A stretch of DNA of 64,000 nucleotides from assembly GCF_008107625.1 (NCBI RefSeq), contig NZ_SDKK01000015.1:62001-126000 (forward strand). Direction: 5' to 3'. Each line of letters opens with the position of its first letter. Within the stretch, counting starts at the first letter, position 1. The stretch is from Zoogloea oleivorans. Lineage in GTDB: Bacteria > Pseudomonadota > Gammaproteobacteria > Burkholderiales > Rhodocyclaceae. The notes below the pieces were generated by a model. That model searched no databases. It saw only the letters and a program-made list of their open reading frames with translations, and was not told the DNA's origin. The translations under genes and the position numbers were made by a program. Shown piece after piece: positions 1 through 64,000 of the stretch.

Positions 1-2
1 TT

Positions 3-785
3 GAAGAGCGGGTGCGCCCAGCGCTGTCGCCCCGCGCAGACGACGCCCAGTGGCGGGCGCTGCTCGACGCGCGGGGCGAGCACATCCCGACCGATGCAGC
101 CTGCCCGCTGCACGCCCTGTACGGACCGCTGTGTGCCGCGCGCCGCCACGGCCCCTTCGCGGTCGGACATCTGGCCCAAAGCCTTGACGGACGCATCGCC
201 ACCAACAGCGGCGTGTCCCGCTGGCTGAGCGGCGCCGAAGACCTGCTCCACACACACCGCATGCGCGCGATTGCAGACGCGGTACTGGTAGGCGCCAACA
301 CGGTGTTGCACGACGACCCGCAACTCACGGTGCGCTTGTGCGCCGGCACCAGCCCGGTGCGGGTGATCGTCGATCCCGAGCGGCGCCTGGATGGCAGCCA
401 GCGCGTCTTTCACGACACCACCGCGCCAACCCTTGTTCTGGTGGCAGCCAACCTGGCCCACCCCGGCGAAGCACAGGGCGAGGCCGAAGTCGTCCCGGCT
501 CCCCGCGGCGAAGGCGGCCTCGACCCCCGCGAAATCCGGCGCATCCTGGCCCGGCGCGGGCTGCCATGGCTGTTCATCGAAGGGGGTGGCGTGACGGTTT
601 CCCGCTTTCTGGCAGCTGGCGCACTGGATCGCCTGCAGATCACGGTGGCACCGGTCATCCTCGGCTCGGGGCGGCCCAGCATCGTGCTGCCGGAAATCAC
701 CGACCTGGGCGACAGCCTGCGGCCCCGCACACGGCGCTTCGTCTTTGGCGACGATGTCATGATCGAATGTGACTTTCATGGCTGA
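3..785 (+). CDS. RibD C-terminal-domain reductase (partial at 5' end)
   Basis: This encodes a dihydrofolate-reductase-fold protein of the RibD_C family, which in riboflavin synthesis reduces the ribosylamino-pyrimidine with NADPH. Support comes from the SLDGRIAT segment, the [18 protein letters not shown] segment and the FIEGGG motif before the C-terminal strand. No zinc-deaminase half is visible. The frame is open to the window edge, and a GTG at 12 is the first internal start, so the true N-terminus is probably upstream and unseen. The next gene starts inside its 3' end. A housekeeping ribD role is less likely than a dedicated step in the pathway encoded by this operon; that is inference from neighbours. 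Confidence 0.8.
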
Positions 786-1758
786 ACAACAATTCGCCCA
801 AGCCTTCTGGACCGTCAAGCCCGGCGTTGGCGAAATCCGCACGGCAGCGCTGCGTGCCCCGGAACCCGGCGAAGTGCTCGTCAAAACGCTGCGCAGCGGC
901 ATCAGCCGCGGCACCGAAAGCCTGGTCTTTCGCGGGCAGGTACCGGCCAGCCAATGGAGCGCGATGCGCTGCCCTTTCCAGGAAGGCGACTTTCCCGGTC
1001 CGGTCAAATACGGCTACGCCTCGGTCGGACGCATCGCAGAAGGCCCCTCAGAACTGCTGGGGCAGCGCGTGTTCTGCCTGCATCCGCACCAGGATTACTA
1101 CGTCGTGCCGCGCGAAGCCGTCACGCCGCTGCCGGATGCGCTTCCTGACGCACGCGGCGTGCTCGCGGCCAACATGGAAACGGCACTCAATGGACTGTGG
1201 GATGCCACACCCCGCCTCGGCGACCGGATTGCCGTGGTCGGCGCCGGCGTGGTCGGCTGTCTCGTTGCCGCCCTGGCCGCACGGATGCCGGGGGTGCGCG
1301 TCGAACTGATCGACAGCGATCCGCGCCGGGCCGGCCTGGCGACGCAGCTGGGCTGTCACTTTGCGGCACCGGCACAGGCATCGGGCGACGCCGATCTGGT
1401 CATTCACGCCAGCGGCAACCCCGAAGGGCTTTCCACCGCGCTGGGTCTGGCCGGTTTCGAGGCCACGGTGCTCGAGATGAGCTGGTACGGCGATCAGCCG
1501 GTGGCCGTGCCGCTGGGCGAAGCCTTCCACGCCCGGCGCCTGAGCCTACGCTCCTCCCAGGTCGGCGCCGTGGCAACCGCCCAGCGCGCCCGCTGGAGCT
1601 ACCGCCGACGCCTGGCGCTGGCACTGGAGCTCCTCGCCGACCCGGTGTTCGACGCCCTCCTCTGCGGCGACAGCCCGTTCGCAGATTTGCCGCTCACCCT
1701 TCCCCGCCTGGCCAGCAGCCCCGATGGTGCGCTGTGCCACGTCATCACCTACCCCTGA
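778..1758 (+). CDS. MDR-family zinc-type alcohol dehydrogenase-like oxidoreductase
   Basis: This 326-residue protein belongs to the medium-chain dehydrogenase/reductase superfamily. It has a GroES-like N-terminal half (SGISRGTES in place of the usual catalytic-zinc cysteine segment) and a Rossmann nucleotide-binding motif GAGVVG near residue 157. Lack of the catalytic-zinc cysteine resembles the BchC-like and threonine-dehydrogenase-like branches, so its substrate cannot be read from sequence. The ATG at 778 overlaps the upstream stop codon; a GTG at 769 is an alternative start. The overlap indicates translational coupling in the RibD_C-PTPS-GT4-methyltransferase operon. Confidence 0.8.
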
Positions 1759-1775
1759 ACCTGGAGTTTTCCCCG

Positions 1776-2183
1776 ATGTATAGCCTTGCCGTTTCCGACC
1801 ACATCATGATCGCCCACAGTTTCCGGGGCGAAATCTTCGGCCCGGCCCAGCAGTTGCACGGCGCCACCTACGGCGTTGAGGTCGAGTTCCGGCGCCGCGA
1901 ACTGGACCGGAACGGTCTGGTCTGCGACATCGGCCTGGCCCTGACCGTCCTGAAGGAAGTGCTGGGTGAGTTCAACTTCAAGAACCTCGACACGGTGCCG
2001 GAACTGAGCGGCAAGAACACCACCACCGAAGTCATGGCCGGGGTGATCTTCGCGCGCCTGAAGGCGCGGGTTGCCGAGGGTGCCATCGGCCCCGATACGG
2101 CCGACGCGCTGGAATCCCTGCGCGTGGTACTGCGCGAATCGCCGGTGGCCTGGGCCAGCTTCGAAGGCAGCCTGCGCGAATGA
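1776..2183 (+). CDS. 6-pyruvoyl-tetrahydropterin synthase family protein, atypical active site
   Basis: At 135 residues this has the length and layout of the PTPS/QueD (T-fold) family: an N-terminal histidine (H14), a LHGATYGVEV segment, NTTTEVMA and a C-terminal RESPVAWASF segment. Family members usually carry a catalytic cysteine before the zinc site and an HGH pair as two zinc ligands. Here no cysteine lies before the site and the pair reads HGA. It therefore may not perform the standard PTPS or carboxy-tetrahydropterin reaction. An SD-like GGAG precedes the ATG. Its stop overlaps the glycosyltransferase start by four bases. Confidence 0.82.
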   Translation: MYSLAVSDHIMIAHSFRGEIFGPAQQLHGATYGVEVEFRRRELDRNGLVCDIGLALTVLKEVLGEFNFKNLDTVPELSGKNTTTEVMAGVIFARLKARVAEGAIGPDTADALESLRVVLRESPVAWASFEGSLRE

Positions 2184-3229
2184 ATCTGGCTTTCCTGGTA
2201 CCCGGGCCACTGGATCAGATCACCGGCGGTTATCTCTACGACCGCCAGGTGGTTGACGGCCTGCGGGCCCGGGGCCGCCAGGTCACACTGATCGAGCTGG
2301 CCGGCCGCTATCCCGACGCGGATGACGCAGCGCGGACAGCCGCCTCGGCGGCGCTGGCCGGGTTGCCGAGCGGCAGCCTGGCGGTTATCGACGGCCTGGC
2401 CCTGCCCGCCTTCGCCGCATGCCTCCCGTCGGAAGCGCAGCGCCTGCGCCTGATCGGCTTCATCCATCACACCCTGTCCCTCGAAACCGGCCTGAGCCCG
2501 GCCGAGGTCGACCGTTATGCCACCCTTGAAGCGACACTCCTGCCGCTGCTGCGAGGCGCCATCTGCCCCGGCGAACACACGGCCAGGGCACTCATCGCCG
2601 CCGGCCTCCCGGCAGATCACGTCGCCGTCGCCAAACCGGGCACCGCCCGGCCCCGGAGCGCCGCCATGCGCTCGACACAAGGCCCGCTGCAACTGCTCGC
2701 CGTCGGCACCGTGACGCCGCGCAAGGGCCATCTGCTGCTCATCGAGGCGCTGGCCAAACTGCGCGATCTGGACTGGCAACTGCACTGCATCGGCAGTCTG
2801 AATCGCGACCCCGCCGCCGCCGCGGCCGTCGCCCGGGCCATTCGCGCCCAACACCTCGACGACCGGGTCACACTACTCGGCGAACAGCCGGCCGCAGCAC
2901 TGGCCGCGGCCTACCGGGGCGCCGATCTCTTCGTTCTGCCCTCCTATCACGAAGGTTACGGCATGGTTTTCGCCGAAGCACTGGCCCACGGCCTGCCCGT
3001 CATCGCCACCACCGGCGGCGCCATTCCGGACACGGTTCCGGCCGCTGCCGCCCTGCTCACGCCCCCGGGCGACAGCGCGACGCTGAGCGAGGCGCTACGA
3101 CGCGTCCTCTCCGATGACAGCCTGCGCGCCCGACTGGCCGCAGGCGCCATGCAGGCCGCAACGCAGCTTCCCGACTGGGACGAGGCCGTCGACACCTGGG
3201 CCGCCGCCCTTGATCGGGTCGCCGCATGA
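2180..3229 (+). CDS. Glycosyltransferase family 4 (GT-B fold)
   Basis: This 349-residue GT-B glycosyltransferase transfers a sugar from a nucleotide donor. The C-terminal half carries the donor-site EX7E-type motif (EGYGMVFAEALAHGLPVIA) and the GTVTPRKGHLLLIEAL segment typical of GT4. No membrane segment or signal peptide is evident, so it is probably cytosolic. The ATGA overlaps at both ends tie it to the pterin-synthase-like gene before it and the methyltransferase after it. Its acceptor could be a pteridine or deazapurine-like product; that is inference from context, and a lipid or polysaccharide acceptor cannot be excluded. Confidence 0.85.
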   Translation: MNLAFLVPGPLDQITGGYLYDRQVVDGLRARGRQVTLIELAGRYPDADDAARTAASAALAGLPSGSLAVIDGLALPAFAACLPSEAQRLRLIGFIHHTLSLETGLSPAEVDRYATLEATLLPLLRGAICPGEHTARALIAAGLPADHVAVAKPGTARPRSAAMRSTQGPLQLLAVGTVTPRKGHLLLIEALAKLRDLDWQLHCIGSLNRDPAAAAAVARAIRAQHLDDRVTLLGEQPAAALAAAYRGADLFVLPSYHEGYGMVFAEALAHGLPVIATTGGAIPDTVPAAAALLTPPGDSATLSEALRRVLSDDSLRARLAAGAMQAATQLPDWDEAVDTWAAALDRVAA

Positions 3230-4101
3230 GCGGATTCGACGCAAACTGGCTGCACCAGCGCGAGCCCTTCGACCTGGCCGCACGGAGCGGCACCCTCGCC
3301 GCCCAGTTTTGTGCAGCCGTCGCCAGCAGTGCCAATGGCCCCCTGCGAATCATCGATCTCGCCGCCGGCGCCGGCGCCAACTTCCGGGCCCTGGCCCCGT
3401 TGCTGCACGGCGACCAGGACTGGCTGCTGGTGGATCACGACCCCGTTTTGCTGGACGCCCAACAGGCGCAGATTGCCCGCTGGGCCACCGACCAGGGTTG
3501 GTCTTGCCACGCCCTTGAAGGCGGGCTGTCGGTGGACACCGGCAGCGCCCGCTGGCGCGTACGCGGGCATCTGCTCGATCTGGCCCAGTCGCTTGAACAA
3601 CTTGAGCTGGCCGGATTCGATGGCGTCACCACAACGGCCTTCCTCGACTTGGTGTCGGCCGCCTGGCTGGACCGGCTGGGCGCCCTGCTGGCCCACGCCC
3701 GCCGCCCCCTGCTGGCAACGCTGACGGTGGACGGACAGCGGGACTGGCTTCCACGCCTGCCCGCCGACAAGTTCATTCACGACGCTTTTCTGCGCCACCA
3801 GTCTGGCGACAAGGGCTTCGGCGCCTCCCTCGGCAGCGCCGCCACCCCCTGTCTGGCCGATCGACTCACCGCCCACGGCTACCTGGTGAGAACCGCACGC
3901 AGCGACTGGCACATCGGCGCAGACCAGCGCGACATGCTGCTGAAGATGGTGGAGGAATCCCTCGCCGTGGCCTGTGCTACGGAACCGACGGCATCACCCC
4001 TGTTTGCCAAGTGGTCGGACGAACGCACGGCGCAGATAGCATCCCGCCAACTTTTGCTGACCGTGGGGCATCTCGACCTGCTGGCGCTGCCGCCAGCCTG
4101 A
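3226..4101 (+). CDS. Class I SAM-dependent methyltransferase-like protein
   Basis: The 291-residue product has a Rossmann methyltransferase motif I (IIDLAAGAGANF, near residue 40) followed by a motif II-like LLVDHDPVLL stretch, which support SAM binding. The substrate is unknown. It is the last gene of the operon that starts before the window edge and its start overlaps the glycosyltransferase stop (ATGA). Its position suggests it modifies the product of the preceding four enzymes. Confidence 0.75.
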   Translation: MSGFDANWLHQREPFDLAARSGTLAAQFCAAVASSANGPLRIIDLAAGAGANFRALAPLLHGDQDWLLVDHDPVLLDAQQAQIARWATDQGWSCHALEGGLSVDTGSARWRVRGHLLDLAQSLEQLELAGFDGVTTTAFLDLVSAAWLDRLGALLAHARRPLLATLTVDGQRDWLPRLPADKFIHDAFLRHQSGDKGFGASLGSAATPCLADRLTAHGYLVRTARSDWHIGADQRDMLLKMVEESLAVACATEPTASPLFAKWSDERTAQIASRQLLLTVGHLDLLALPPA

Positions 4102-4194
4102 GCATGGCAGCAAGCGGCCGACAGACACGGATCTATACTGGCTTTACTGCGGATTTCCCGCCCACCTGCATTCTCGCTGCGAGGAGCCTGTGTC

Positions 4195-4824
4195 ATGGCC
4201 TTGAACTCCCTTTCCGTGCGTGCCCTGCGCAGATCCGCCACGATCATTCTGGCGGGCGGCCTGCTAAGCGGCACCGCCGTTGCCGAACCGCGCAGCTATA
4301 CCATCGACCCCGACCACTTCTCCATCGGTTTCAAGGTCGAGCATATCGGCTACGCGTCGATCCTCGGCCTGTTCCTCAAGGGGGCCGGCGAGTTTGTCTA
4401 TGACGAGGAAAACCGCCAACTGGTGTCCGGTCGTGTCGTGGTTGCCGCCGACAGCGCATTCAGCAATCACAAGGCCCGCGACAACCACATCCGCGAGAGC
4501 GACTTCCTGGATGCAAAGCACTACCCGGAGATCATCTTCGAGGCCACCGGCTATACGCCGACGAGTCCAGCAAGCGGCAAGCTCGCCGGCAAACTGACGC
4601 TGCTCGGGCAAACCCGCCCGGTCAGCCTGGACATAACGCTCAACAAGGCCGCCAGCTACCCCTTCGGTCACGGCCGGCACACGCTGGGCCTGTCGGCGAG
4701 CACGACGATACGCCGCAGCCAGTGGGGCATGAACTACGGCGTCGAGCGCGCCCTCGTCGGCGACGAGGTGCTGCTGAACTTTGAATTCGAAGCCACAAAG
4801 CAAAATGCCCAACCACCGAAGTGA
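4195..4824 (+). CDS. YceI family periplasmic protein
   Basis: This is a 209-residue YceI-fold lipocalin-like protein with an N-terminal signal peptide ending near AVA-EPR. The family binds amphiphiles such as polyprenoid chains in the periplasm. The characteristic SYTIDPDHFSIGFKVEHIG opening and the FxATGYTP and TTIRRSQWGMNYG segments are present. The last codons lie within a strong inverted repeat (4798-4839), so the C-terminal tail is part of a terminator. Two further YceI genes occur at 18122 and 18736. Confidence 0.88.
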   Translation: MALNSLSVRALRRSATIILAGGLLSGTAVAEPRSYTIDPDHFSIGFKVEHIGYASILGLFLKGAGEFVYDEENRQLVSGRVVVAADSAFSNHKARDNHIRESDFLDAKHYPEIIFEATGYTPTSPASGKLAGKLTLLGQTRPVSLDITLNKAASYPFGHGRHTLGLSASTTIRRSQWGMNYGVERALVGDEVLLNFEFEATKQNAQPPK

Positions 4825-4839
4825 TTGGGCATTTTGCTT
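4798..4839. terminator. Bidirectional hairpin terminator between yceI and tRNA-fMet
   Basis: A 15-bp perfect stem (left arm from 4798, right arm ending 4839, containing GCAAAATGCCCAA) encloses a short CAC/GTG inner stem. It overlaps the yceI stop codon on the plus strand and lies eight bases beyond the 3' end of tRNA-fMet on the minus strand, so it can terminate both convergent transcripts. T-runs are internal to the stem rather than a classic long U tract. Confidence 0.7.
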
Positions 4840-4844
4840 AATTG

Positions 4845-4920
<76 letters not shown>

Positions 4921-4933
4921 TCAGAGAAAGAGA

Positions 4934-4962
4934 ATATTAGCCTGTTCTTCGATGAATGCCAA
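4934..4962 (-). promoter_or_regulatory. Sigma-70-type promoter of tRNA-fMet
   Basis: On the minus strand a -35 TTGGCA (4962-4957) and a -10 TAATAT (4939-4934) are separated by exactly 17 bases. The -10 lies 14 bases before the first tRNA base, giving a short leader. Confidence 0.7.
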
Positions 4963-5121
4963 GTCTTTTCTCGTTCGGCCCCTAAATAGTGCGAAACCCA
5001 GGCATCACCCGCTGGCAAGAGGCTGCCAGGCAGACTATTTGTCGTCGGACGGTTTCCACCCGCCCATCGGCCTATAGTGGAATGGCACCTGCGTTCGCGG
5101 GTGCTTACCAGGAGCACGATC

Positions 5122-5247
5122 ATGACCAAGGCCAAACAAACCACCAAAGAACAGAAGAAACAGCCGGCACTGAACCCCAAGGAAAAAAAGGCCGCCAAAC
5201 TGGCCAAAAAGCACGCGCAGGACGTAGTGCCCTTTATTTCCCGCTGA
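5122..5247 (+). CDS. Very small lysine-rich protein of unknown function
   Basis: A 41-codon frame begins with MTKAKQTTKEQKKQP and is about one-third lysine, ending VVPFISR. An AGGAG ribosome-binding site sits about 7 bases before the ATG, which supports translation. The composition suggests nucleic-acid or anionic-polymer association, but no family was recognised. It is monocistronic between tRNA-fMet and dgkA. Confidence 0.6.
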   Translation: MTKAKQTTKEQKKQPALNPKEKKAAKLAKKHAQDVVPFISR

Positions 5248-5353
5248 ACTGTTCACGCCAGGATTTCCGCTCTGCGCCACAAACGCGCAACAGATGCCAC
5301 CCGGGCTTTCTTTTTCCATGCTGCCGCATGGGCGTTGACGTACATTTGTCCAA

Positions 5354-5698
5354 ATGAAAGGACAAGGTTTCCTGCGGCGCTTCGGCTACGCGCTGAACGG
5401 CATCATCACGGCCTTCCGCCGCGAGCAGAGCATGCGCACGCACGGACTGGCGGTGGTTGGCGTCGGGATTTTTCTGGCGGCAACCGATGCGCCACCCGTG
5501 TGGTGGGCAGTGATCGGCGTAGCCGTCGGTCTGGTGCTGGTGGCAGAGCTGGCCAATACAGCGGTCGAGACACTGGCTGACCGCCTTCATCCGGAACATC
5601 ACCCGGAAATCGGCGTGGCGAAGGATGTGGCCGCCGGAGCAGTGCTGGTTGCCACGCTGGTGGCCATTGGCGTCGGCGTGGCTTACCTGCTGCGCTGA
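5354..5698 (+). CDS. dgkA: Diacylglycerol kinase
   Basis: This 114-residue small integral-membrane kinase phosphorylates diacylglycerol to phosphatidate in the inner membrane. The signature AELANTAVETLADR (E65, N68, E72) and KDVAAGAV (K90-D91) match the active-site region of the prokaryotic DgkA trimer. Three membrane segments are apparent, matching the usual length. Confidence 0.94.
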   Translation: MKGQGFLRRFGYALNGIITAFRREQSMRTHGLAVVGVGIFLAATDAPPVWWAVIGVAVGLVLVAELANTAVETLADRLHPEHHPEIGVAKDVAAGAVLVATLVAIGVGVAYLLR

Positions 5699-5709
5699 AC
5701 CGCCAGACA

Positions 5710-5746
5710 CGCATGAGCGGAACAGGACGAACCCTGCCCCGTCATG
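5710..5746. terminator. Imperfect hairpin between dgkA and tpx
   Basis: GCATGA and TCATGC arms with inner CGG/CCG and CAGG/CCTG pairings can fold between the two convergent genes. There is no clear U tract, so function as a bidirectional terminator is tentative. Confidence 0.35.
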
Positions 5747-5759
5747 CGCGATTCATCAA

Positions 5760-6263
5760 TCAGGCCAGAGCAGCCAGGGCGGCGGCGTAATCCGGCTCGT
5801 TCTTGATTTCGGCAACGAGTTCGGAATGCAGCACCTTGTCGTTCTCGTCGAGGACGACCACCGCGCGGGCGGTCAGGCCGGCCAGCGGGCCGCTGGCGAG
5901 CGCCACACCGTAATTCTTGATGAAGTCTGCACCACGCAGGGTGGACAGGGTCACCACGTTGGCCAGGCCTTCGGCGCCACAGAAGCGTGACTGGGCGAAG
6001 GGCAGGTCGGCCGAAATGCACAGCACCACGGTGTTGGGCAGATCATTGGCGGACTGGTTGAACTTGCGCACGGAGGTAGCGCAGGTGGGCGTGTCGACGC
6101 TCGGGAAAATGTTCAGCACCTTGCGCTTGCCGGCAAAGCTGGCCAGCGGGGTGTCGGCGAGATCCTTGGCGACGAGGGTGAAGGCCGGGGCGGTCTGGCC
6201 CTTTTGCGGCAGATCGCCTTCGACTTGCACGGCATTGCCGCCGAGGGTAACGGTATTGGACAT
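5760..6263 (-). CDS. tpx: Thiol peroxidase (atypical 2-Cys peroxiredoxin)
   Basis: The 167-residue protein reduces hydroperoxides with thioredoxin. It shows the Tpx peroxidatic motif PSVDTPTC (C61), with the resolving cysteine at C95 (SRFCGAEG). The length matches the family. It stands alone between dgkA (convergent) and the end of the cytochrome operon. Confidence 0.95.
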
Positions 6264-6372
6264 GGAGGCACTCCAGGGGAATTGAAAATGGTCTTGTTGT
6301 GGGCCGGCACGACGCTAACACCCCGAACCGGCCGCGCAATCTTAGGCGCAGCCGATGAATCCCGCCAGCCTT

Positions 6373-7857
6373 TCAAAGCGTCTTCAGATATTCGATAAGC
6401 GCCTCCTTGTCGGCCACCGAAAGTCCGGTGCCAAACTCGTGCCCCTGGTTGCTGCCCCCCTTCGCGCCGGTATCCATGCGCGAGCCCTCCCGGCGGGCCG
6501 CCTCACCATCGGAGACAAAGCCGACCCGCTGCGGGTCGTACACGTCGTAGCCGCGCCAGAAGACTTTCGGCCGGCTGGCCGCCGGCTCCAGCAGGTCACG
6601 CAGGGTCGGCACCGCGCCGTTGTGCAGGTAAGGGGCACGAATCCAGATGCCGTCGAGGAAGGGGATCCTGTAGCCGATCAGGTCTTCCTCGACCAGCCCG
6701 CGGCGTTCGATGCCCATGCCGGCGACAACCTTGTTGGCCTTGATCGCCGCATCCTTGTTCCACGAGTCGAGTCGGCCCCGGTCGGTACCGACCTCGGCGA
6801 GCGCCGCCGGGCGGCCGGTGCGTTCGCTGGCATGGCAGGTGGCGCACTGGGCCTCGAAGACCAGCTTGCCGGCGGCCGCGCGGGCGGCGTCGACAGGGAA
6901 AGGATAGTCGGGTGGCGGCAGCCGGGTCAGATAGTCCTCCAGCCATTTCACCTGCCCGAGAAAATCCGCCTTGTCGGCCGGCGCGGCGCCGAGCACGCCG
7001 AGGGCCGAATCGATCACCACCGAATGCACGTCATGGCTGTCGCCCGCGTAGTTGAGGCGATGGCCCTTGTCCCACGGGTACTTGCCGAGCTTCCAGATGG
7101 CCGGGATGTCAGTGGGGCCGAAGGTATCGTCCATCGGCGCGCGGATCATGAAGTACTTGGTGAGGTTCATGGCATCGTCGCGGCCGCGGCCCCAGTCGGG
7201 AAAATCCGGCCGGTACAGCCATTCGAACTGGGCCTCCCGCTCGAGCAGGCGCTTTTTGGTGATCGGAATGATGAGGAAGCGATAGAGCAGCCTGTCGATA
7301 ACGTCCAGACTGGTGACCCGATTGATCTCCGCCATCAGGATGTCGGCGTCGAAGCGCGGGTCCTTGGCGCAGTCGATGAGCAGGCGGAAGAAGTTCTGGA
7401 TGTTGACTGTGTGGCCCGGCCCGGCAGTCACGAAGACCGGGCTCGAATCGACACTCCGGCGGTAGCTGGTGGTGTGGCAGGCGGCGCAGTTGTTGGCGAC
7501 ACGGGGAAAGCCGATGGTTTTTTTGGTGAAGCCGACCGGCAGTTCCTGGCCCTCCTCCCAAGCCACGCCCAGCGCTGCATAGCCACCGGCAACCACCTGC
7601 CCGTCCTGACGGAACTTCTCGGGGAAGATCCGCGGCAGCACATAGAAGATCCAGTACGGAATCCCGGCATCGTGCTCGGCACCGATCGAACCGTATTTGA
7701 AGCGGCTTTCCGGCGTTTCAAAAACCCATGCCGGCTGGGGCTCTTCCCGAAAGCCGCGACTCCAGCCCAGATAGGCGCCGGCAATGAGCAGAAGGATCAA
7801 CCCCGCCAGAGCCGCCCTCTTCCCGCTGCGCCGGCTTATCCGATGTTCTGCATGCAT
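6373..7857 (-). CDS. Di-haem c-type cytochrome, RoxA/MauG-superfamily-like (A)
   Basis: This 494-residue protein has an N-terminal membrane anchor or uncleaved signal (about residues 16-32) and two haem-binding motifs, CAACH (124-128) and CATCH (338-342). Near residue 408 it has APYLHNGAVPTLRDLLEPA, typical of the di-haem peroxidase/RoxA-like superfamily. Start chosen at the ATG with GGGAG nine bases upstream. It is the last gene of a five-gene operon, 13 bases after its paralogue (B), which has its first haem at the same residue numbers. Oxygenase, peroxidase and electron-transfer roles all remain possible. Confidence 0.8.
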   Translation of the reverse strand: MHAEHRISRRSGKRAALAGLILLLIAGAYLGWSRGFREEPQPAWVFETPESRFKYGSIGAEHDAGIPYWIFYVLPRIFPEKFRQDGQVVAGGYAALGVAWEEGQELPVGFTKKTIGFPRVANNCAACHTTSYRRSVDSSPVFVTAGPGHTVNIQNFFRLLIDCAKDPRFDADILMAEINRVTSLDVIDRLLYRFLIIPITKKRLLEREAQFEWLYRPDFPDWGRGRDDAMNLTKYFMIRAPMDDTFGPTDIPAIWKLGKYPWDKGHRLNYAGDSHDVHSVVIDSALGVLGAAPADKADFLGQVKWLEDYLTRLPPPDYPFPVDAARAAAGKLVFEAQCATCHASERTGRPAALAEVGTDRGRLDSWNKDAAIKANKVVAGMGIERRGLVEEDLIGYRIPFLDGIWIRAPYLHNGAVPTLRDLLEPAASRPKVFWRGYDVYDPQRVGFVSDGEAARREGSRMDTGAKGGSNQGHEFGTGLSVADKEALIEYLKTL

Positions 7858-7870
7858 GGCAGGCTCCCGC

Positions 7871-9388
7871 TCAGAAGGTTTTAAGGAATTCGACGAGGGC
7901 CGTCTTGTCCTCATCGCTCAACTCGGTGCCGTAGGGCCGCCCCTCATGGCCGGCGTTGCCGTTGCCGGCCACCGCCGTATCGAAGCGGAAAAACTGGCGC
8001 CCCGCCGCCTCGGGCAGATCCGATACAAAGCCGACTTTCTGCGGATCGAACACATCGTTGCCGCGCCAAAACACCGCCGGCCGCCGCGCCGCCGGCTCCA
8101 GCAGGTCGCGCAGGCTGGGCACCGAGCCGTTGTGCAGGTAAGGCGCCCGCAGCCACAGGCCGTCGAGAGGCATGTTGGCGTAGCCAAAGGTCTTGCGGAA
8201 CTGGGTGAAGCGCCACGGATAGCCGGCGTAGAGCGCGGCCTGGTTGACCGCCAGCGTGTAAGTGTAGGAATCCAGCCGGCGGCGGTCGGTGGCGATGGCG
8301 CCGATGGGCGTCACGCGCCCCACATAATCCCCGCTGAAATCCCGCCCCGAAACGCCATGACAGACCGCGCAATATTCCTTGTAGATCGGCGCACCACGCC
8401 CAGCCAGAGCCTGATCGACGGGGAAGAGCGCGCTGAACGCCGGCGGCTGCGCATCGAGAATCCACTCTTCCACCCGCTTGATGCGCTGAATGTCGATGGT
8501 CGGCGGCGTGGTACCGGTGCCGAAGGCGGCGCTCTTGTTGCGCTCAGTCATATCCGTGTTGTTGCCATCCCAGTGCAGTTCCATGGCGCGGGGCTCGCGG
8601 CGCGGGCGCTGCAGCCAGATCGACGGAAAATCGGCCGGTGCATCAAGCTCCTTCGGGTCGAGCAGGTGCATCGGAAAGTTGAAGATCACCTTGGCGGAAT
8701 TGAAGGTATCAACCCGCCCCGGCCCCCACGCCTTCTGCTGAAAAACCCACTCGAAGCGCCCTTTCAGGGCCAGCACCCGGTCACGCATGATGGCGATGGC
8801 CACCGGATACACCACGTAGCGGTCGAGCAGATCGAGGTTGGCGCCCTGGCGCTGGATCTCGGGAATCAGGTATTCCTTGGAAAACTTGGGATCGGCGGCG
8901 CAACGGAAGAAGAAGGTCTCAAAGGCCTGCATGTTGAAGAGCGCCGCCGGCATCCCGCTCACCAGCAGTGCCGGCTTGTCCGGCGCGGCGCGTACGGTAC
9001 TGGTGTGGCACACCGCGCAATTGACGAAAACCCGGTCGATCCCTTGGTAACGGCGCTTCGAGGTGCCCACCGGCAGATCCTTGAGGCGGCCATCCGGGCC
9101 CGTCTCGTAAAGCATGCCGATGGACTGGTAGCCCTTGCCCGGCAGGTACTGGCCGCACACCTCCGGCAGCGCTCGCCAGATCCAGTACGGAAAGCCCATT
9201 TCGTGCTCGCCGCCGGTGGAACCATACTTGAAGTGCTCCACCGGATCGGCGTAATCCACCGGATAGTCGCCGCCGAAACGGCCCGCCAGCCACAGGACGA
9301 TCGTTGCCGGCAGGATCACTGTCAGCGCAAAGAGAATGAGGAAGCGCCGTTTCCAGGGGGCGGGGAAAATCACGGTACGGCGGGACAT
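7871..9388 (-). CDS. Di-haem c-type cytochrome, RoxA/MauG-superfamily-like (B)
   Basis: The 505-residue product carries an N-terminal hydrophobic anchor (about residues 15-36), haem motifs CAVCH at 124-128 and 340-344, and the same YLHNGSVPSLRDLLEPA block as protein A. It is plainly a diverged tandem duplicate of A. A GAGGAG ribosome-binding site precedes the ATG. In this superfamily one haem is usually catalytic and the other relays electrons; the substrate cannot be deduced from sequence alone. Confidence 0.8.
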   Translation of the reverse strand: MSRRTVIFPAPWKRRFLILFALTVILPATIVLWLAGRFGGDYPVDYADPVEHFKYGSTGGEHEMGFPYWIWRALPEVCGQYLPGKGYQSIGMLYETGPDGRLKDLPVGTSKRRYQGIDRVFVNCAVCHTSTVRAAPDKPALLVSGMPAALFNMQAFETFFFRCAADPKFSKEYLIPEIQRQGANLDLLDRYVVYPVAIAIMRDRVLALKGRFEWVFQQKAWGPGRVDTFNSAKVIFNFPMHLLDPKELDAPADFPSIWLQRPRREPRAMELHWDGNNTDMTERNKSAAFGTGTTPPTIDIQRIKRVEEWILDAQPPAFSALFPVDQALAGRGAPIYKEYCAVCHGVSGRDFSGDYVGRVTPIGAIATDRRRLDSYTYTLAVNQAALYAGYPWRFTQFRKTFGYANMPLDGLWLRAPYLHNGSVPSLRDLLEPAARRPAVFWRGNDVFDPQKVGFVSDLPEAAGRQFFRFDTAVAGNGNAGHEGRPYGTELSDEDKTALVEFLKTF

Positions 9389-9402
9389 GATCGTCTCCTC
9401 GC

Positions 9403-11163
9403 TTATTGATCGGTGGCGAGACAGGGGCGTAGGGCTTCATAACCGTCGGCCAGCAAGGTCTCAAGATCGGGATCGCGGCCACTTTCGGCCTTGAGCTGGG
9501 CGGCCACCACCCCCTCCAGCGCCGCCCGTTCGGGGCTCACGGCCCACGCGGCTGCATGGGTCCGGAAGGCTGGCAACAGGGTTTCAGGCGGCATCGGCGT
9601 CTTGTCCCGTTCGGCGAGCGGCCGCCGCGCCATCGCGAGGCGCACGTAGATGCGCGGCGCGCACTGGCGGATGCGAGCCTCCAGCCCGGCCGCCGGGCCA
9701 TGCAGAAAGTTGGGCGGAAAACGTTCGGCGCTCAGGTGGCAGGCCGCGCACCAGGCGTGGAAGCCGGCCAGGGCGGCGGGAAGCGGTCCGCTGGCGGTCG
9801 AGTTGGGCGGACTGGCCGGCAATTCCAGCCGGGCCGCTGGCCACAGGGTTGGCGACGATTTGCGAGGCGCTTCGCCCAGGGCCGTGAGCAGCGCAGCGAT
9901 CAGGCCGGCGCGAGGAATCGGCTGATCCGCCAGCAGGCTTCGGCCCGCCGGGCTGGCCACCACCGCCGCCATGGCACTGGCCAGCCTTTGGGGGCGCCGG
10001 ACCAGTGCAGCCTTTAAACGCAGCCAGTCACCGTCGGCCACGAATTCCGCCACGCCGACCACCGCCTCGGCAAGCGCGTCCGGGGCCTCGCCGCGCCACA
10101 CGGTATCGGGCGACCGCGGCAGCAGCGCATCGAAGCGCGCCGCCACATGGGAGCGAGCGACACGCGCGGCGCCCTCCTCCGGCCAGCGAGTCAGGCCCTG
10201 CAGCGGGTTGCGATTGGGCAGGTCGGAACGCCCGATGGCCAGACCCGTCGGCCACAGGCGGGCCGCAGACACGCGCAGCGGGCCGGCGACGACCTCCTCG
10301 GATACGGCATCCGGCGCCGCCGCCCGACCCTCCGCCAGGCGCAGGCGCAGCGCGGCCTCGAACAGCCCGGCCCGGCAGCGCAGGCCGACCTCGCCAGCGC
10401 CACAACCCTCGCGCCACAAGCGCTGGGTCAGCGCGAAGCGGTTGGCACGGCGCACCGCGTTGTCGATGGCGTAGGGCACATCCACGCCGCGCCCCACCGG
10501 AATGCCGTAAAAGCGACGCCCGACCTGGGCCAGCGTGGCAGCGACCTGCGGATTGGCGTTGGTTTCGTCCCACAAGGCACGCGAGAAGATCGGTGCGGCG
10601 TTCTGGTGGCAGGCGAAGCAGATGTTGCGGTTGGCGTAGAAAACCTGCGGATTGCCACCGGCGCGGTAATCCTTGACCAGCTGGAACTCGAAGCGCCCCG
10701 CCGCCTCGTTGTAGCTGATGACTTCCAGCACCGCCGACTTCTCCTGATAGCCGATGTAGAGCCGGTCCTTGAGCAACAGCGCACCCGGCACGGGCGGCGA
10801 ATCCACGCCGACCACCACGCGGGGAAAACGGAAGTAATCCGGCGCCGCCGCCGTGCGCTGCAGGGAGCGACCAAGGGGAATCAGCACCCGCTTGGCGGGC
10901 GGCAGCAGGCTGGCCGGATCGCCAATCAGTTGGGCGTCCACGCGGGCGAGCAGCTTTTCAAACGGAAAGGGCAGCATGTGGGTGACGCGACCGTCGCGCG
11001 TGCCGGCAAACAGGGCATCGAAAAGAGATCCGCCAACCGGCGGCAGGTGATCACCAGGGGCCGCCGGGTCCACCACCCATGTCGGCGACTCAAGCGCCCA
11101 CGCCGGCAGCATCGACGACACGCCGGCCAGCAGCAGGCGGATGAACAGGACGCGGCCCTTCAT
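9403..11163 (-). CDS. Di-haem c-type cytochrome-like exported protein (C)
   Basis: This 586-residue protein has a signal peptide (AWA-LES) and two CXXCH motifs: CFACH at 182-186 and CAACH near residue 470. It lacks the YLHNG block of proteins A and B, so it is a different branch of c-type cytochromes. It lies 14 bases before gene B and 24 bases after the lipoprotein gene, within the same operon. It probably acts as a periplasmic redox partner or a second catalytic subunit; that is inference. Confidence 0.72.
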   Translation of the reverse strand: MKGRVLFIRLLLAGVSSMLPAWALESPTWVVDPAAPGDHLPPVGGSLFDALFAGTRDGRVTHMLPFPFEKLLARVDAQLIGDPASLLPPAKRVLIPLGRSLQRTAAAPDYFRFPRVVVGVDSPPVPGALLLKDRLYIGYQEKSAVLEVISYNEAAGRFEFQLVKDYRAGGNPQVFYANRNICFACHQNAAPIFSRALWDETNANPQVAATLAQVGRRFYGIPVGRGVDVPYAIDNAVRRANRFALTQRLWREGCGAGEVGLRCRAGLFEAALRLRLAEGRAAAPDAVSEEVVAGPLRVSAARLWPTGLAIGRSDLPNRNPLQGLTRWPEEGAARVARSHVAARFDALLPRSPDTVWRGEAPDALAEAVVGVAEFVADGDWLRLKAALVRRPQRLASAMAAVVASPAGRSLLADQPIPRAGLIAALLTALGEAPRKSSPTLWPAARLELPASPPNSTASGPLPAALAGFHAWCAACHLSAERFPPNFLHGPAAGLEARIRQCAPRIYVRLAMARRPLAERDKTPMPPETLLPAFRTHAAAWAVSPERAALEGVVAAQLKAESGRDPDLETLLADGYEALRPCLATDQ

Positions 11164-11187
11164 CTCCGCGCTCCACGCCGACGCCCC

Positions 11188-12060
11188 TCAGCCGCCGGCC
11201 GCAGCCAGCACCTTGCGCGCCTGGGTGCCGGACCAGCAGTCTTCCTGCACCTGCCCGGTCTTCACGAAAGCGTCCCGGCCCTGCGCGTCCATGTCCTTGT
11301 TGTAGAGCGTGAAGTTCAGCGCAAAGCCCTTGTCCAGGTAGGCCCGACCTAGGTAAAAGCCGGGGCGGATCATGCGGATTTCGTCGCGCACGCGCAGGCC
11401 GCGGCGGCCGGCGAGGTAATCCGGGTTTTCCTGGTAGCCGGGGATTTCGTCGGTAAAAAAGTAGTCGATGATGATCGATTCTCGGCGGGCATCCAGCAGG
11501 CTCTGGCCGCAGTAGAGCTTGGCCGGAAAGAGCAGCCAGGTCTGCTTGCCATTGAAGTCCATCTTCTTCGGCTCGCCCTGCACCAGGCCCATCTTTTTCA
11601 GCACGCCCAGGTCTTCGATGCGGTTGCGCAGCACGCCCTCCTGACGATAGAAAACCTTGCCGCGCCACAGGGCTTCGCCCACATCCTCGAGCACGAGCCC
11701 CTTCAGGTGCAGGCCCAGACCGGTAAAGCCGCCGACAATCTCCGACAGCCGGAACTTGCCGCTACCACCGCGGGACAGCAGGATCCGGCCGTCGAAAGCG
11801 CCATCGGGGATCGGCCCGGCCGTGAGGCGGGCGTAGATCTGGTCGAGCTGTTCCTGATCGAGGGTGGCCAGGTATTCCGGCGTGACCTTGCCCAGCTCAA
11901 CAGTGGGAATCGGGTACTTGTACTCCACCTGGGCCAGATCCATCTTCGACTGGTAACTCTTGTCCCAGCTGGCAAAGGGGATATCCAGCTTCGGCACATT
12001 CTTGTTGCAGGCGCCAAGGGCGAAGGCCAGCGAGAGCATGACTGCGGTACGGACTTTCAT
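11188..12060 (-). CDS. Lipoprotein of unknown function in cytochrome operon
   Basis: A 290-residue lipoprotein has a signal peptide ending in a lipobox (LGAC, cysteine 18). No CXXCH motif is present. No family was recognised; the body is mixed alpha/beta with one internal cysteine (KLYCGQ) and another near the end (EDCWSG). An AGGAGAG ribosome-binding site precedes the ATG. Its place between cytochromes suggests an outer-membrane-anchored or scaffold subunit of the same system. Confidence 0.7.
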   Translation of the reverse strand: MKVRTAVMLSLAFALGACNKNVPKLDIPFASWDKSYQSKMDLAQVEYKYPIPTVELGKVTPEYLATLDQEQLDQIYARLTAGPIPDGAFDGRILLSRGGSGKFRLSEIVGGFTGLGLHLKGLVLEDVGEALWRGKVFYRQEGVLRNRIEDLGVLKKMGLVQGEPKKMDFNGKQTWLLFPAKLYCGQSLLDARRESIIIDYFFTDEIPGYQENPDYLAGRRGLRVRDEIRMIRPGFYLGRAYLDKGFALNFTLYNKDMDAQGRDAFVKTGQVQEDCWSGTQARKVLAAAGG

Positions 12061-12075
12061 GGCAGCTCTCTCCTC

Positions 12076-14700
12076 TCACAGGGTGGCGAGGAAGGCGGTG
12101 ATGGCCTTCTTGTCGGTTTCGGAAAGATCCTCGCCAAAGCGGTGACCTTCGTTTTCCACCAGCTGGTCGCAGGTTTGGTAGTTGGCGGCCAGGAAGTCAC
12201 GCTTCTCGCGCAGAATCTCGACGAAGCGCGCCGGGTTCTTCAGCACCTCGTCGGCGAGGCCCTGCAGGGTCGGCACCAAGGCCTTCTTGCCGGCCGCCTC
12301 CAGCCGCGCCGGGTCGCGCTTGGCGAGGAAGAGATCGCCGATCAGCTGCTTGTGCAGCAGGCCATTGAGAAAGCCGGCGCTGGCCCCCATCGGAATCTTC
12401 ACCTGCCCGAAGCCTCCGAGCGGCTTCTCGACTTTGCCCTCCAGCGGACGGATACCCAGGTCGATGAGCAGATCCGAATTGGTCAGAGTGATCTTGCGGC
12501 CCCGCTCCTGCGGGTGCAGCAGCTCGTGCATGGAACGTTTGTAGAGTTCGAAACGCCCGTCCACGCTCGGGTCGTAGCGCACGCAGGCGGGCTGCTCGAC
12601 GAGCAGCTTGTTGTCCTCTCCGGCGTACCGGGCCCGGTGGAAATCGTTGTCCTTGTTGGCCGGCTTGCCGCACACCTCCGGCCCAATGGCGTTGTTGTGC
12701 ATGAAGGGCGCGGTGAACCAGACATTCACCAGCGAGATGTTGCGCATGTAGCCGCGGCCGCCGTTCTTCAGGTCTTCGCGCTCGGGAATGTCGGCCACAC
12801 TGGGCCGGCCGCGCATGCTCTCCGAGCCGTACTCCTGGTAGAGATGACCAGCCAGGTGGTTGGAATGCAGCGAGCGGCAGCGGAAGGTGCCCACTTCGGT
12901 GATCGGCGTGGCCTGGTCGTTGCCGAGGAAGTCAGCGCGCACCTTGCGCGGGTGGGCCTCGTTCGGCGCGGCAAAGTCCCGCCCCTTGAACGGCCCGCCA
13001 GCGGCTTCGGGAATGCTCGAATGGCAGCGTGCGCAGTTTTCGGCGAACACGGTCTGACCGCGCGCCACGGCTCCTTTGCCGAATTCCTTGTCGAGATCGG
13101 CGATCAGGTCGGCGCGGCTGTAGCCGGCCGCCGGGTTCTTCGCCTTGCGGGCGTTGGCGCGGGCCGCGTGCAGGTCGGTTTCATCCGATTCGGCCGAGGC
13201 GAAGAAGTCGAGGAGATTCTGCAGACGGTCCTCGACGGCCCGGAAGTTGGGGCAGTCGCGCCGGCACTGGCCGACATTGAAGGCAGTCTGGCCAAAGCCG
13301 CGCTGCTCCGGGTCCACCTGGCGCATGTCGGTAAAGTGATTGACCCAGCACTGCTCGGAGCAGGAGCCGATGTTGAAGTACACGCGCTGAATCGCCTCGT
13401 GGGCGCCGGTGGAATCCTCGCCGCCCTTGAGAATGTGATGCACGCCCGGCAGATTCACCTTGGCGCCGCCCAGAAAAACCGGCGTCACATCATCGCTGCG
13501 GGTGGAAAACTGCCAGCACTTGCCCTGCCGGCCAGGCTCGCACCAGCATTTGGCTTCGTCCTTCTCGGCACCGCACTCGGCCACCTTGCGCCACTTGCTC
13601 ACCGCCTCGCCCTTGAACACCGGGCGCTGGGCCACGTTGATCAGCGCGTTGATGCTGCCCGGGTTGTTCACCTGGTCATGGGAGATCGCCGAGGTGTCGG
13701 TAACGCCCGGCCGCGCGTGGGCGAACATCTGGTATTCCAGCGCCGACTTGGGCATGCCCGAGCCGAGCAGTTCGGACATGCGGGTGTACTGGTTGCCCAC
13801 CAGACCCTTGATGTTTTCCCACTGCGGATGCGCCGGATCGGCCGGCGGATTAAGCGGGTCGAAGGCGATGTGGCAGGAGCCGCAGGAGGTACCGATCAGG
13901 AACGGCGGCTCGACCGAGCCATCGGCCAGCTTGCTCACCCGGCGGTCGGAGTCGATGCCGGTTGTCGCATCCATCTTGCGGTCGAAGCCCACCCAACTGG
14001 CATTTCCACCATTCAGGGCCTTCCATTTTTCGGCGTCGAAGCGCGGATTCGGGAACTTGCGAATGCCCAGCGCGCCGGTAGAGGTGCCGAACTTCAGGTC
14101 GCAAGCCGTGTGGCGCTGATCAAGCTTGCCGCCCTGGCTGTGCGGGTCGTCCGGGTCGAGGGCGGCGTCCTTCAGGCCGCAGGCCGGGTCCACGTAGTCG
14201 GGCTTGCCGACGTATTTCAATAGCACGTCGTCACCGGGGCACCAGTCGAAGCCGTAGGTTTCGTCGGATGACTTGGCCGGGCAGTTGGCATCGCCCGGCT
14301 TGCAGCAGGACGGGTCGTTGATGATGCCCCAGGCCCAGAAGCGGTCATCGCGCTGGTCGGCGCGCAGCACGCGGAACCAGTCCACCAGCACGCCGACGCG
14401 CTGCTGGAAGGTGTAGGTGTGGAAACGTTCGTTGCCGGCAGTGGCCTTGAACCAGATCAGGCGGCCGACACATTCGGATTCGCTGAGCCCTTCACGGGCA
14501 CACGATTCACGGTAGGGCAGATCCTGGTCCACCAGACCGACCTCCGGCACCCGTGGCATGGGCGGCGCGGCTTGCACAGCCGGGATATCGGCCGCATGAG
14601 CGAGGGTCAGACCGGGGTCGAATCCAGCGGAGTGCGTGAAGAGCCAGATCCCAAACACGGCAATGGCGACCGCGACCGCGGCCAGACAGGTGCGCTTCAT
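12076..14700 (-). CDS. Large multi-domain di-haem c-type cytochrome (D)
   Basis: The 874-residue exported protein has an N-terminal signal or anchor (residues 5-22) and two haem motifs, CGSCH near 275 and CARCH near 557, plus an APFMHNNAIGPEV block analogous to the YLHNG block of A and B. Many extra cysteines (for example CCKPGDANC and CEPGRQGKC) suggest disulfides. An AAGGGG Shine-Dalgarno precedes the ATG. It is the promoter-proximal gene of the operon and is larger than RoxA, MauG or bacterial cytochrome c peroxidases. Confidence 0.78.
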   Translation of the reverse strand: MKRTCLAAVAVAIAVFGIWLFTHSAGFDPGLTLAHAADIPAVQAAPPMPRVPEVGLVDQDLPYRESCAREGLSESECVGRLIWFKATAGNERFHTYTFQQRVGVLVDWFRVLRADQRDDRFWAWGIINDPSCCKPGDANCPAKSSDETYGFDWCPGDDVLLKYVGKPDYVDPACGLKDAALDPDDPHSQGGKLDQRHTACDLKFGTSTGALGIRKFPNPRFDAEKWKALNGGNASWVGFDRKMDATTGIDSDRRVSKLADGSVEPPFLIGTSCGSCHIAFDPLNPPADPAHPQWENIKGLVGNQYTRMSELLGSGMPKSALEYQMFAHARPGVTDTSAISHDQVNNPGSINALINVAQRPVFKGEAVSKWRKVAECGAEKDEAKCWCEPGRQGKCWQFSTRSDDVTPVFLGGAKVNLPGVHHILKGGEDSTGAHEAIQRVYFNIGSCSEQCWVNHFTDMRQVDPEQRGFGQTAFNVGQCRRDCPNFRAVEDRLQNLLDFFASAESDETDLHAARANARKAKNPAAGYSRADLIADLDKEFGKGAVARGQTVFAENCARCHSSIPEAAGGPFKGRDFAAPNEAHPRKVRADFLGNDQATPITEVGTFRCRSLHSNHLAGHLYQEYGSESMRGRPSVADIPEREDLKNGGRGYMRNISLVNVWFTAPFMHNNAIGPEVCGKPANKDNDFHRARYAGEDNKLLVEQPACVRYDPSVDGRFELYKRSMHELLHPQERGRKITLTNSDLLIDLGIRPLEGKVEKPLGGFGQVKIPMGASAGFLNGLLHKQLIGDLFLAKRDPARLEAAGKKALVPTLQGLADEVLKNPARFVEILREKRDFLAANYQTCDQLVENEGHRFGEDLSETDKKAITAFLATL

Positions 14701-14812
14701 GGCTGCATCCCCTTCCCGGAAGATTGCTTGCCCGGCACCCGCCTCGACGCGGTGGAGTCTTATGCCCCCTGGTTCAGTCAGGATTCTCTCTGTCGGGGCC
14801 GGTCATGATGGT

Positions 14813-14840
14813 GTTATAGCAAAGATAAGGCCCCCTGCAA
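14813..14840 (-). promoter_or_regulatory. Candidate sigma-70 promoter of the cytochrome operon
   Basis: On the minus strand TTGCAG (14840-14835) and TATAAC (14818-14813) are 16 bases apart, in the gap between the LysR gene and gene D. The leader would be about 105 bases. Confidence 0.4.
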
Positions 14841-14850
14841 TCCGGCACGC

Positions 14851-15759
14851 TCAGGGCAGCCCCTGATCCCAGTAAGGCACCGGGCCAATGCGCTCGGCCA
14901 GGTAGTCCGCCAGCGCTCGCACCCGGGTGGGCAGATAGCGGTTGCTCGGAAAGACTGCGTAGATACCCAGTTCGGGGCTCGGGTATTCCGCCAGAATCAC
15001 CTCGAGCAAGCCGGCCTGCACGGCCGGGGCGGCAATGAAACTCGGCTGCCGAGTGATGCCCAGACCACGCTGGCAAACATCCACAAGGGCATCGCCGCTG
15101 TTGGCCTGGAGCCGGCTTTTCACCGGCACCCACAGCAGCTCGCCATTGACCTGATAGGGCCAGGCCGCCCGGGCGGTACCGGTGTAGCCCAGACAATGGT
15201 GCCCGGCGAGATCGGCCGGCACCTGCGGGCGACCGTGACGCGCCAGGTATTCCGGCGAGGCCAGCGTCAGCAGCCGGGACGAACAGATGCGCCGCGCCAC
15301 CTGGGTCGGGTCGAGCGCGGTGGTGATGCGGATCGCCATGTCGAGGCCGCTTTCGATGAGATTCACCTGGCGGTCGTTGAAGTCGATGTCGAGGCTCACC
15401 TCGGGAAAGACCGTCACGAAATCGGCCACCATCGGCGCCAGGTGACGCACCCCGAAACTCACCGGCACACTGAGGCGGATCGGGCCGCGGGGAGTACGGT
15501 CGCCGCCCGACAAATCGCCCTCGGCAGCGCCCACCAGATCGAGGATTTCCCGGCAGCGCTCCAGGTACACCTCGCCTTCGGCCGTGAGCTTGAGGCTGCG
15601 CGTGCTGCGGGCGATCAGCTTGGTACCCAGGTGCGCCTCCAGCGCCGCAACGATGCGCGTCACCGCCGAACGGGCCAGCCCCAGGTGATCGGCGACGGCC
15701 GTGAAGCTGCCCGCCTCGGCCACGCGGATGAAGACTTCCATGCCATGCAGTCGATCCAT
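14851..15759 (-). CDS. LysR-family transcriptional regulator
   Basis: This 302-residue regulator has the LysR winged helix at residues 1-60 (MEVFIRVAEAGSFTAVADHLGLARSAV, read in two parts) followed by a periplasmic-binding-like effector domain. It is divergent from the NmrA-like reductase gene at 15862, the usual LysR arrangement, with a 102-base intergenic region for a shared operator. It also precedes the cytochrome operon on the same strand. Start chosen because the helix-turn-helix begins a few residues after MDRLHG. Confidence 0.92.
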   Translation of the reverse strand: MDRLHGMEVFIRVAEAGSFTAVADHLGLARSAVTRIVAALEAHLGTKLIARSTRSLKLTAEGEVYLERCREILDLVGAAEGDLSGGDRTPRGPIRLSVPVSFGVRHLAPMVADFVTVFPEVSLDIDFNDRQVNLIESGLDMAIRITTALDPTQVARRICSSRLLTLASPEYLARHGRPQVPADLAGHHCLGYTGTARAAWPYQVNGELLWVPVKSRLQANSGDALVDVCQRGLGITRQPSFIAAPAVQAGLLEVILAEYPSPELGIYAVFPSNRYLPTRVRALADYLAERIGPVPYWDQGLP

Positions 15760-15861
15760 TGTTTCAAATCCAGCAACAAAGATTTCCCCATTAAAGGCTA
15801 TTTCCGGGCGAATCGAAAGCCTAAAGTGCAGTCCATACCCAACCAAAACAGAGAGAACGCC

Positions 15862-16743
15862 GTGATCCTCGTAACCGGCGCCAATGGCCAGCTTGGCCGG
15901 CGCATCGTCCAGCACCTCATCGCCCGCTCTCCGGCCCCCGTGGCCGGCAAGCTGGCGGTGAGCGTGCGGGACCCCGGCAAGGCCGCCGACCTGGCGGCCC
16001 GGGGCGTGGAAGTACGGCACGGAAACTTCGACCACCCGGACACCCTCGCCAACGCCTTCGCCGGCGTCGAGCGGCTCGTTCTGGTGTCCACCGACGGCCC
16101 GCGGGAACAACGCATCGTCCAACAGCGCAACGCGGTGAGCGCTGCAGCACGGGCCGGCATACAGCACGTCTACTACACCAGCTTCCTCGACGTGGCCGCC
16201 GACTCGCCGTCGGAGTTCGCCGCCATCCATCGGGACACCGAAGCCGCACTGGCCAATAGCGGCCTGGCCCACACGCTGCTGCGCCTGCCCCTCTATGCCG
16301 AAGGCTTGGCAATGATTGCCGGGCTGGCCCTGGAGGGTGGCGTGCTCTACCTGCCCGCCGGCAAGGGCGCGGCAAGCCTGGTGTCGCGGGACGATCTGGC
16401 TCAGGCCATCGCCGCCGCCGCCCTCGCCCCGCGTCTCGACAAGCAGGTGTATGAACTGACCGGCCAGGTGGCTGCCGACTACGCCAGCATCGCCACAAAG
16501 ATCGCCCGCGCCAGCGGCCGGTCACTGGTTTATAAAGCGGTCCAGGAGACCGACTACATCGCCGCACTGGTGAAACATGGTCTGTCCATCTGGCTCGCCA
16601 CGGCCCTCGCCAAACTGTTTGCCGCCGTCGCCGAAGGCCGCATGGCCGCCACCGGCAACGATTTCGCCGCCCTCGTCGGCCACCCGCCCAAATCCCTGGA
16701 CTGCCTGATCCACGAGCATTTCGCCCCGAGGAACAAAGCATGA
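15862..16743 (+). CDS. NmrA/QOR2-like NAD(P)H-binding reductase
   Basis: The 293-residue protein begins MILVTGANGQLGRRIV, an N-terminal Rossmann motif of atypical short-chain dehydrogenases, and resembles YtfG-type quinone oxidoreductases throughout. Translation likely starts at the GTG at 15862, preceded by GAGAG. It is the first gene of a redox operon divergent from a LysR gene and overlaps the next gene by four bases. LysR-QOR2 pairs often respond to electrophiles or quinones; the inducer here is not known. Confidence 0.85.
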   Translation: MILVTGANGQLGRRIVQHLIARSPAPVAGKLAVSVRDPGKAADLAARGVEVRHGNFDHPDTLANAFAGVERLVLVSTDGPREQRIVQQRNAVSAAARAGIQHVYYTSFLDVAADSPSEFAAIHRDTEAALANSGLAHTLLRLPLYAEGLAMIAGLALEGGVLYLPAGKGAASLVSRDDLAQAIAAAALAPRLDKQVYELTGQVAADYASIATKIARASGRSLVYKAVQETDYIAALVKHGLSIWLATALAKLFAAVAEGRMAATGNDFAALVGHPPKSLDCLIHEHFAPRNKA

Positions 16744-17555
16744 CTGCCCGTCACCCCGTTCTTTTCGTCTCCCACGGCGCCCCCGACGTACTGCTCAACC
16801 CCGGTGCCACCGTGCATCTGTGGGAAAAGCTCGGCGCCAAACTGCCGCGCCCCACCGCCATTCTGGTGATCTCCGCCCACTGGGCCGCTCGCGAACCAAC
16901 CGTCAGCACGGCCCGCACACCCGAAACCATCCACGATTTCGGCGGTTTTCCCGACGCGCTGTACGCCATGCAGTACCAGGCCCCCGGCGCACCGGCGCTG
17001 GCCGCCCGGGTGCGCGAGCTGCTCACTGCGGCAAAGCTGCCGAATGGTGAAGTCTCCGACCGGGGCCTCGACCACGGCGCCTGGATTCCGCTGCAGGCCA
17101 TGTATCCGGACGCCGACATTCCGGTGGTCGAGCTGGCCCTGCAGCCCTTCGCCGGCACCGACTGGCACCGGCGCATCGGCGCCGCCCTGCGCCCGCTGCG
17201 CGACGAAGGCGTGCTGATCCTCGCCTCCGGTGCCGTCACCCACAACTTCGGCTGGCTCACCTGGGGCGACAACAGCACCCCGCTCCCCCAGGCCGTCAGC
17301 TTCGCCAACTGGCTTGGCGACGCCCTCGCCCGCGACGACCGGCCGGCCCTGCTCGAATACCGCCGCCTCGCCGCCCAGGGCGCAGCCGCCCACCCCAGCG
17401 AAGAGCACCTGCTGCCGCTGTTTGCGGCCCTCGGCGCCGCCAATCCGGGTGAAATCCCGCTGCGCCTGGAACCCGAATACACCTACGGCGGTCTGGCCAT
17501 GGACGCCTACCTGTGGCAAGAAGGCAGCCAGACCCCTTTCCAAACGGAGCAATAA
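16740..17555 (+). CDS. DODA-type extradiol ring-cleavage dioxygenase (YgiD-like)
   Basis: This 271-residue enzyme matches the class III extradiol dioxygenase (LigB-fold) subfamily that includes YgiD. Motifs include FVSHGAPD near residue 10, ISAHW near 44, the LDHGAW segment near 111 and SGAVTHNFG, which supply metal-site histidines. It probably cleaves a catechol-type ring; the natural substrate of YgiD-type enzymes is uncertain. It is translationally coupled to the reductase upstream and two bases ahead of the cytochrome b561 gene. Confidence 0.88.
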   Translation: MTARHPVLFVSHGAPDVLLNPGATVHLWEKLGAKLPRPTAILVISAHWAAREPTVSTARTPETIHDFGGFPDALYAMQYQAPGAPALAARVRELLTAAKLPNGEVSDRGLDHGAWIPLQAMYPDADIPVVELALQPFAGTDWHRRIGAALRPLRDEGVLILASGAVTHNFGWLTWGDNSTPLPQAVSFANWLGDALARDDRPALLEYRRLAAQGAAAHPSEEHLLPLFAALGAANPGEIPLRLEPEYTYGGLAMDAYLWQEGSQTPFQTEQ

Positions 17556-17557
17556 GC

Positions 17558-18097
17558 ATGTCGAGTTACACCCAGCGCTACTCGGGCCCGGCCATCGCCG
17601 CCCACTGGCTCATCGCCTTCTTGATCCTGGCAGCCTTTCCGCTCGGCCTCTACATGCACGAGCTGCCCCTGTCGCCCAACAAGCTCAAGCTTTATTCGTA
17701 TCACAAGTGGATCGGCATGACCGTGCTGCTGCTCTTCGTGCCGCGCCTGCTGTGGCGCCTTACCCACACGCCGCCCAAGGCCCTGCCCATGCCGGCCTGG
17801 CAGCACAGGATTGCCGAAGGCACCCACCACCTGCTCTACCTGCTGATGTTTCTGGTGCCGCTCAGCGGCTGGCTGATGAGTTCCGCCAAGGGTTTCCAGG
17901 TGGTGTATTTCGGCGTGCTGCCGATCCCCGACCTGATCGGCAAGAGCGAAGAGCTGGGCGACCTCCTCAAGGAAGTCCATGAAGTCCTCAACTGGGTGCT
18001 GTTCGGCCTTATCGGCCTGCACGTGGCCGGCGCCCTCAAGCACCACATCATCGACCGGGACAGCACCCTGCGCCGCATGCTGCCCTTCGGCAAGTAA
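17558..18097 (+). CDS. Cytochrome b561
   Basis: A 179-residue di-haem b membrane protein with four predicted helices. Conserved histidines occur at AAHWLIAF, SYHKWIGM, HHLLYL and GLHVAGALKHH. It would carry electrons between the quinone pool and a periplasmic partner. Cytochrome b561 next to YceI genes is a recurring arrangement in proteobacteria. Start set at MSSYTQRYSG, two bases after the upstream stop. Confidence 0.92.
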   Translation: MSSYTQRYSGPAIAAHWLIAFLILAAFPLGLYMHELPLSPNKLKLYSYHKWIGMTVLLLFVPRLLWRLTHTPPKALPMPAWQHRIAEGTHHLLYLLMFLVPLSGWLMSSAKGFQVVYFGVLPIPDLIGKSEELGDLLKEVHEVLNWVLFGLIGLHVAGALKHHIIDRDSTLRRMLPFGK

Positions 18098-18121
18098 TCA
18101 GAAAACTCCAAGGAGAGCCCC

Positions 18122-18697
18122 ATGAAGATCCGTCACATCGCCCTTTCCGCCGCAGCCCTGCTCCTCGCCGGTGCCGCCCAGTCTGTCGAATTCAAGCAAG
18201 TGGATACCGCCAGGAGCAGCCTCGCCTTCAGCTCCAAGCAGATGGGCGTGCCGGTGCCCGGCAGCTTCAAGAAGTTCACCACCCAGATCGCCTTCGACCC
18301 GGCCAAACCCACCGCCGCCAGCACCACGCTGGAGATCGACCTGGCCAGCATCGACGCCGGCTCGAAGGATGCCAACGACGAAGTGGTCGGCAAGCAGTGG
18401 TTCAACGTCAAGGCCTTCCCCACCGCCAGGTTCGTGTCGTCCGGCGTCAAGGCCCTCGGCGGCAACCGCTACGAAGCCCTCGGCAAGATGACCATCAAGG
18501 GCCAGACCCGCGACATCGTCGCCCCCTTCACCTTCAAGCAGGATGGCGCCAACGGCGTCTTCGACGGCGGCTTCGTGCTCAAGCGCATGGACTTCAACAT
18601 CGGCGAAGGCCCGTGGGCCGATGTGTCCGCCGTCGCCAACGAAATCGAAATCAAGTTCCACGTCGTGGCAGCCCCGGCCGCCGCGGCCAAGAAGTAA
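18122..18697 (+). CDS. YceI family periplasmic protein
   Basis: A 191-residue exported YceI protein (signal peptide ending near AAQS-VEF) with the family pattern of VDTARSSLAFSSKQMGVPVPG and a DFNIGEGPWAD tail segment. The family binds long hydrophobic molecules such as polyprenols. AAGGAGAG precedes the ATG. It follows cytochrome b561 by 24 bases and precedes a second YceI by 38, so it is in the same operon. Confidence 0.92.
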   Translation: MKIRHIALSAAALLLAGAAQSVEFKQVDTARSSLAFSSKQMGVPVPGSFKKFTTQIAFDPAKPTAASTTLEIDLASIDAGSKDANDEVVGKQWFNVKAFPTARFVSSGVKALGGNRYEALGKMTIKGQTRDIVAPFTFKQDGANGVFDGGFVLKRMDFNIGEGPWADVSAVANEIEIKFHVVAAPAAAAKK

Positions 18698-18735
18698 AAG
18701 CCCAACCCCCACAGCCTCACTCAAAAGGAAAACCC

Positions 18736-19302
18736 ATGAAAAAGCTCATCGCTCTCGCCATCGCCGCCGGCATTTCCTCCGCCGCCTTCGCCGCTCCCGA
18801 GACCTACACCATCGAGGGCACCCACACCCTGCCGCGCTTCGAATACAGCCACCTCGGCTATTCGGTGCAGCTGTCGCGCTTCGACAAGACCACCGGCACC
18901 ATCACCCTCGACCGCGCCGCCAAGACCGGCTCGGTGGACGTAACCATCGACACCACCTCGGTGAACACCGGCTACGCGCTGTTCAACCAGCACATCCAGG
19001 GCGCTGACTTCCTGGCCACCGCCGAATTCCCGACGGCCACTTACAAGTCTACCAAGGTGAACTTCAAGGGTGACGCTCCGGCCACCATCGACGGCAACCT
19101 GACCCTCAAGGGCATCACCAAGCCGGTCACCCTGACCGTCGTGTCCTTCCACTGCATGCCCCACCCGATGCTGAAGAAAGATGCCTGTGGCGCCACCGCC
19201 ACCGCCAAGGTCAAGCGCACCGACTTCAACATGGGCAAGAACGCCCCCTACGTCGGCGATGAAGTGACCATCACCATCCCGGTCGAAGCCTACAAGCCGT
19301 AA
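18736..19302 (+). CDS. YceI family periplasmic protein
   Basis: A 188-residue YceI protein with a clear signal peptide (MKKLIALAIAAG... AFA-APE) and the family motifs YTIEGTHTLPRFEYSHLGYS, LKGITKPVTLTV and TDFNMGKNAPYVGDEV. An AAAAGGAAAACCC ribosome-binding site precedes the ATG. It is more similar in layout to classical YceI than the gene before it, so the two are old paralogues rather than a recent duplication. A strong terminator follows. Confidence 0.93.
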   Translation: MKKLIALAIAAGISSAAFAAPETYTIEGTHTLPRFEYSHLGYSVQLSRFDKTTGTITLDRAAKTGSVDVTIDTTSVNTGYALFNQHIQGADFLATAEFPTATYKSTKVNFKGDAPATIDGNLTLKGITKPVTLTVVSFHCMPHPMLKKDACGATATAKVKRTDFNMGKNAPYVGDEVTITIPVEAYKP

Positions 19303-19322
19303 GCCCTCAATGTGACATGCCG

Positions 19323-19366
19323 CGCGCCCCTTGTGCCCATTCCGGGTTCACAAGGGGCGCGTTCCC
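19323..19366 (+). terminator. Intrinsic terminator after the yceI pair
   Basis: A perfect 13-bp stem (CGCGCCCCTTGTG and its complement) with a 13-base loop ends at 19361 and is followed by TTCCC. It closes the 15862-19302 operon. Confidence 0.75.
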
Positions 19367-19596
19367 ATTCCTCGCGCGTATAATTATGGATTAACGCTCA
19401 ACAGCCGCAGTGCGCGCCGCAGCGTCCGCGGTTTCCGGTTGGATCTGGCTGCTCACGTCTCTCCGTCTCCCCGGTCTTGTCACCGGCGGGATGGTTTCGT
19501 TTTTTTCCTCAGATCACACCTGCCAGGGCCGGCCCGCAAGGTCGTCCCTGGCGCATGTTGAGCACCGATTCCTGCTTGCCGGAGGACGCGCGAGAC

Positions 19597-20715
19597 ATGC
19601 GCAGTAACGCTTCAAGAATGCCGGCGGTCGACGCCCTCAAGGCCATCGCCTGCGTGCTCATCGTGCTGCACCACCTGGCCTTCTACGGCCCGATGGCCGA
19701 CATCGCCAAGCCCCTGATGCCCGCGCTGATCGAAGGCCTGGACATCTACGCGCGCATGGCCGTGCAGGTTTTCCTGGTGGTGTCCGGCTTCCTCTTTGCG
19801 GCCAAGTTCGCGCCCCATGGCGTCGCCTCGATCAAGGCCCCGCTCAACCTGCTGCTGCAACGCTACACCCGGCTGGTCGTGCCCTACTCGGCCGCCCTGC
19901 TGCTGGCCGTCTGCTGTTCGGCTGTCGCCGGAGTGTGGATGGATCACCACTCCCTGTCCGCCGCGCCCGACCTGCCCCAGCTGCTTGCGCATGTGCTGCT
20001 GCTGCATGACCTGCTCGACCAGGAAGCCCTGTCCGCCGGCGTCTGGTACGTGGCCATCGACTTCCAGCTGTTTGCACTGGCCATCCTGCTGCTGTGGCTG
20101 CCGGGCCGCTTCGCCGGCCACCACCCGTGGCTGAAGGCGGCCGCGCCGCTCCTTATCGGCGGCATGACCATCGCCTCCCTGTTCGGCTTCAACCGGGACA
20201 ATCTCTGGGACGAATCGGCCTTCTACTTCTTTGGCGCCTTCGGATTGGGGATCATGGCCTGGTGGGCTTCGGGCCGGACGTACGCAGGCCGCTGGCTGGG
20301 CCTGCTCGCCCTGCTCGCCACCGCCGCGCTGGCGGTGGACTTCCGCGAGCGCATCGCCATCGCTGCCGGAGTCATGCTGTTTCTTGGCCTGGCGCGCGCA
20401 TCCGGCTTCCTGAACACCCTGCCGGTTCCGGCCCCCCTGCTGGCCCTGAGCCGGATTTCGTACTCGGTGTTCCTGGTGCACTTCCCCCTGTGCCTGCTGG
20501 TGAACGCCACCATCACCACCCTGTTCCCGGCCAATCCGGTAATCAACGCCCTCGGCATGGTCATCGCGCTGGCCCTCAGCATCGCCGGCGGCGCACTGTT
20601 CTACCGTCGTATCGAGAGTTACCCCTTCCCCAACCGCATGCGCCTGCTGTTCCCGGCTGGCGTGGTTGCCGGCGGCTGGCTCACGGCCCTGGCGGCCGCA
20701 AACTTTGGCGGCTAA
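19597..20715 (+). CDS. Membrane acyltransferase family 3 (OafA-like)
   Basis: A 372-residue polytopic protein with the acyltransferase-3 pattern: VDALKAIACVLIVLHHL near the N-terminus, with about ten hydrophobic helices. Such enzymes O-acylate surface glycans or other exported molecules. The ATG at 19597 was chosen because GGAGG lies 12 bases upstream and the family's first helix begins shortly after. A perfect TATAAT at 19379-19384 could be part of its promoter, but no good -35 was found. It overlaps the convergent HD-GYP gene by four bases. Confidence 0.85.
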   Translation: MRSNASRMPAVDALKAIACVLIVLHHLAFYGPMADIAKPLMPALIEGLDIYARMAVQVFLVVSGFLFAAKFAPHGVASIKAPLNLLLQRYTRLVVPYSAALLLAVCCSAVAGVWMDHHSLSAAPDLPQLLAHVLLLHDLLDQEALSAGVWYVAIDFQLFALAILLLWLPGRFAGHHPWLKAAAPLLIGGMTIASLFGFNRDNLWDESAFYFFGAFGLGIMAWWASGRTYAGRWLGLLALLATAALAVDFRERIAIAAGVMLFLGLARASGFLNTLPVPAPLLALSRISYSVFLVHFPLCLLVNATITTLFPANPVINALGMVIALALSIAGGALFYRRIESYPFPNRMRLLFPAGVVAGGWLTALAAANFGG

Positions 20716-23630
20716 AGCACCTTCTCCACATCCACCTCGTCCACATACGCCCGCTGCATGAAGCGTTCCGCGTAATCGCGATACACGCCGGCACGCAGGA
20801 ACAGCGCGAAGATGTCCGGGTCGATGTGACCCTCGTCGCGCATGCGGGCCATGATCGCCACCGCCTCAGACAGCTTCTTGCCTGTTTTATAGGGCCGGTC
20901 AATGGCCGTCAGCGCCTCGAAAATGTCGGCGATGGCCATCATCCGCGCCACCGGACTCATCTGCCCGCGAGTCAGGCCGCGCGGGTAGCCGGTGCCATCC
21001 ATCTTCTCGTGATGCCCGCCGGCAATCTCCGGCACCGCCTTCAGGTGCCGCGGAAAAGGCAGCTCGGCGAGCATCCGGATGGTCTGCACGATGTGCTCGT
21101 TGATCTTGAAGCGATCCTCCTCGGTGAGGGTGCCCCGAGAGATGGACAGATTGAGCAGCTCACCGCGGTTGTAGAGCAGCTCCGGCACTTTCAGGCGGAA
21201 GCCCCACGGATTGTCGGCCGGTATCACGTCTTCGGCGCCCCGCGCGAAGCGGTGCTCCGGCTTGTCGGCGATGAGCGGCTCGGCCACCGGCAGCGCAGGC
21301 CCCGGCCCCATGCGACGGCGCTCCTCGGGCGACACGCCCAGACGATCGTCGAGGGTGCGCAGCCAGCGGCGTGCGGCGATCTGCTGTAGGCGCTCGATGC
21401 GCGCCGGCGCCATCTCCTCGCTCCCGACGTTGCAGGATGCGACGAAGGCGAACTCCTCGTCGAGCGTCGCCCATATAGCCACCCGCCGGGCCTCTTCCGT
21501 TGCCCTGTCCGCTCCGCCAGCAATGGCCTGCCAGCAGGCGATCTCGGCATCCCGCTTGAGCAATTCGAAGCGCAGGCGGATTTCGTGGATGCGGTCGTGG
21601 ATGGTTTCCAGCTTGGTCGCCTTGTCCACGATGTATTCGGGGGTCGTCACCTTGCCGCAGTCGTGAAGCCAGGCGGCCACATGCACGGCTTCCCAGTCCT
21701 CGGCGCCGAGGCTGAAATCCCGGAAGGGCCCGTGGGTCGCATCACAGGCCGCCTGGGCAAGCATCTTGGTCAGCTCCGGAACCCGGGCACAGTGCCCGCC
21801 GGTGTAAGGGCTCTTGGCGTCGATGGCTCCGGCCAGAAGCTGGATGAAGGCCTCGAAAAGCTGCTTCTGGGCGCGGATCAGGGCCCGCGTTTCGACCGAC
21901 ACCGCCGCCGAACCGGACAGGGCCTCGACAAAATGCACCAGGTCGGCCGCCGGCGCCTCGTCGAACCACAACACCAGCAGCCCCAGACGGGCATGCTTGC
22001 GGTCGAGCAGAGGAACCGCCAGGTAGGCCATGTGGGATGCCTCCAGGGCACCGAACAGCGGCGCGCAGTGACGCCTGGCGCCCTGCCCGGCGTTCAGGTC
22101 GCCAACGCCGGAACGCTCGCCGGCTGAAACCAGCCCGGCCATGTCCGCCCCGGGCGGGGCCAGTTCGAGGGCCAGGCTGGTGCCGGAGGCATCCCGCAAG
22201 GCTGCCGGATCCAGCACCTCGCTGTCATCCCGGGCCAGGTAGAGCACACCGGCACGGGCCCCAACCACCCCCACCGTCTCGTCCACCAGGCGCGGCAGCA
22301 GACGGTCGAAATCGGACTCCTCGGCCATCACCGAGGCAATGTCCAGAAAGCGCCGGACCGCCCGCTTCATGGCCGCCAGGTCGGTGGCCAGATCGTCCAC
22401 CTCGCGCACCACCGAACGCGTCGCCACCGGGCTGGAAAAGTCGAAACGGCGAATCGCCGCAGTCTCGTCCGCCAGTTCGCGGATCGGTCGCGATACCAGC
22501 CGGGCCGCCAGATAAGTGAAAGGCAGCGCAAGGAATATGACCAGCAGGGTGGCAATGATGGAACGGTCGCGGATTGCCCGCGCGTCGGTGAGGAATTCCT
22601 CATCGGGAATGGCCACCCCCAGATACAGCGGCCGGCCGCCGCGCACCGGCAACCGGGCCACCGCCCCATGCCAGTCACGACCTCCGGCGCTGAAGGCGGT
22701 GAGCGGCAGATCGTCCCCCCCTTCGGCCCGGGGCACCCGCTGCACAAGAGCCGCCAGCGCACCACCGGACAGGCTGGTGACCTTTGGCCTCTCGGTTTCC
22801 GTGCCGTTGATGGCGGCCGCCAGCCAGTCCGGCTCGGTGTAGGCCACCACCCGCAGATCGTCATCGAACAGCACCAACTGCGAGCCCGGCGTGATGCGCT
22901 GACGCCGCAGGGTTTCGTCGAGGGTGGCCAGGCGGATGTCGGCTCCCACCACCGCCCGGCCGGTATCGGCCAGCCGGGCCACGGTAACCCCCGGCTTGCG
23001 CGTCGATGCGAACAGGTAAGGCGCAGTCTGGATCGGCTCGGCACTACCCAGGGCCTGGATATACCAGCTGCGTCGACGGGGGTCGTAACTGCCCGGATAG
23101 TCTGGCCGCGGGTCATTCCGCAGCTCGGCCAGCCCCTCGTCGAGGAAGATGAAATGCCCTTCGCCCCCGGCAATGCTCTGGATCACATAGGCGGCACCGG
23201 GCGGCGCGGCAAGCTGGCGACGGTCAGCATCGCTGAGCAGACGCAGCAGCATGAAGAAGTCCCCGTCCCCGTAGCCGATGTAATACGCCGACACCGACTC
23301 CGCCGCCCGCAAGGCCTCGCGAAAGGCCGGCAAGCCGCTCCGCCTGTCCGCCAGCGTGGTGGCGCGGGCCACCGGCTGGAGGGCAAGAAGCCGCACCGAG
23401 GCATTCACCGGCTGCATCAGACTCTCGATCTCGGCAACGGTCTGACGGGAAATCCGGATCAGCAGATCCCCCGCCGCCCGCTCCAGCATTTCGGCACTGC
23501 GCACGTAAGACACCCACGCGATGCTCCCGCCGGCGATCAGCACCAGCAGGAAGAACAGCGTCGAGATGTGGATATGCAGCGGAAGACGAAAGCGACGCGC
23601 CGGGGCGGGGGGTTTCAGGTCGCTCGCCAT
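20712..23630 (-). CDS. Membrane sensor HD-GYP phosphodiesterase with GAF and HAMP domains
   Basis: The 972-residue protein has a transmembrane helix near 17-43, a large periplasmic Cache-type sensor, a second helix near 345-365, a HAMP domain (SRPIRELADETAAIRRF), a GAF-like domain near 445-590 and a C-terminal HD-GYP domain. Catalytic motifs are WLHDCGK and HHEKMDGTGYPRG, which support hydrolysis of cyclic di-GMP. Between them is an unusually long insertion of roughly 170 residues. Start set at MASDLKPP, giving a short cytoplasmic lead before the first helix. The AraC gene upstream ends 14 bases before it. Confidence 0.87.
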   Translation of the reverse strand: MASDLKPPAPARRFRLPLHIHISTLFFLLVLIAGGSIAWVSYVRSAEMLERAAGDLLIRISRQTVAEIESLMQPVNASVRLLALQPVARATTLADRRSGLPAFREALRAAESVSAYYIGYGDGDFFMLLRLLSDADRRQLAAPPGAAYVIQSIAGGEGHFIFLDEGLAELRNDPRPDYPGSYDPRRRSWYIQALGSAEPIQTAPYLFASTRKPGVTVARLADTGRAVVGADIRLATLDETLRRQRITPGSQLVLFDDDLRVVAYTEPDWLAAAINGTETERPKVTSLSGGALAALVQRVPRAEGGDDLPLTAFSAGGRDWHGAVARLPVRGGRPLYLGVAIPDEEFLTDARAIRDRSIIATLLVIFLALPFTYLAARLVSRPIRELADETAAIRRFDFSSPVATRSVVREVDDLATDLAAMKRAVRRFLDIASVMAEESDFDRLLPRLVDETVGVVGARAGVLYLARDDSEVLDPAALRDASGTSLALELAPPGADMAGLVSAGERSGVGDLNAGQGARRHCAPLFGALEASHMAYLAVPLLDRKHARLGLLVLWFDEAPAADLVHFVEALSGSAAVSVETRALIRAQKQLFEAFIQLLAGAIDAKSPYTGGHCARVPELTKMLAQAACDATHGPFRDFSLGAEDWEAVHVAAWLHDCGKVTTPEYIVDKATKLETIHDRIHEIRLRFELLKRDAEIACWQAIAGGADRATEEARRVAIWATLDEEFAFVASCNVGSEEMAPARIERLQQIAARRWLRTLDDRLGVSPEERRRMGPGPALPVAEPLIADKPEHRFARGAEDVIPADNPWGFRLKVPELLYNRGELLNLSISRGTLTEEDRFKINEHIVQTIRMLAELPFPRHLKAVPEIAGGHHEKMDGTGYPRGLTRGQMSPVARMMAIADIFEALTAIDRPYKTGKKLSEAVAIMARMRDEGHIDPDIFALFLRAGVYRDYAERFMQRAYVDEVDVEKVL

Positions 23631-23644
23631 CTGCTGGTCTCCCG

Positions 23645-24673
23645 CTAGGCCTGGTGGCCGGCCAGGGCGCGCCGGTATTCCCCCGGCCGGGTGCCGGTCC
23701 ATTTCTTGAAGGCCCGGTGGAAGGCGCTGGCCTCCGCAAAACCCAGGTCGAGGGCAATGTCGAGCACCGACTTGTCGGAGTGGCTCAACTGGCTGATCGC
23801 CAAGTCGCGACGCAGATCGTCCTTGATCAACTGGTAGGACTGGCCCTCGTCGATCAAGTGGCGGCGCAGTGTGGACCCCGAGAAATGCAGTTGCTGCGCA
23901 AGGGTCTCGAAATCGGGCCAGGTGTCCGGCGGAATGTGCCGCAACTGACGCCGGATGCGCGCCACCAGGCCCTCGCTGTTGCGGTACTTGACCAGAAAGT
24001 TGGCCGGCGCGCTGCGCAGGAAAATCTTCATCGTGCGCTCGTTCTGCACGTTGGCCATATCCAGGTATTCGGCCGGAAAGGCAATCGCCGTCTCCGTCGC
24101 GGCGAAACCCAGCTCGGGCGAGAAGAGCACCCGCCATTCGGGGCTGTAATCGGGCTCGGCACAGCGAAAGCGCGCATGGTTGAGCGGAATGCGCCGGCCG
24201 ATCAGCCAGCAGGCGAGGCCGTGGATCATGATCAGGAAGGTGCCGTAGGCAAAGGCCCGGCGCGGCGCCACATCCCGCTCAACCAGCACTACCCGCGCCG
24301 TCTCGCCCTCCCGCAGCAGCACGCCCTCCATGTCGTCAAGCACCACCCGGAAGAAGCGCAGAACCCGCCGCAAGGCCCGCTCCAACGTGTCGCAGTGAAT
24401 CACACTGTGGCACAGCAGCGTGAAGCTGCCAGCCTTCATGCGGTGAGAGTCCATGCCGAAAAACTCATCGTCCATGGCCTGGGCGACCAGATGCCAGAGC
24501 ACGCCGAAGTGCGCCGACGAGACCCGCGCCTGCGGTGCATTGAGGAGTTCCGGCGAAATGCCGGCGCGATTCAGCAGATCGAGCGTGTCGATGCCATGCG
24601 CACGAACGCCCGCCAGCGCCTCCTGGACGAAACTGATGGAGATGGTGCCCTTGTCGGGCGTACGCTCGCTCAT
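23645..24673 (-). CDS. AraC-family transcriptional regulator with arabinose-binding-type N-terminal domain
   Basis: This 342-residue protein joins an N-terminal effector domain of the OruR/ArgR-like AraC branch to a C-terminal double helix-turn-helix (WPDFETLAQQLHFSGSTLRRHL and SVLDIALDLGFAEASAFHRAFKKWTG are the two recognition regions). Start set at MSERTPDK. It is divergent from the acyl-CoA degradation operon at 24843, with 169 bases between, and is the likely regulator of that operon; AraC proteins of this branch commonly control fatty-acid or amino-acid catabolism. Confidence 0.9.
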   Translation of the reverse strand: MSERTPDKGTISISFVQEALAGVRAHGIDTLDLLNRAGISPELLNAPQARVSSAHFGVLWHLVAQAMDDEFFGMDSHRMKAGSFTLLCHSVIHCDTLERALRRVLRFFRVVLDDMEGVLLREGETARVVLVERDVAPRRAFAYGTFLIMIHGLACWLIGRRIPLNHARFRCAEPDYSPEWRVLFSPELGFAATETAIAFPAEYLDMANVQNERTMKIFLRSAPANFLVKYRNSEGLVARIRRQLRHIPPDTWPDFETLAQQLHFSGSTLRRHLIDEGQSYQLIKDDLRRDLAISQLSHSDKSVLDIALDLGFAEASAFHRAFKKWTGTRPGEYRRALAGHQA

Positions 24674-24842
24674 CGGAACCCGGGCGGTAGAAAGGGATTG
24701 CAGCCTCTTGATGTGGCAAATTCTACCATTCACATTGAGCGATTTCGGCATGGAGCCCGGGGCCGCTTGTGCCTAGACTGCGCCACGCATCGCGCCCGGC
24801 GCGGCTAACTGTATCCACCCACAAGAACGAGGAGAGAAATAC

Positions 24843-25607
24843 ATGGAAATCCAGAACAACGTATTCGTGGTGACCGGCGGTGGTTCGGGCCTGGGCGCGG
24901 CCACCGCGCGGATGATCGTCGCCAATGGCGGCAAGGTCGTACTGGCCGATGTGAACAAGGAAGCCGGCGAAGCGCTGGCCGCCGAACTGGGCACCAACGC
25001 CCGCTTCGTTGCCACCGATGTGACCGGCGAAGAGAGCGCCAAGGGCGCCTTCGCCGCCGCTGTCGAAATGGGCACCCTGCGCGGCCTGGTGAACTGTGCC
25101 GGCATCGCCCCGGCCGAAAAGGTGGTTGGCCGCGAAGGCGCCCACAAGCTGGAAAGCTTCGCCCGCACCATCAATATCAACCTGGTGGGCAGCTTCAACA
25201 TGATCCGTCTGGCTGCGGAAATCATGGTCAAGAACGAACCCAACGCCGGTGGCGAGCGCGGCGTGATCGTCAGCACCGCCTCGGTGGCTGCCTTCGACGG
25301 CCAGCTCGGCCAGGCCGGCTATGCCGCCTCCAAGGGCGGCGTGGTCGCCATGACCCTGCCCATCGCCCGCGAACTGTGCCGCTCCGGCATCCGCGTGATG
25401 ACCATCGCCCCGGGCATCATGGAAACCCCGATGCTCCTCGGCATGCCCGCCGACGTGCAGGACGCCCTCGGCAAGATGGTTCCCTTCCCCTCGCGCATGG
25501 GCAAGCCGGCCGAATACGCCGGGCTGGTCGAACACATCTTTGCCAACGCCTACCTGAACGGCGAAGTCATCCGCCTCGACGGCGCCATCCGCATGGCCGC
25601 CAAGTAA
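24843..25607 (+). CDS. SDR 3-hydroxyacyl-CoA dehydrogenase (HSD17B10-type)
   Basis: A 254-residue short-chain dehydrogenase with the nucleotide motif TGGGSGLG (11-18) and catalytic S147, Y160 and K164. Its similarity to type II 3-hydroxyacyl-CoA dehydrogenases and the neighbouring thiolase support oxidation of a 3-hydroxyacyl-CoA, possibly 2-methyl-branched. GAGGAGAG precedes the ATG. It is first in the operon; a REP pair separates it from the thiolase. Confidence 0.9.
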
Positions 25608-25628
25608 GAAGAACGCCCGCTACCACTC

Positions 25629-25699
25629 TGTGGGTCGGACTTCAGTCCGACTTCACGCGTCGCTCAGGCACTGGCTGTCGGACTGAAGTCCGACCCACA
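25629..25699. repeat. BIME: opposed REP pair between SDR and thiolase genes
   Basis: The forward arm is at 25630-25651 and the inverted arm at 25677-25698. Each arm is a GTGG foot followed by the hairpin GTCGGACTTCAGTCCGAC (8-bp stem). The two arms are also complementary to each other, so either two small hairpins or one long one can form. Confidence 0.9.
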
Positions 25700-25755
25700 G
25701 GTCTGGCCCTTCAGTTCCTGCCAACGCCACCCGAATTCACGAAAGGTTTTCCCCC

Positions 25756-26946
25756 ATGACCACCACCAACGATCCTGTCGTCATTGTCTCCGCCGTCCGC
25801 ACCCCGATGGGTGGCTTCCAGGGTGATTTCGCTGCCCTCACCGCGCCCCAGCTGGGCGGCGTGGCGATCAAGGCCGCCGTCGAGCGCGCCGGCATCTCTG
25901 CCGAAGCCATCGAAGAAGTGATCTTCGGCTGCGTGCTGCCCGCCGGCCTCGGCCAGGCACCGGCCCGTCAGGCGGCCCTAGGCGGCGGCCTGCCCCTGTC
26001 GGCCGGCTGTACCACCGTCAACAAGATGTGCGGCTCCGGCATGAAGGCCACCATGCTGGCCCACGACCTGCTGCTGGCCGGCACCAATGAAGTGATGATC
26101 GCCGGCGGCATGGAGTCCATGACCAATTCGCCCTACATCCTGCCCAAGGCCCGCGGCGGCTACCGCCTCGGCCACGGCCAGGTGCTGGACCACATGTTCC
26201 TCGACGGCCTCGAAGATGCCTACGACAAGGGCCGCCTGATGGGCACCTTCGCCGAAGACTGCGCCGGCAACTACGGCTTCACCCGCGAAGCCCAGGACAC
26301 CTACGCCATCGCCTCCACCACCCGCGCCCAGGCCGCCATCAAGGATGGCTCCTTCGAGTGGGAAATCGCTCCCGTCACCGTCGCCGGCCGCAAGGGCGAC
26401 GTGACCATCGCCAGCGACGAGCAGCCGCCCAAGGCCAACATCGACAAGATTCCCAGCCTCAAGCCGGCCTTCCGCAAGGACGGCACGGTGACCCCGGCCA
26501 ACTCCAGCTCCATCTCCGACGGCGCCGCCGCGCTGGTGCTGATGCGCGCCTCCACCGCCGCCGCCAAGGGTCTCAAGCCCATCGCCAAGATCGTCGGCCA
26601 CACCACCCACGCCCACCAGCCGGCCCTGTTCGCCACCGCCCCGGTCGGCGCCATGCAGAAGCTGCTCGCCAAGACCGGCTGGACCACCGCCGACGTGGAC
26701 CTGTGGGAAATCAACGAAGCCTTCGCCGTCGTCACCATGGCCGCCATCCATGACCTCAAGCTCGATCACGCCAAGGTGAACATCAACGGCGGCGCCTGCG
26801 CCCTCGGCCACCCCATCGGCGCCTCCGGCGCCCGCATCATCGTCACCCTGCTCGGCGCGCTGAAGAAGACCGGCGGCAAGCGCGGCATCGCCAGCCTGTG
26901 CATCGGCGGCGGCGAAGCCACGGCCCTGGCCGTGGAAATGCTCTAA
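25756..26946 (+). CDS. Acetyl-CoA acyltransferase (thiolase)
   Basis: The 396-residue enzyme carries the thiolase nucleophile in NKMCGSGMK (C92), GHPIGASG (H352) and the second active-site cysteine C382 in SLCIGGGEA. It performs the thiolytic cleavage at the end of beta-oxidation. It follows the SDR gene after a REP pair and precedes the acyl-CoA dehydrogenase by 13 bases. Confidence 0.96.
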   Translation: MTTTNDPVVIVSAVRTPMGGFQGDFAALTAPQLGGVAIKAAVERAGISAEAIEEVIFGCVLPAGLGQAPARQAALGGGLPLSAGCTTVNKMCGSGMKATMLAHDLLLAGTNEVMIAGGMESMTNSPYILPKARGGYRLGHGQVLDHMFLDGLEDAYDKGRLMGTFAEDCAGNYGFTREAQDTYAIASTTRAQAAIKDGSFEWEIAPVTVAGRKGDVTIASDEQPPKANIDKIPSLKPAFRKDGTVTPANSSSISDGAAALVLMRASTAAAKGLKPIAKIVGHTTHAHQPALFATAPVGAMQKLLAKTGWTTADVDLWEINEAFAVVTMAAIHDLKLDHAKVNINGGACALGHPIGASGARIIVTLLGALKKTGGKRGIASLCIGGGEATALAVEML

Positions 26947-26959
26947 GGAAACCCACACC

Positions 26960-28096
26960 ATGATCCTCACCCAAGAACAGGAAATGATCCGCGACTCCCT
27001 CCGCGCCTTCGCCCAGGAGCGCCTCGCGCCCTTCGCGGCCGAGTGGGACAAGAACCACACCTTCCCCGCCCAGGCCCTCAAGGAACTCGGCGAGCTCGGC
27101 GCCCTCGGCATGTGCGTGCCCGAAGAATGGGGCGGTGCCGGCATGGACTACATGAGCCTCGTGCTGGCGCTCGAAGAAATCGCCGCCGGTGACGGTGCCA
27201 CCTCCACCATCGTGTCGGTGCAGAACTCCCTGCCCTGCGGCATCACCAACAAGTACGGCACCGACGCCCAGAAGGAAGAATGGCTCAAGCCGCTGGCCCG
27301 TGGCGAAAAGCTCGGCTGCTTCTGCCTGACCGAGCCGCACACCGGCTCCGATGCCTCGGCCATCACCACCCGCGCCGACCGCGACGGTGACGACTTCATC
27401 ATCAACGGCGTCAAGCACTACATCACCACCGGCAAGCACGCCGACATGGCCATCGTCTTCGCGGTGACCGACAAGGCTGCCGGCAAGAAGGGCATCTCGT
27501 GCTTCCTGGTGCCCACCGCCACGCCCGGCTACACCGTCGCCCGCATCGAACAGAAGATGGGTCAGCACGCCTCCGACACTGCGCAGATCGTCTTTGACAA
27601 CTGCCGCGTGCCGGCCACCGCCCTGCTCGGCAAGGAAGGCGAAGGCTACAAGATCGCCCTCTCCAACCTCGAAGCCGGCCGCATCGGCATCGCCTCCCAG
27701 GCCGTCGGCATGGCCCGCGCCGCCTTTGAAGCCGCCGTCCGCTACGCCAAGGAACGCGTCACCTTCGGCGTGCCGATCATCGAGCATCAGGCGGTCAACT
27801 TCCGCCTTGCCGACATGGCCACCCAGCTCGACGCCGCCCGCCTGATGGTGTGGCGCGCCGCCACCCTGAAAGACGCCGGCAAGCCCTGCCTCAAGGAAGC
27901 CTCGATGGCCAAGATGTTCGCCTCCGAGATGGCCGAGAAGGTCTGCTCCGACGCCATCCAGATCCACGGCGGCTGCGGCTACACCGACGAGTCCTGTGTC
28001 GAGCGCATCTACCGCGACGTGCGGGTGTGCCAGATCTATGAAGGCGCCAACGACATCCAGCGGCTGGTCATCGGCCGCGCCATCGCCGCCGAGTAA
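26960..28096 (+). CDS. Acyl-CoA dehydrogenase
   Basis: A 378-residue FAD enzyme with the N-terminal helical domain, CLTEPHTGSDASAI in the middle domain and the catalytic glutamate E361 in QIYEGANDIQRLVIGR. The glutamate position corresponds to the short- and medium-chain branch. It catalyses the first oxidation of acyl-CoAs in this pathway. A REP pair follows it. Confidence 0.95.
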   Translation: MILTQEQEMIRDSLRAFAQERLAPFAAEWDKNHTFPAQALKELGELGALGMCVPEEWGGAGMDYMSLVLALEEIAAGDGATSTIVSVQNSLPCGITNKYGTDAQKEEWLKPLARGEKLGCFCLTEPHTGSDASAITTRADRDGDDFIINGVKHYITTGKHADMAIVFAVTDKAAGKKGISCFLVPTATPGYTVARIEQKMGQHASDTAQIVFDNCRVPATALLGKEGEGYKIALSNLEAGRIGIASQAVGMARAAFEAAVRYAKERVTFGVPIIEHQAVNFRLADMATQLDAARLMVWRAATLKDAGKPCLKEASMAKMFASEMAEKVCSDAIQIHGGCGYTDESCVERIYRDVRVCQIYEGANDIQRLVIGRAIAAE

Positions 28097-28104
28097 ATCC
28101 CCCC

Positions 28105-28172
28105 TGTGGGTCGGACTTCAGTCCGACAGCACGGCTTCAGCACCGGCTTGTCGGACTGAAGTCCGACCCACA
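28105..28172. repeat. BIME: opposed REP pair between acyl-CoA dehydrogenase and CaiB-family genes
   Basis: Forward arm 28106-28127 and inverted arm 28150-28171, each with the GTGG foot and the same GTCGGACTTCAGTCCGAC hairpin. The spacer between arms is 22 bases. It begins 10 bases after the dehydrogenase stop codon. Confidence 0.9.
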
Positions 28173-28201
28173 AGGGCGCTCAATAAAAAAGAGGAGACAG
28201 C

Positions 28202-29347
28202 ATGGGACCACTCCACGGCATCAGGATCGTTGAATTCGCCGCCCTCGGCCCGGCCCCGATGAGCTGCATGATCCTCGCCGACCTGGGCGCCGAGGTCGTG
28301 CGCATCGAGCGCAAGCTGCCGGCGGGCGCCAAGCCGGCATCCGAACTCTTCGACCCGAAGATCGACATCCTCAACCGCAGCCGGCGGGTCGTCAGCCTCG
28401 ACCTGAAGAAGCCCGAAGGCCTCGCCGCCGCCAAACAACTGGCAGCCAGCGCCGACGTGCTGATCGAAGGCTTCCGGCCCGGCGTGATGGAACGCCTCGG
28501 CCTCGGCCCGGACGATTGCCTCGCCGCCAACCCGCGTCTCGTCTACGGCCGCATGACCGGCTGGGGCCAGACCGGACCGCTGGCCAACGCCGCTGGCCAC
28601 GACATCAACTACCTGTCCCTGTCCGGCGCACTGCACGCCATCGGCGAGCCCGGCGGCAAGCCGGTGGTGCCGCTCAACCTGGTTGCCGACTGTGGCGGTG
28701 GCGCCATGCTGCTGGTGGTCGGCGTCCTCGCCGCAGCCCTCGAAGCACGCAGCTCCGGCAAGGGCCAGGTGGTCGATGCCGCCATGACCGACGGCTCGGC
28801 CCTGCTGATGACCATGATGTACACCCTCAAGGCCATGGGCAACTGGACGCAGGAACGCGGCAGCAACCTGCTCGATGGCGGCGCCCACTTCTACGACACC
28901 TACCGCTGTGCCGACGGCAAGTACATTTCCATCGGCCCCATCGAACCCCAGTTCTACACCCTGTTCCTGCAAAAGACCGGCATCACCGACCCGGACTTCA
29001 AGCAGCAGTGGGAGCGCACCCGCTGGCCCGAGCTGAAGACCCGCCTCGCCGCCCACCTCGAAACCCGCACACGCGACGAATGGTGTGCGCTGCTGGAAGG
29101 CAGCGACGCCTGCGTGGCGCCGGTGCTCGACATGGACGAAGCGCCCGAACACCCGCACAATCAGGCCCGCGGCACGTTCATCGAAGTCGGCGGAGTCATC
29201 CAGCCGGCCCCGGCACCCCGCTTCAGCCGCAGTATTCCCGCGCAACCGCGTCCGCCCGTAGTCGGTGCCACGGGCGCAGACGTGCTTTCCGACTGGGGTT
29301 TTGCCCCGGACGAGATCGACGCGTTGCGCATGGCGGGGGCAATCTGA
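28202..29347 (+). CDS. CaiB/BaiF CoA-transferase family III; alpha-methylacyl-CoA racemase-like
   Basis: This 381-residue protein starts [29 protein letters not shown] (first part), the standard opening of the racemase branch, and has the [12 protein letters not shown] segment characteristic of AMACR rather than true CoA-transferases. AMACR epimerises the 2-methyl centre so that branched acyl-CoAs can enter beta-oxidation. Context with a dehydrogenase, hydratase and thiolase supports that. The catalytic residues were not mapped beyond these motifs. Confidence 0.88.
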
Positions 29348-29371
29348 TAACAGCAGCAACAGGAGAACAAA

Positions 29372-30148
29372 TTGGACTATCAGAACATCATCGTCGAAAC
29401 CCGCGGCAAGGTCGGCCTCATCACCCTCAACCGCCCCAAGGCCCTCAACGCCCTCAACGACGCCCTCGTCGATGAGCTGGTCGTGGCCCTCAACGGCTTT
29501 GAAGCCGACGAAGCCATTGGCTGCATCGTCATCACCGGCTCCGACAAGGCCTTCGCCGCCGGCGCCGACATCGGCATGATGGCCACCTACGACTACATGG
29601 ACGTCTACAAGGGCGACTACATCACCCGCAACTGGGAGCGCGTCAAAACCTGTCGCAAGCCGGTGATCGCCGCAGTGGCCGGCTTCGCCCTCGGCGGCGG
29701 CTGCGAGCTGGCGATGAGCTGCGACATGATCTACGCCGCCGATACCGCCAAGTTCGGCCAGCCCGAAGTGAAGCTCGGCATCCTGCCCGGTGCCGGCGGC
29801 ACCCAGCGTCTGCCCCGCGCCGTCGGCAAGGCCAAGGCCATGGACCTGTGCCTCACCGCCCGCATGATGGACGCCACCGAAGCCGAACGCGCCGGCCTCG
29901 TTGCCCGCATCATCCCGGCCGAGCAACTGCTCGAAGAAACCCTCAAGGCCGCCACCGCCATCGCCGGCTACTCGCTGCCGGTGGTCATGATGATCAAGGA
30001 ATCGGTGAACCGCTCCTTCGAAAGCAGCCTCAACGAAGGCCTGCTCTTCGAACGTCGCGTCTTCCACTCGGCCTTCGCCCTCGAAGACCAGAAGGAAGGC
30101 ATGGCCGCCTTCGTCGAAAAGCGCAAGGCCCAGTTCAAGAACAAGTAA
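29372..30148 (+). CDS. Enoyl-CoA hydratase
   Basis: A 258-residue crotonase-fold protein: [11 protein letters not shown] and [16 protein letters not shown] supply the oxyanion hole, and PGAGGTQRL supplies the second catalytic region. Translation likely starts at TTG 29372 behind AGGAG. It is the last gene of the operon and is followed by an intrinsic terminator. Its final 300 bases recur, nearly identical, at 33879-34179. Confidence 0.95.
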
Positions 30149-30174
30149 GCGTCGTTCAGGAACACGGAGGTGCG

Positions 30175-30195
30175 AGGGGCTACGGCCCCTTTTTA
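30175..30195 (+). terminator. Intrinsic terminator of the acyl-CoA operon
   Basis: A 6-bp AGGGGC/GCCCCT stem with a TACG tetraloop is followed directly by TTTT. Confidence 0.75.
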
Positions 30196-30211
30196 ATTCA
30201 CCCCAATCGTC

Positions 30212-30715
30212 CTAATAGCAGACGGCTCGCTGCACCCACTCTTCACTTGAATTACAAGTCATCATTGTCGTGCAATAGCGGCCAGTTTTCGGGAAGTAGT
30301 TATAGCTCTTCTCTCTCCCATTAGCGCAGCGCACAACGATCGCCTTGTTTTCGTCCTTAAGCAGCCAGAATTCCTTGATCCGCTCAATAGACCCCGATTT
30401 TTCCGGCTCCGCTGAAGTTCTAGAGCTCGCATCTGCCCTCTTGCCGCCGCCTTTGGTCGTTGATGAAGAGCTTTCAGATGCATGAGAAGTACCACTACTC
30501 GACGTCATTAAACGTCGCAGATCCTCAACCCGCCCTTTGTCGACCTCTGAAAATCGGGTGATGAAATTCGCGCCTTCATCTGCCAAACCCGGAACTATCG
30601 CACTGCGCGATAGCCCGGCACCGGGACGCTGGAGATCGCTGAAATTGATGTCCTCTGCTAATGCCGGCAGTGCAGCCAAGCCCAGCACCACGCACCACAC
30701 CAGACGCCCGATCAT
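30212..30715 (-). CDS. Exported protein of unknown function
   Basis: A 167-residue protein with a cleavable signal (ALPALA-EDI). A serine-rich low-complexity stretch occupies about residues 70-105, and the C-terminal part has four cysteines in a VVRCANGREKSYNYFP...YCTTMMTC pattern suggestive of disulfides. No family was recognised. Its start overlaps the stop of the upstream gene (ATGA), so it is the last member of a three-gene export operon with the OmpA lipoprotein. Confidence 0.65.
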   Translation of the reverse strand: MIGRLVWCVVLGLAALPALAEDINFSDLQRPGAGLSRSAIVPGLADEGANFITRFSEVDKGRVEDLRRLMTSSSGTSHASESSSSTTKGGGKRADASSRTSAEPEKSGSIERIKEFWLLKDENKAIVVRCANGREKSYNYFPKTGRYCTTMMTCNSSEEWVQRAVCY

Positions 30716-32025
30716 TTCAGCAACTCCATGCTCTTGAAACCGAGCGTAGCGCGCCCGTCTCCATCGGCCCAGTAGGCCGTGTAGCCGCCTGCCGAACCGC
30801 GTTGAAAGAAGGCCACTTGAACCTGCCCGAAATTCACCGGCACGGTAGCCGTGTAATCGGGTGGACTCAGTGTCACCGTCACCTGCCCGGTGCGCACGTC
30901 GTCGGCACGCTTGTCGAAGTTGCCCAGCCAGTTCGACGCCTGCAGGCCATGACGAGGCAGCAGCAGCTCGGTGGAGAGGGTCACCCGGTAAGTACCCAAA
31001 CGCAGGCGAATCGGCGTTCCGCTTTGCCTGGCACGCACCGTCACCGTACCGCTGACCGCACGCTGGGCGGTGAAGTTGTAGCGGCACAACATCCAGCAGC
31101 GGCCCTCACCCGACGTGGTTTGCCCCGGGTTGAGGCGGAAATCCATGTCCAGCAGACGGCTCTTGTCCACCAGCGTGGCCACCGCCAAGTTTTCCATCAT
31201 TGCCCGGTGCTCGTCGCTGCGCATGAGCTTCTGCGCGGCCCGTGCATCGGCCGGATCCTTGATCAGCAGATAGGCGTGGTAATAGCCCTCGAAAGTGTTC
31301 TGCGCGCGCATCTTGTTGATCAGCGCGAGGAAGACCTTCGGCGCCTTGTTGTCCGGGTCACGACGGGCAAACTCAACCAGAAAGTCCTTCATCTGCTCCG
31401 GCGTCGCATCCGCCGCCATCGCCGTCTTTGCTGACGCGTCGTAACGCTCGCGAAACCGCGGATCGATGCGGTCGAAATAACTCGACGGCTTGCCGTCCCA
31501 GCCAAGGTAGATCAGCGCATGCGACTGCAGATCGTCGATGGGCGGCATCAGCAGGTAGAAAGTATCCCCCGGCTGCACGACGAGGGCCGAACCGCCGCGC
31601 TTGTCCCGCAATTCGGTCACGCCTTCATACCCCAGCGGCTGATGCTGAAAGCCCACCTTGTCGCGCAGGCGCAGGCTCGAATACGAAATGATCGCGCTTT
31701 CCGGACGGCCCTTGCGATGCAACCCGAGGATTTCGAGCAGCGTGCCCTTTTCGCCCACCCACATGCGTTCGAGCTTCAGCGCCGGATTGCTGGCATCCTC
31801 CTGAAAGGCCTCGGAAACAAGCCCCAGCTTGTGTTCCCGCGCGCTGGGGTTGTCGGCCCGGAAACGCTTGAGAATGGCCTTCGAGGTGTCGGCCTCAATC
31901 GTGTCGATGACTTCCGGTGCATCGGGGGCAGCCACTGCGCCCCCTGCGTCGGCGGCCTGGACCTGCACTGCCCAAACGGACAGCAGGCCCAGCGCCAGGC
32001 GTGTGATGGCTAGCTTCATTTCCAT
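30712..32025 (-). CDS. Exported protein of unknown function
   Basis: About 437 residues with an N-terminal signal peptide ending near VQA-ADA. The body is not recognised. A GTG at 32028 and an ATG at 32019 are alternative starts. It begins 11 bases after the OmpA-like gene and overlaps the next gene, so the three are co-translated. A cysteine pair in RCWMLCRYNF is the only obvious motif. A cell-envelope role is inferred from export and neighbours. Confidence 0.65.
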   Translation of the reverse strand: MEMKLAITRLALGLLSVWAVQVQAADAGGAVAAPDAPEVIDTIEADTSKAILKRFRADNPSAREHKLGLVSEAFQEDASNPALKLERMWVGEKGTLLEILGLHRKGRPESAIISYSSLRLRDKVGFQHQPLGYEGVTELRDKRGGSALVVQPGDTFYLLMPPIDDLQSHALIYLGWDGKPSSYFDRIDPRFRERYDASAKTAMAADATPEQMKDFLVEFARRDPDNKAPKVFLALINKMRAQNTFEGYYHAYLLIKDPADARAAQKLMRSDEHRAMMENLAVATLVDKSRLLDMDFRLNPGQTTSGEGRCWMLCRYNFTAQRAVSGTVTVRARQSGTPIRLRLGTYRVTLSTELLLPRHGLQASNWLGNFDKRADDVRTGQVTVTLSPPDYTATVPVNFGQVQVAFFQRGSAGGYTAYWADGDGRATLGFKSMELLK

Positions 32026-32036
32026 CACGCACCAGC

Positions 32037-32645
32037 TCAGTTCTTGGAATCGGAACCGAACACCTTGTTCATCACTTCCCCGGCACTCTTGAGAAACTCG
32101 CCCAGCCCTTCGGACAAGCGATCGCCCAGGGAGGTGCCGCCGATGTTCTCCACCGATTCGCCCAGCACCACGATGTTGGTGCGGCGGTTGGCCTGACGCC
32201 CCTCGGCCGTGTTGTTGTCGCCCACCGGTTTATTCATGCCAAAACCCGTCGCGGTGATCCGGGTGGTCGCCACGCCCTTGGCCACCAGCGCCTGCTTCAC
32301 CGAAGCCGCACGACGCTCGGACAGGGTCTGGTTCAGGTTGGCCGCCCCCACGTTGTCGGTGTAACCCTCGATGGCCACGTTGGCCTTGGTCTTTTCCTTC
32401 AGGATCTTGGCAACCCGCTCGATAAAGACCTGCCCCTCCTGCTTGACGTCCGACTTGCCCGTATCAAACAGGATGCGGTCGTCCGAAGTGATCTGCGCAC
32501 CACGAGTGGTCTGCGTCACCTTGACCGCATTGCGCTTGGCCGAATCCGTATCGGTGCCCTTGCCATTGCCCGGCGCGCTCGCACAACCCGCCAGAATCAG
32601 TCCGGCCACCGCAATCGCCACATACCGCCGCTTCGCATTGAACAT
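32037..32645 (-). CDS. OmpA-family peptidoglycan-binding lipoprotein
   Basis: The 202-residue protein has a lipobox (LAGC) and a C-terminal OmpA-like domain with ILFDTGKSDV at its start and GFGMNKPVGDNNTAEGRQANRR near its end, read in overlapping pieces. It would be anchored in the outer membrane and hold peptidoglycan. The start MFNAKRR follows AAGGAA. It heads the operon with two unknown exported proteins. Confidence 0.88.
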   Translation of the reverse strand: MFNAKRRYVAIAVAGLILAGCASAPGNGKGTDTDSAKRNAVKVTQTTRGAQITSDDRILFDTGKSDVKQEGQVFIERVAKILKEKTKANVAIEGYTDNVGAANLNQTLSERRAASVKQALVAKGVATTRITATGFGMNKPVGDNNTAEGRQANRRTNIVVLGESVENIGGTSLGDRLSEGLGEFLKSAGEVMNKVFGSDSKN

Positions 32646-32820
32646 TTGATATTTCCTTGTTGGTCTTGTTGTCACACCGATGGCACCGAACCGGGATGCA
32701 AGCCCGGAATAGCAGAACTCCCGATGCTTTCATATCGGAAACAAATTGTCATTATTGATATCAGCTAGGCACGAAATCTTGTCACGCACCTGTACGATCG
32801 ACGCCACACGCCGTGCACAC

Positions 32821-32988
32821 GACTCGCCACCCCGTGAATTCGACTCACCCGAACCGGATATCGATGCGCAAGCCCGCGTAAAGAACCCGCAGCACCGCGA
32901 GTCGAATCCACACTCCTGCAAATTCAATTCGCAAGGCCGCGAGATCGACTCGCAAGCCTGCATATCGAACCCGCAAGCGCAACAATGC
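32821..32988. repeat. Degenerate 21-bp tandem repeat, eight units
   Basis: Eight consecutive 21-base units keep strict phase. In the plus frame they translate as heptapeptides DSPPREF, DSPEPDI, DAQARVK, NPQHRES, NPHSCKF, NSQGREI, DSQACIS and NPQAQQC. The only plus-strand ORF needs a TTG start at 32746 with no good ribosome-binding site, so coding is unproven. It lies in the 429-base gap between the OmpA-like gene and the gene at 33075, where little else was seen. Confidence 0.75.
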
Positions 32989-33074
32989 CATCCGCTTGCC
33001 CCAAATGCATACCATGGCGTAGTGTAGCGAACCCCGCACGTACGCAAACCGCAGAGCAACCGAAAGGAGAAGAC

Positions 33075-33446
33075 ATGGCAAGCGCCGCAAACCCCCGCAT
33101 CGCCCCGCAACAGATCGAAGCCGACATCGAAACCTATCTGGCACTCAAGGTGATCGACAACTACACCCCTCACAACGCCCGCTACGCCCTGCCGTCCGCC
33201 GCCGATGCCCTCGCCCGCCTGCGCACCGTCGAAGAAGCCGCCATCCACGCCCACAACACCCTCTCCGCCGCCCGCGACGCCCTCCTCACCGCCCAGCGCG
33301 ACTTCCACGAAATCATCCTCGGCGCCAAAAACGAAGCCCGCGCCCTATTCGGCCCCGACTCGGATCAAGTTGCATCGCTGGGGCTCAAGAAGAAGTCGGA
33401 ACGGAGCAAACCGAAGCGGGTGGTGAAGGGGGTGGCGGAGGAGTGA
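33075..33446 (+). CDS. Small alpha-helical protein of unknown function
   Basis: A 123-residue cytosolic protein with a central helical region (ALARLRTVEEAAIHAHNTLSA, read as part) and a basic tail KKKSERSKPKR. AAAGGAGAAGAC precedes the ATG. No family was recognised; phasin-like or nucleoid-associated roles are compatible with composition only. A hairpin follows it. Confidence 0.6.
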   Translation: MASAANPRIAPQQIEADIETYLALKVIDNYTPHNARYALPSAADALARLRTVEEAAIHAHNTLSAARDALLTAQRDFHEIILGAKNEARALFGPDSDQVASLGLKKKSERSKPKRVVKGVAEE

Positions 33447-33494
33447 GATCGGGTGGGTCCGCCCAGTTAAGGACGACCAAGCGCCAGGAAAGGA

Positions 33495-33523
33495 AACGGT
33501 GGCCGGAGGGGCCGCCGTTGTTA
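33495..33523 (+). terminator. Hairpin downstream of the small helical protein gene
   Basis: A 10-bp stem (AACGGTGGCC with GGCCGCCGTT, one T-G pair) and a five-base loop end at 33519, followed by GTTAG. It lacks a long T run, so termination is probable but not certain. Confidence 0.5.
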
Positions 33524-33878
33524 GCGGGAGTTCTGATGAGTTACCGCTGAGCGCTTACTAATAGCGCAATTAAAGGGCGTTATCGGCCATCGGCCAACCT
33601 TACTGACCATCCGCCTCGTACCCAATTAGAGTTAGTCCGTCAAACGAGTCACTATGAATTACTTTAGTCCGGCCAACTCCTCCTACATTCCACCGAGAAA
33701 CCGTTTGTACAGTTCGCCGTACTGGGTCGATGGAATCTCCGCCAACTTGTTGCCGTGCCGGACGAAAAATAAGCCATTGAAGCTCGATGGCTCGTCCTGC
33801 GCCCGTGGGACTTCGCTGGGCCAAAAGCAGCCCCATACATGCCAGCAGCACCGTTGACAACGGCTAGTCCGGTCTTCC
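33524..33878. other. Anomalous A+T-richer patch with no confident gene
   Basis: This 355-base stretch is visibly lower in G+C than its surroundings. On the minus strand three overlapping frames look partly protein-like, for example a 33600-33860 frame with a hydrophobic TTG-start N-terminus and another ending LAEIPSTQYGELYKRFLGGM. This suggests a decayed or frameshifted small exported gene, but no intact gene can be supported. It abuts the duplicated hydratase fragment. Confidence 0.45.
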
Positions 33879-34179
33879 GTGCCTCACCGCCCGCATGATG
33901 GACGCCACCGAAGCCGAACGTGCCGGCCTCGTCGCCCGCATCATCCCCGCCGAGCAACTGCTCGAAGAAACCCTCAAGGCCGCCACCGCCATCGCCGGCT
34001 ACTCGCTGCCGGTGGTCATGATGATCAAGGAATCGGTGAACCGCTCCTTCGAAAGCAGCCTCAACGAAGGCCTGCTCTTCGAACGTCGCGTCTTCCACTC
34101 GGCCTTCGCCCTCGAAGACCAGAAGGAAGGCATGGCCGCCTTCGTCGAGAAGCGCAAGGCCGAGTTCAAGAACCGCTGA
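33879..34179 (+). pseudogene. 5'-truncated duplicate of the enoyl-CoA hydratase gene
   Basis: This segment matches 29848-30148 with only a handful of substitutions, most at synonymous positions, and keeps the frame through to its own stop codon. The first 158 codons of the hydratase, including the oxyanion hole, are absent. The left junction is abrupt at 33879. It is best regarded as a gene remnant left by a recent duplication or recombination, unless translated from the ATG at 33895 as a 94-residue fragment. Confidence 0.88.
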
Positions 34180-34292
34180 TCGCCAGAGCGGAGGTGCGCT
34201 GCCGGAGGCGATCCCTTAAACTTCGCGACCACTTCGCGTCGGCCAGCCTGCAGGGCTGCGGCGCCGGTCATTGAGAACAAGGGATCACTCAC

Positions 34293-35198
34293 GTGCAGCG
34301 CGCCACTTCACCGGAAGACCACACCGGCACCCCGTCCAGCATCGGACGGGTCACTGCCTACATCGACGTCAGCGAAATGCGGCTCGGCGACCGGATGGCC
34401 TGCGCCTGGTTTGCCCAGCACCGCCACCGCCTTTCCGGCGAACGCTTCGCGGCGATCGACCGGCACCCCACGCTGTCGGCCGACTTCCCGCTGCCACGCT
34501 ATTTCGCCAAGACCTTTGTCGACTGGACAGAGCAACAGATCGCCCTGGCGGCGCTGCCCCAATGGCAGCAGGGCAACCTGTGGATCACCGTCACCAACGC
34601 CTTCGCCCTCGCCCCCCATGCGGGCCACTTCGAGAGCCTGCCGGAGAGCGTGACCAGCCTGGCCCTTGAACTGCGCGCCAAATCACCGCCCGGGCGCCCG
34701 CGGGTGCTGATCCACGTACTCGACGACGCCCCCTACAACCTGGCGCGGCGCTGGCGACGCAAGGATGCCAACCAGCTCGCCGAGGCGCTCCGTCGGCAGG
34801 GCTGCGAAGTGGTGCTGCTCAACCCCACCGCCGCGCAATTCATCGGCGGTTTCGAGCGGATGCTTGCCGAGATGCTCGCCGCAGACATCTTCGTCGGCGG
34901 CGACACCGGCCCGACCCACGTCTTTGCACTGCTGTGCGCCGACAAGCCGCAGGTCGCCCTCTACCCGTCGATGCTGCGCGACCAGCAGAACTTTGCCCAC
35001 GAACAGGCCAGCCTCGGGCTGCCGCTCCCGTGGAACAGCCTGCCCAAGCGTCCGGATATTCGGGTCATCGAAATGGACCGGCGGCGCTCCCTGATCTGGC
35101 GCGGCTGGCAACCGCTGATCCGGCGCACCGGCGCCTTCGACGGCCTCAAGGTAGCCCGGCAGGTCATGGACGCCCTGGCCAGCCAGCCTCAAGCCTGA
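34293..35198 (+). CDS. Glycosyltransferase family 9-like protein
   Basis: The 301-residue protein resembles heptosyltransferase-type GT9 proteins in its C-terminal half: DIFVGGDTGPTHVFALLCADKPQVALYPS matches the donor-binding block (read as DTGPTH and following). The N-terminal half is divergent. Translation begins at GTG 34293, with AAGGGA upstream. It probably acts on a lipopolysaccharide or another surface glycan at the cytosolic face of the membrane. It converges on gpmI with 23 bases between. Confidence 0.72.
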   Translation: MQRATSPEDHTGTPSSIGRVTAYIDVSEMRLGDRMACAWFAQHRHRLSGERFAAIDRHPTLSADFPLPRYFAKTFVDWTEQQIALAALPQWQQGNLWITVTNAFALAPHAGHFESLPESVTSLALELRAKSPPGRPRVLIHVLDDAPYNLARRWRRKDANQLAEALRRQGCEVVLLNPTAAQFIGGFERMLAEMLAADIFVGGDTGPTHVFALLCADKPQVALYPSMLRDQQNFAHEQASLGLPLPWNSLPKRPDIRVIEMDRRRSLIWRGWQPLIRRTGAFDGLKVARQVMDALASQPQA

Positions 35199-35221
35199 CC
35201 CAGGGCTCCCAGACACAAGAC

Positions 35222-36862
<1,641 letters not shown>

Positions 36863-36968
36863 GATCGATTCCAGAAGAAAGAATTCGGGGCCGGCGCGAC
36901 AGGAAAAACCCCGACAGCATCCGGCTGGCCCGCCATTTTCCTTCAAATCGGGGCGGTGGTCACCGCCC

Positions 36969-37719
36969 GATGCGATGCACGGAGCAATCGCCCACGCAGC
37001 GTCGCCTCAACAGACAACCATCCCGCCATCCATGGGGGTCGGACTTCAGTCCGACTCGGACACTGAACCTGTGCTGTCGGACGCTGAACCCGCGTTGTCG
37101 GACTGAAGTCCGACCCACAAAAACGCGGGCCGCGATCACTCGTCGGGCGGTTTGATCGGTCAGCGCCTGATGCGATGCACGGAGCAATCGCCCACGCAGC
37201 GTCGCCTCAACAGACAACCATCCCGCCATCCATGGGGGTCGGACTTCAGTCCGACTCGGACACTGAACCTGTGCTGTCGGACTGAAGTCCGACCCACAAA
37301 AACGCAGGCCGCGATCACTCGTCGGGCGGTTTGATCGGTCAGCGCCTGATGCGATGCACGGAGCAATCGCCCACACAGCGCCGCCTCAACAGGCAACCAT
37401 CCCGCCATCCATGTGGGTCGGACTTCAGTCCGACTCGGACGCTGAACCCGTGCTGTCGGACTGAAGTCCGACCCACAAAACACAGGCCGCGATCACTCGT
37501 CGGGCGGTTTGATCGGTCAGCGCCTGATGCGATGCACGGAGCAATCGCCCACACAGCGCCGCCTCAACAGACGACCATCCCGCCATCCATGTGGGTCGGA
37601 CTTCAGTCCGACTCGGACGCTGAACCCGTGCTGTCGGACGCTGAACCTGCGTTGTCGGACTGAAGTCCGACCCACAAAAACGCAGGCCCCGCGATCACTC
37701 GTCGGGCGGTTTGATCGGT
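36969..37719. repeat. Tandem array of four REP-containing units with copies of a gene end
   Basis: Four units of about 179-202 bases fill an 832-base gap without genes. Each contains a non-palindromic lead (GATGCGATGCACGG and onward), an opposed REP pair, and a 25-base segment identical to the last codons (IKPPDE-stop) of the minus-strand lipoprotein gene at 37695. Gene-end copies start at 37136, 37315 and 37493; the genuine one is at 37695. REP arms lie at 37034-37055, 37097-37118, 37234-37255, 37276-37297, 37413-37434, 37455-37476, 37591-37612 and 37654-37675. The first and fourth units have an extra 21-base module. Confidence 0.9.
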
Positions 37720-38144
37720 GTGGCGGGCTGTTCGGCGGGGATGAATTCGAGCTGGCCGCTCTTGCGGCTGAAGGTGCCGGCGAGCTTGCCCGGCGGCTCG
37801 TCGGGCGCGTCCTTCCAGCGCTGCAGTTCGCAGTTTTCAGTGCCGACGAGATACCAGTTCTTGCCCTGCTTGAGAGCCCACATGTAGTCGCCGGCCTCAT
37901 ACACCTCGACCTTCACGCTGCCTGCCACGCCGGGCCTGATCTCGTGGCGGCGCAGGCAGGTGGGCATGCGCGACACAACGATGGCCTGCTCCACCTCGTC
38001 GCTCCAGAACCAGCGCTGTTCCCGCAGCAGGGAGAGGGATTCATCCTTGCTGCCACCGATGAGAAAGGCAATGCCTTCGTTCTCGCAGGCAGCGAGAAAG
38101 GGCACGGCAGCGAGGATCAGCAGGGACTTGAGGTTCAGGCGCAT
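37695..38144 (-). CDS. Lipoprotein of unknown function
   Basis: A 149-residue lipoprotein (lipobox LAAC, cysteine 20) followed by a small domain rich in aromatic residues (REQRWFWSDE, DYMWALKQGKNWYLVG). No family was recognised. It begins 21 bases after pyrC on the same strand. The last six codons and stop are repeated three more times downstream within a REP array. Confidence 0.7.
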   Translation of the reverse strand: MRLNLKSLLILAAVPFLAACENEGIAFLIGGSKDESLSLLREQRWFWSDEVEQAIVVSRMPTCLRRHEIRPGVAGSVKVEVYEAGDYMWALKQGKNWYLVGTENCELQRWKDAPDEPPGKLAGTFSRKSGQLEFIPAEQPATPIKPPDE

Positions 38145-38165
38145 CGTCGGCTCACAGGTTAAGGC

Positions 38166-39200
38166 TCAGACCAGCTTCCAGTGGACCTGCTCGCCACCGC
38201 GCAGGGGCACCAGCGGATCGCCGGGCAGATAGTCGAAGCCGGCCGGCACGTCCCAGCTTTCCCTGGCCAGCGTGATGGTCTCGGTATTGCGCGGCAGGCG
38301 GTAGAAGTCGGGGCCGTTGAAGCTGGCAAAGGCTTCCAGCTTGTCCAGCGCGCCGGCCTGCTCGAAAGCTTCGGCGTACAGCTCGATGCCGGCGTGGGAG
38401 GTGTAGCAGCCGGCACAGCCGCAGGCGGCTTCCTTGGTGCTCTTGGCGTGGGGTGCCGAGTCGGTGCCGAGGAAGAACTTGTTGCTGCCGGACGTGGCCA
38501 CCCGCACCAGTGCTTCGCGGTGGGTTTCACGCTTGAGCACCGGCAGGCAGTAGTGATGCGGACGGATGCCGCCAGCGAAGATTGCGTTACGGTTGAGGAG
38601 CAGGTGGTGGGCGGTGATGGTGGCGCCCACGTTGGCCCCTGCTTCGCTCACGAATTGCGCTGCCTCGGCCGTCGTGATGTGCTCGAAGACAATGCGCAGG
38701 GCCGGGAAGCGCGCTGCAAGCGGCGCCAGTACGCGATCGATAAAGACGCGCTCGCGATCAAAGATATCAACGTCAGCATGAGTTACCTCGCCATGAACAC
38801 ACAGGGCAATGCCCTTTTCCGCCATCCGTTCGAGAACGGGATACACCTTGGCGATGTCGGTGACACCCGCATCCGAGTTGGTCGTTGCGCCGGCCGGGTA
38901 GAGCTTGGCGGCGGGAATGAAGCCGCTGGCCGCGGCCTTGTCGATCTCTTCGGGCTTGAGGGTGTCGGTGAGATACAACGTCATCAGCGGATCGAACTTG
39001 AGCCCGGCCGGCACCGCGGCCTGGATGCGCGCCCGGTAGGCGGCGGCCTGCTCGACGGTGGTCACCGGCGGACGCAGGTTGGGCATGATCAGCGCGCGGC
39101 CGAAGCGGCGGGCGGTATCGGGCACCACGGCAGCCAGGGCGGCGCCATCGCGCACGTGCAGGTGCCAGTCGTCGGGGCGGGTGAGGGTCAGGTTCGGCAT
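38166..39200 (-). CDS. pyrC: Dihydroorotase
   Basis: The 344-residue class II dihydroorotase closes carbamoyl-aspartate to dihydroorotate in pyrimidine synthesis. The zinc site is visible as [10 protein letters not shown] near residue 12, the carbamylated-lysine region as [13 protein letters not shown], and CVHGEVTH and the FLGTDSAPH block follow. Length is typical. The lipoprotein gene follows on the same strand. Confidence 0.96.
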
Positions 39201-39259
39201 GGCGGTTCGGTCCGTAGGCAGAATAGCGAGCCGGTCATTTTACCAGCCCGCCCGGGCAA

Positions 39260-39526
39260 TCAATCCTCGAACTCTGAATGCACGATGGCCAGGGTCTTGG
39301 GGTCGAGGCGCACCTCCACCTTGCGACCCTCCTTGTCACGCCCCTCAACTTTGTAGCACTGCTCATCCACCTTGAGCGTGCGGATCTGGTAGCCCTTGCC
39401 AACGAGGCGGGCCCGGACTTCGTTCTCGCGCCGCCATTCGGACTTGGGATGGGTTTCGCACGCCACATCGGCAAATGCGGGCGCGGGCAGCAGCGTAAGG
39501 GCGAACAGGATCAGGGAGCGGCGCAT
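39260..39526 (-). CDS. PepSY-domain exported protein
   Basis: An 88-residue protein with a signal peptide (PAFA-DVA) and a single PepSY-like domain: VRARLVGKGYQIRTLKVDEQCYKVEGRDKEGRKVEV (read in pieces) followed by DPKTLAIVHSE. Such domains bind or modulate envelope proteins. Start set at MRRSLILFA. It is monocistronic and divergent from the amino-acid uptake operon. Confidence 0.8.
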   Translation of the reverse strand: MRRSLILFALTLLPAPAFADVACETHPKSEWRRENEVRARLVGKGYQIRTLKVDEQCYKVEGRDKEGRKVEVRLDPKTLAIVHSEFED

Positions 39527-39610
39527 GGTGACGAACCTTTCGTGAACAGGCGAAGACCTTAGCACCGTCGGAAATTACCCTCAAGACGAAGCTGCCCTGC
39601 CGAAAACGCA

Positions 39611-39624
39611 TTCGGATTTCCGAT
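39611..39624. promoter_or_regulatory. AauR-type operator, site 1
   Basis: TTCGGATTTCCGAT matches TTCGG-N4-CCGAA with one mismatch. It lies about 107 bases upstream of the sigma-54 promoter at 39731, a normal enhancer position. Confidence 0.6.
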
Positions 39625-39641
39625 GCCTCATCGGGCACCCA

Positions 39642-39655
39642 TCCGGTTTTCCGAA
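39642..39655. promoter_or_regulatory. AauR-type operator, site 2
   Basis: TCCGGTTTTCCGAA matches TTCGG-N4-CCGAA with one mismatch. Its start is 31 bases from that of site 1, close to three helical turns, so two activator dimers could sit on the same face. Confidence 0.6.
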
Positions 39656-39730
39656 CGGCGGACCGCCTCCCGCCGGCACCGCCCCCATACAAGTCAATGA
39701 CTTAGCGGCATTGATCGACCCGCAAAAAGC

Positions 39731-39746
39731 TGGCACAGGCCCTGCA
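39731..39746 (+). promoter_or_regulatory. Sigma-54 promoter of the acidic amino-acid operon
   Basis: TGGCACAGGCCCTGCA matches the -24 TGGCAC and -12 TTGCA elements with one mismatch and correct GG-GC spacing. It lies 66 bases before the gltI start. A sigma-54 activator gene (aauR-like) is encoded at the end of the cluster. Confidence 0.75.
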
Positions 39747-39811
39747 ATAGAGAAGGCAGACGACGCCACCGCGCCGCGTGCCCTTCACCCCTTCTGCAGG
39801 AGTTCCGAATC

Positions 39812-40708
39812 ATGCGCACCTCCCTCAAGCTTGCCGCCAGCTGTCTGCTCATCGCCGGCATCGCCCAGCCCGTCTTCGCCCAGGAATCGCCAACCCTCAG
39901 GAAGATCAAGGACAGCGGCACCATCGCCCTCGGCCACCGGGAATCGTCGATCCCCTTCTCCTACTACGACGACAAGCAGCAGGTCGTCGGCTACAGCCAG
40001 GAGCTGATGCTCAAGGTCGTCGACGCCGTCAAGGCCGAGCTCAAGCTGCCCGCCCTCGCCGTCAAGCTCACCCCGGTCACCTCGCAGAACCGCATCCCGC
40101 TGGTGCAGAACGGCACCGTCGACATCGAGTGCGGCTCCACCACCAACAATGCCGAACGGGGCCGCCAGGTCGCCTTCTCCAACACCATCTTCATCATCGG
40201 CACGCGCCTGATGACCAAGAAGGAGTCCGGCATCAAGGACTTCCCCGATCTGGCCGGCAAGAACGTGGTGACCACCGCCGGCACCACCTCCGAGCGCCTC
40301 ATCCGCAAGATGAACGAGGACAAGAAGCTCGCCATGAACATCATCTCCGCCAAGGACCACGGCGAGTCCTTCCTCACGCTGGAGACCGGCCGTGCCGTCG
40401 CCTTCATGATGGACGACGCCCTGCTCTACGGCGAACTGGCCAAGGCCAAGCGCCCTGCCGACTGGGCCGTGATCGGCACCCCGCAGAGCTTCGAAGCCTA
40501 CGGCTGCATGATGCGAAAGGACGATCCGGGCTTCAAGAAGGTCGTCGACACCGCCCTGGCCAAGGCCATGACCTCCGGCGAAGCCGAGGCCATCTACAAG
40601 AAGTGGTTCACCCAGCCGATTCCGCCCAAGGGCCTGAACCTCAACTTCCCGATCTCCGACGCCATGCAGAAGCTCTTCAAGGCGCCCAACGACAAGGCCT
40701 TCGAATAA
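39812..40708 (+). CDS. gltI: Glutamate/aspartate ABC transporter substrate-binding protein
   Basis: A 298-residue periplasmic binding protein with a signal peptide (VFA-QES) and the family-3 pattern SGTIALGHRESSIPFSYYDDKQQVVGYS in its first part. It matches GltI/AatJ proteins that bind glutamate and aspartate. It is the first gene downstream of the sigma-54 promoter and AauR-type sites. Its ABC partners gltJKL are 2.7 kb away, after a porin, an asparaginase and a REP array. Confidence 0.92.
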   Translation: MRTSLKLAASCLLIAGIAQPVFAQESPTLRKIKDSGTIALGHRESSIPFSYYDDKQQVVGYSQELMLKVVDAVKAELKLPALAVKLTPVTSQNRIPLVQNGTVDIECGSTTNNAERGRQVAFSNTIFIIGTRLMTKKESGIKDFPDLAGKNVVTTAGTTSERLIRKMNEDKKLAMNIISAKDHGESFLTLETGRAVAFMMDDALLYGELAKAKRPADWAVIGTPQSFEAYGCMMRKDDPGFKKVVDTALAKAMTSGEAEAIYKKWFTQPIPPKGLNLNFPISDAMQKLFKAPNDKAFE

Positions 40709-40768
40709 GCAGATCCGTCTCAACGGACGCCCTTGCAGCTCACCCCACCCCCCGCTCAGGAAAACCCG

Positions 40769-42950
<2,182 letters not shown>

Positions 42951-42966
42951 GCACCGCCCTGACCCC

Positions 42967-43373
42967 GTGGGTCGGACTTCAGTCCGACAGCGCACGTTCA
43001 GCCCATGTTGTCGGACTGAAGTCCGACCCACAGGCAGCCCGGAAAGCCAGCAGCCTGGCCTCGCTGGCCCTGACCAGGAGCGGCAGCACGAAGGAGCTGC
43101 AGCCGATGCATGAAGCACTCAGCACCGCCCTGACCCCGTGGGTCGGACTTCAGTCCGACAGCGCACGTTCAGCCCATGTTGTCGGACTGAAGTCCGACCC
43201 ACAGGCAGCCCGGAAGGCCAGCAGCCTGGCCTCGCTGGCCCTGACCAGGAGCGGCAACACAAAGGAGCTGCAGCCGATGCATGGAGTACTCAGCACCGCC
43301 CTGACCCCGTGGGTCGGACTTCAGTCCGACAGCGCATGTTCAGCCCGTGTTGTCGGACTGAAGTCCGACCCAC
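42967..43373. repeat. 171-bp tandem array of REP pairs and asparaginase gene-end copies
   Basis: Three opposed REP pairs begin at 42967, 43138 and 43309, exactly 171 bases apart. Between them lie two diverged copies of the asparaginase 3' end (CCTCGCTGGCCCTGACCAGG, and onward to GCACCGCCCTGACCCC, which follows the true stop codon). Arms: 42967-42988, 43010-43031, 43138-43159, 43181-43202, 43309-43330 and 43352-43373. The array fills the 454-base gap between ansB and gltJ; no other element was seen there. Confidence 0.92.
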
Positions 43374-43404
43374 AGGGGCATCACTACCCGGAAAGGAAAG
43401 CAAC

Positions 43405-44145
43405 ATGAATTACCAATGGAACTGGGGCATCTTCCTCAGCCCCGCCGCCTCGGGCGACAGCACCTACCTGGGCTGGATGCTGTCGGGGCTGCAGACCACC
43501 GTGCTGCTGTCCCTGTCGGCGTGGCTCATCGCGCTGGCGCTGGGCAGCCTGATGGGGGTGCTGCGCACCGTGCCCAACAAGTGGCTGTCGGGTCTGGCCA
43601 GCGCCTACGTGGAGATCTTCCGCAACGTGCCGCTGCTGGTGCAGCTGTTCATCTGGTACTTCGTGCTGCCCGAACTGCTGCCAGCCAGCCTGGGCGACGC
43701 CTTCAAGCAGAAGCTCGATCCGGTCACCCAGCAGTTCGTCTCGGCCATGGTGTGCCTGGGCTTCTTCACCAGTGCGCGGGTTTGCGAACAGGTGCGTGCC
43801 GGCATCAACTCGCTGCCGCGTGGCCAGAAGAACGCCGGCCTGGCGCTGGGCTTCACACTGCCGCAAACCTACCGCCACGTGCTCCTGCCGATGGCCTTCC
43901 GGCTGGTCGTGCCGCCGCTCACTTCCGAGTTTCTCAACATTTTCAAGAACTCCGCCGTGTGCTCGACCATCGGCCTGCTCGAACTCGCTGCGCAAGGGCG
44001 CCAGCTGGTCGATTACACCGCACAACCCTACGAATCCTTCATCGCTGTGACCCTGCTCTACGTGCTCATCAACGTGGTGGTCATGACGCTGATGCGCCAC
44101 CTCGAAAACAAGACCCGCGTGCCGGGCTACCTGGGAGGTAAGTGA
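43405..44145 (+). CDS. gltJ: Glutamate/aspartate ABC transporter permease
   Basis: A 246-residue inner-membrane permease of the HisMQ family with about five helices and the EAA-loop region [34 protein letters not shown] precedes the ATG. It overlaps no gene but is separated from gltK by one base. It works with GltI, GltK and GltL. Confidence 0.92.
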
Positions 44146-44146
44146 G

Positions 44147-44836
44147 ATGTACGACTTCGATTGGTCCTCCATCCCCGGCGCCCTGCCCTTCCTGTGGGAC
44201 GGCATGAAGATCTCCCTCGAGATCACCGTCACCGCGGTCATCTTCGGCATCGTGTGGGGCACCCTGCTGGCCATGCTGCGTCTGTCGCCGGTCAAACCGC
44301 TGGCGTGGTTCGCGGCCGGCTACGTCAACCTCTTCCGCTCGATCCCGCTGGTGATGGTGCTGCTGTGGTTCTTCCTCATCGTGCCGCAACTGCTGAGGAG
44401 CTTCTTCAACCTCGACCCCAACACCGACGTGCGCCTCACCTCGGCGATGATCGGCTTCGCACTCTTCGAGTCGGCCTACTACTCGGAAATCATCCGCGCC
44501 GGCATCCAGAGCGTGCCCAAGGGCCAGGTGGCCGCAGCGTCGGCGCTGGGCATGAGTTACAGCCAGGCGATGCGTCTGGTGGTCTTGCCGCAAGCCTTCC
44601 GCAACATGGTCCCGCTGCTGCTCACCCAGGCCATCGTGCTGTTCCAGGACACCTCACTGGTCTACATGTCGGCGCTGGCCGACTTCTTCGGCGCCGCCTA
44701 CAAGGTCGGCGACCGGGACGGCCGGCTGGTCGAGCTGCTGCTCTTTGCCGGCGTCGTTTACTTCCTCATCTGTTTCGCGGCCTCGCAACTGGTGCGCCGC
44801 TATCAAAAGAAACTCAACGCCCACGTGGCGCACTGA
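44147..44836 (+). CDS. gltK: Glutamate/aspartate ABC transporter permease
   Basis: A 229-residue permease with the HisMQ EAA loop [29 protein letters not shown] ribosome-binding site lies within the end of gltJ. It pairs with GltJ to form the membrane channel. Confidence 0.92.
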
Positions 44837-44852
44837 CCCCCAGGAGCCCGAC

Positions 44853-45581
44853 ATGATCTCCATCGACAACGTTTCCAAGCACTACGGCAGCTTCCAGGTT
44901 CTGACCGACTGCACCACGCAGGTCAAAAAGGGCGAAGTGATCGTCGTCTGCGGCCCGTCCGGCAGCGGCAAATCCACCCTCATCAAGTGCGTCAATGGCC
45001 TCGAACCTTTCCAGGCTGGCGCAATCACCGTGGATGGCATCTCGGTGGGCGACCCGAAGACCAATCTCTCCAAGCTGCGCAGCCGGGTCGGCATGGTGTT
45101 CCAGCACTTCGAGCTGTTCCCGCACATGAGCATCACCGACAACCTCTCGATTGCCCAGGAGAAGGTCCTCGGCCGCTCGAAGGACGAAGCGCGCGCCAAG
45201 GGCCTCAAGCTGCTCGAACGGGTCGGCCTAAAAGCCCATGCCGAGAAATTCCCCGGCCAGCTCTCCGGCGGCCAGCAGCAACGCGTGGCGATCGCCCGCG
45301 CGCTGTGCATGGACCCGATCTGCATGCTGTTCGACGAACCGACCTCGGCCCTTGATCCGGAGATGATCAACGAGGTGCTCGATGTGATGGTCGAGCTGGC
45401 CCAGGAAGGCATGACGATGATGTGCGTCACCCACGAGATGGGCTTCGCGCGCAAGGTCGCCAACCGGGTGATCTTCATGGACAAGGGCCTGATCGTCGAG
45501 GACGACAGCAAGGACGCCTTCTTCGGCGCCCCGCGTTCCGAGCGCGCACGGCAGTTCCTGGCCAAAATCCTGCAGCACTGA
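44853..45581 (+). CDS. gltL: Glutamate/aspartate ABC transporter ATP-binding protein
   Basis: A 242-residue ATPase with Walker A GPSGSGKST, Q-loop QHFELFPH, signature LSGGQQQRVAIARAL, Walker B CMLFDEP and the switch histidine in VTHEMGFA. It powers uptake through GltJK. CAGGAGC precedes the ATG. REP copies follow its stop codon. Confidence 0.95.
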   Translation: MISIDNVSKHYGSFQVLTDCTTQVKKGEVIVVCGPSGSGKSTLIKCVNGLEPFQAGAITVDGISVGDPKTNLSKLRSRVGMVFQHFELFPHMSITDNLSIAQEKVLGRSKDEARAKGLKLLERVGLKAHAEKFPGQLSGGQQQRVAIARALCMDPICMLFDEPTSALDPEMINEVLDVMVELAQEGMTMMCVTHEMGFARKVANRVIFMDKGLIVEDDSKDAFFGAPRSERARQFLAKILQH

Positions 45582-45588
45582 CACTCCT

Positions 45589-45756
45589 GTGGGTCGGACT
45601 TCAGTCCGACTTCACCCGCTCAGCCCGCGTTGTCGGACTGAAGTCCGACCCACAGAAGCGATCCGATAGTGCCCGTTCTGCGTGCGTTGTCGGACTGAAG
45701 TCCGACCCACAGAGGCGATCCGACAATACCCGTTGTCGGACTGAAGTCCGACCCAC
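45589..45756. repeat. REP cluster between gltL and the sensor kinase gene
   Basis: One forward arm (45589-45610) is followed by three inverted arms (45632-45653, 45689-45710, 45735-45756). The last three have near-identical spacers (AGAAGCGATCCGA and AGAGGCGATCCGA), showing recent local duplication of a single arm. With the structured element after it, this accounts for the 325-base gap. Confidence 0.9.
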
Positions 45757-45800
45757 AGGGGGCGGCACTTCCCTCAAAGCGGAGTGAGTTTCCTGCACAG

Positions 45801-45876
45801 TAGGGCTGGCTTCCTTCCGGGGGGAACTAACGCCCTCTTGCAGGGCACAGGCCCCCTCCGGGACAGACCAGCCCTA
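45801..45876 (+). promoter_or_regulatory. Long imperfect hairpin upstream of the sensor kinase
   Basis: A 9-bp outer stem (TAGGGCTGG/CCAGCCCTA) encloses a second stem, CCGGGGGG paired with CCCC-T-CCGG, and a terminal GCCCT-CTTGC-AGGGC hairpin. The 76-base element ends 30 bases before the kinase ATG. It resembles no riboswitch known to me and lacks a T tail. It could be an attenuator, a processing site or a small-RNA structure. Confidence 0.55.
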
Positions 45877-45906
45877 TCATGTGTGCAGTCTGAACGACCA
45901 TTAGCC

Positions 45907-47802
45907 ATGTCCGAGCCCTCCTCCGCCCCACAGACGCCCCCCTCGCGGCAGCTCTCGCCCAATCCCTTCATCGTCGCCGCCTTCCTGCTGGTGATCGGCT
46001 TGATCGGCTTTGGTGGCTACCGGGCCAGCGAGTACCAGGGCATGCAGACCCTGCGCACCGACGCCGGCCACCGGCTCGACCTGTTTGCCGCCGCGGTGGA
46101 TGGCATCGTCAATCGCTACGCCCACATCCCGGCCACCATCCAGCTCAACGAGGAAGTGCTCAACGTGATGCACAAGCCGCGCAGCGCGGCCAGCGTGCTG
46201 GCGGCCAACCGCTTCCTGCAGCGCCTCAACGGGCACATCGGCAGCATCGCCATCTTCGTGGTGGACGAGCGCGGCATCGTGCTGGCGTCCAGCAACTGGG
46301 ACCACCCGGACGACAGCTTCATCGGTGAGGACCTGTCCTTCCGCAGTTACTACCTCGACGGCCTCGCCGGACGCGTTGGCCGCCATTTCGCCATCGGCAT
46401 CACCCGCAGCGAGCCGGGCTACTTCGTGTCGCATCCGATCCGCGACGGCGAGCGGGTGGTCGGCGTGGCGGTCATCAAGATCAGCCTCGGCCAGCTCGAC
46501 AAGGCCTGGGAGCTGCTCGGCGCGCCGGCCCTGATCGCCGACGGCAACGGGGTGGTGATCCTGTCCTCGGTGCCCGAGTGGCGCTACACGGCCCTCAACC
46601 CGCTGCCCCTCGACACCCTGGTGGACATCAAGATGAGCCGCCTCTACAACGACGGCCTGATTGGCGATTTTCCGGTGCGCATCGACGAGGCCATGGGGCC
46701 CGAGGGGCAGATCGTGCACATGAACCTGCGCCAGCACCCGCCCCGCTCGCGCCAGGACATTGCCGGCAGCTACCTGGTGCATGGCCGCCCGCTCACCGAG
46801 CTGGGCTGGCGCCTGCAGATCTTCTCCGACCTGCGCCCGGTGCGCGCCCAGGCCTTCGGCCACGCCGCGCTGGCTTCCGTCGCCACCGGTTTCGTGCTGC
46901 TCCTGCTGTTGGTCGTGGCCCAGCGCCGGCGCATCATCGGCCAGAAGCTGGAAGCCAAGACCCTGCTTGAGCAGGCCAACGCCCAGCTCGAAAGCAAGGT
47001 TGCCCGGCGCACCAAGGCCCTCACCGACACCAACGCCCGCCTGCGCAAGGAAGTGACCGAACGCCTGCAGGCCGAGCAGACCCTGCGCGCTGCGCAGGAC
47101 GAACTGGTGCAGGCCGCCAAGCTCGCCGTGCTCGGCCAACTGGCGGCCGGCATCACCCACGAACTGGCCCAGCCGCTGGGCGCCATGCGCACCCTGTCGG
47201 GCAACGCCATCGAATTCATGAAGCGCGGCAACCTGCCCACCGTCGAGCAGAACCTGGGCATCATCGCCCGCCTGGCCGACCAGATGGGCCGCATCATCAC
47301 CCCGCTCAAGACCTTCGCCCGTAAGTCGCCGGCCATCCCCGCCCCGGCCGATCTGGCCCACGCGGTGGGCGCCGCCCTGTTCCTGCTCGACCAGCGCCTG
47401 GCCAAGGCCGACATCACCGTCATCAACCGCTGCGAGGCCGGCCGCGACATTGCCTGGTGCGACCAGAACCGCCTGGAGCAGGTGCTCATCAACCTGATCC
47501 GCAACGCCGCCGATGCCATGGCCGACGCCGCACACCGCGAACTGCTGATCGAAGCCGGCCCCGGCGAGGCCGGCAACATCGAACTGTCGATTGCCGACAG
47601 CGGCAGCGGCCTGCCTGAAAACGGCCAGCTCTTCGAGCCCTTCTTCACCACCAAGCCGGCCGGCGAAGGCCTCGGCCTCGGGCTGGCCATCTCGCGCGAC
47701 ATCGTGCGCGAGTTCGGCGGCGACCTGCGCGCCGAGAACCGCCCCGCAGGCGGTGCCCGCTTCATCCTGCAACTCCCCGCTGCCCCGAAAGAAAAGCCAT
47801 GA
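45907..47802 (+). CDS. aauS: Sensor histidine kinase, AauS/DctB type
   Basis: The 631-residue kinase has a transmembrane helix near residues 20-40, a periplasmic double-Cache-type sensor, a second helix near 318-338, a coiled-coil linker, and a cytoplasmic HisKA/HATPase pair. The phosphoacceptor is H418 (GITHELAQPLG). N box LINLIRNAADAM and G boxes ADSGSGLP and GEGLGLGLA are intact. Its partner overlaps it by four bases. Adjacent uptake genes support the AauS assignment over DctB. Confidence 0.88.
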   Translation: MSEPSSAPQTPPSRQLSPNPFIVAAFLLVIGLIGFGGYRASEYQGMQTLRTDAGHRLDLFAAAVDGIVNRYAHIPATIQLNEEVLNVMHKPRSAASVLAANRFLQRLNGHIGSIAIFVVDERGIVLASSNWDHPDDSFIGEDLSFRSYYLDGLAGRVGRHFAIGITRSEPGYFVSHPIRDGERVVGVAVIKISLGQLDKAWELLGAPALIADGNGVVILSSVPEWRYTALNPLPLDTLVDIKMSRLYNDGLIGDFPVRIDEAMGPEGQIVHMNLRQHPPRSRQDIAGSYLVHGRPLTELGWRLQIFSDLRPVRAQAFGHAALASVATGFVLLLLLVVAQRRRIIGQKLEAKTLLEQANAQLESKVARRTKALTDTNARLRKEVTERLQAEQTLRAAQDELVQAAKLAVLGQLAAGITHELAQPLGAMRTLSGNAIEFMKRGNLPTVEQNLGIIARLADQMGRIITPLKTFARKSPAIPAPADLAHAVGAALFLLDQRLAKADITVINRCEAGRDIAWCDQNRLEQVLINLIRNAADAMADAAHRELLIEAGPGEAGNIELSIADSGSGLPENGQLFEPFFTTKPAGEGLGLGLAISRDIVREFGGDLRAENRPAGGARFILQLPAAPKEKP

Positions 47803-49136
47803 ACCCGGAACTCCGCGCCCTCATCATCGAAGACGATCCCGACGTGCGCCTCGGCTGCGAGCAGGCCATGATGCTTGCCGACATTCCGGTTGAAGGCGTC
47901 GGCTCGGCCGAAGAAGGCTTTCAGCGCCTGCACGCCGGCTTTCCCGGCGTGGTCGTCACCGACATGCGCCTGCCCAAGGCCGACGGCATGGAAGTGCTGC
48001 GCCGCGCCCGCGCCATGGACGCCGACCTGCCGGTCATCATCATCACCGGCCACGGTGACGTGACCCTCGCCGTCGAAGCCATGCGCGGCGGCGCCTACGA
48101 CTTCATCCAGAAGCCCTTTTCACCGGAGCTGCTGGTGGACGTGGTGCGCCGAGCCCTCGAAAAACGCGCCCTGACCCTCGAAGTGCTCGACCTGCGCCGC
48201 CGCCTGAAACAACGCGACGGCGCCGAGAGCAAGCTCATCGGCCGCTCGCCGCAAATGGCCCGCGTGCGCCAGCTGGTGATGGACGTGGCCGGCACCAGCG
48301 TGGACGTGCTGGTGCGCGGCGAAACCGGCACCGGCAAGGAACTCATCGCCCAGTGCCTGCACGAGCTGTCGCCGCGCAAGAGCGGCCCGCTGGTGGCCCT
48401 CAACTGCGGCGGCCTGCCCGACAACCTGCTCGACAGCGAACTCTTCGGCCACGAGGCCGGCGCCTTCACCGGGGCGCAAAAGCGCCGCATCGGCAAGATC
48501 GAATACGCCAACAAGGGCACGCTGTTCCTCGATGAACTGGAAAGCATGCCGATGGGCGTGCAGATCAAGCTGCTGCGGGTGCTGCAGGAAAGGGTCGTCG
48601 AGCGCCTCGGCTCCAACCAGCAGCAGCCGGTGGATTGCCGCGTGGTGGCGGCCACCAAGGACGACCTGAAGGAACGCGCCGAACGCCACACCTTCCGCGC
48701 CGACCTGTATTACCGCCTCAACGTGGTGACCATCGACCTGCCGCCGCTACGCGAGCGGCGCGAGGACATTCCGCTGCTGCTAGAGCACTTCCTGCTTCTC
48801 GCCGCCGCCCGCCACGAACGCCCGCTGCCGGTGGTGCCCCCCGAGCAGATGCGCAACCTGATGGCCCACACCTGGCCCGGTAACGTGCGCGAGCTGCGTA
48901 ACGTGGCCGACTGCCTGGTGCTGGGAGTGGGCAAGGACATCCTCGGCAGCGCCACCGGCGATGCCCCGCCGGCCTCGCTGGCCGAATCGGTGGTGAGTTT
49001 CGAGCGCAGCCTGATCGCCGCCGAACTGCGCCGCCAGGGCGGCAGCCTGGCCCGCAGTGCCGAAGCCCTGCGCATCGCCAAAACCACCCTGCACGACAAG
49101 ATCCGGAAGTACGGCCTGCAGGGCGGCGAAAGCTGA
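47799..49136 (+). CDS. aauR: Sigma-54-dependent response regulator, AauR type
   Basis: A 445-residue NtrC-family regulator: receiver domain with D55 (TDMRLPK), AAA+ domain with GETGTGKE and the sigma-54 contact loop GAFTGA, and a Fis-type helix-turn-helix at the C-terminus ([22 protein letters not shown], read as part). The TTCGG-N4-CCGAA sites and sigma-54 promoter before gltI fit its known binding type in pseudomonads. Confidence 0.92.
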
Positions 49137-49158
49137 AAGGGTGGTGTCGGATGCCTCT

Positions 49159-49313
49159 GTGGGTCGGACTTAAGTCCGACATCCCCTCTCTGACGCCGCG
49201 CAGTCGGACTAAAGTCCGACCCACAACACCGACAGCACTGCCTCCCCTGTGGGTCGGACTTCAGTCCGACTGCATGGGCTGAACGGGCGGTGTCGGACTG
49301 AAGTCCGACCCAC
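49159..49313. repeat. Two BIMEs between aauR and rsmI
   Basis: Arms at 49159-49180 and 49203-49224 form the first pair and carry compensated variants (TTAAGT and ACTAAAGT in place of TTCAGT and ACTGAAGT). Arms at 49249-49270 and 49292-49313 form a canonical pair. Both genes converge here, so the elements may also terminate transcription. Confidence 0.9.
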
Positions 49314-49327
49314 AGCACGCGGGGGGC

Positions 49328-50212
49328 TTATTCGGCGGCGGCTTTCAGCGCCAGCGCCCGCTCATACAAATCGTTCTTCGATGCGCCGGTGATCGCGGCG
49401 GCGAGCTTGGCAGCCTGCTTGACCGGCAGTTCGGCCAGCAGCAGGCCGAGCACCCGCTCTGTTTCGGGCGACAGGCCTTCGGTCGGCGGTGCGGCCGACA
49501 CCAGCAGCACGAACTCGCCGCGCGAACGGTTCGGGTCGGCGGCCAGCCAGGCCGGCGCCTCGGCAATCGGCATGCGCACGATCTGCTCGAACATCTTGGT
49601 GATTTCCCGCGCGACGACAATCTCGCGCACCGGCTCCAGCGTGGCGGCCAGGTCGTCGAGGGTTTCACCGATGCGGTGCGGGGCCTCGTAAAACACCAGT
49701 GTGCCGGGCACGCTGCGCAGCGTTTCGAGCATGGCCTTGCGGGCCGCCGACTTGACCGGCAGGAAGCCGTGAAAATGGAAGTGCCCGTCGGCCAGCCCGG
49801 ACGCCGACAGCGCCGCAATCGCCGCACAGGCGCCGGGCACCGGCACCACCGGGAAGCCCGCATCCTGCACCCGCGCCACCGCCCGGGCGCCCGGGTCGGA
49901 CACCGCCGGCGTGCCGGCATCGGTAATCAGCGCCACGTGCTGGCCGGCTTCGAGCATCTTGATGACCTGCCCGACGGCTACCTGCTCGTTGTGCTCGTGC
50001 AGTGCCACCAATTTTGTCTTGATGCCAAAGGCTTCGAGCAGACGCTGGCTGTGCCGGGTGTCCTCGCAGGCCACCGCCGCTACCGACTTGAGCACCGCCA
50101 GGCCGCGCAGGCTAATGTCCTGCAGGTTTCCCATCGGCGTGGCGACCACATACAATGACGGTGTCTTGGAAAGTGGTGAAACGGTCGATACATCGGGGAG
50201 TGCGGAATGCAT
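49328..50212 (-). CDS. rsmI: 16S rRNA (cytidine-1402 2'-O)-methyltransferase
   Basis: The 294-residue tetrapyrrole-methylase-fold enzyme has [20 protein letters not shown] at the start of the domain, [23 protein letters not shown] and [16 protein letters not shown], all typical of RsmI. It methylates C1402 in the ribosomal decoding centre. The start at 50212 leaves 19 residues before LYVVATP. It is divergent from yraN. Confidence 0.95.
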
Positions 50213-50268
50213 GGCAGGCTTGGTGGCAAAGGGCGGGGGAGGCAGATTGTGGGCGCGGGGGCACAGCG

Positions 50269-50637
50269 ATGCAAGCCGAACACCTGAAACGGGGCGAAGC
50301 CGCCGAGGCACTGGCCGCCGCCCATCTGGAACGTCACGGGCTGCGCCTCATCGCCCGCAACGTGCGCTGCCGCGGCGGCGAGGTGGACCTGATCGCCGGC
50401 GACGGCGATGCCATCGTCTTCGTCGAGGTGCGCCTGCGCAGCAATGCGCGCTTCGGCGGGGCGGCGGCCAGCATCACCGCCAGCAAGCAGCGCCGCATCA
50501 TCATGGCCGCCCAGTTCTGGCTGATCAGCGCCGGCCGCCGCTACGCCAACCGGCCGTGCCGCTTCGACGCAGTGCTCCTCGACGGGCTCGACAGCGAGCG
50601 TGTCGAATGGATTCGCGGCGCCTTCGATGCGTCGTAA
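50269..50637 (+). CDS. yraN: UPF0102 family protein YraN
   Basis: This 122-residue nuclease-fold-like protein has the family core [31 protein letters not shown] and the [21 protein letters not shown] segment (read in parts). The GEVDLI...FVEVR spacing matches a restriction-endonuclease-like active site, but biochemical function is unproven in the family. The conserved rsmI-yraN-diaA order supports identification. Confidence 0.93.
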
Positions 50638-51001
50638 GGCCCTCCTCGCCCCGCTCCTGGCGCTGTGCCTGGCCCTGCCCGCCTTCGCCCAGCAGGTGCG
50701 CATCCTCGTCCAGAGCTCGCCGCTGGCCGGCTTCCAGTTCTATGGCGGCAAGATCCTGTGGGACGAGATGCGCGAAGGCGACCGCCTGGCCCTGATCCGC
50801 GAACCGGACAACCCCCACGACCCCTTCGCGATACGCGTCGAATGGCGCGGCGAGAAGCTCGGCTACCTGCCCCGCGCCGACAACCGGGAGGTCGCCGGGG
50901 AGATGGACAAGGGCACGCCGGTAGGTGGGCGCATCGGCAAAATGGCCACCGACCCCAACCCCTGGAAGCGCCTGCGGGTGGATATTTACATCGGTTTGTA
51001 A
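50627..51001 (+). CDS. Exported HIRAN-domain protein
   Basis: A 124-residue protein with a signal peptide (AFA-QQV) followed almost entirely by a HIRAN domain: [26 protein letters not shown] is the hallmark. In other contexts HIRAN domains bind single-stranded DNA 3' ends within helicases. Here it is a stand-alone exported form. It overlaps yraN by 11 bases, so it is translated from the same messenger. Confidence 0.85.
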
Positions 51002-52296
<1,295 letters not shown>

Positions 52297-52316
52297 CCGC
52301 AACCTGCACCAAAGCA

Positions 52317-52346
52317 AAAAGCCCCGCCAGATCCGGCGGGGCTTTT
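52317..52346. terminator. Bidirectional intrinsic terminator
   Basis: A GCCCCGCC/GGCGGGGC stem with AAAA before and TTTT after lies between the convergent dolP-like and trmA genes, so it serves both. Confidence 0.9.
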
Positions 52347-52368
52347 GTTTGTGCAGCGCGCGAAAGCC

Positions 52369-53457
52369 TCAGCGCCGCGTCAGCAGCAGCCCGCACTCCA
52401 GGTGGTGGGTGTAGGGAAACTGGTCGAACACCGCCGCCTCGGCGATACGGTGGGTGGCCTGCAGCGCGGCAACGTTGGCCTGCAGCGTCAGCGGGTTGCA
52501 GGAGATGTACAGGATGTTCTCGAAGCCGCTGGCCAGCTGCAGCGTGCCCGCGTCGAGGCCGCTGCGCGGCGGATCGAGAAACAGTGTGGTGAAGTGGTAG
52601 CTGGCCAGATCCACACCGTCCATGCGCCGGTATTCGCGGCCGCCGGTGTAAGCGTCGCTGATCTCGTCGCTGGACATACGCACCATCGTCACGTTGTCGA
52701 TGGCGTTGGCTTCGAGGCTGTAATTGGCGGCCTCCACCGAAGGCTTGCTGACTTCGGTGGCAAGCACCCGCCCGAACTGCGGCGCCAGCGCCACCGTGAA
52801 GTTGCCGTTGCCGCAGTACAGCTCCAGCAGGTCGCCGCCGATGCCCTCGGCACGGGCGCAGGCCCAGCCGAGCATCTTGCGGTTTACCTCGCCGTTGGGC
52901 TGACTGAAGCTGCCTTCGATCTGCTTGTAGCGCAGGCGCCGGCCGTTGAGTTCGATCTCTTCCTGCAGCCAGTCACGGCCGACCACGATCTTCTGCTTGC
53001 GGCTGCGCCCGATGATCTGCGCACCGAGCGTGGCGGCCAGCTCGGTCGCGGCGGCTTCCCAGGTTTCTTCGAGGGGGCGGTGGTAGATCAGGGTAATCAT
53101 CAACTCGCCGCTGAGGGTGGCGAGAAAATCCACCTGGAAGAGCTTGCGCTTGAGCACCTCGCAGGCCATCAGGGCATCGCGCAGGCGCGGCATGGCGGCG
53201 CTGATGGGCGCGGCGGCCGGCGGAAAGTCATCGATGGCGATCGGCAGCTTCGGCTCGGCGGGGTCGAACATGGCGTAATCGACCCGGGCGCCGTCGTGCC
53301 ACATGCGGAATTCGGCGCGCAGGCGGTAATGCAGCGGCGCAGACGGAAAGACAGCCGGCTCGGGAACGGCGAAGGGCGCGAAATCTTCCTTGAAGCGGGC
53401 GACTTTGCCGGCGAGCAGGGCGTCGTACTCGGCGGGGTTGTAGCTGGGTAATGGCAT
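52369..53457 (-). CDS. trmA: tRNA (uracil-54 C5)-methyltransferase
   Basis: A 362-residue SAM-dependent enzyme that forms ribothymidine in the T loop. Motifs are LELYCGNGNFTVALA for SAM binding, FLDPPRSGLD, and the nucleophilic cysteine in LYISCNPLTL. Start set at MPLPSYNP. It ends facing the dolP-like gene. Confidence 0.96.
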   Translation of the reverse strand: MPLPSYNPAEYDALLAGKVARFKEDFAPFAVPEPAVFPSAPLHYRLRAEFRMWHDGARVDYAMFDPAEPKLPIAIDDFPPAAAPISAAMPRLRDALMACEVLKRKLFQVDFLATLSGELMITLIYHRPLEETWEAAATELAATLGAQIIGRSRKQKIVVGRDWLQEEIELNGRRLRYKQIEGSFSQPNGEVNRKMLGWACARAEGIGGDLLELYCGNGNFTVALAPQFGRVLATEVSKPSVEAANYSLEANAIDNVTMVRMSSDEISDAYTGGREYRRMDGVDLASYHFTTLFLDPPRSGLDAGTLQLASGFENILYISCNPLTLQANVAALQATHRIAEAAVFDQFPYTHHLECGLLLTRR

Positions 53458-53557
53458 GGTGTGCGCGGGGAAAGCGGGACGAATCGAACGGGTCAGGCCC
53501 GTCGGCGGAGGACGGAATATACGCCGGTCGACGCCGCGGCGGGAGCCGGACGCACCC

Positions 53558-55582
53558 TCAGAAGCCGGCGTCGGCCATGAAGCGCAGCCGCTCGGCATCC
53601 TTGTCGATATGACTGGCCAGGGCCCGGCACAGGGTTTCCGGGCTGTTGGCGCTGCGCGACTCGCGGCGCACCAGCACCCTGGCCATCGGCCCGATGTGGC
53701 GGGCAAAGAGTTTTTCGATGCGTGCCAGCTCTTCATCGGGAATCACGCTGACCTGGGCTGACGAAGCCCCCGAGCCGGTGCCGGCGACACTGCCAGCCCC
53801 GGCCTGCACCGATGCCGTGCGCGCCTGCGACATGGCGGAAACCGGGCCGGAGCTGGCCACTACACCGGACAGGAAGGCGGCCCGCGGCGCCGGATCGGGG
53901 ATCAGGTCGGCCAGCAGCTGGTACAGCTCGGCACGGCTGCCGGCGCGGGGCACCGTCTTGCGCACCAGGATCTTCGCCATCGGCCCGATGTGCAGGGCCA
54001 GGATGCGCTCGGCGGCCTCGATGCTCGCCGGCGTGATGTCGGCGCCGGTGGCCGCCTGACGGATCGACAGGTCCACCACCCGGGCGCTGGCCGCCAGGGT
54101 TTCGCCGCTGTAGGCGTAAATGTCGTGGTCACGGGCCTGCGGATCACGGCGCACGCCCAGGTGCTGGAAGCACTCGGAGGCATTGCGCTTGAGATGCTGG
54201 ATGACCTCGTAATAGGCCCGCGCCACCAGCACCTGGCCCGGGTTGGAAAAACGCATGACCCGGAAGGCGGTGGAGATGCCATCGCCGAGGATGCGCGAAC
54301 GGCCGTTGGGGTCGGGGGCGATGCGGACCGCACCGAGGTTGATGCCCATGTGCACGCCGAGCCCTTCGACGGCGGCCACGTCACCCAGCTGGACGGCCGT
54401 GCGCAGGGCATCCTCCGGGTCGCCGACATAGCACACCGCGCACCCTTCCTTGGTATTCACCGCCAGCCGGGAAGAGGGCGGCACCGGCGCGATGGCGTCG
54501 GAGAGCATCTTGACGAGCCGCGTGCGCCCTTCCTGCAGGGCGCCGGCATCGCCGCTCACCCCGACCACGTCGGCAAACAGCACGGCGCCGATGAAGGTGC
54601 GCGCCTCGGAAGCCGACAGGCCCAGCGGCAGTGCGGCCTCTACGGGCGGATCGACCGGCCCTTCGCCACCGGTCGGTGGCGCCAGACAGGCCCGGCGAAA
54701 ATCCGCCACCTGGCGCGGGCGCTTGCCCTCATCCGGATTGAGGGCCCAGTCAATGGCATTGAGCAGCCCCACCCCGAACACATCCCGGTTGCCGATGCTC
54801 GCCGCCGACGGCATGCCGTCCTCGCGCAAACGGGCGAAGGCTTCCAGCGGCAACTTGCCGGTGACCATCCAGTACATCACGCCGGCCAGCGCGTAGAGAT
54901 CGGTCCATGGCCCCTGCTTGCCGTGGCGATGATATTGCTCGGCGGGGGCAAAGCCGGGGGTGACCACCGCGGTCATGGTCTGATCCTGGCCGTCCATCTC
55001 CACGCGCCGCGCCGAACCGAAATCCAGCAGCACCGGCGAACCGTCGGCGTGCATGTAGATGTTGCCGGGCTTGATGTCCCGGTGCAGGAAGCCGGCGGCA
55101 TGCACCACTTCCAGCCCGTCGAGCAAGGGGCGGACGATGCGCAGCAGGCTGGCCCGGTCGAGGGGCAGACGACCGATCAGCCAGTTCTGCAGGGGCTGGC
55201 CGGTTTCATACTCCATCACCATGTAGGCGGTGGCGTTGGCGCGGAAGTAGCGCAACACCCGCACGATGCCCGGATGATGAAAGCTGGCCAGTGCCCGGGA
55301 CTCCAGCAGGAAGCGCTGCAGGCCCCACTCGAAGGCCTTGGCGGCCGCGCTCGAACGGGACTGCACGGCCATGTCGCTGCCGCGCACGGAAACATCGCGC
55401 GGCAGGTACTCCTTGATCGCCACACGACAGTCGAGGTGCGTGTCGTGGGCCAGATAGGTAATGCCGAAGCCACCGCCGCCGAGTATCCGCTCGATGCGGT
55501 ACTCGTTGATCATGTACCCCGACGGCAGCGCCAGCAGGTCGTCCCCGGGTGGGGAATACGGCTGGGTTTCGTCGTTGCTCAC
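53558..55582 (-). CDS. Serine/threonine protein kinase fused to adenylate-cyclase-like domain and duplicated C-terminal domain
   Basis: The 674-residue protein starts with a Hanks-type kinase: glycine loop GGGGFG (35-40), VAIKEY with K57, catalytic HRDIKPGN (H167-D169) and DFG (D187), all intact. Next, about residues 330-490 resemble a class III cyclase (VLFADVVGVSGDAG, LGDGISTAFRVM), but the usual GDxVNxAxR is altered to GDGISTAFR, so activity is doubtful. Two similar C-terminal modules follow, each with a HIGPMA(K/R)(I/V)LVR core. There is no transmembrane segment. A haem-binding sensor gene lies four bases upstream, suggesting a shared signalling role. Confidence 0.87.
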   Translation of the reverse strand: MSNDETQPYSPPGDDLLALPSGYMINEYRIERILGGGGFGITYLAHDTHLDCRVAIKEYLPRDVSVRGSDMAVQSRSSAAAKAFEWGLQRFLLESRALASFHHPGIVRVLRYFRANATAYMVMEYETGQPLQNWLIGRLPLDRASLLRIVRPLLDGLEVVHAAGFLHRDIKPGNIYMHADGSPVLLDFGSARRVEMDGQDQTMTAVVTPGFAPAEQYHRHGKQGPWTDLYALAGVMYWMVTGKLPLEAFARLREDGMPSAASIGNRDVFGVGLLNAIDWALNPDEGKRPRQVADFRRACLAPPTGGEGPVDPPVEAALPLGLSASEARTFIGAVLFADVVGVSGDAGALQEGRTRLVKMLSDAIAPVPPSSRLAVNTKEGCAVCYVGDPEDALRTAVQLGDVAAVEGLGVHMGINLGAVRIAPDPNGRSRILGDGISTAFRVMRFSNPGQVLVARAYYEVIQHLKRNASECFQHLGVRRDPQARDHDIYAYSGETLAASARVVDLSIRQAATGADITPASIEAAERILALHIGPMAKILVRKTVPRAGSRAELYQLLADLIPDPAPRAAFLSGVVASSGPVSAMSQARTASVQAGAGSVAGTGSGASSAQVSVIPDEELARIEKLFARHIGPMARVLVRRESRSANSPETLCRALASHIDKDAERLRFMADAGF

Positions 55583-55586
55583 GGCG

Positions 55587-56468
55587 TCAGGAATCGATCA
55601 TCTGCATGGCCTTCTCGAGACTGCGGCGCATGCGGTTGAAGGAACTGGCGAGCACGGCGACTTCGTCGCTGCCCTTCTCGGGGAACTCGGGCTGGTCGAA
55701 ATCGCCGGTGCTGACCTTGTCGGCCGCCGCCGACATGCGCGACACCGGGCCGATGATCAGCCACGACAGCATGACGTTGAGGACAACGAAGACCGCCACG
55801 AACACCGCCGCCAGCGACATCATGAAAGTGCGGAAGGCCTGGTCGGCATTTTCGAGGGGTACCGACATGGGCACCGACACCACCTGCGCGCCGACCACCT
55901 CGTTGAGCTTCCAGCCAAAGCCGTTGGCCGAACCGTAGATCTTGACCATGCTCGCCGGCGCCACGTCCGGCGTGCTGTGACAGGGCAAACAGGCCGCCGA
56001 CTCGATGCGGATCGGGTGGGCGATGTAGAGGGACGGGCCGGTGGGCGTGTCGCGCTGGCCGCTGATCTCCTTGCTGTCGGCCCGGTTGCGGAAGGCATTG
56101 ACCAGATCCGCCTCCCAGTCCGCCGCCCGGTCGCGGGGATTGGTCGGGTTGAGGGTGGCTTCCTTGTAATCGTAATTGGGGTATTTCTTGTGCAGTTCGC
56201 CGAGGGTTTCGGTCGCCGCGTAGGCCGGCACGGTCTGCGGCAGGAACTGCTTGTCCATCAGCGGAACCAGGTGGGGCTTGACCTGGGCGACGGTGTAACC
56301 ACGGATCGCCAGGGCTGCCTCCATGACGAGCCGCGCCTCGCCGAGCACCTGCTCGCGGGCATGGCGGTGCAGCAATTCGTGGGAAATATAGCCGGCCACG
56401 CCGAAGCCGGCGAGAAACACCGCCAGCAAAACCAGGTTGAATTTAAGTCGCAGGCCCATGGGTTCCAT
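55587..56468 (-). CDS. Membrane haem-c sensor with DUF3365-like and HAMP domains
   Basis: The 293-residue protein has an N-terminal helix (9-29), a periplasmic domain of the Tll0287/DUF3365 type with one haem-c motif CLPCH (160-164), a second helix near 213-240 and a HAMP domain ending in RRSLEKAMQMIDS. No output domain follows, so it presumably signals by contact with a partner. The kinase/cyclase gene is four bases downstream on the same strand. An ATG at 56459 is an alternative start. Confidence 0.82.
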   Translation of the reverse strand: MEPMGLRLKFNLVLLAVFLAGFGVAGYISHELLHRHAREQVLGEARLVMEAALAIRGYTVAQVKPHLVPLMDKQFLPQTVPAYAATETLGELHKKYPNYDYKEATLNPTNPRDRAADWEADLVNAFRNRADSKEISGQRDTPTGPSLYIAHPIRIESAACLPCHSTPDVAPASMVKIYGSANGFGWKLNEVVGAQVVSVPMSVPLENADQAFRTFMMSLAAVFVAVFVVLNVMLSWLIIGPVSRMSAAADKVSTGDFDQPEFPEKGSDEVAVLASSFNRMRRSLEKAMQMIDS

Positions 56469-56688
56469 CCATCAAACCGGCTCAGCCGGCAACAAGGACG
56501 TCATTCTTGCACAGTGGAAGGGCATATATGCAGCGCGCGCATCGATAGTTAAAGAAAGTAAAAACCCCCACTCAAGCTATCCCGCCACACAGACTTCACC
56601 CCACTTTCCCTGATTGGTAAGACGAACTTCACGAGGCAGCAACCTCGGGCGGTGATGCTTGTACATTCGCCTTCTCCCCTGGTGCCCC

Positions 56689-58716
56689 ATGAACCCCTCC
56701 CGCTTCGATCTGACCACCAGCTGCCTGATCGCCAGCCTCCTGCTTGCCGGCTGCGGCAGCAGCGACAACACCGCCGCGGTGCCTGCCGGCACCAGGACCA
56801 CGCTGGCCCTGCTGGAGACTACCGATCTCCACACCAACGTGATGAGCTACGATTACTTCAAGCTCGCCGAGGACAAGGCCCTCGGCTTCGAGCGCACCGC
56901 CACGCTGATCGCCCAGGCCCGCCAGGAATTCCCCAACACCCTCCTCCTCGACAATGGCGACACCATCCAGGGCACCGCCCTGTCGGACTACCAGGCCACC
57001 ATCAATCCACTGGCCTGCGACCAGACCCTGGCCATGTACAAGGTCATGAACGCCGCCGGCTATGAAGGCGGTGGTATCGGCAACCACGAATTCAACTACG
57101 GCCTGCCCTTCCTGAGCCAGGTCACCGGCAATCGCTTCGACGTGAGCGGCATGGCCGAACCGGCCGCCCAGCCCACCTGCAAGGGTCCGAGCTTCCCGCT
57201 GGTGCTCGCCAACGTGAACAGCGTGAAGTCGGCACAGCCCCTGTTCCAGCCCTATTCCATCATTTCGAAAACAGTCACCGCCACCGACCCCGATGGCAAG
57301 CCGGTCAGCAGCACCGTCAAGATCGGCATCATCGGCTTCACCCCGCCGGCCATCATGAGCTGGGACAAGCGCTGGCTCGACGGCAAGGTCTACACCGTAG
57401 GTGTCAAGGAAGCCGCCGAAAAGTACATTCCCGAGATGCGCGCCAAGGGCGCCGACCTGGTGGTGGTGATTTCCCACGGCGGCCTCGACGACAGCGCTTA
57501 CTCGCCGACCATGGAAAACGGCAGCTACCATCTTTCCCGGGTCGCTGGCGTCGATGCAATGCTGATCGGCCACTCGCACCAGATCTTCCCCAACGCCACC
57601 AGCACCGTCGCCCAGTTCAACCTGCCCGGCGTCGACAAAACGGCCGGCACGGTGAATGGCGTCCCCACCGTGATGGCCAACTACTGGGGCAAGCACCTGG
57701 GCGTGATCAAGTTCGATCTCACCCATGACGGCAAGAGCTGGGTCATCGACAAGAGCAAGACCGTCGTCCAGGCCCGCTCCGCACAAAACGCCGACAAGAC
57801 CTACGTGGCCATCGCCCCGGCCATCGCGGCGGCCATTGCCAGCGAGCACCAGGCCACCATCGCCTACGTGAAGACGCCGGTCGGCAGCACCGACTTCGAG
57901 ATGTCCAGCTACTTTGCCGACGTGGGCGATCCGGGCGCCATCGAACTGGTCAACCAGGCCCAGGCGGACTACGCAGCAAAATACGTTGCCGCCAACCTGC
58001 CCCAGTACGCCAGCCTGCCGGTCCTGTCGGTGAGCGCCCCGTTCAAGAGCGGCTTCGCCGGCGGCAGCGACTATACCGACGTGGCCCAGGGCAACATGGC
58101 CATCAACAACGCCGCCGACCTCTACCTCTACCCCAACACCGTCTACGCGGTAAAGGTCAGCGGCGCCGACATCAGGAACTGGCTGGAAACCGCTGCCAAG
58201 CGCTTCAACCAGATCAACCCGGCACTGACGACCCAGCAGGAACTGATCGGCAGCTTCCCGGGTTACAACTTCGACATGTTCACCAGCCCCGACATTCGCT
58301 ACGAAATCGACGTCACCCAACCGGTTGGCAGCCGCATCGTCAACCTCAAGTACAAAGGCGCAAGCATCGACCCGGCGAAGGAGTTCATCGTCGCCACCAA
58401 CAACTACCGGGCCAGCGGTGGCGGCAGCTTTCCGGGCCTCGACGGCAGCAAGACCATCTACGCTTCACCGGACACCAACCGGGACGTGTTGATCCAGTAC
58501 ATCAAGACCATCAAGACCGTCACCCGCGCGGCCAACGGTTCGGACCGCAGCTGGCAATTCACGAAAGTGACGACTGCCGGCCCGGTGGTGTTCCACTCCG
58601 CCCCGGGCAAGCTGCCCCTCGCCCAGGCCGCCGGACTTGCCGGCATCACCCAGCTCCAGGCCGACGACGGCACCGGAAAGAGCCTTGCCCTGTATGCCAT
58701 CGATCTTTCAAGGTAA
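56689..58716 (+). CDS. 2',3'-cyclic-nucleotide phosphodiesterase / 5'-nucleotidase family lipoprotein
   Basis: A 675-residue exported metallophosphatase with a lipobox (LLAGC). The N-terminal calcineurin-like domain shows ETTDLHTNV, DNGDTIQG, GNHEFNYG and GHSHQ metal ligands. The C-terminal 5'-nucleotidase domain contains NNYRASGGGSFPG and the terminal substrate-stacking region. It resembles CpdB. It salvages extracellular nucleotides or cyclic nucleotides. Start set at MNPSRFDL. It overlaps the following gene. Confidence 0.92.
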   Translation: MNPSRFDLTTSCLIASLLLAGCGSSDNTAAVPAGTRTTLALLETTDLHTNVMSYDYFKLAEDKALGFERTATLIAQARQEFPNTLLLDNGDTIQGTALSDYQATINPLACDQTLAMYKVMNAAGYEGGGIGNHEFNYGLPFLSQVTGNRFDVSGMAEPAAQPTCKGPSFPLVLANVNSVKSAQPLFQPYSIISKTVTATDPDGKPVSSTVKIGIIGFTPPAIMSWDKRWLDGKVYTVGVKEAAEKYIPEMRAKGADLVVVISHGGLDDSAYSPTMENGSYHLSRVAGVDAMLIGHSHQIFPNATSTVAQFNLPGVDKTAGTVNGVPTVMANYWGKHLGVIKFDLTHDGKSWVIDKSKTVVQARSAQNADKTYVAIAPAIAAAIASEHQATIAYVKTPVGSTDFEMSSYFADVGDPGAIELVNQAQADYAAKYVAANLPQYASLPVLSVSAPFKSGFAGGSDYTDVAQGNMAINNAADLYLYPNTVYAVKVSGADIRNWLETAAKRFNQINPALTTQQELIGSFPGYNFDMFTSPDIRYEIDVTQPVGSRIVNLKYKGASIDPAKEFIVATNNYRASGGGSFPGLDGSKTIYASPDTNRDVLIQYIKTIKTVTRAANGSDRSWQFTKVTTAGPVVFHSAPGKLPLAQAAGLAGITQLQADDGTGKSLALYAIDLSR

Positions 58717-59461
58717 GGATCCGGCCCGTCTCGGCGCGGCCTTGCTGGCCGCCACGCTGGCGCTGGCCGGTATTGCCTGGGCCAGCCGGAGCGCGCCGAC
58801 GGACAAACTGCCGGACGAGCCGCTGCAACTCCTGGTGCTGGCCAGCGCCGGCCACCAGGACAAGGCCCTGGCCCGCCTGAAAGCCCTCGCCGAAGGCGGC
58901 TCGCCCGTCGCCCGGCGGGCCCTCGGGCAGGCGCTGGTTGCCCGCGGCACACAGGTACAGGAAGGGCTCGACTGGCTCAGGCAGGCGGCCGACGGCGGCG
59001 ACGTGGAAGCCGACTTCCAGCTCGGCAAGTTCTATCAGAGCGGCTCCCCCGGCGCGCCCTCAGATGCCGCGCAGGCCCTGCGTCACTTCACTGCCGCCGC
59101 CCACGCAGGGCATGTCGGCGCGGCCTACTACCTGGGCATCGCCTGGCGCAACGGCTATGGCATGCGGGCCGATGCCGGCGAAGCGGCACGCTGGTTCCAG
59201 GTCTCCGCGGCAGGCGGCGTTCCGGCCGCCCAGTTCATGCTCGCCAATGCCTACCGGGAAGGTGACGGTGTGGCCCGCAACGATGCCGAGGCCGTCCGTC
59301 TTTACGCCGAAGCAGCCGAACGCGAACACCCGGAAGCCGTCCAGACCCTGGCCATGGCCTACACCAACGGCGAACTCGGGCTGCCCAAGGACCCGGAGCA
59401 GGCCCGCCACTACCTGATGGAAACAGCCCACGCTCTCAAGCACCCGGCCCTGAAACCCTGA
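58694..59461 (+). CDS. Sel1-repeat (TPR-like) exported protein
   Basis: The 255-residue protein has an N-terminal membrane anchor (about residues 10-30) and at least four Sel1 repeats, with AxxxLGxxYxxGxGxxxDxxxAxxWxxxAAxxG-type spacing, such as AAYYLGIAWRNGYGM and AQFMLANAYREGDGV. Such solenoids mediate protein contacts. It overlaps the end of the nucleotidase gene by 23 bases, so the two are co-translated. Confidence 0.88.
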   Translation: MPSIFQGKDPARLGAALLAATLALAGIAWASRSAPTDKLPDEPLQLLVLASAGHQDKALARLKALAEGGSPVARRALGQALVARGTQVQEGLDWLRQAADGGDVEADFQLGKFYQSGSPGAPSDAAQALRHFTAAAHAGHVGAAYYLGIAWRNGYGMRADAGEAARWFQVSAAGGVPAAQFMLANAYREGDGVARNDAEAVRLYAEAAEREHPEAVQTLAMAYTNGELGLPKDPEQARHYLMETAHALKHPALKP

Positions 59462-59464
59462 AAT

Positions 59465-59495
59465 AAAAAACGGAGCCCACCGGCTCCGTTTTCTT
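59465..59495. terminator. Bidirectional intrinsic terminator
   Basis: A CGGAGCC/GGCTCCG stem flanked by AAAAAA and TTTTCTTTT sits between the convergent Sel1 and NhaD genes. Confidence 0.9.
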
Positions 59496-59511
59496 TTCGC
59501 ACCTCCATCAC

Positions 59512-60855
59512 TCAGTGCGGGGCGACGACCGCCGGCGCTGGCGCATCCGCCGCCTTCAGCGCCCCCGTCGGATGCCAGCCTACCAGCGCCAGCATCACCG
59601 CGAAACCCGCCACGTAGGCCACCGGCACATACCAGCCGTGACGCAGCCAGTTGCCCACCGAGCGCGCCTCCGGGTACATGCTGGCCAGCGCCACCCCGGC
59701 CGACGAGCCGAACCACAGCATCGAGCCGCCAAAACCGACCGCATAGGCCAGAAAGCCCCAGTCGTAACCGCCCTGCTTGAGGGCCAGCGCAGTCAGCGGG
59801 ATATTGTCGAACACCGCCGACACGAAACCCAGGCCCAGCGCGGTCGGCCACGAGGCCTGCGGCAGGGTTTCCACCGGCATCATCGAGGCGCAGCTCACCA
59901 GGGACAACAGGAAGAGGGTGCCCATGAAGGTTTCGGGGAGCACCTCCCAGTCGGGCCGGCGGATGCCGACGGTGAGCAGGATCGCCGCCCACACGGCCAC
60001 GCCGAGGAAGGGGAAGCTGTCGGCCTTGTCGGTGAAATACACATTCACCACCACGTTCATCGCCACCGCAGCGGCCAGGATCAGGGCCACGATGCCGATC
60101 CGCGGCAGGTCCACGTGGGTGTGCTCGTGGGTGTGCTTGAGAATCGGTGAGTACTTCTGCTGTACCCGCGCCGCCGGAATCCCGAAGATCACCAGCGCCA
60201 CCGCCGCACCGACAAAAGCCTCGACCACCGCCAGCGGGCTGACCCCGGCGATCCACATCATCGTGGTCGTCGTGTCGCCCACCACGCTGCCGGAGCCGCC
60301 GGCATTGGAGGCGGCAACGATGGCGGCCAGATAACCGACATGCACCCTGGCCCGGAACAGGGAGTGCGCCATCGCCCCGCCGATCAGCGCCGCCGCGATA
60401 TTGTCGAGGAAGGCGGAAATCACGAAAACCATCACCAGCAACAGGAAACCGCCCCGCCAGTCGGCCGGCAAATACCTGGGCAGCACGACCGGGATGCGCG
60501 TCTTCTCGAAGTGGCGGGCCAGCAGCGCAAAGCCCATCAGCAGCAGAAAGAGGTTGGCGAGGGTCACCCACTCATGGGCAAAGTGCCCCGCCAGACCGGC
60601 CACCCCGGCGCCCGTATGGAAGCCGGTGAACAGGATTTTGTAGACGGAGATTGTGACCAGCCCGATCAGGCCGACCTTGAGCGTGTGGTCATGAAACAGC
60701 GCCACGCCCAGAAGGGTGAGGGCAAACAGGATGAAATCCACCGGGATACCGGCCACCATCGGGCTCCCGCCCCCACTCGCCAGGGCCACGCCTGACACCA
60801 TCAGGCCCGACACGCCCACCATCAGGCCGCGCCCCAACCGCTCCACACTCACCAC
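59512..60855 (-). CDS. nhaD: NhaD-type sodium/proton antiporter
   Basis: A 447-residue polytopic protein of the ArsB/NhaD branch of the ion-transporter superfamily. Support: LLMGFALLARHFE, SAFLDNIAAALIGG, ASNAGGSGSVVGDTTTTMMWIAG and VFDNIPLTALAL with its buried aspartates. Start taken at the GTG at 60855 because GGGAG lies upstream. It exports sodium in exchange for protons. It is divergent from kup, an ion-homeostasis pairing. Confidence 0.88.
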   Translation of the reverse strand: MVSVERLGRGLMVGVSGLMVSGVALASGGGSPMVAGIPVDFILFALTLLGVALFHDHTLKVGLIGLVTISVYKILFTGFHTGAGVAGLAGHFAHEWVTLANLFLLLMGFALLARHFEKTRIPVVLPRYLPADWRGGFLLLVMVFVISAFLDNIAAALIGGAMAHSLFRARVHVGYLAAIVAASNAGGSGSVVGDTTTTMMWIAGVSPLAVVEAFVGAAVALVIFGIPAARVQQKYSPILKHTHEHTHVDLPRIGIVALILAAAVAMNVVVNVYFTDKADSFPFLGVAVWAAILLTVGIRRPDWEVLPETFMGTLFLLSLVSCASMMPVETLPQASWPTALGLGFVSAVFDNIPLTALALKQGGYDWGFLAYAVGFGGSMLWFGSSAGVALASMYPEARSVGNWLRHGWYVPVAYVAGFAVMLALVGWHPTGALKAADAPAPAVVAPH

Positions 60856-61085
60856 AATATGACTCCCTGAAATAACGAAATGTTGGCGCCGGACCCGGAC
60901 TCTCGTGCCTATCCGCATCGACAACGCACACTGACGGGCCGCAGTGTAGCGCCCCGACAGCCCGGTTGCGGCAGGTCAAGAAGACTCAGGCTCAAATGCG
61001 GACAATCAGCGCTACGCGTGTTGCAATGCAAAAGTCAGGGCAGACTGCGCCCCGTCGCCCCCAATAACCACGAAAGAACAAGCCC

Positions 61086-62960
61086 GTGTCCAGCGAGCAT
61101 TCCCGCAAAACCCTTGCCCCGGTGGTGGTGGCCGCCATCGGCGTCGTCTTCGGCGACATTGGCACCAGCCCCCTGTATGCCCTGAAGGAAATCTTCAACG
61201 GGCACCACCCCATTCCCGTCACCCCGGACAACATCCTCGGCATCCTGTCGATGATCTTCTGGTCGATCATGGCGCTGGTCACCCTCAAGTATGTGAGCGT
61301 GATCATGCGTGCCGACAACCGCGGCGAGGGCGGCTCGCTGGCGCTGCTGTCGCTCATCACCGAAAACTCGCGCAACCGGGTCGTCACCTGGGCCATTTCG
61401 CTGCTCGGCATTTTTGCCGCCGCGCTGTTCTACGGCGACAGCATGATCACCCCGGCCATTTCCGTCCTGTCGGCGGTCGAAGGCCTACAGATCATCTCCC
61501 CCGACTTCAAGCGCTTCGTCATCCCCATCACGCTGGCCATCCTGACCGTCCTGTTCTTCATCCAGAAGCGCGGCACCGGCGTCGTCGGGCTGTTTTTCGG
61601 GCCGGTGATGGTCGGCTGGTTCGGCGTGCTCGGGGTACTCGGTGTCATGGAAATCGCCCGTCACCCGGAAGTGCTGGCGGCCCTCAGCCCGCTCTACGCG
61701 ATCCACTTCATCGGCAACCATACCGGGCTGGCCTTCCTGGCCCTCGGCTCGGTGGTGCTGGCCGTCACCGGCGGCGAGGCGCTGTACACCGACATGGGGC
61801 ACTTCGGGCGCTACCCGATCCGCCTCGCCTGGTTCGGCTTCGTGATGCCGGCGCTGGTGCTCAACTACTTCGGCCAGGGCGCCCTGCTCCTCAACGAACC
61901 CGGCGCCATCGAGAGCCCCTTCTTTCACCTCGGCCCCCACTGGGCGATGGTGCCGATGGTGATTCTCGCCACGCTGGCCACCGTCATCGCCTCCCAGGCG
62001 GTCATCTCGGGCGCCTTCTCGGTGGCCCGGCAGGCGGTGCAGATGGGCTTTCTGCCGCGCATGCTGATCGTCCACACCTCCGGCAAGGAGCAGGGCCAGA
62101 TCTACGTGCCCTTCACCAACTGGACGCTCTACCTGGCCGTCGTGGCGCTGGTGATCGGCTTCAAGAATTCGTCAAACCTGGCGGCCGCCTACGGCATCGC
62201 CGTCACCGGCACGATGCTCATCGACACCGTCCTGGTGGCCTTCGTGATGGTCCTGCTGTGGCGCTGGCATTGGCTCAAGGTTGTCCTCGTCGCCGGTGCC
62301 TTCCTGGCGGTGGACATCGCCTTCTTCGCCGCCAACGCGCTGAAAATCCCCGAAGGCGGCTGGTTCCCGATCGCCATGGCGCTGGTCTCGTTCACCGTGC
62401 TCACCACCTGGCGCCGCGGCCGCCGGCTGGTGCGCCGGGAGCTGGCCAAGCAGGGCATTCCGATGCAGGCCTTTCTCAGGACCCTCTGCGACGATGTGCA
62501 TCGGGTGAGCGGCACCGCCGTCTTCATGACCAGCGCCAAGGAAGGCGTGCCGGCGGCCCTGCTCCACAACCTCAAGCACAACCAGGTCCTGCACGAACGC
62601 GTTGCGCTGGTGACCGTCGAAACCACCGACACACCCCACGTCAATGAATTCGACCGCATCTACCTGCACCGCATGGACAAGGGCTTTTTGCGCATCATCA
62701 TCCGCTACGGCTTCATGGAAGACCCGGACATTCCCCAGGCCCTCGAAACCTGCCGGCGCTTCGGCGAGCCCTTCGACATGATGGAAACCACCTTCTTCGT
62801 GTCCCGTGAAACGGTGATCCCCGGCGTGGTCGGGCGCAACATCAACCCGTGGCGGGCGCGGCTGTTCTCGATCATGTCGAAAAACGCCACCAGCGCCACC
62901 GACTTCTTCAAGATTCCGAACAACCGGGTGGTCGAGATGGGCACCCAGCTGGTGATCTGA
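61086..62960 (+). CDS. kup: Low-affinity potassium transporter Kup
   Basis: A 624-residue potassium:proton symporter with about 12 membrane segments and a cytoplasmic C-terminal region. The opening [20 protein letters not shown] and the [20 protein letters not shown] segment are characteristic. Translation starts at GTG 61086. Its C-terminus ends [13 protein letters not shown], typical for the family. Confidence 0.96.
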
Positions 62961-62966
62961 GGCGGA

Positions 62967-63533
62967 TCAGCGAATCGTCAGCCTGCCCAGCCAGCGGCTG
63001 GCCGGGTCGATGTCGCTGCGGTCGGCGGGCGGATAGGGCGGAATGGTCGAGTCGGCAGGCGGCGCGCCGATCAGGTTGAGGTCCACCGCCTGGGCGGTGC
63101 CGACGATTCCGGCCTCAGTGATCGCCATCCGGTAATACAGGCCGTTCCACAATTTCGCGCCGAACTCGGCCTGCGACTTGTGCAGGAAGAGCAGCGAATG
63201 CTCCAGCCAGGCCAGATCATCGACGGTCACCGAGGCCGGATGACGGTGGGGATAGGGCACGTGGCACATCACCTCGCGCCCCTCCAGGCACTTGAACTCC
63301 TTCATGGACAGGAAGAAGTCCTTGAAGCGGGCATGATCGAGGGAGATGACAAAGGCCGTCCGCCGCCCCTCGGGGCGAAAGGTGACGGTACCGATCGGTA
63401 TGGCCTGACCGTCCTGGCTGTGGAGGGAGATCGTCTTCGTTCCGGCCAGCTCCCAGGCGCTCGCCGACAGCGGCAGGGCCAGTGCGCCCAGGGCGGCCGC
63501 CCAGCGGACCCTGCGCAGTAAAAATCCATCCAT
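62967..63533 (-). CDS. Exported DUF2145-like protein
   Basis: A 188-residue protein with a signal peptide (ASA-WEL). It resembles DUF2145 proteins on the basis of VNFDHARFKDFFLSMK-like and MCHVPYPHRHP segments, but I am not certain of the family. A CHVPYP cysteine and two histidines could bind metal. Start set at MDGFLLRRV. It ends facing kup. Confidence 0.55.
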   Translation of the reverse strand: MDGFLLRRVRWAAALGALALPLSASAWELAGTKTISLHSQDGQAIPIGTVTFRPEGRRTAFVISLDHARFKDFFLSMKEFKCLEGREVMCHVPYPHRHPASVTVDDLAWLEHSLLFLHKSQAEFGAKLWNGLYYRMAITEAGIVGTAQAVDLNLIGAPPADSTIPPYPPADRSDIDPASRWLGRLTIR

Positions 63534-63616
63534 CGCCGTACCTCCCCGTTTTGCCGTGCCCGACAAGGCACCACGTTTACAGTCGATTGCGGGCGCCGCC
63601 CTTCGTTCCCTGCGCC

Positions 63617-64000
63617 TCAATCCAGCCCCGCCGCGACAATTTGCGCCAGCCGCGTCAAGGCCGTCTCGATGCGTTCCGAAAAGGGCGCGCCACAACTGAT
63701 GCGCAGGCAGTGATCGAAGCGCCCGGCGTTGGAGAACATCATTCCCGGCGCCACCCGGATGCCCTCCTGCAACGCGGTGTTGAAGACTTCGCTGGACGAA
63801 CGCCGCCCCGGCATCTCCACCCACAACAGCATGCCCCCGGTGGGCATGTTGAGGCGCGTGCCAGCCGGAAAATGCGCCGCAATGGCCTCGGCCGTGCGTT
63901 CCCGCTGGGCCTTCAACTGACGGCGCAGGCGCACCAGGTGGCGGTCGTAGGCGCTGCTGCCCATGAACTCGGCGATGGCGATCTGCGCCAGCGCATCGTT
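63617..64000 (-). CDS. PLP-dependent aminotransferase-like protein, MocR-type (partial)
   Basis: The 127 visible residues are the C-terminal part of a fold-type I aminotransferase domain, ending LRISCGAPFSERIETALTRL. The GGMLLWVEMP segment and the EGIRVAPGMMFS block are typical of MocR/GntR-family regulators that carry an aminotransferase-like domain. The N-terminus, including any helix-turn-helix, is beyond the window edge, so a simple aminotransferase is also possible. Confidence 0.75.
   Translation of the reverse strand, partial: NDALAQIAIAEFMGSSAYDRHLVRLRRQLKAQRERTAEAIAAHFPAGTRLNMPTGGMLLWVEMPGRRSSSEVFNTALQEGIRVAPGMMFSNAGRFDHCLRISCGAPFSERIETALTRLAQIVAAGLD

Follow-up and report, generated by a model that had tools for sequence, protein, structure and literature searches.

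A conserved operon of four di-haem c-type proteins and a lipoprotein, with a possible role in lipid oxygenation

What might a bacterium do with four different di-haem c-type cytochromes and a lipoprotein that are encoded side by side? These genes lie in a 64,000-nucleotide stretch of Zoogloea oleivorans DNA (the window; contig NZ_SDKK01000015.1, positions 62,001 to 126,000), and coordinates below are those of the window. Five open reading frames on the minus strand follow each other in the order E-LP-C-B-A:

14701-14850, minus strand: intergenic leader of the operon, without a scan-supported promoter
12076-14700, minus strand: gene E, a cysteine-rich (25 Cys) di-haem c-type protein of 874 amino acids
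11188-12060, minus strand: gene LP, a lipoprotein of 290 amino acids
9403-11163, minus strand: gene C, a di-haem protein of 586 amino acids
7871-9388, minus strand: gene B, a di-haem protein of 505 amino acids, membrane-tethered (by eye)
6373-7914, minus strand: gene A, 513 amino acids from the ATG at 7914 or 494 amino acids from the ATG at 7857

E, C, B, and A each contain exactly two CxxCH haem motifs, which start at residues 273 and 556 in E, 182 and 472 in C, 124 and 340 in B, and 143 and 357 in A (counted from the ATG at 7914). LP has no such motif; it has a lipobox (LGAC, with the cysteine at position 18), and a loose lipobox pattern is present in 63 of 64 orthologues. Thus, four di-haem cytochromes and a lipoprotein are present, as a preliminary description of the locus had proposed. 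That description also placed the haem motifs of A and B at the same residue numbers. This does not hold if A starts at 7914, but with Met20 (base 7857) as the start it nearly does, the motifs of A then falling at 124 and 338. The start at 7857 leaves a gap of 13 nucleotides between B and A, which resembles the median of 11 nucleotides in the relatives, so it is the likelier start. With this start, the intergenic spacings in the window are 15, 24, 14, and 13 nucleotides. The single plausible promoter that had been suggested was not confirmed: a scan of 5600-15900 for sigma-70 promoters gave no sites. (The 150 bases that separate the stop codon of a LysR gene from E contain, by eye only, a site like TTGCAG-16-TATAAC.) A terminator scan added nothing at the operon.

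The five genes are a conserved unit, not a chance association. All five are present in 53 of 66 related loci, and in all 53 the order is E-LP-C-B-A. In 12 of the other 13 loci, the contig runs out or ends about 130 nucleotides or less past the last gene found. In L030, C is present and no B lies within the 798 nucleotides after it. (L067 is counted among the loci without the five genes because its "A" is a truncated B.) E and LP share one frame in L048, and the C genes of L041 and L055 are broken. Many of the hosts are bacteria from sewage sludge and groundwater. The full gene set had been called unfamiliar, and no paper describing it was among the top matches of our searches of the open-access literature.

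We also considered two flanking genes. (Neighbors were counted by simple ORF picking, with no gene caller.) The LysR gene is divergent from an SDR gene, and a LysR gene lies within 2.5 kb upstream in just 17 of the 66 loci (or in 15 of 58, counting those whose upstream sequence exceeds 2.5 kb), so we rejected it as the operon's own regulator. Similarly, a thiol peroxidase gene (tpx) follows A in the window and in 9 of 47 loci and is missing from the other 38, so it is not a sixth member of the operon. The loci with either gene are all from organisms named Zoogloea or from closely similar MAGs.

Profile comparisons place A and B, which are paralogues with 38% identity, in the RoxA/FadCcp superfamily (RoxA/MauG-like) of di-haem proteins, as the preliminary description had suggested. 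Both match the RoxA-like domain PF21419 (1.5e-15 for A and 2e-15 for B). A joint A+B profile matches RoxA in the PDB (4b2n) at E = 6.7e-22, and RoxA's W302, F317, and C-terminal axial histidine align. Both proteins also have a MauG-type HNG block and, by eye, an N-terminal membrane anchor. The equivalents of W302 and F317 are kept in all 53 of the B sequences that cover both columns. In A, the F317 column is leucine in all 51 sequences that cover it, and the W302 column is Y/W/F/L, mostly tyrosine. Judging from individual sequences, the RoxA phenylalanine is not general among relatives of B: the B-like protein of G086 has leucine, and those of G323 and G130 have isoleucine and methionine. In a phylogenetic tree, A and B form their own clade (support 100/99), outside the 23-row core group of the NF040606 family and separate from three Rox-like rows, which themselves score below the RoxB cut-off. 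(The tree left out L082, a short piece; L099, which has an internal stop; and L097, in which the motif was not matched. L112, L113, L116, and L117 were also set aside.)

Does the superfamily extend to the other di-haem proteins? By profile comparison, E joins it through its second-haem half, which matches the A/B profile with a probability of 98.4% (E = 1e-14). Over its first-haem half, no alignment of E with RoxA or with A/B was obtained. The haem motifs of E are CGSCH at 273 and CARCH at 556, and it also has an APFMHNN block and a C-terminal NEGHRFG. (Alignments of E are without L078 and L005/L014.) Unlike E, C was not placed in the superfamily, since its profile comparisons with A/B and with E match only the CxxCH stretch. 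The motifs of C are CFACH at 182 and CAACH at 472. C is above no family cut-off in Pfam or NCBIfam, and its confident AlphaFold model has no fold match in the PDB. The window's C is without a middle stretch that is present in most orthologues. A relative of C adjoins E in G078.

LP had no match in Pfam or NCBIfam. Its model is perhaps calycin-like; the top match from Foldseek is 4mve_A, which is weak (E = 4.8e-3, TM-score by target of 0.56). We take 4mve to be a DUF4334 protein, and LP does have a short, similar WxGKxF motif, but a profile comparison of LP with two DUF4334 proteins was negative and Pfam found nothing, so we rejected this assignment. Relatives of LP are found near E in G235 and next to B-A in G528.

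The surroundings of A and B in two genomes outside the operon's loci point to fatty-acid-type lipids, because they include an alpha-dioxygenase-like enzyme, a clear alpha-dioxygenase, a P450, and an OYE. First, in G528 (L145), the gene run is haem peroxidase-P450-LP-B-A. The haem peroxidase is closest to the plant fatty-acid alpha-dioxygenase 4kvj (E = 1.1e-55). B and A from G528 are 65% and 67% identical to ours, and this B has tryptophan and phenylalanine at the W302 and F317 columns. (Its LP is a short form with no lipobox at the called start.) Second, in G086 (L118), an A-like gene, an alpha-dioxygenase (E = 4.9e-113 to 4kvj), an OYE, and a B-like gene lie within 8 kb. E was not found in either genome. 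Of 18 selected genomes in which E or A/B occurs, exactly these two have the An_peroxidase family; the background is 2 of 19 genomes from the class (G000 being among the 19). Other settings differ: in G323, B-A stands alone and separate from a distant E, and several of the NF040606-type loci covered have neighbors without a lipid meaning.

With middling confidence, we propose an oxylipin-type pathway as the product of the operon. Periplasmic and tethered to the membrane, it would oxygenate unsaturated fatty acids or similar lipids, with E and C in place of the alpha-dioxygenase and the P450. E, possibly together with C, would form the first oxygenated lipid, such as a hydroperoxide. LP, which is lipid-anchored and perhaps calycin-like, might hold the lipid or hand it on. 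B, which keeps the O2-pocket phenylalanine and the inter-haem tryptophan of RoxA, would be the principal dioxygenase or else a second oxygenase. A, with leucine in the pocket, would convert or remove the (hydro)peroxide, in the role that PA2078 has for PA2077. There is a precedent in this tandem di-haem pair, PA2077/PA2078, which is described as making oleate oxylipins in the periplasm (PMC4496055). The fixed gene order, the kinship with RoxA, the W/F pair in B, and the neighbors in G528 and G086 also argue for this proposal. Against it, the alpha-dioxygenase link comes from two outside genomes only, and B-A is alone in G323; several relatives of B, like most NF040606 core rows, have another residue in place of the RoxA phenylalanine; the first-haem half of E does not align with RoxA or A/B; the calycin match of LP is weak; and only its genomic place ties C to lipids.

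A more specific version seems somewhat doubtful to us. In this version, E (a large di-haem cytochrome) and C (with two haems and a new fold) would together be a new lipid-oxygenating machine that functionally replaces alpha-dioxygenase/P450 ahead of a shared LP-B-A module. Rhodocyclales (Zoogloea, Accumulibacter, and Dechloromonas) would then have an oxylipin pathway, perhaps tied to life in flocs or biofilms as in Pseudomonas. If the lipid-oxygenation proposal is right, there would be a bacterial route to oxygenated lipids that consists almost wholly of c-type di-haem proteins, in bacteria that abound in activated sludge and in plants for phosphorus removal. The families of C and LP, both without a function so far, would gain a testable one, and proteins that go by the loose name of "di-heme cytochrome c peroxidases" would be tied to lipid oxygenation. 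As Pseudomonas oxylipins of this kind are described as promoting biofilm formation (PMC5155153), a role in floc formation would be directly testable.

Alternatively, the operon could provide periplasmic defence against peroxides. A and B would then reduce H2O2 or organic hydroperoxides as di-haem peroxidases; E and C would supply electrons or act as additional peroxidases, with LP as a scaffold. Peroxide removal is possible, at a fairly low probability. The NCBI name for both A and B is "di-heme-cytochrome C peroxidase", via NF040606 (177.5 bits for A and 193.7 for B, with a cut-off of 150; in the genome search, A scored below the cut-off). The cut-off is not reached by E (22.7 bits) or C (no match). 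The tpx gene after A would fit, as would the absence of the RoxA phenylalanine from A and from most core members of NF040606. (18 of 25 core rows have leucine at the F317 column; the three Rox-like rows did not align.) However, NF040606 is a name by similarity, and A and B are in a clade apart from its core. B keeps the residue pair of the RoxA oxygenase, and most loci have no tpx neighbor. Simple removal of peroxide would also leave four different di-haem proteins and the alpha-dioxygenase/P450 company unexplained.

It is less probable still that the operon is for dehydrogenation and electron transfer, in which an alcohol or sterol-like lipid would be oxidised, E (and C) would pass its electrons to the respiratory chain, and A and B would be auxiliary. 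Distant E proteins do adjoin GMC oxidoreductases in five loci (L011, L012, L013, L135, and L136), and a B-like gene follows a GMC/hydrolase gene in G130. (The GMC oxidoreductases beside distant E fit dehydrogenation as well as oxygenation.) But the full-length identity of these E proteins is only about 25-30%, the histidine of the HNN block is lost in four of them (L011, L012, L135, and L136), and no GMC gene is among the scanned neighbors of the operon in the window.

Cleavage of rubber or other isoprenoid polymers, in the manner of RoxA or RoxB, had been raised in the preliminary description on the basis of the superfamily. PF21419 in A and B and the W302/F317 equivalents in B would be consistent with this. 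But it is unlikely, at a very small probability, and we rejected A and B as rubber oxygenases given their place in the tree, apart from the Rox-like rows, and their scores with the RoxA, RoxB, and RoxC models, which are 47.7-74.6 bits against cut-offs of 900-1000 (under 9%). (For NF050033, with a cut-off of 1000, A and B score 49.7 and 50.9 bits; for NF050034, with a cut-off of 900, they score 65.7 and 47.7.) Also, RoxA and RoxB are described as having secretion signals (PMC10837239), versus the N-terminal anchors seen by eye in A and B, and the company in outside genomes is alpha-dioxygenase, P450, and OYE. Finally, a MauG-like system, in which one di-haem enzyme modifies LP or C, is highly improbable: A and B have the HNG block and LP and C are linked partners, but no chain with the name MauG was among the PDB matches listed for A (to E = 1) or for the A+B profile (to E = 0.01), where the nearest non-RoxA di-haem enzymes were 6e1c ("Di-heme enzyme", E = 0.21 with A) and 9qdt (E = 0.27 with A and 0.0062 with the profile; "Probable cytochrome c peroxidase"), and the LP of G528 is short, with no lipobox at the called start.

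How does the proposed lipid-oxygenating operon compare with known systems? As described in PMC4496055, PA2078-PA2077 of Pseudomonas aeruginosa (FadCcp, the oleate-diol synthase) is, like A/B, a pair of tandem di-haem paralogues from the RoxA superfamily, periplasmic and in one operon. A and B share the FadCcp features: tandem di-haem paralogues, the MauG block, and the C-terminal axial histidine. Going by that description, the equivalents of W302 and F317 are in PA2077 there and in B here. The pocket of the other partner differs, with S243/F260 in PA2078 and mostly tyrosine plus leucine in A, so that PA2078 keeps a phenylalanine at the column where A has leucine. The analogy between A and PA2078 is loose because PA2078 is reported to stay active with its haem histidines mutated, and because PA2077/PA2078 were compared by description (PMC4496055). 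The Pseudomonas proteins have 634 and 624 amino acids, and the excerpted text of that paper describes no E, C, or LP in their operon. FadCcp also has an adjoining LysR regulator (OdsR), while a LysR gene is upstream of our operon in only the 17 loci.

Like A and B, RoxA and RoxB are di-haem c-type proteins with a PYxHNG block and a C-terminal axial histidine, and B shares W302/F317; A and B differ in being membrane-tethered (by eye) and in having operon partners. For RoxA, the literature describes F317 as essential, and no rubber activity is reported for two RoxC proteins that were assayed and have alanine there (PMC10837239, PMC4496055). RoxC lipoproteins, which are without F317 and W302, have been reviewed as possible oxidisers of unsaturated fatty acids of the cell envelope (PMC10837239); in our operon, the lipoprotein has a gene of its own and carries no haem. 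The NF040606 cut-off is exceeded by both A and B, but core members of that family score about 400-610 bits, and A and B form their separate clade. The G528 run and the operon have LP, B, and A in common, ordered alike; instead of E and C, the G528 run contains an animal-type haem peroxidase and a P450.

The preliminary description proposed that four di-haem c-type proteins and one lipoprotein are encoded together, and the motif counts for the window proteins agree: E, C, B, and A have exactly two CxxCH motifs apiece, while LP has none and carries a lipobox. In reading order, the genes are:

12076-14700, minus strand: E, first gene, di-haem protein
11188-12060, minus strand: LP, second gene, lipoprotein
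9403-11163, minus strand: C, third gene, di-haem protein
7871-9388, minus strand: B, fourth gene, di-haem protein
6373-7914, minus strand: A, fifth gene, di-haem protein

By eye, A, B, and E have a hydrophobic helix at the N-terminus, and C begins with a signal-peptide-like stretch. Together with the lipobox of LP, these features lead us to expect all five products outside the cytoplasm.

The genes also stay together in other genomes, a point that had been left to check. Scanning genome contigs with E gave 66 related loci. The complete set is present in 53 of them, always in the order E-LP-C-B-A, and 12 of the 13 incomplete loci run off the contig or stop close to the last gene detected. (L030 is the sole locus of the 66 with no B sequence across the 798 nt downstream of C (8122-8919), which may be a rearrangement or an assembly fault.) Median intergenic gaps are 17, 32, 24, and 11 nt; the long exceptions are LP-C in L067 (1634 nt) and B-A in L025, L034, and L037 (427-675 nt). 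With a cluster of antisense ORFs set aside, no flanking gene cluster is shared by more than 20 of the 71 sources in the comparison. E-LP-C-B-A forms one unit.

The closest locus, L032, is titled Zoogloea oleivorans (95% for E). By title, the E loci are mostly from Zoogloea, Dechloromonas, Azonexus, Propionivibrio, Accumulibacter, Aromatoleum, and Thauera; further loci come from other proteobacterial MAGs, and a single one from a Nitrospirales MAG, in which E stands alone before the contig end. E is present in 11 of 81 sampled genomes of the window's GTDB family. In the phylum sample, counting the window genome, E is in 5 of 299 genomes and C and LP are each in 2 of 298. The sole outside C (genome G078) lies directly downstream of an E relative, and the sole outside LP of the sample (G235) is the second gene after one, so C and LP both accompany E within these phylum samples. 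(Besides E and C, the G078 locus, L014:8223-13196, encodes a one-haem protein of 255 aa with a partial match to the GEGP motif-containing diheme family.)

Near the operon, the window also has:

4845-4920, minus strand: tRNA-Met (cat)
5760-6263, minus strand: thiol peroxidase (NF001808), directly after A
14851-15765 (minus strand) and 15196-17555 (plus strand): LysR gene and, divergent from it, a gene for an NmrA-like SDR, followed by a LigB-type gene

Of 47 related loci, 9 have the thiol peroxidase after A, and each of these is either named Zoogloea or a MAG closely similar to those; a LysR gene is upstream of the operon in 17 of 66.

We then examined the proteins. As initially proposed, A and B belong to the RoxA/MauG-like superfamily: both pass NF040606 (di-heme-cytochrome C peroxidase) and PF21419 (RoxA-like domain), and a joint A+B profile matches RoxA (PDB:4b2n; E-value 6.7e-22) in three stretches. 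The first is the inter-haem part with the pocket residues W302 and F317, the second the HNG block, and the third the C-terminal axial His. At the positions of W302 and F317, 53 of 54 B rows have Trp and Phe; the remaining row, from L067, ends before both. The B of genome G528 shares this Phe; other B relatives have Leu (G086), Ile (G323), or Met (G130). A has Leu at the F317 position in all 51 rows that reach it. At the W302 position, 42 of 49 pattern-matched rows of A have Tyr (3 have Trp, 2 Leu, and 2 Phe); two further rows are Tyr by eye and three are cut off. In a 51-row tree, in which the tree tool flagged some long branches, A and B are sister clades, each with its own G086 relative; both clades are separate from the 23 core rows of NF040606 and from 3 Rox-like rows.

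Against the A/B profile, E gives a match (98.4%, E-value 1e-14) at its second haem, HN block, and C-terminal GH, and none in its first-haem part. A, B, and E each lie within or near a known superfamily. (In a second E branch (L011, L012, L013, L135, and L136), E is directly followed by a GMC oxidoreductase gene, and most members have PFLLNN or PYLLNN instead of the HNN block; L013 keeps PFFHNN.) C scored above no family cut-off in family model searches. Its predicted structure is confident (pLDDT 87, pTM 0.88), and against the PDB library nothing matches better than an E-value of 2.0. Its haem motifs are 290 residues apart in the window, and at least 364 apart in 50 of 55 two-haem orthologues. 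(The C proteins of the window (9403-11163) and L032 lack a middle stretch of about 100 residues, with two extra cysteines, that most orthologues have.) The LP model is middling (pLDDT 71, pTM 0.75); its best match is 4mve_A (E-value 4.8e-3), and the matches after it are mostly NanoLuc and retinoic-acid-binding proteins.

What might the operon do? We read it as a lipid-oxygenation pathway because of the company that A/B relatives keep outside it. A profile search of 303 genomes of the class found A/B in three: the window genome, G528, and G323. In G528, one operon-like run (L145:7211-15007) encodes a haem peroxidase resembling plant fatty-acid alpha-dioxygenase (E-value 1.1e-55), a P450 whose closest match, out of the 60 listed, is of the P450-BM3 type (E-value 1.6e-14), an LP-like protein, B, and A; this run is itself a candidate oxylipin pathway. 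In G086 (L118:2767-10559), A-like and B-like genes flank a clear alpha-dioxygenase (E-value 4.9e-113), a 302-aa gene without known function, and an OYE. Genome searches found no E in either. The alpha-dioxygenase link comes from these two genomes: among 18 genomes that have E or A/B, An_peroxidase is in 2 (G528 and G086 only), against a background of 2 of 19. G323 has B and A without An_peroxidase, and a distant E (26%) on a different contig. Around the NF040606-type genes of L119 to L125, the neighbours are weak catalase-like genes (L122 and L124), a CrtC-type lipocalin (L120), an alpha/beta hydrolase (L125), or genes that either have no family or have no lipid meaning (L119, L121, and L123). 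(In G130, a 1150-aa GMC-oxidoreductase/hydrolase fusion directly precedes a B-like di-haem gene; L144:4180-9640.)

By analogy with G528, LP-B-A would be a lipid-oxygenation module common to both, and E-C would be a Rhodocyclales front end standing in for alpha-dioxygenase-P450. We give this arrangement about an even chance; we infer its steps, substrate, and division of labour. Alternatively, E may have a dehydrogenase role: the distant E relatives of the second branch (about 25-30% identical) accompany GMC oxidoreductases, and in L011 the company also includes LP and a DyP-type peroxidase.

Judging by the top results of open-access literature searches, the five-gene set, the C family, and the front-end swap appear to be undescribed. 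A known system for comparison with the lipid-oxygenation reading is PA2077/PA2078 of Pseudomonas aeruginosa. According to PMC6377657, this system has a LysR regulator, which has no conserved counterpart at E-LP-C-B-A loci. PMC4496055 reports that PA2078 keeps its activity after mutation of the haem histidines, which weakens the analogy for A. The same paper describes PA2077/PA2078 as a periplasmic tandem di-haem pair that converts oleate to a hydroperoxide and a diol, and this is a precedent for lipid oxygenation by the operon.
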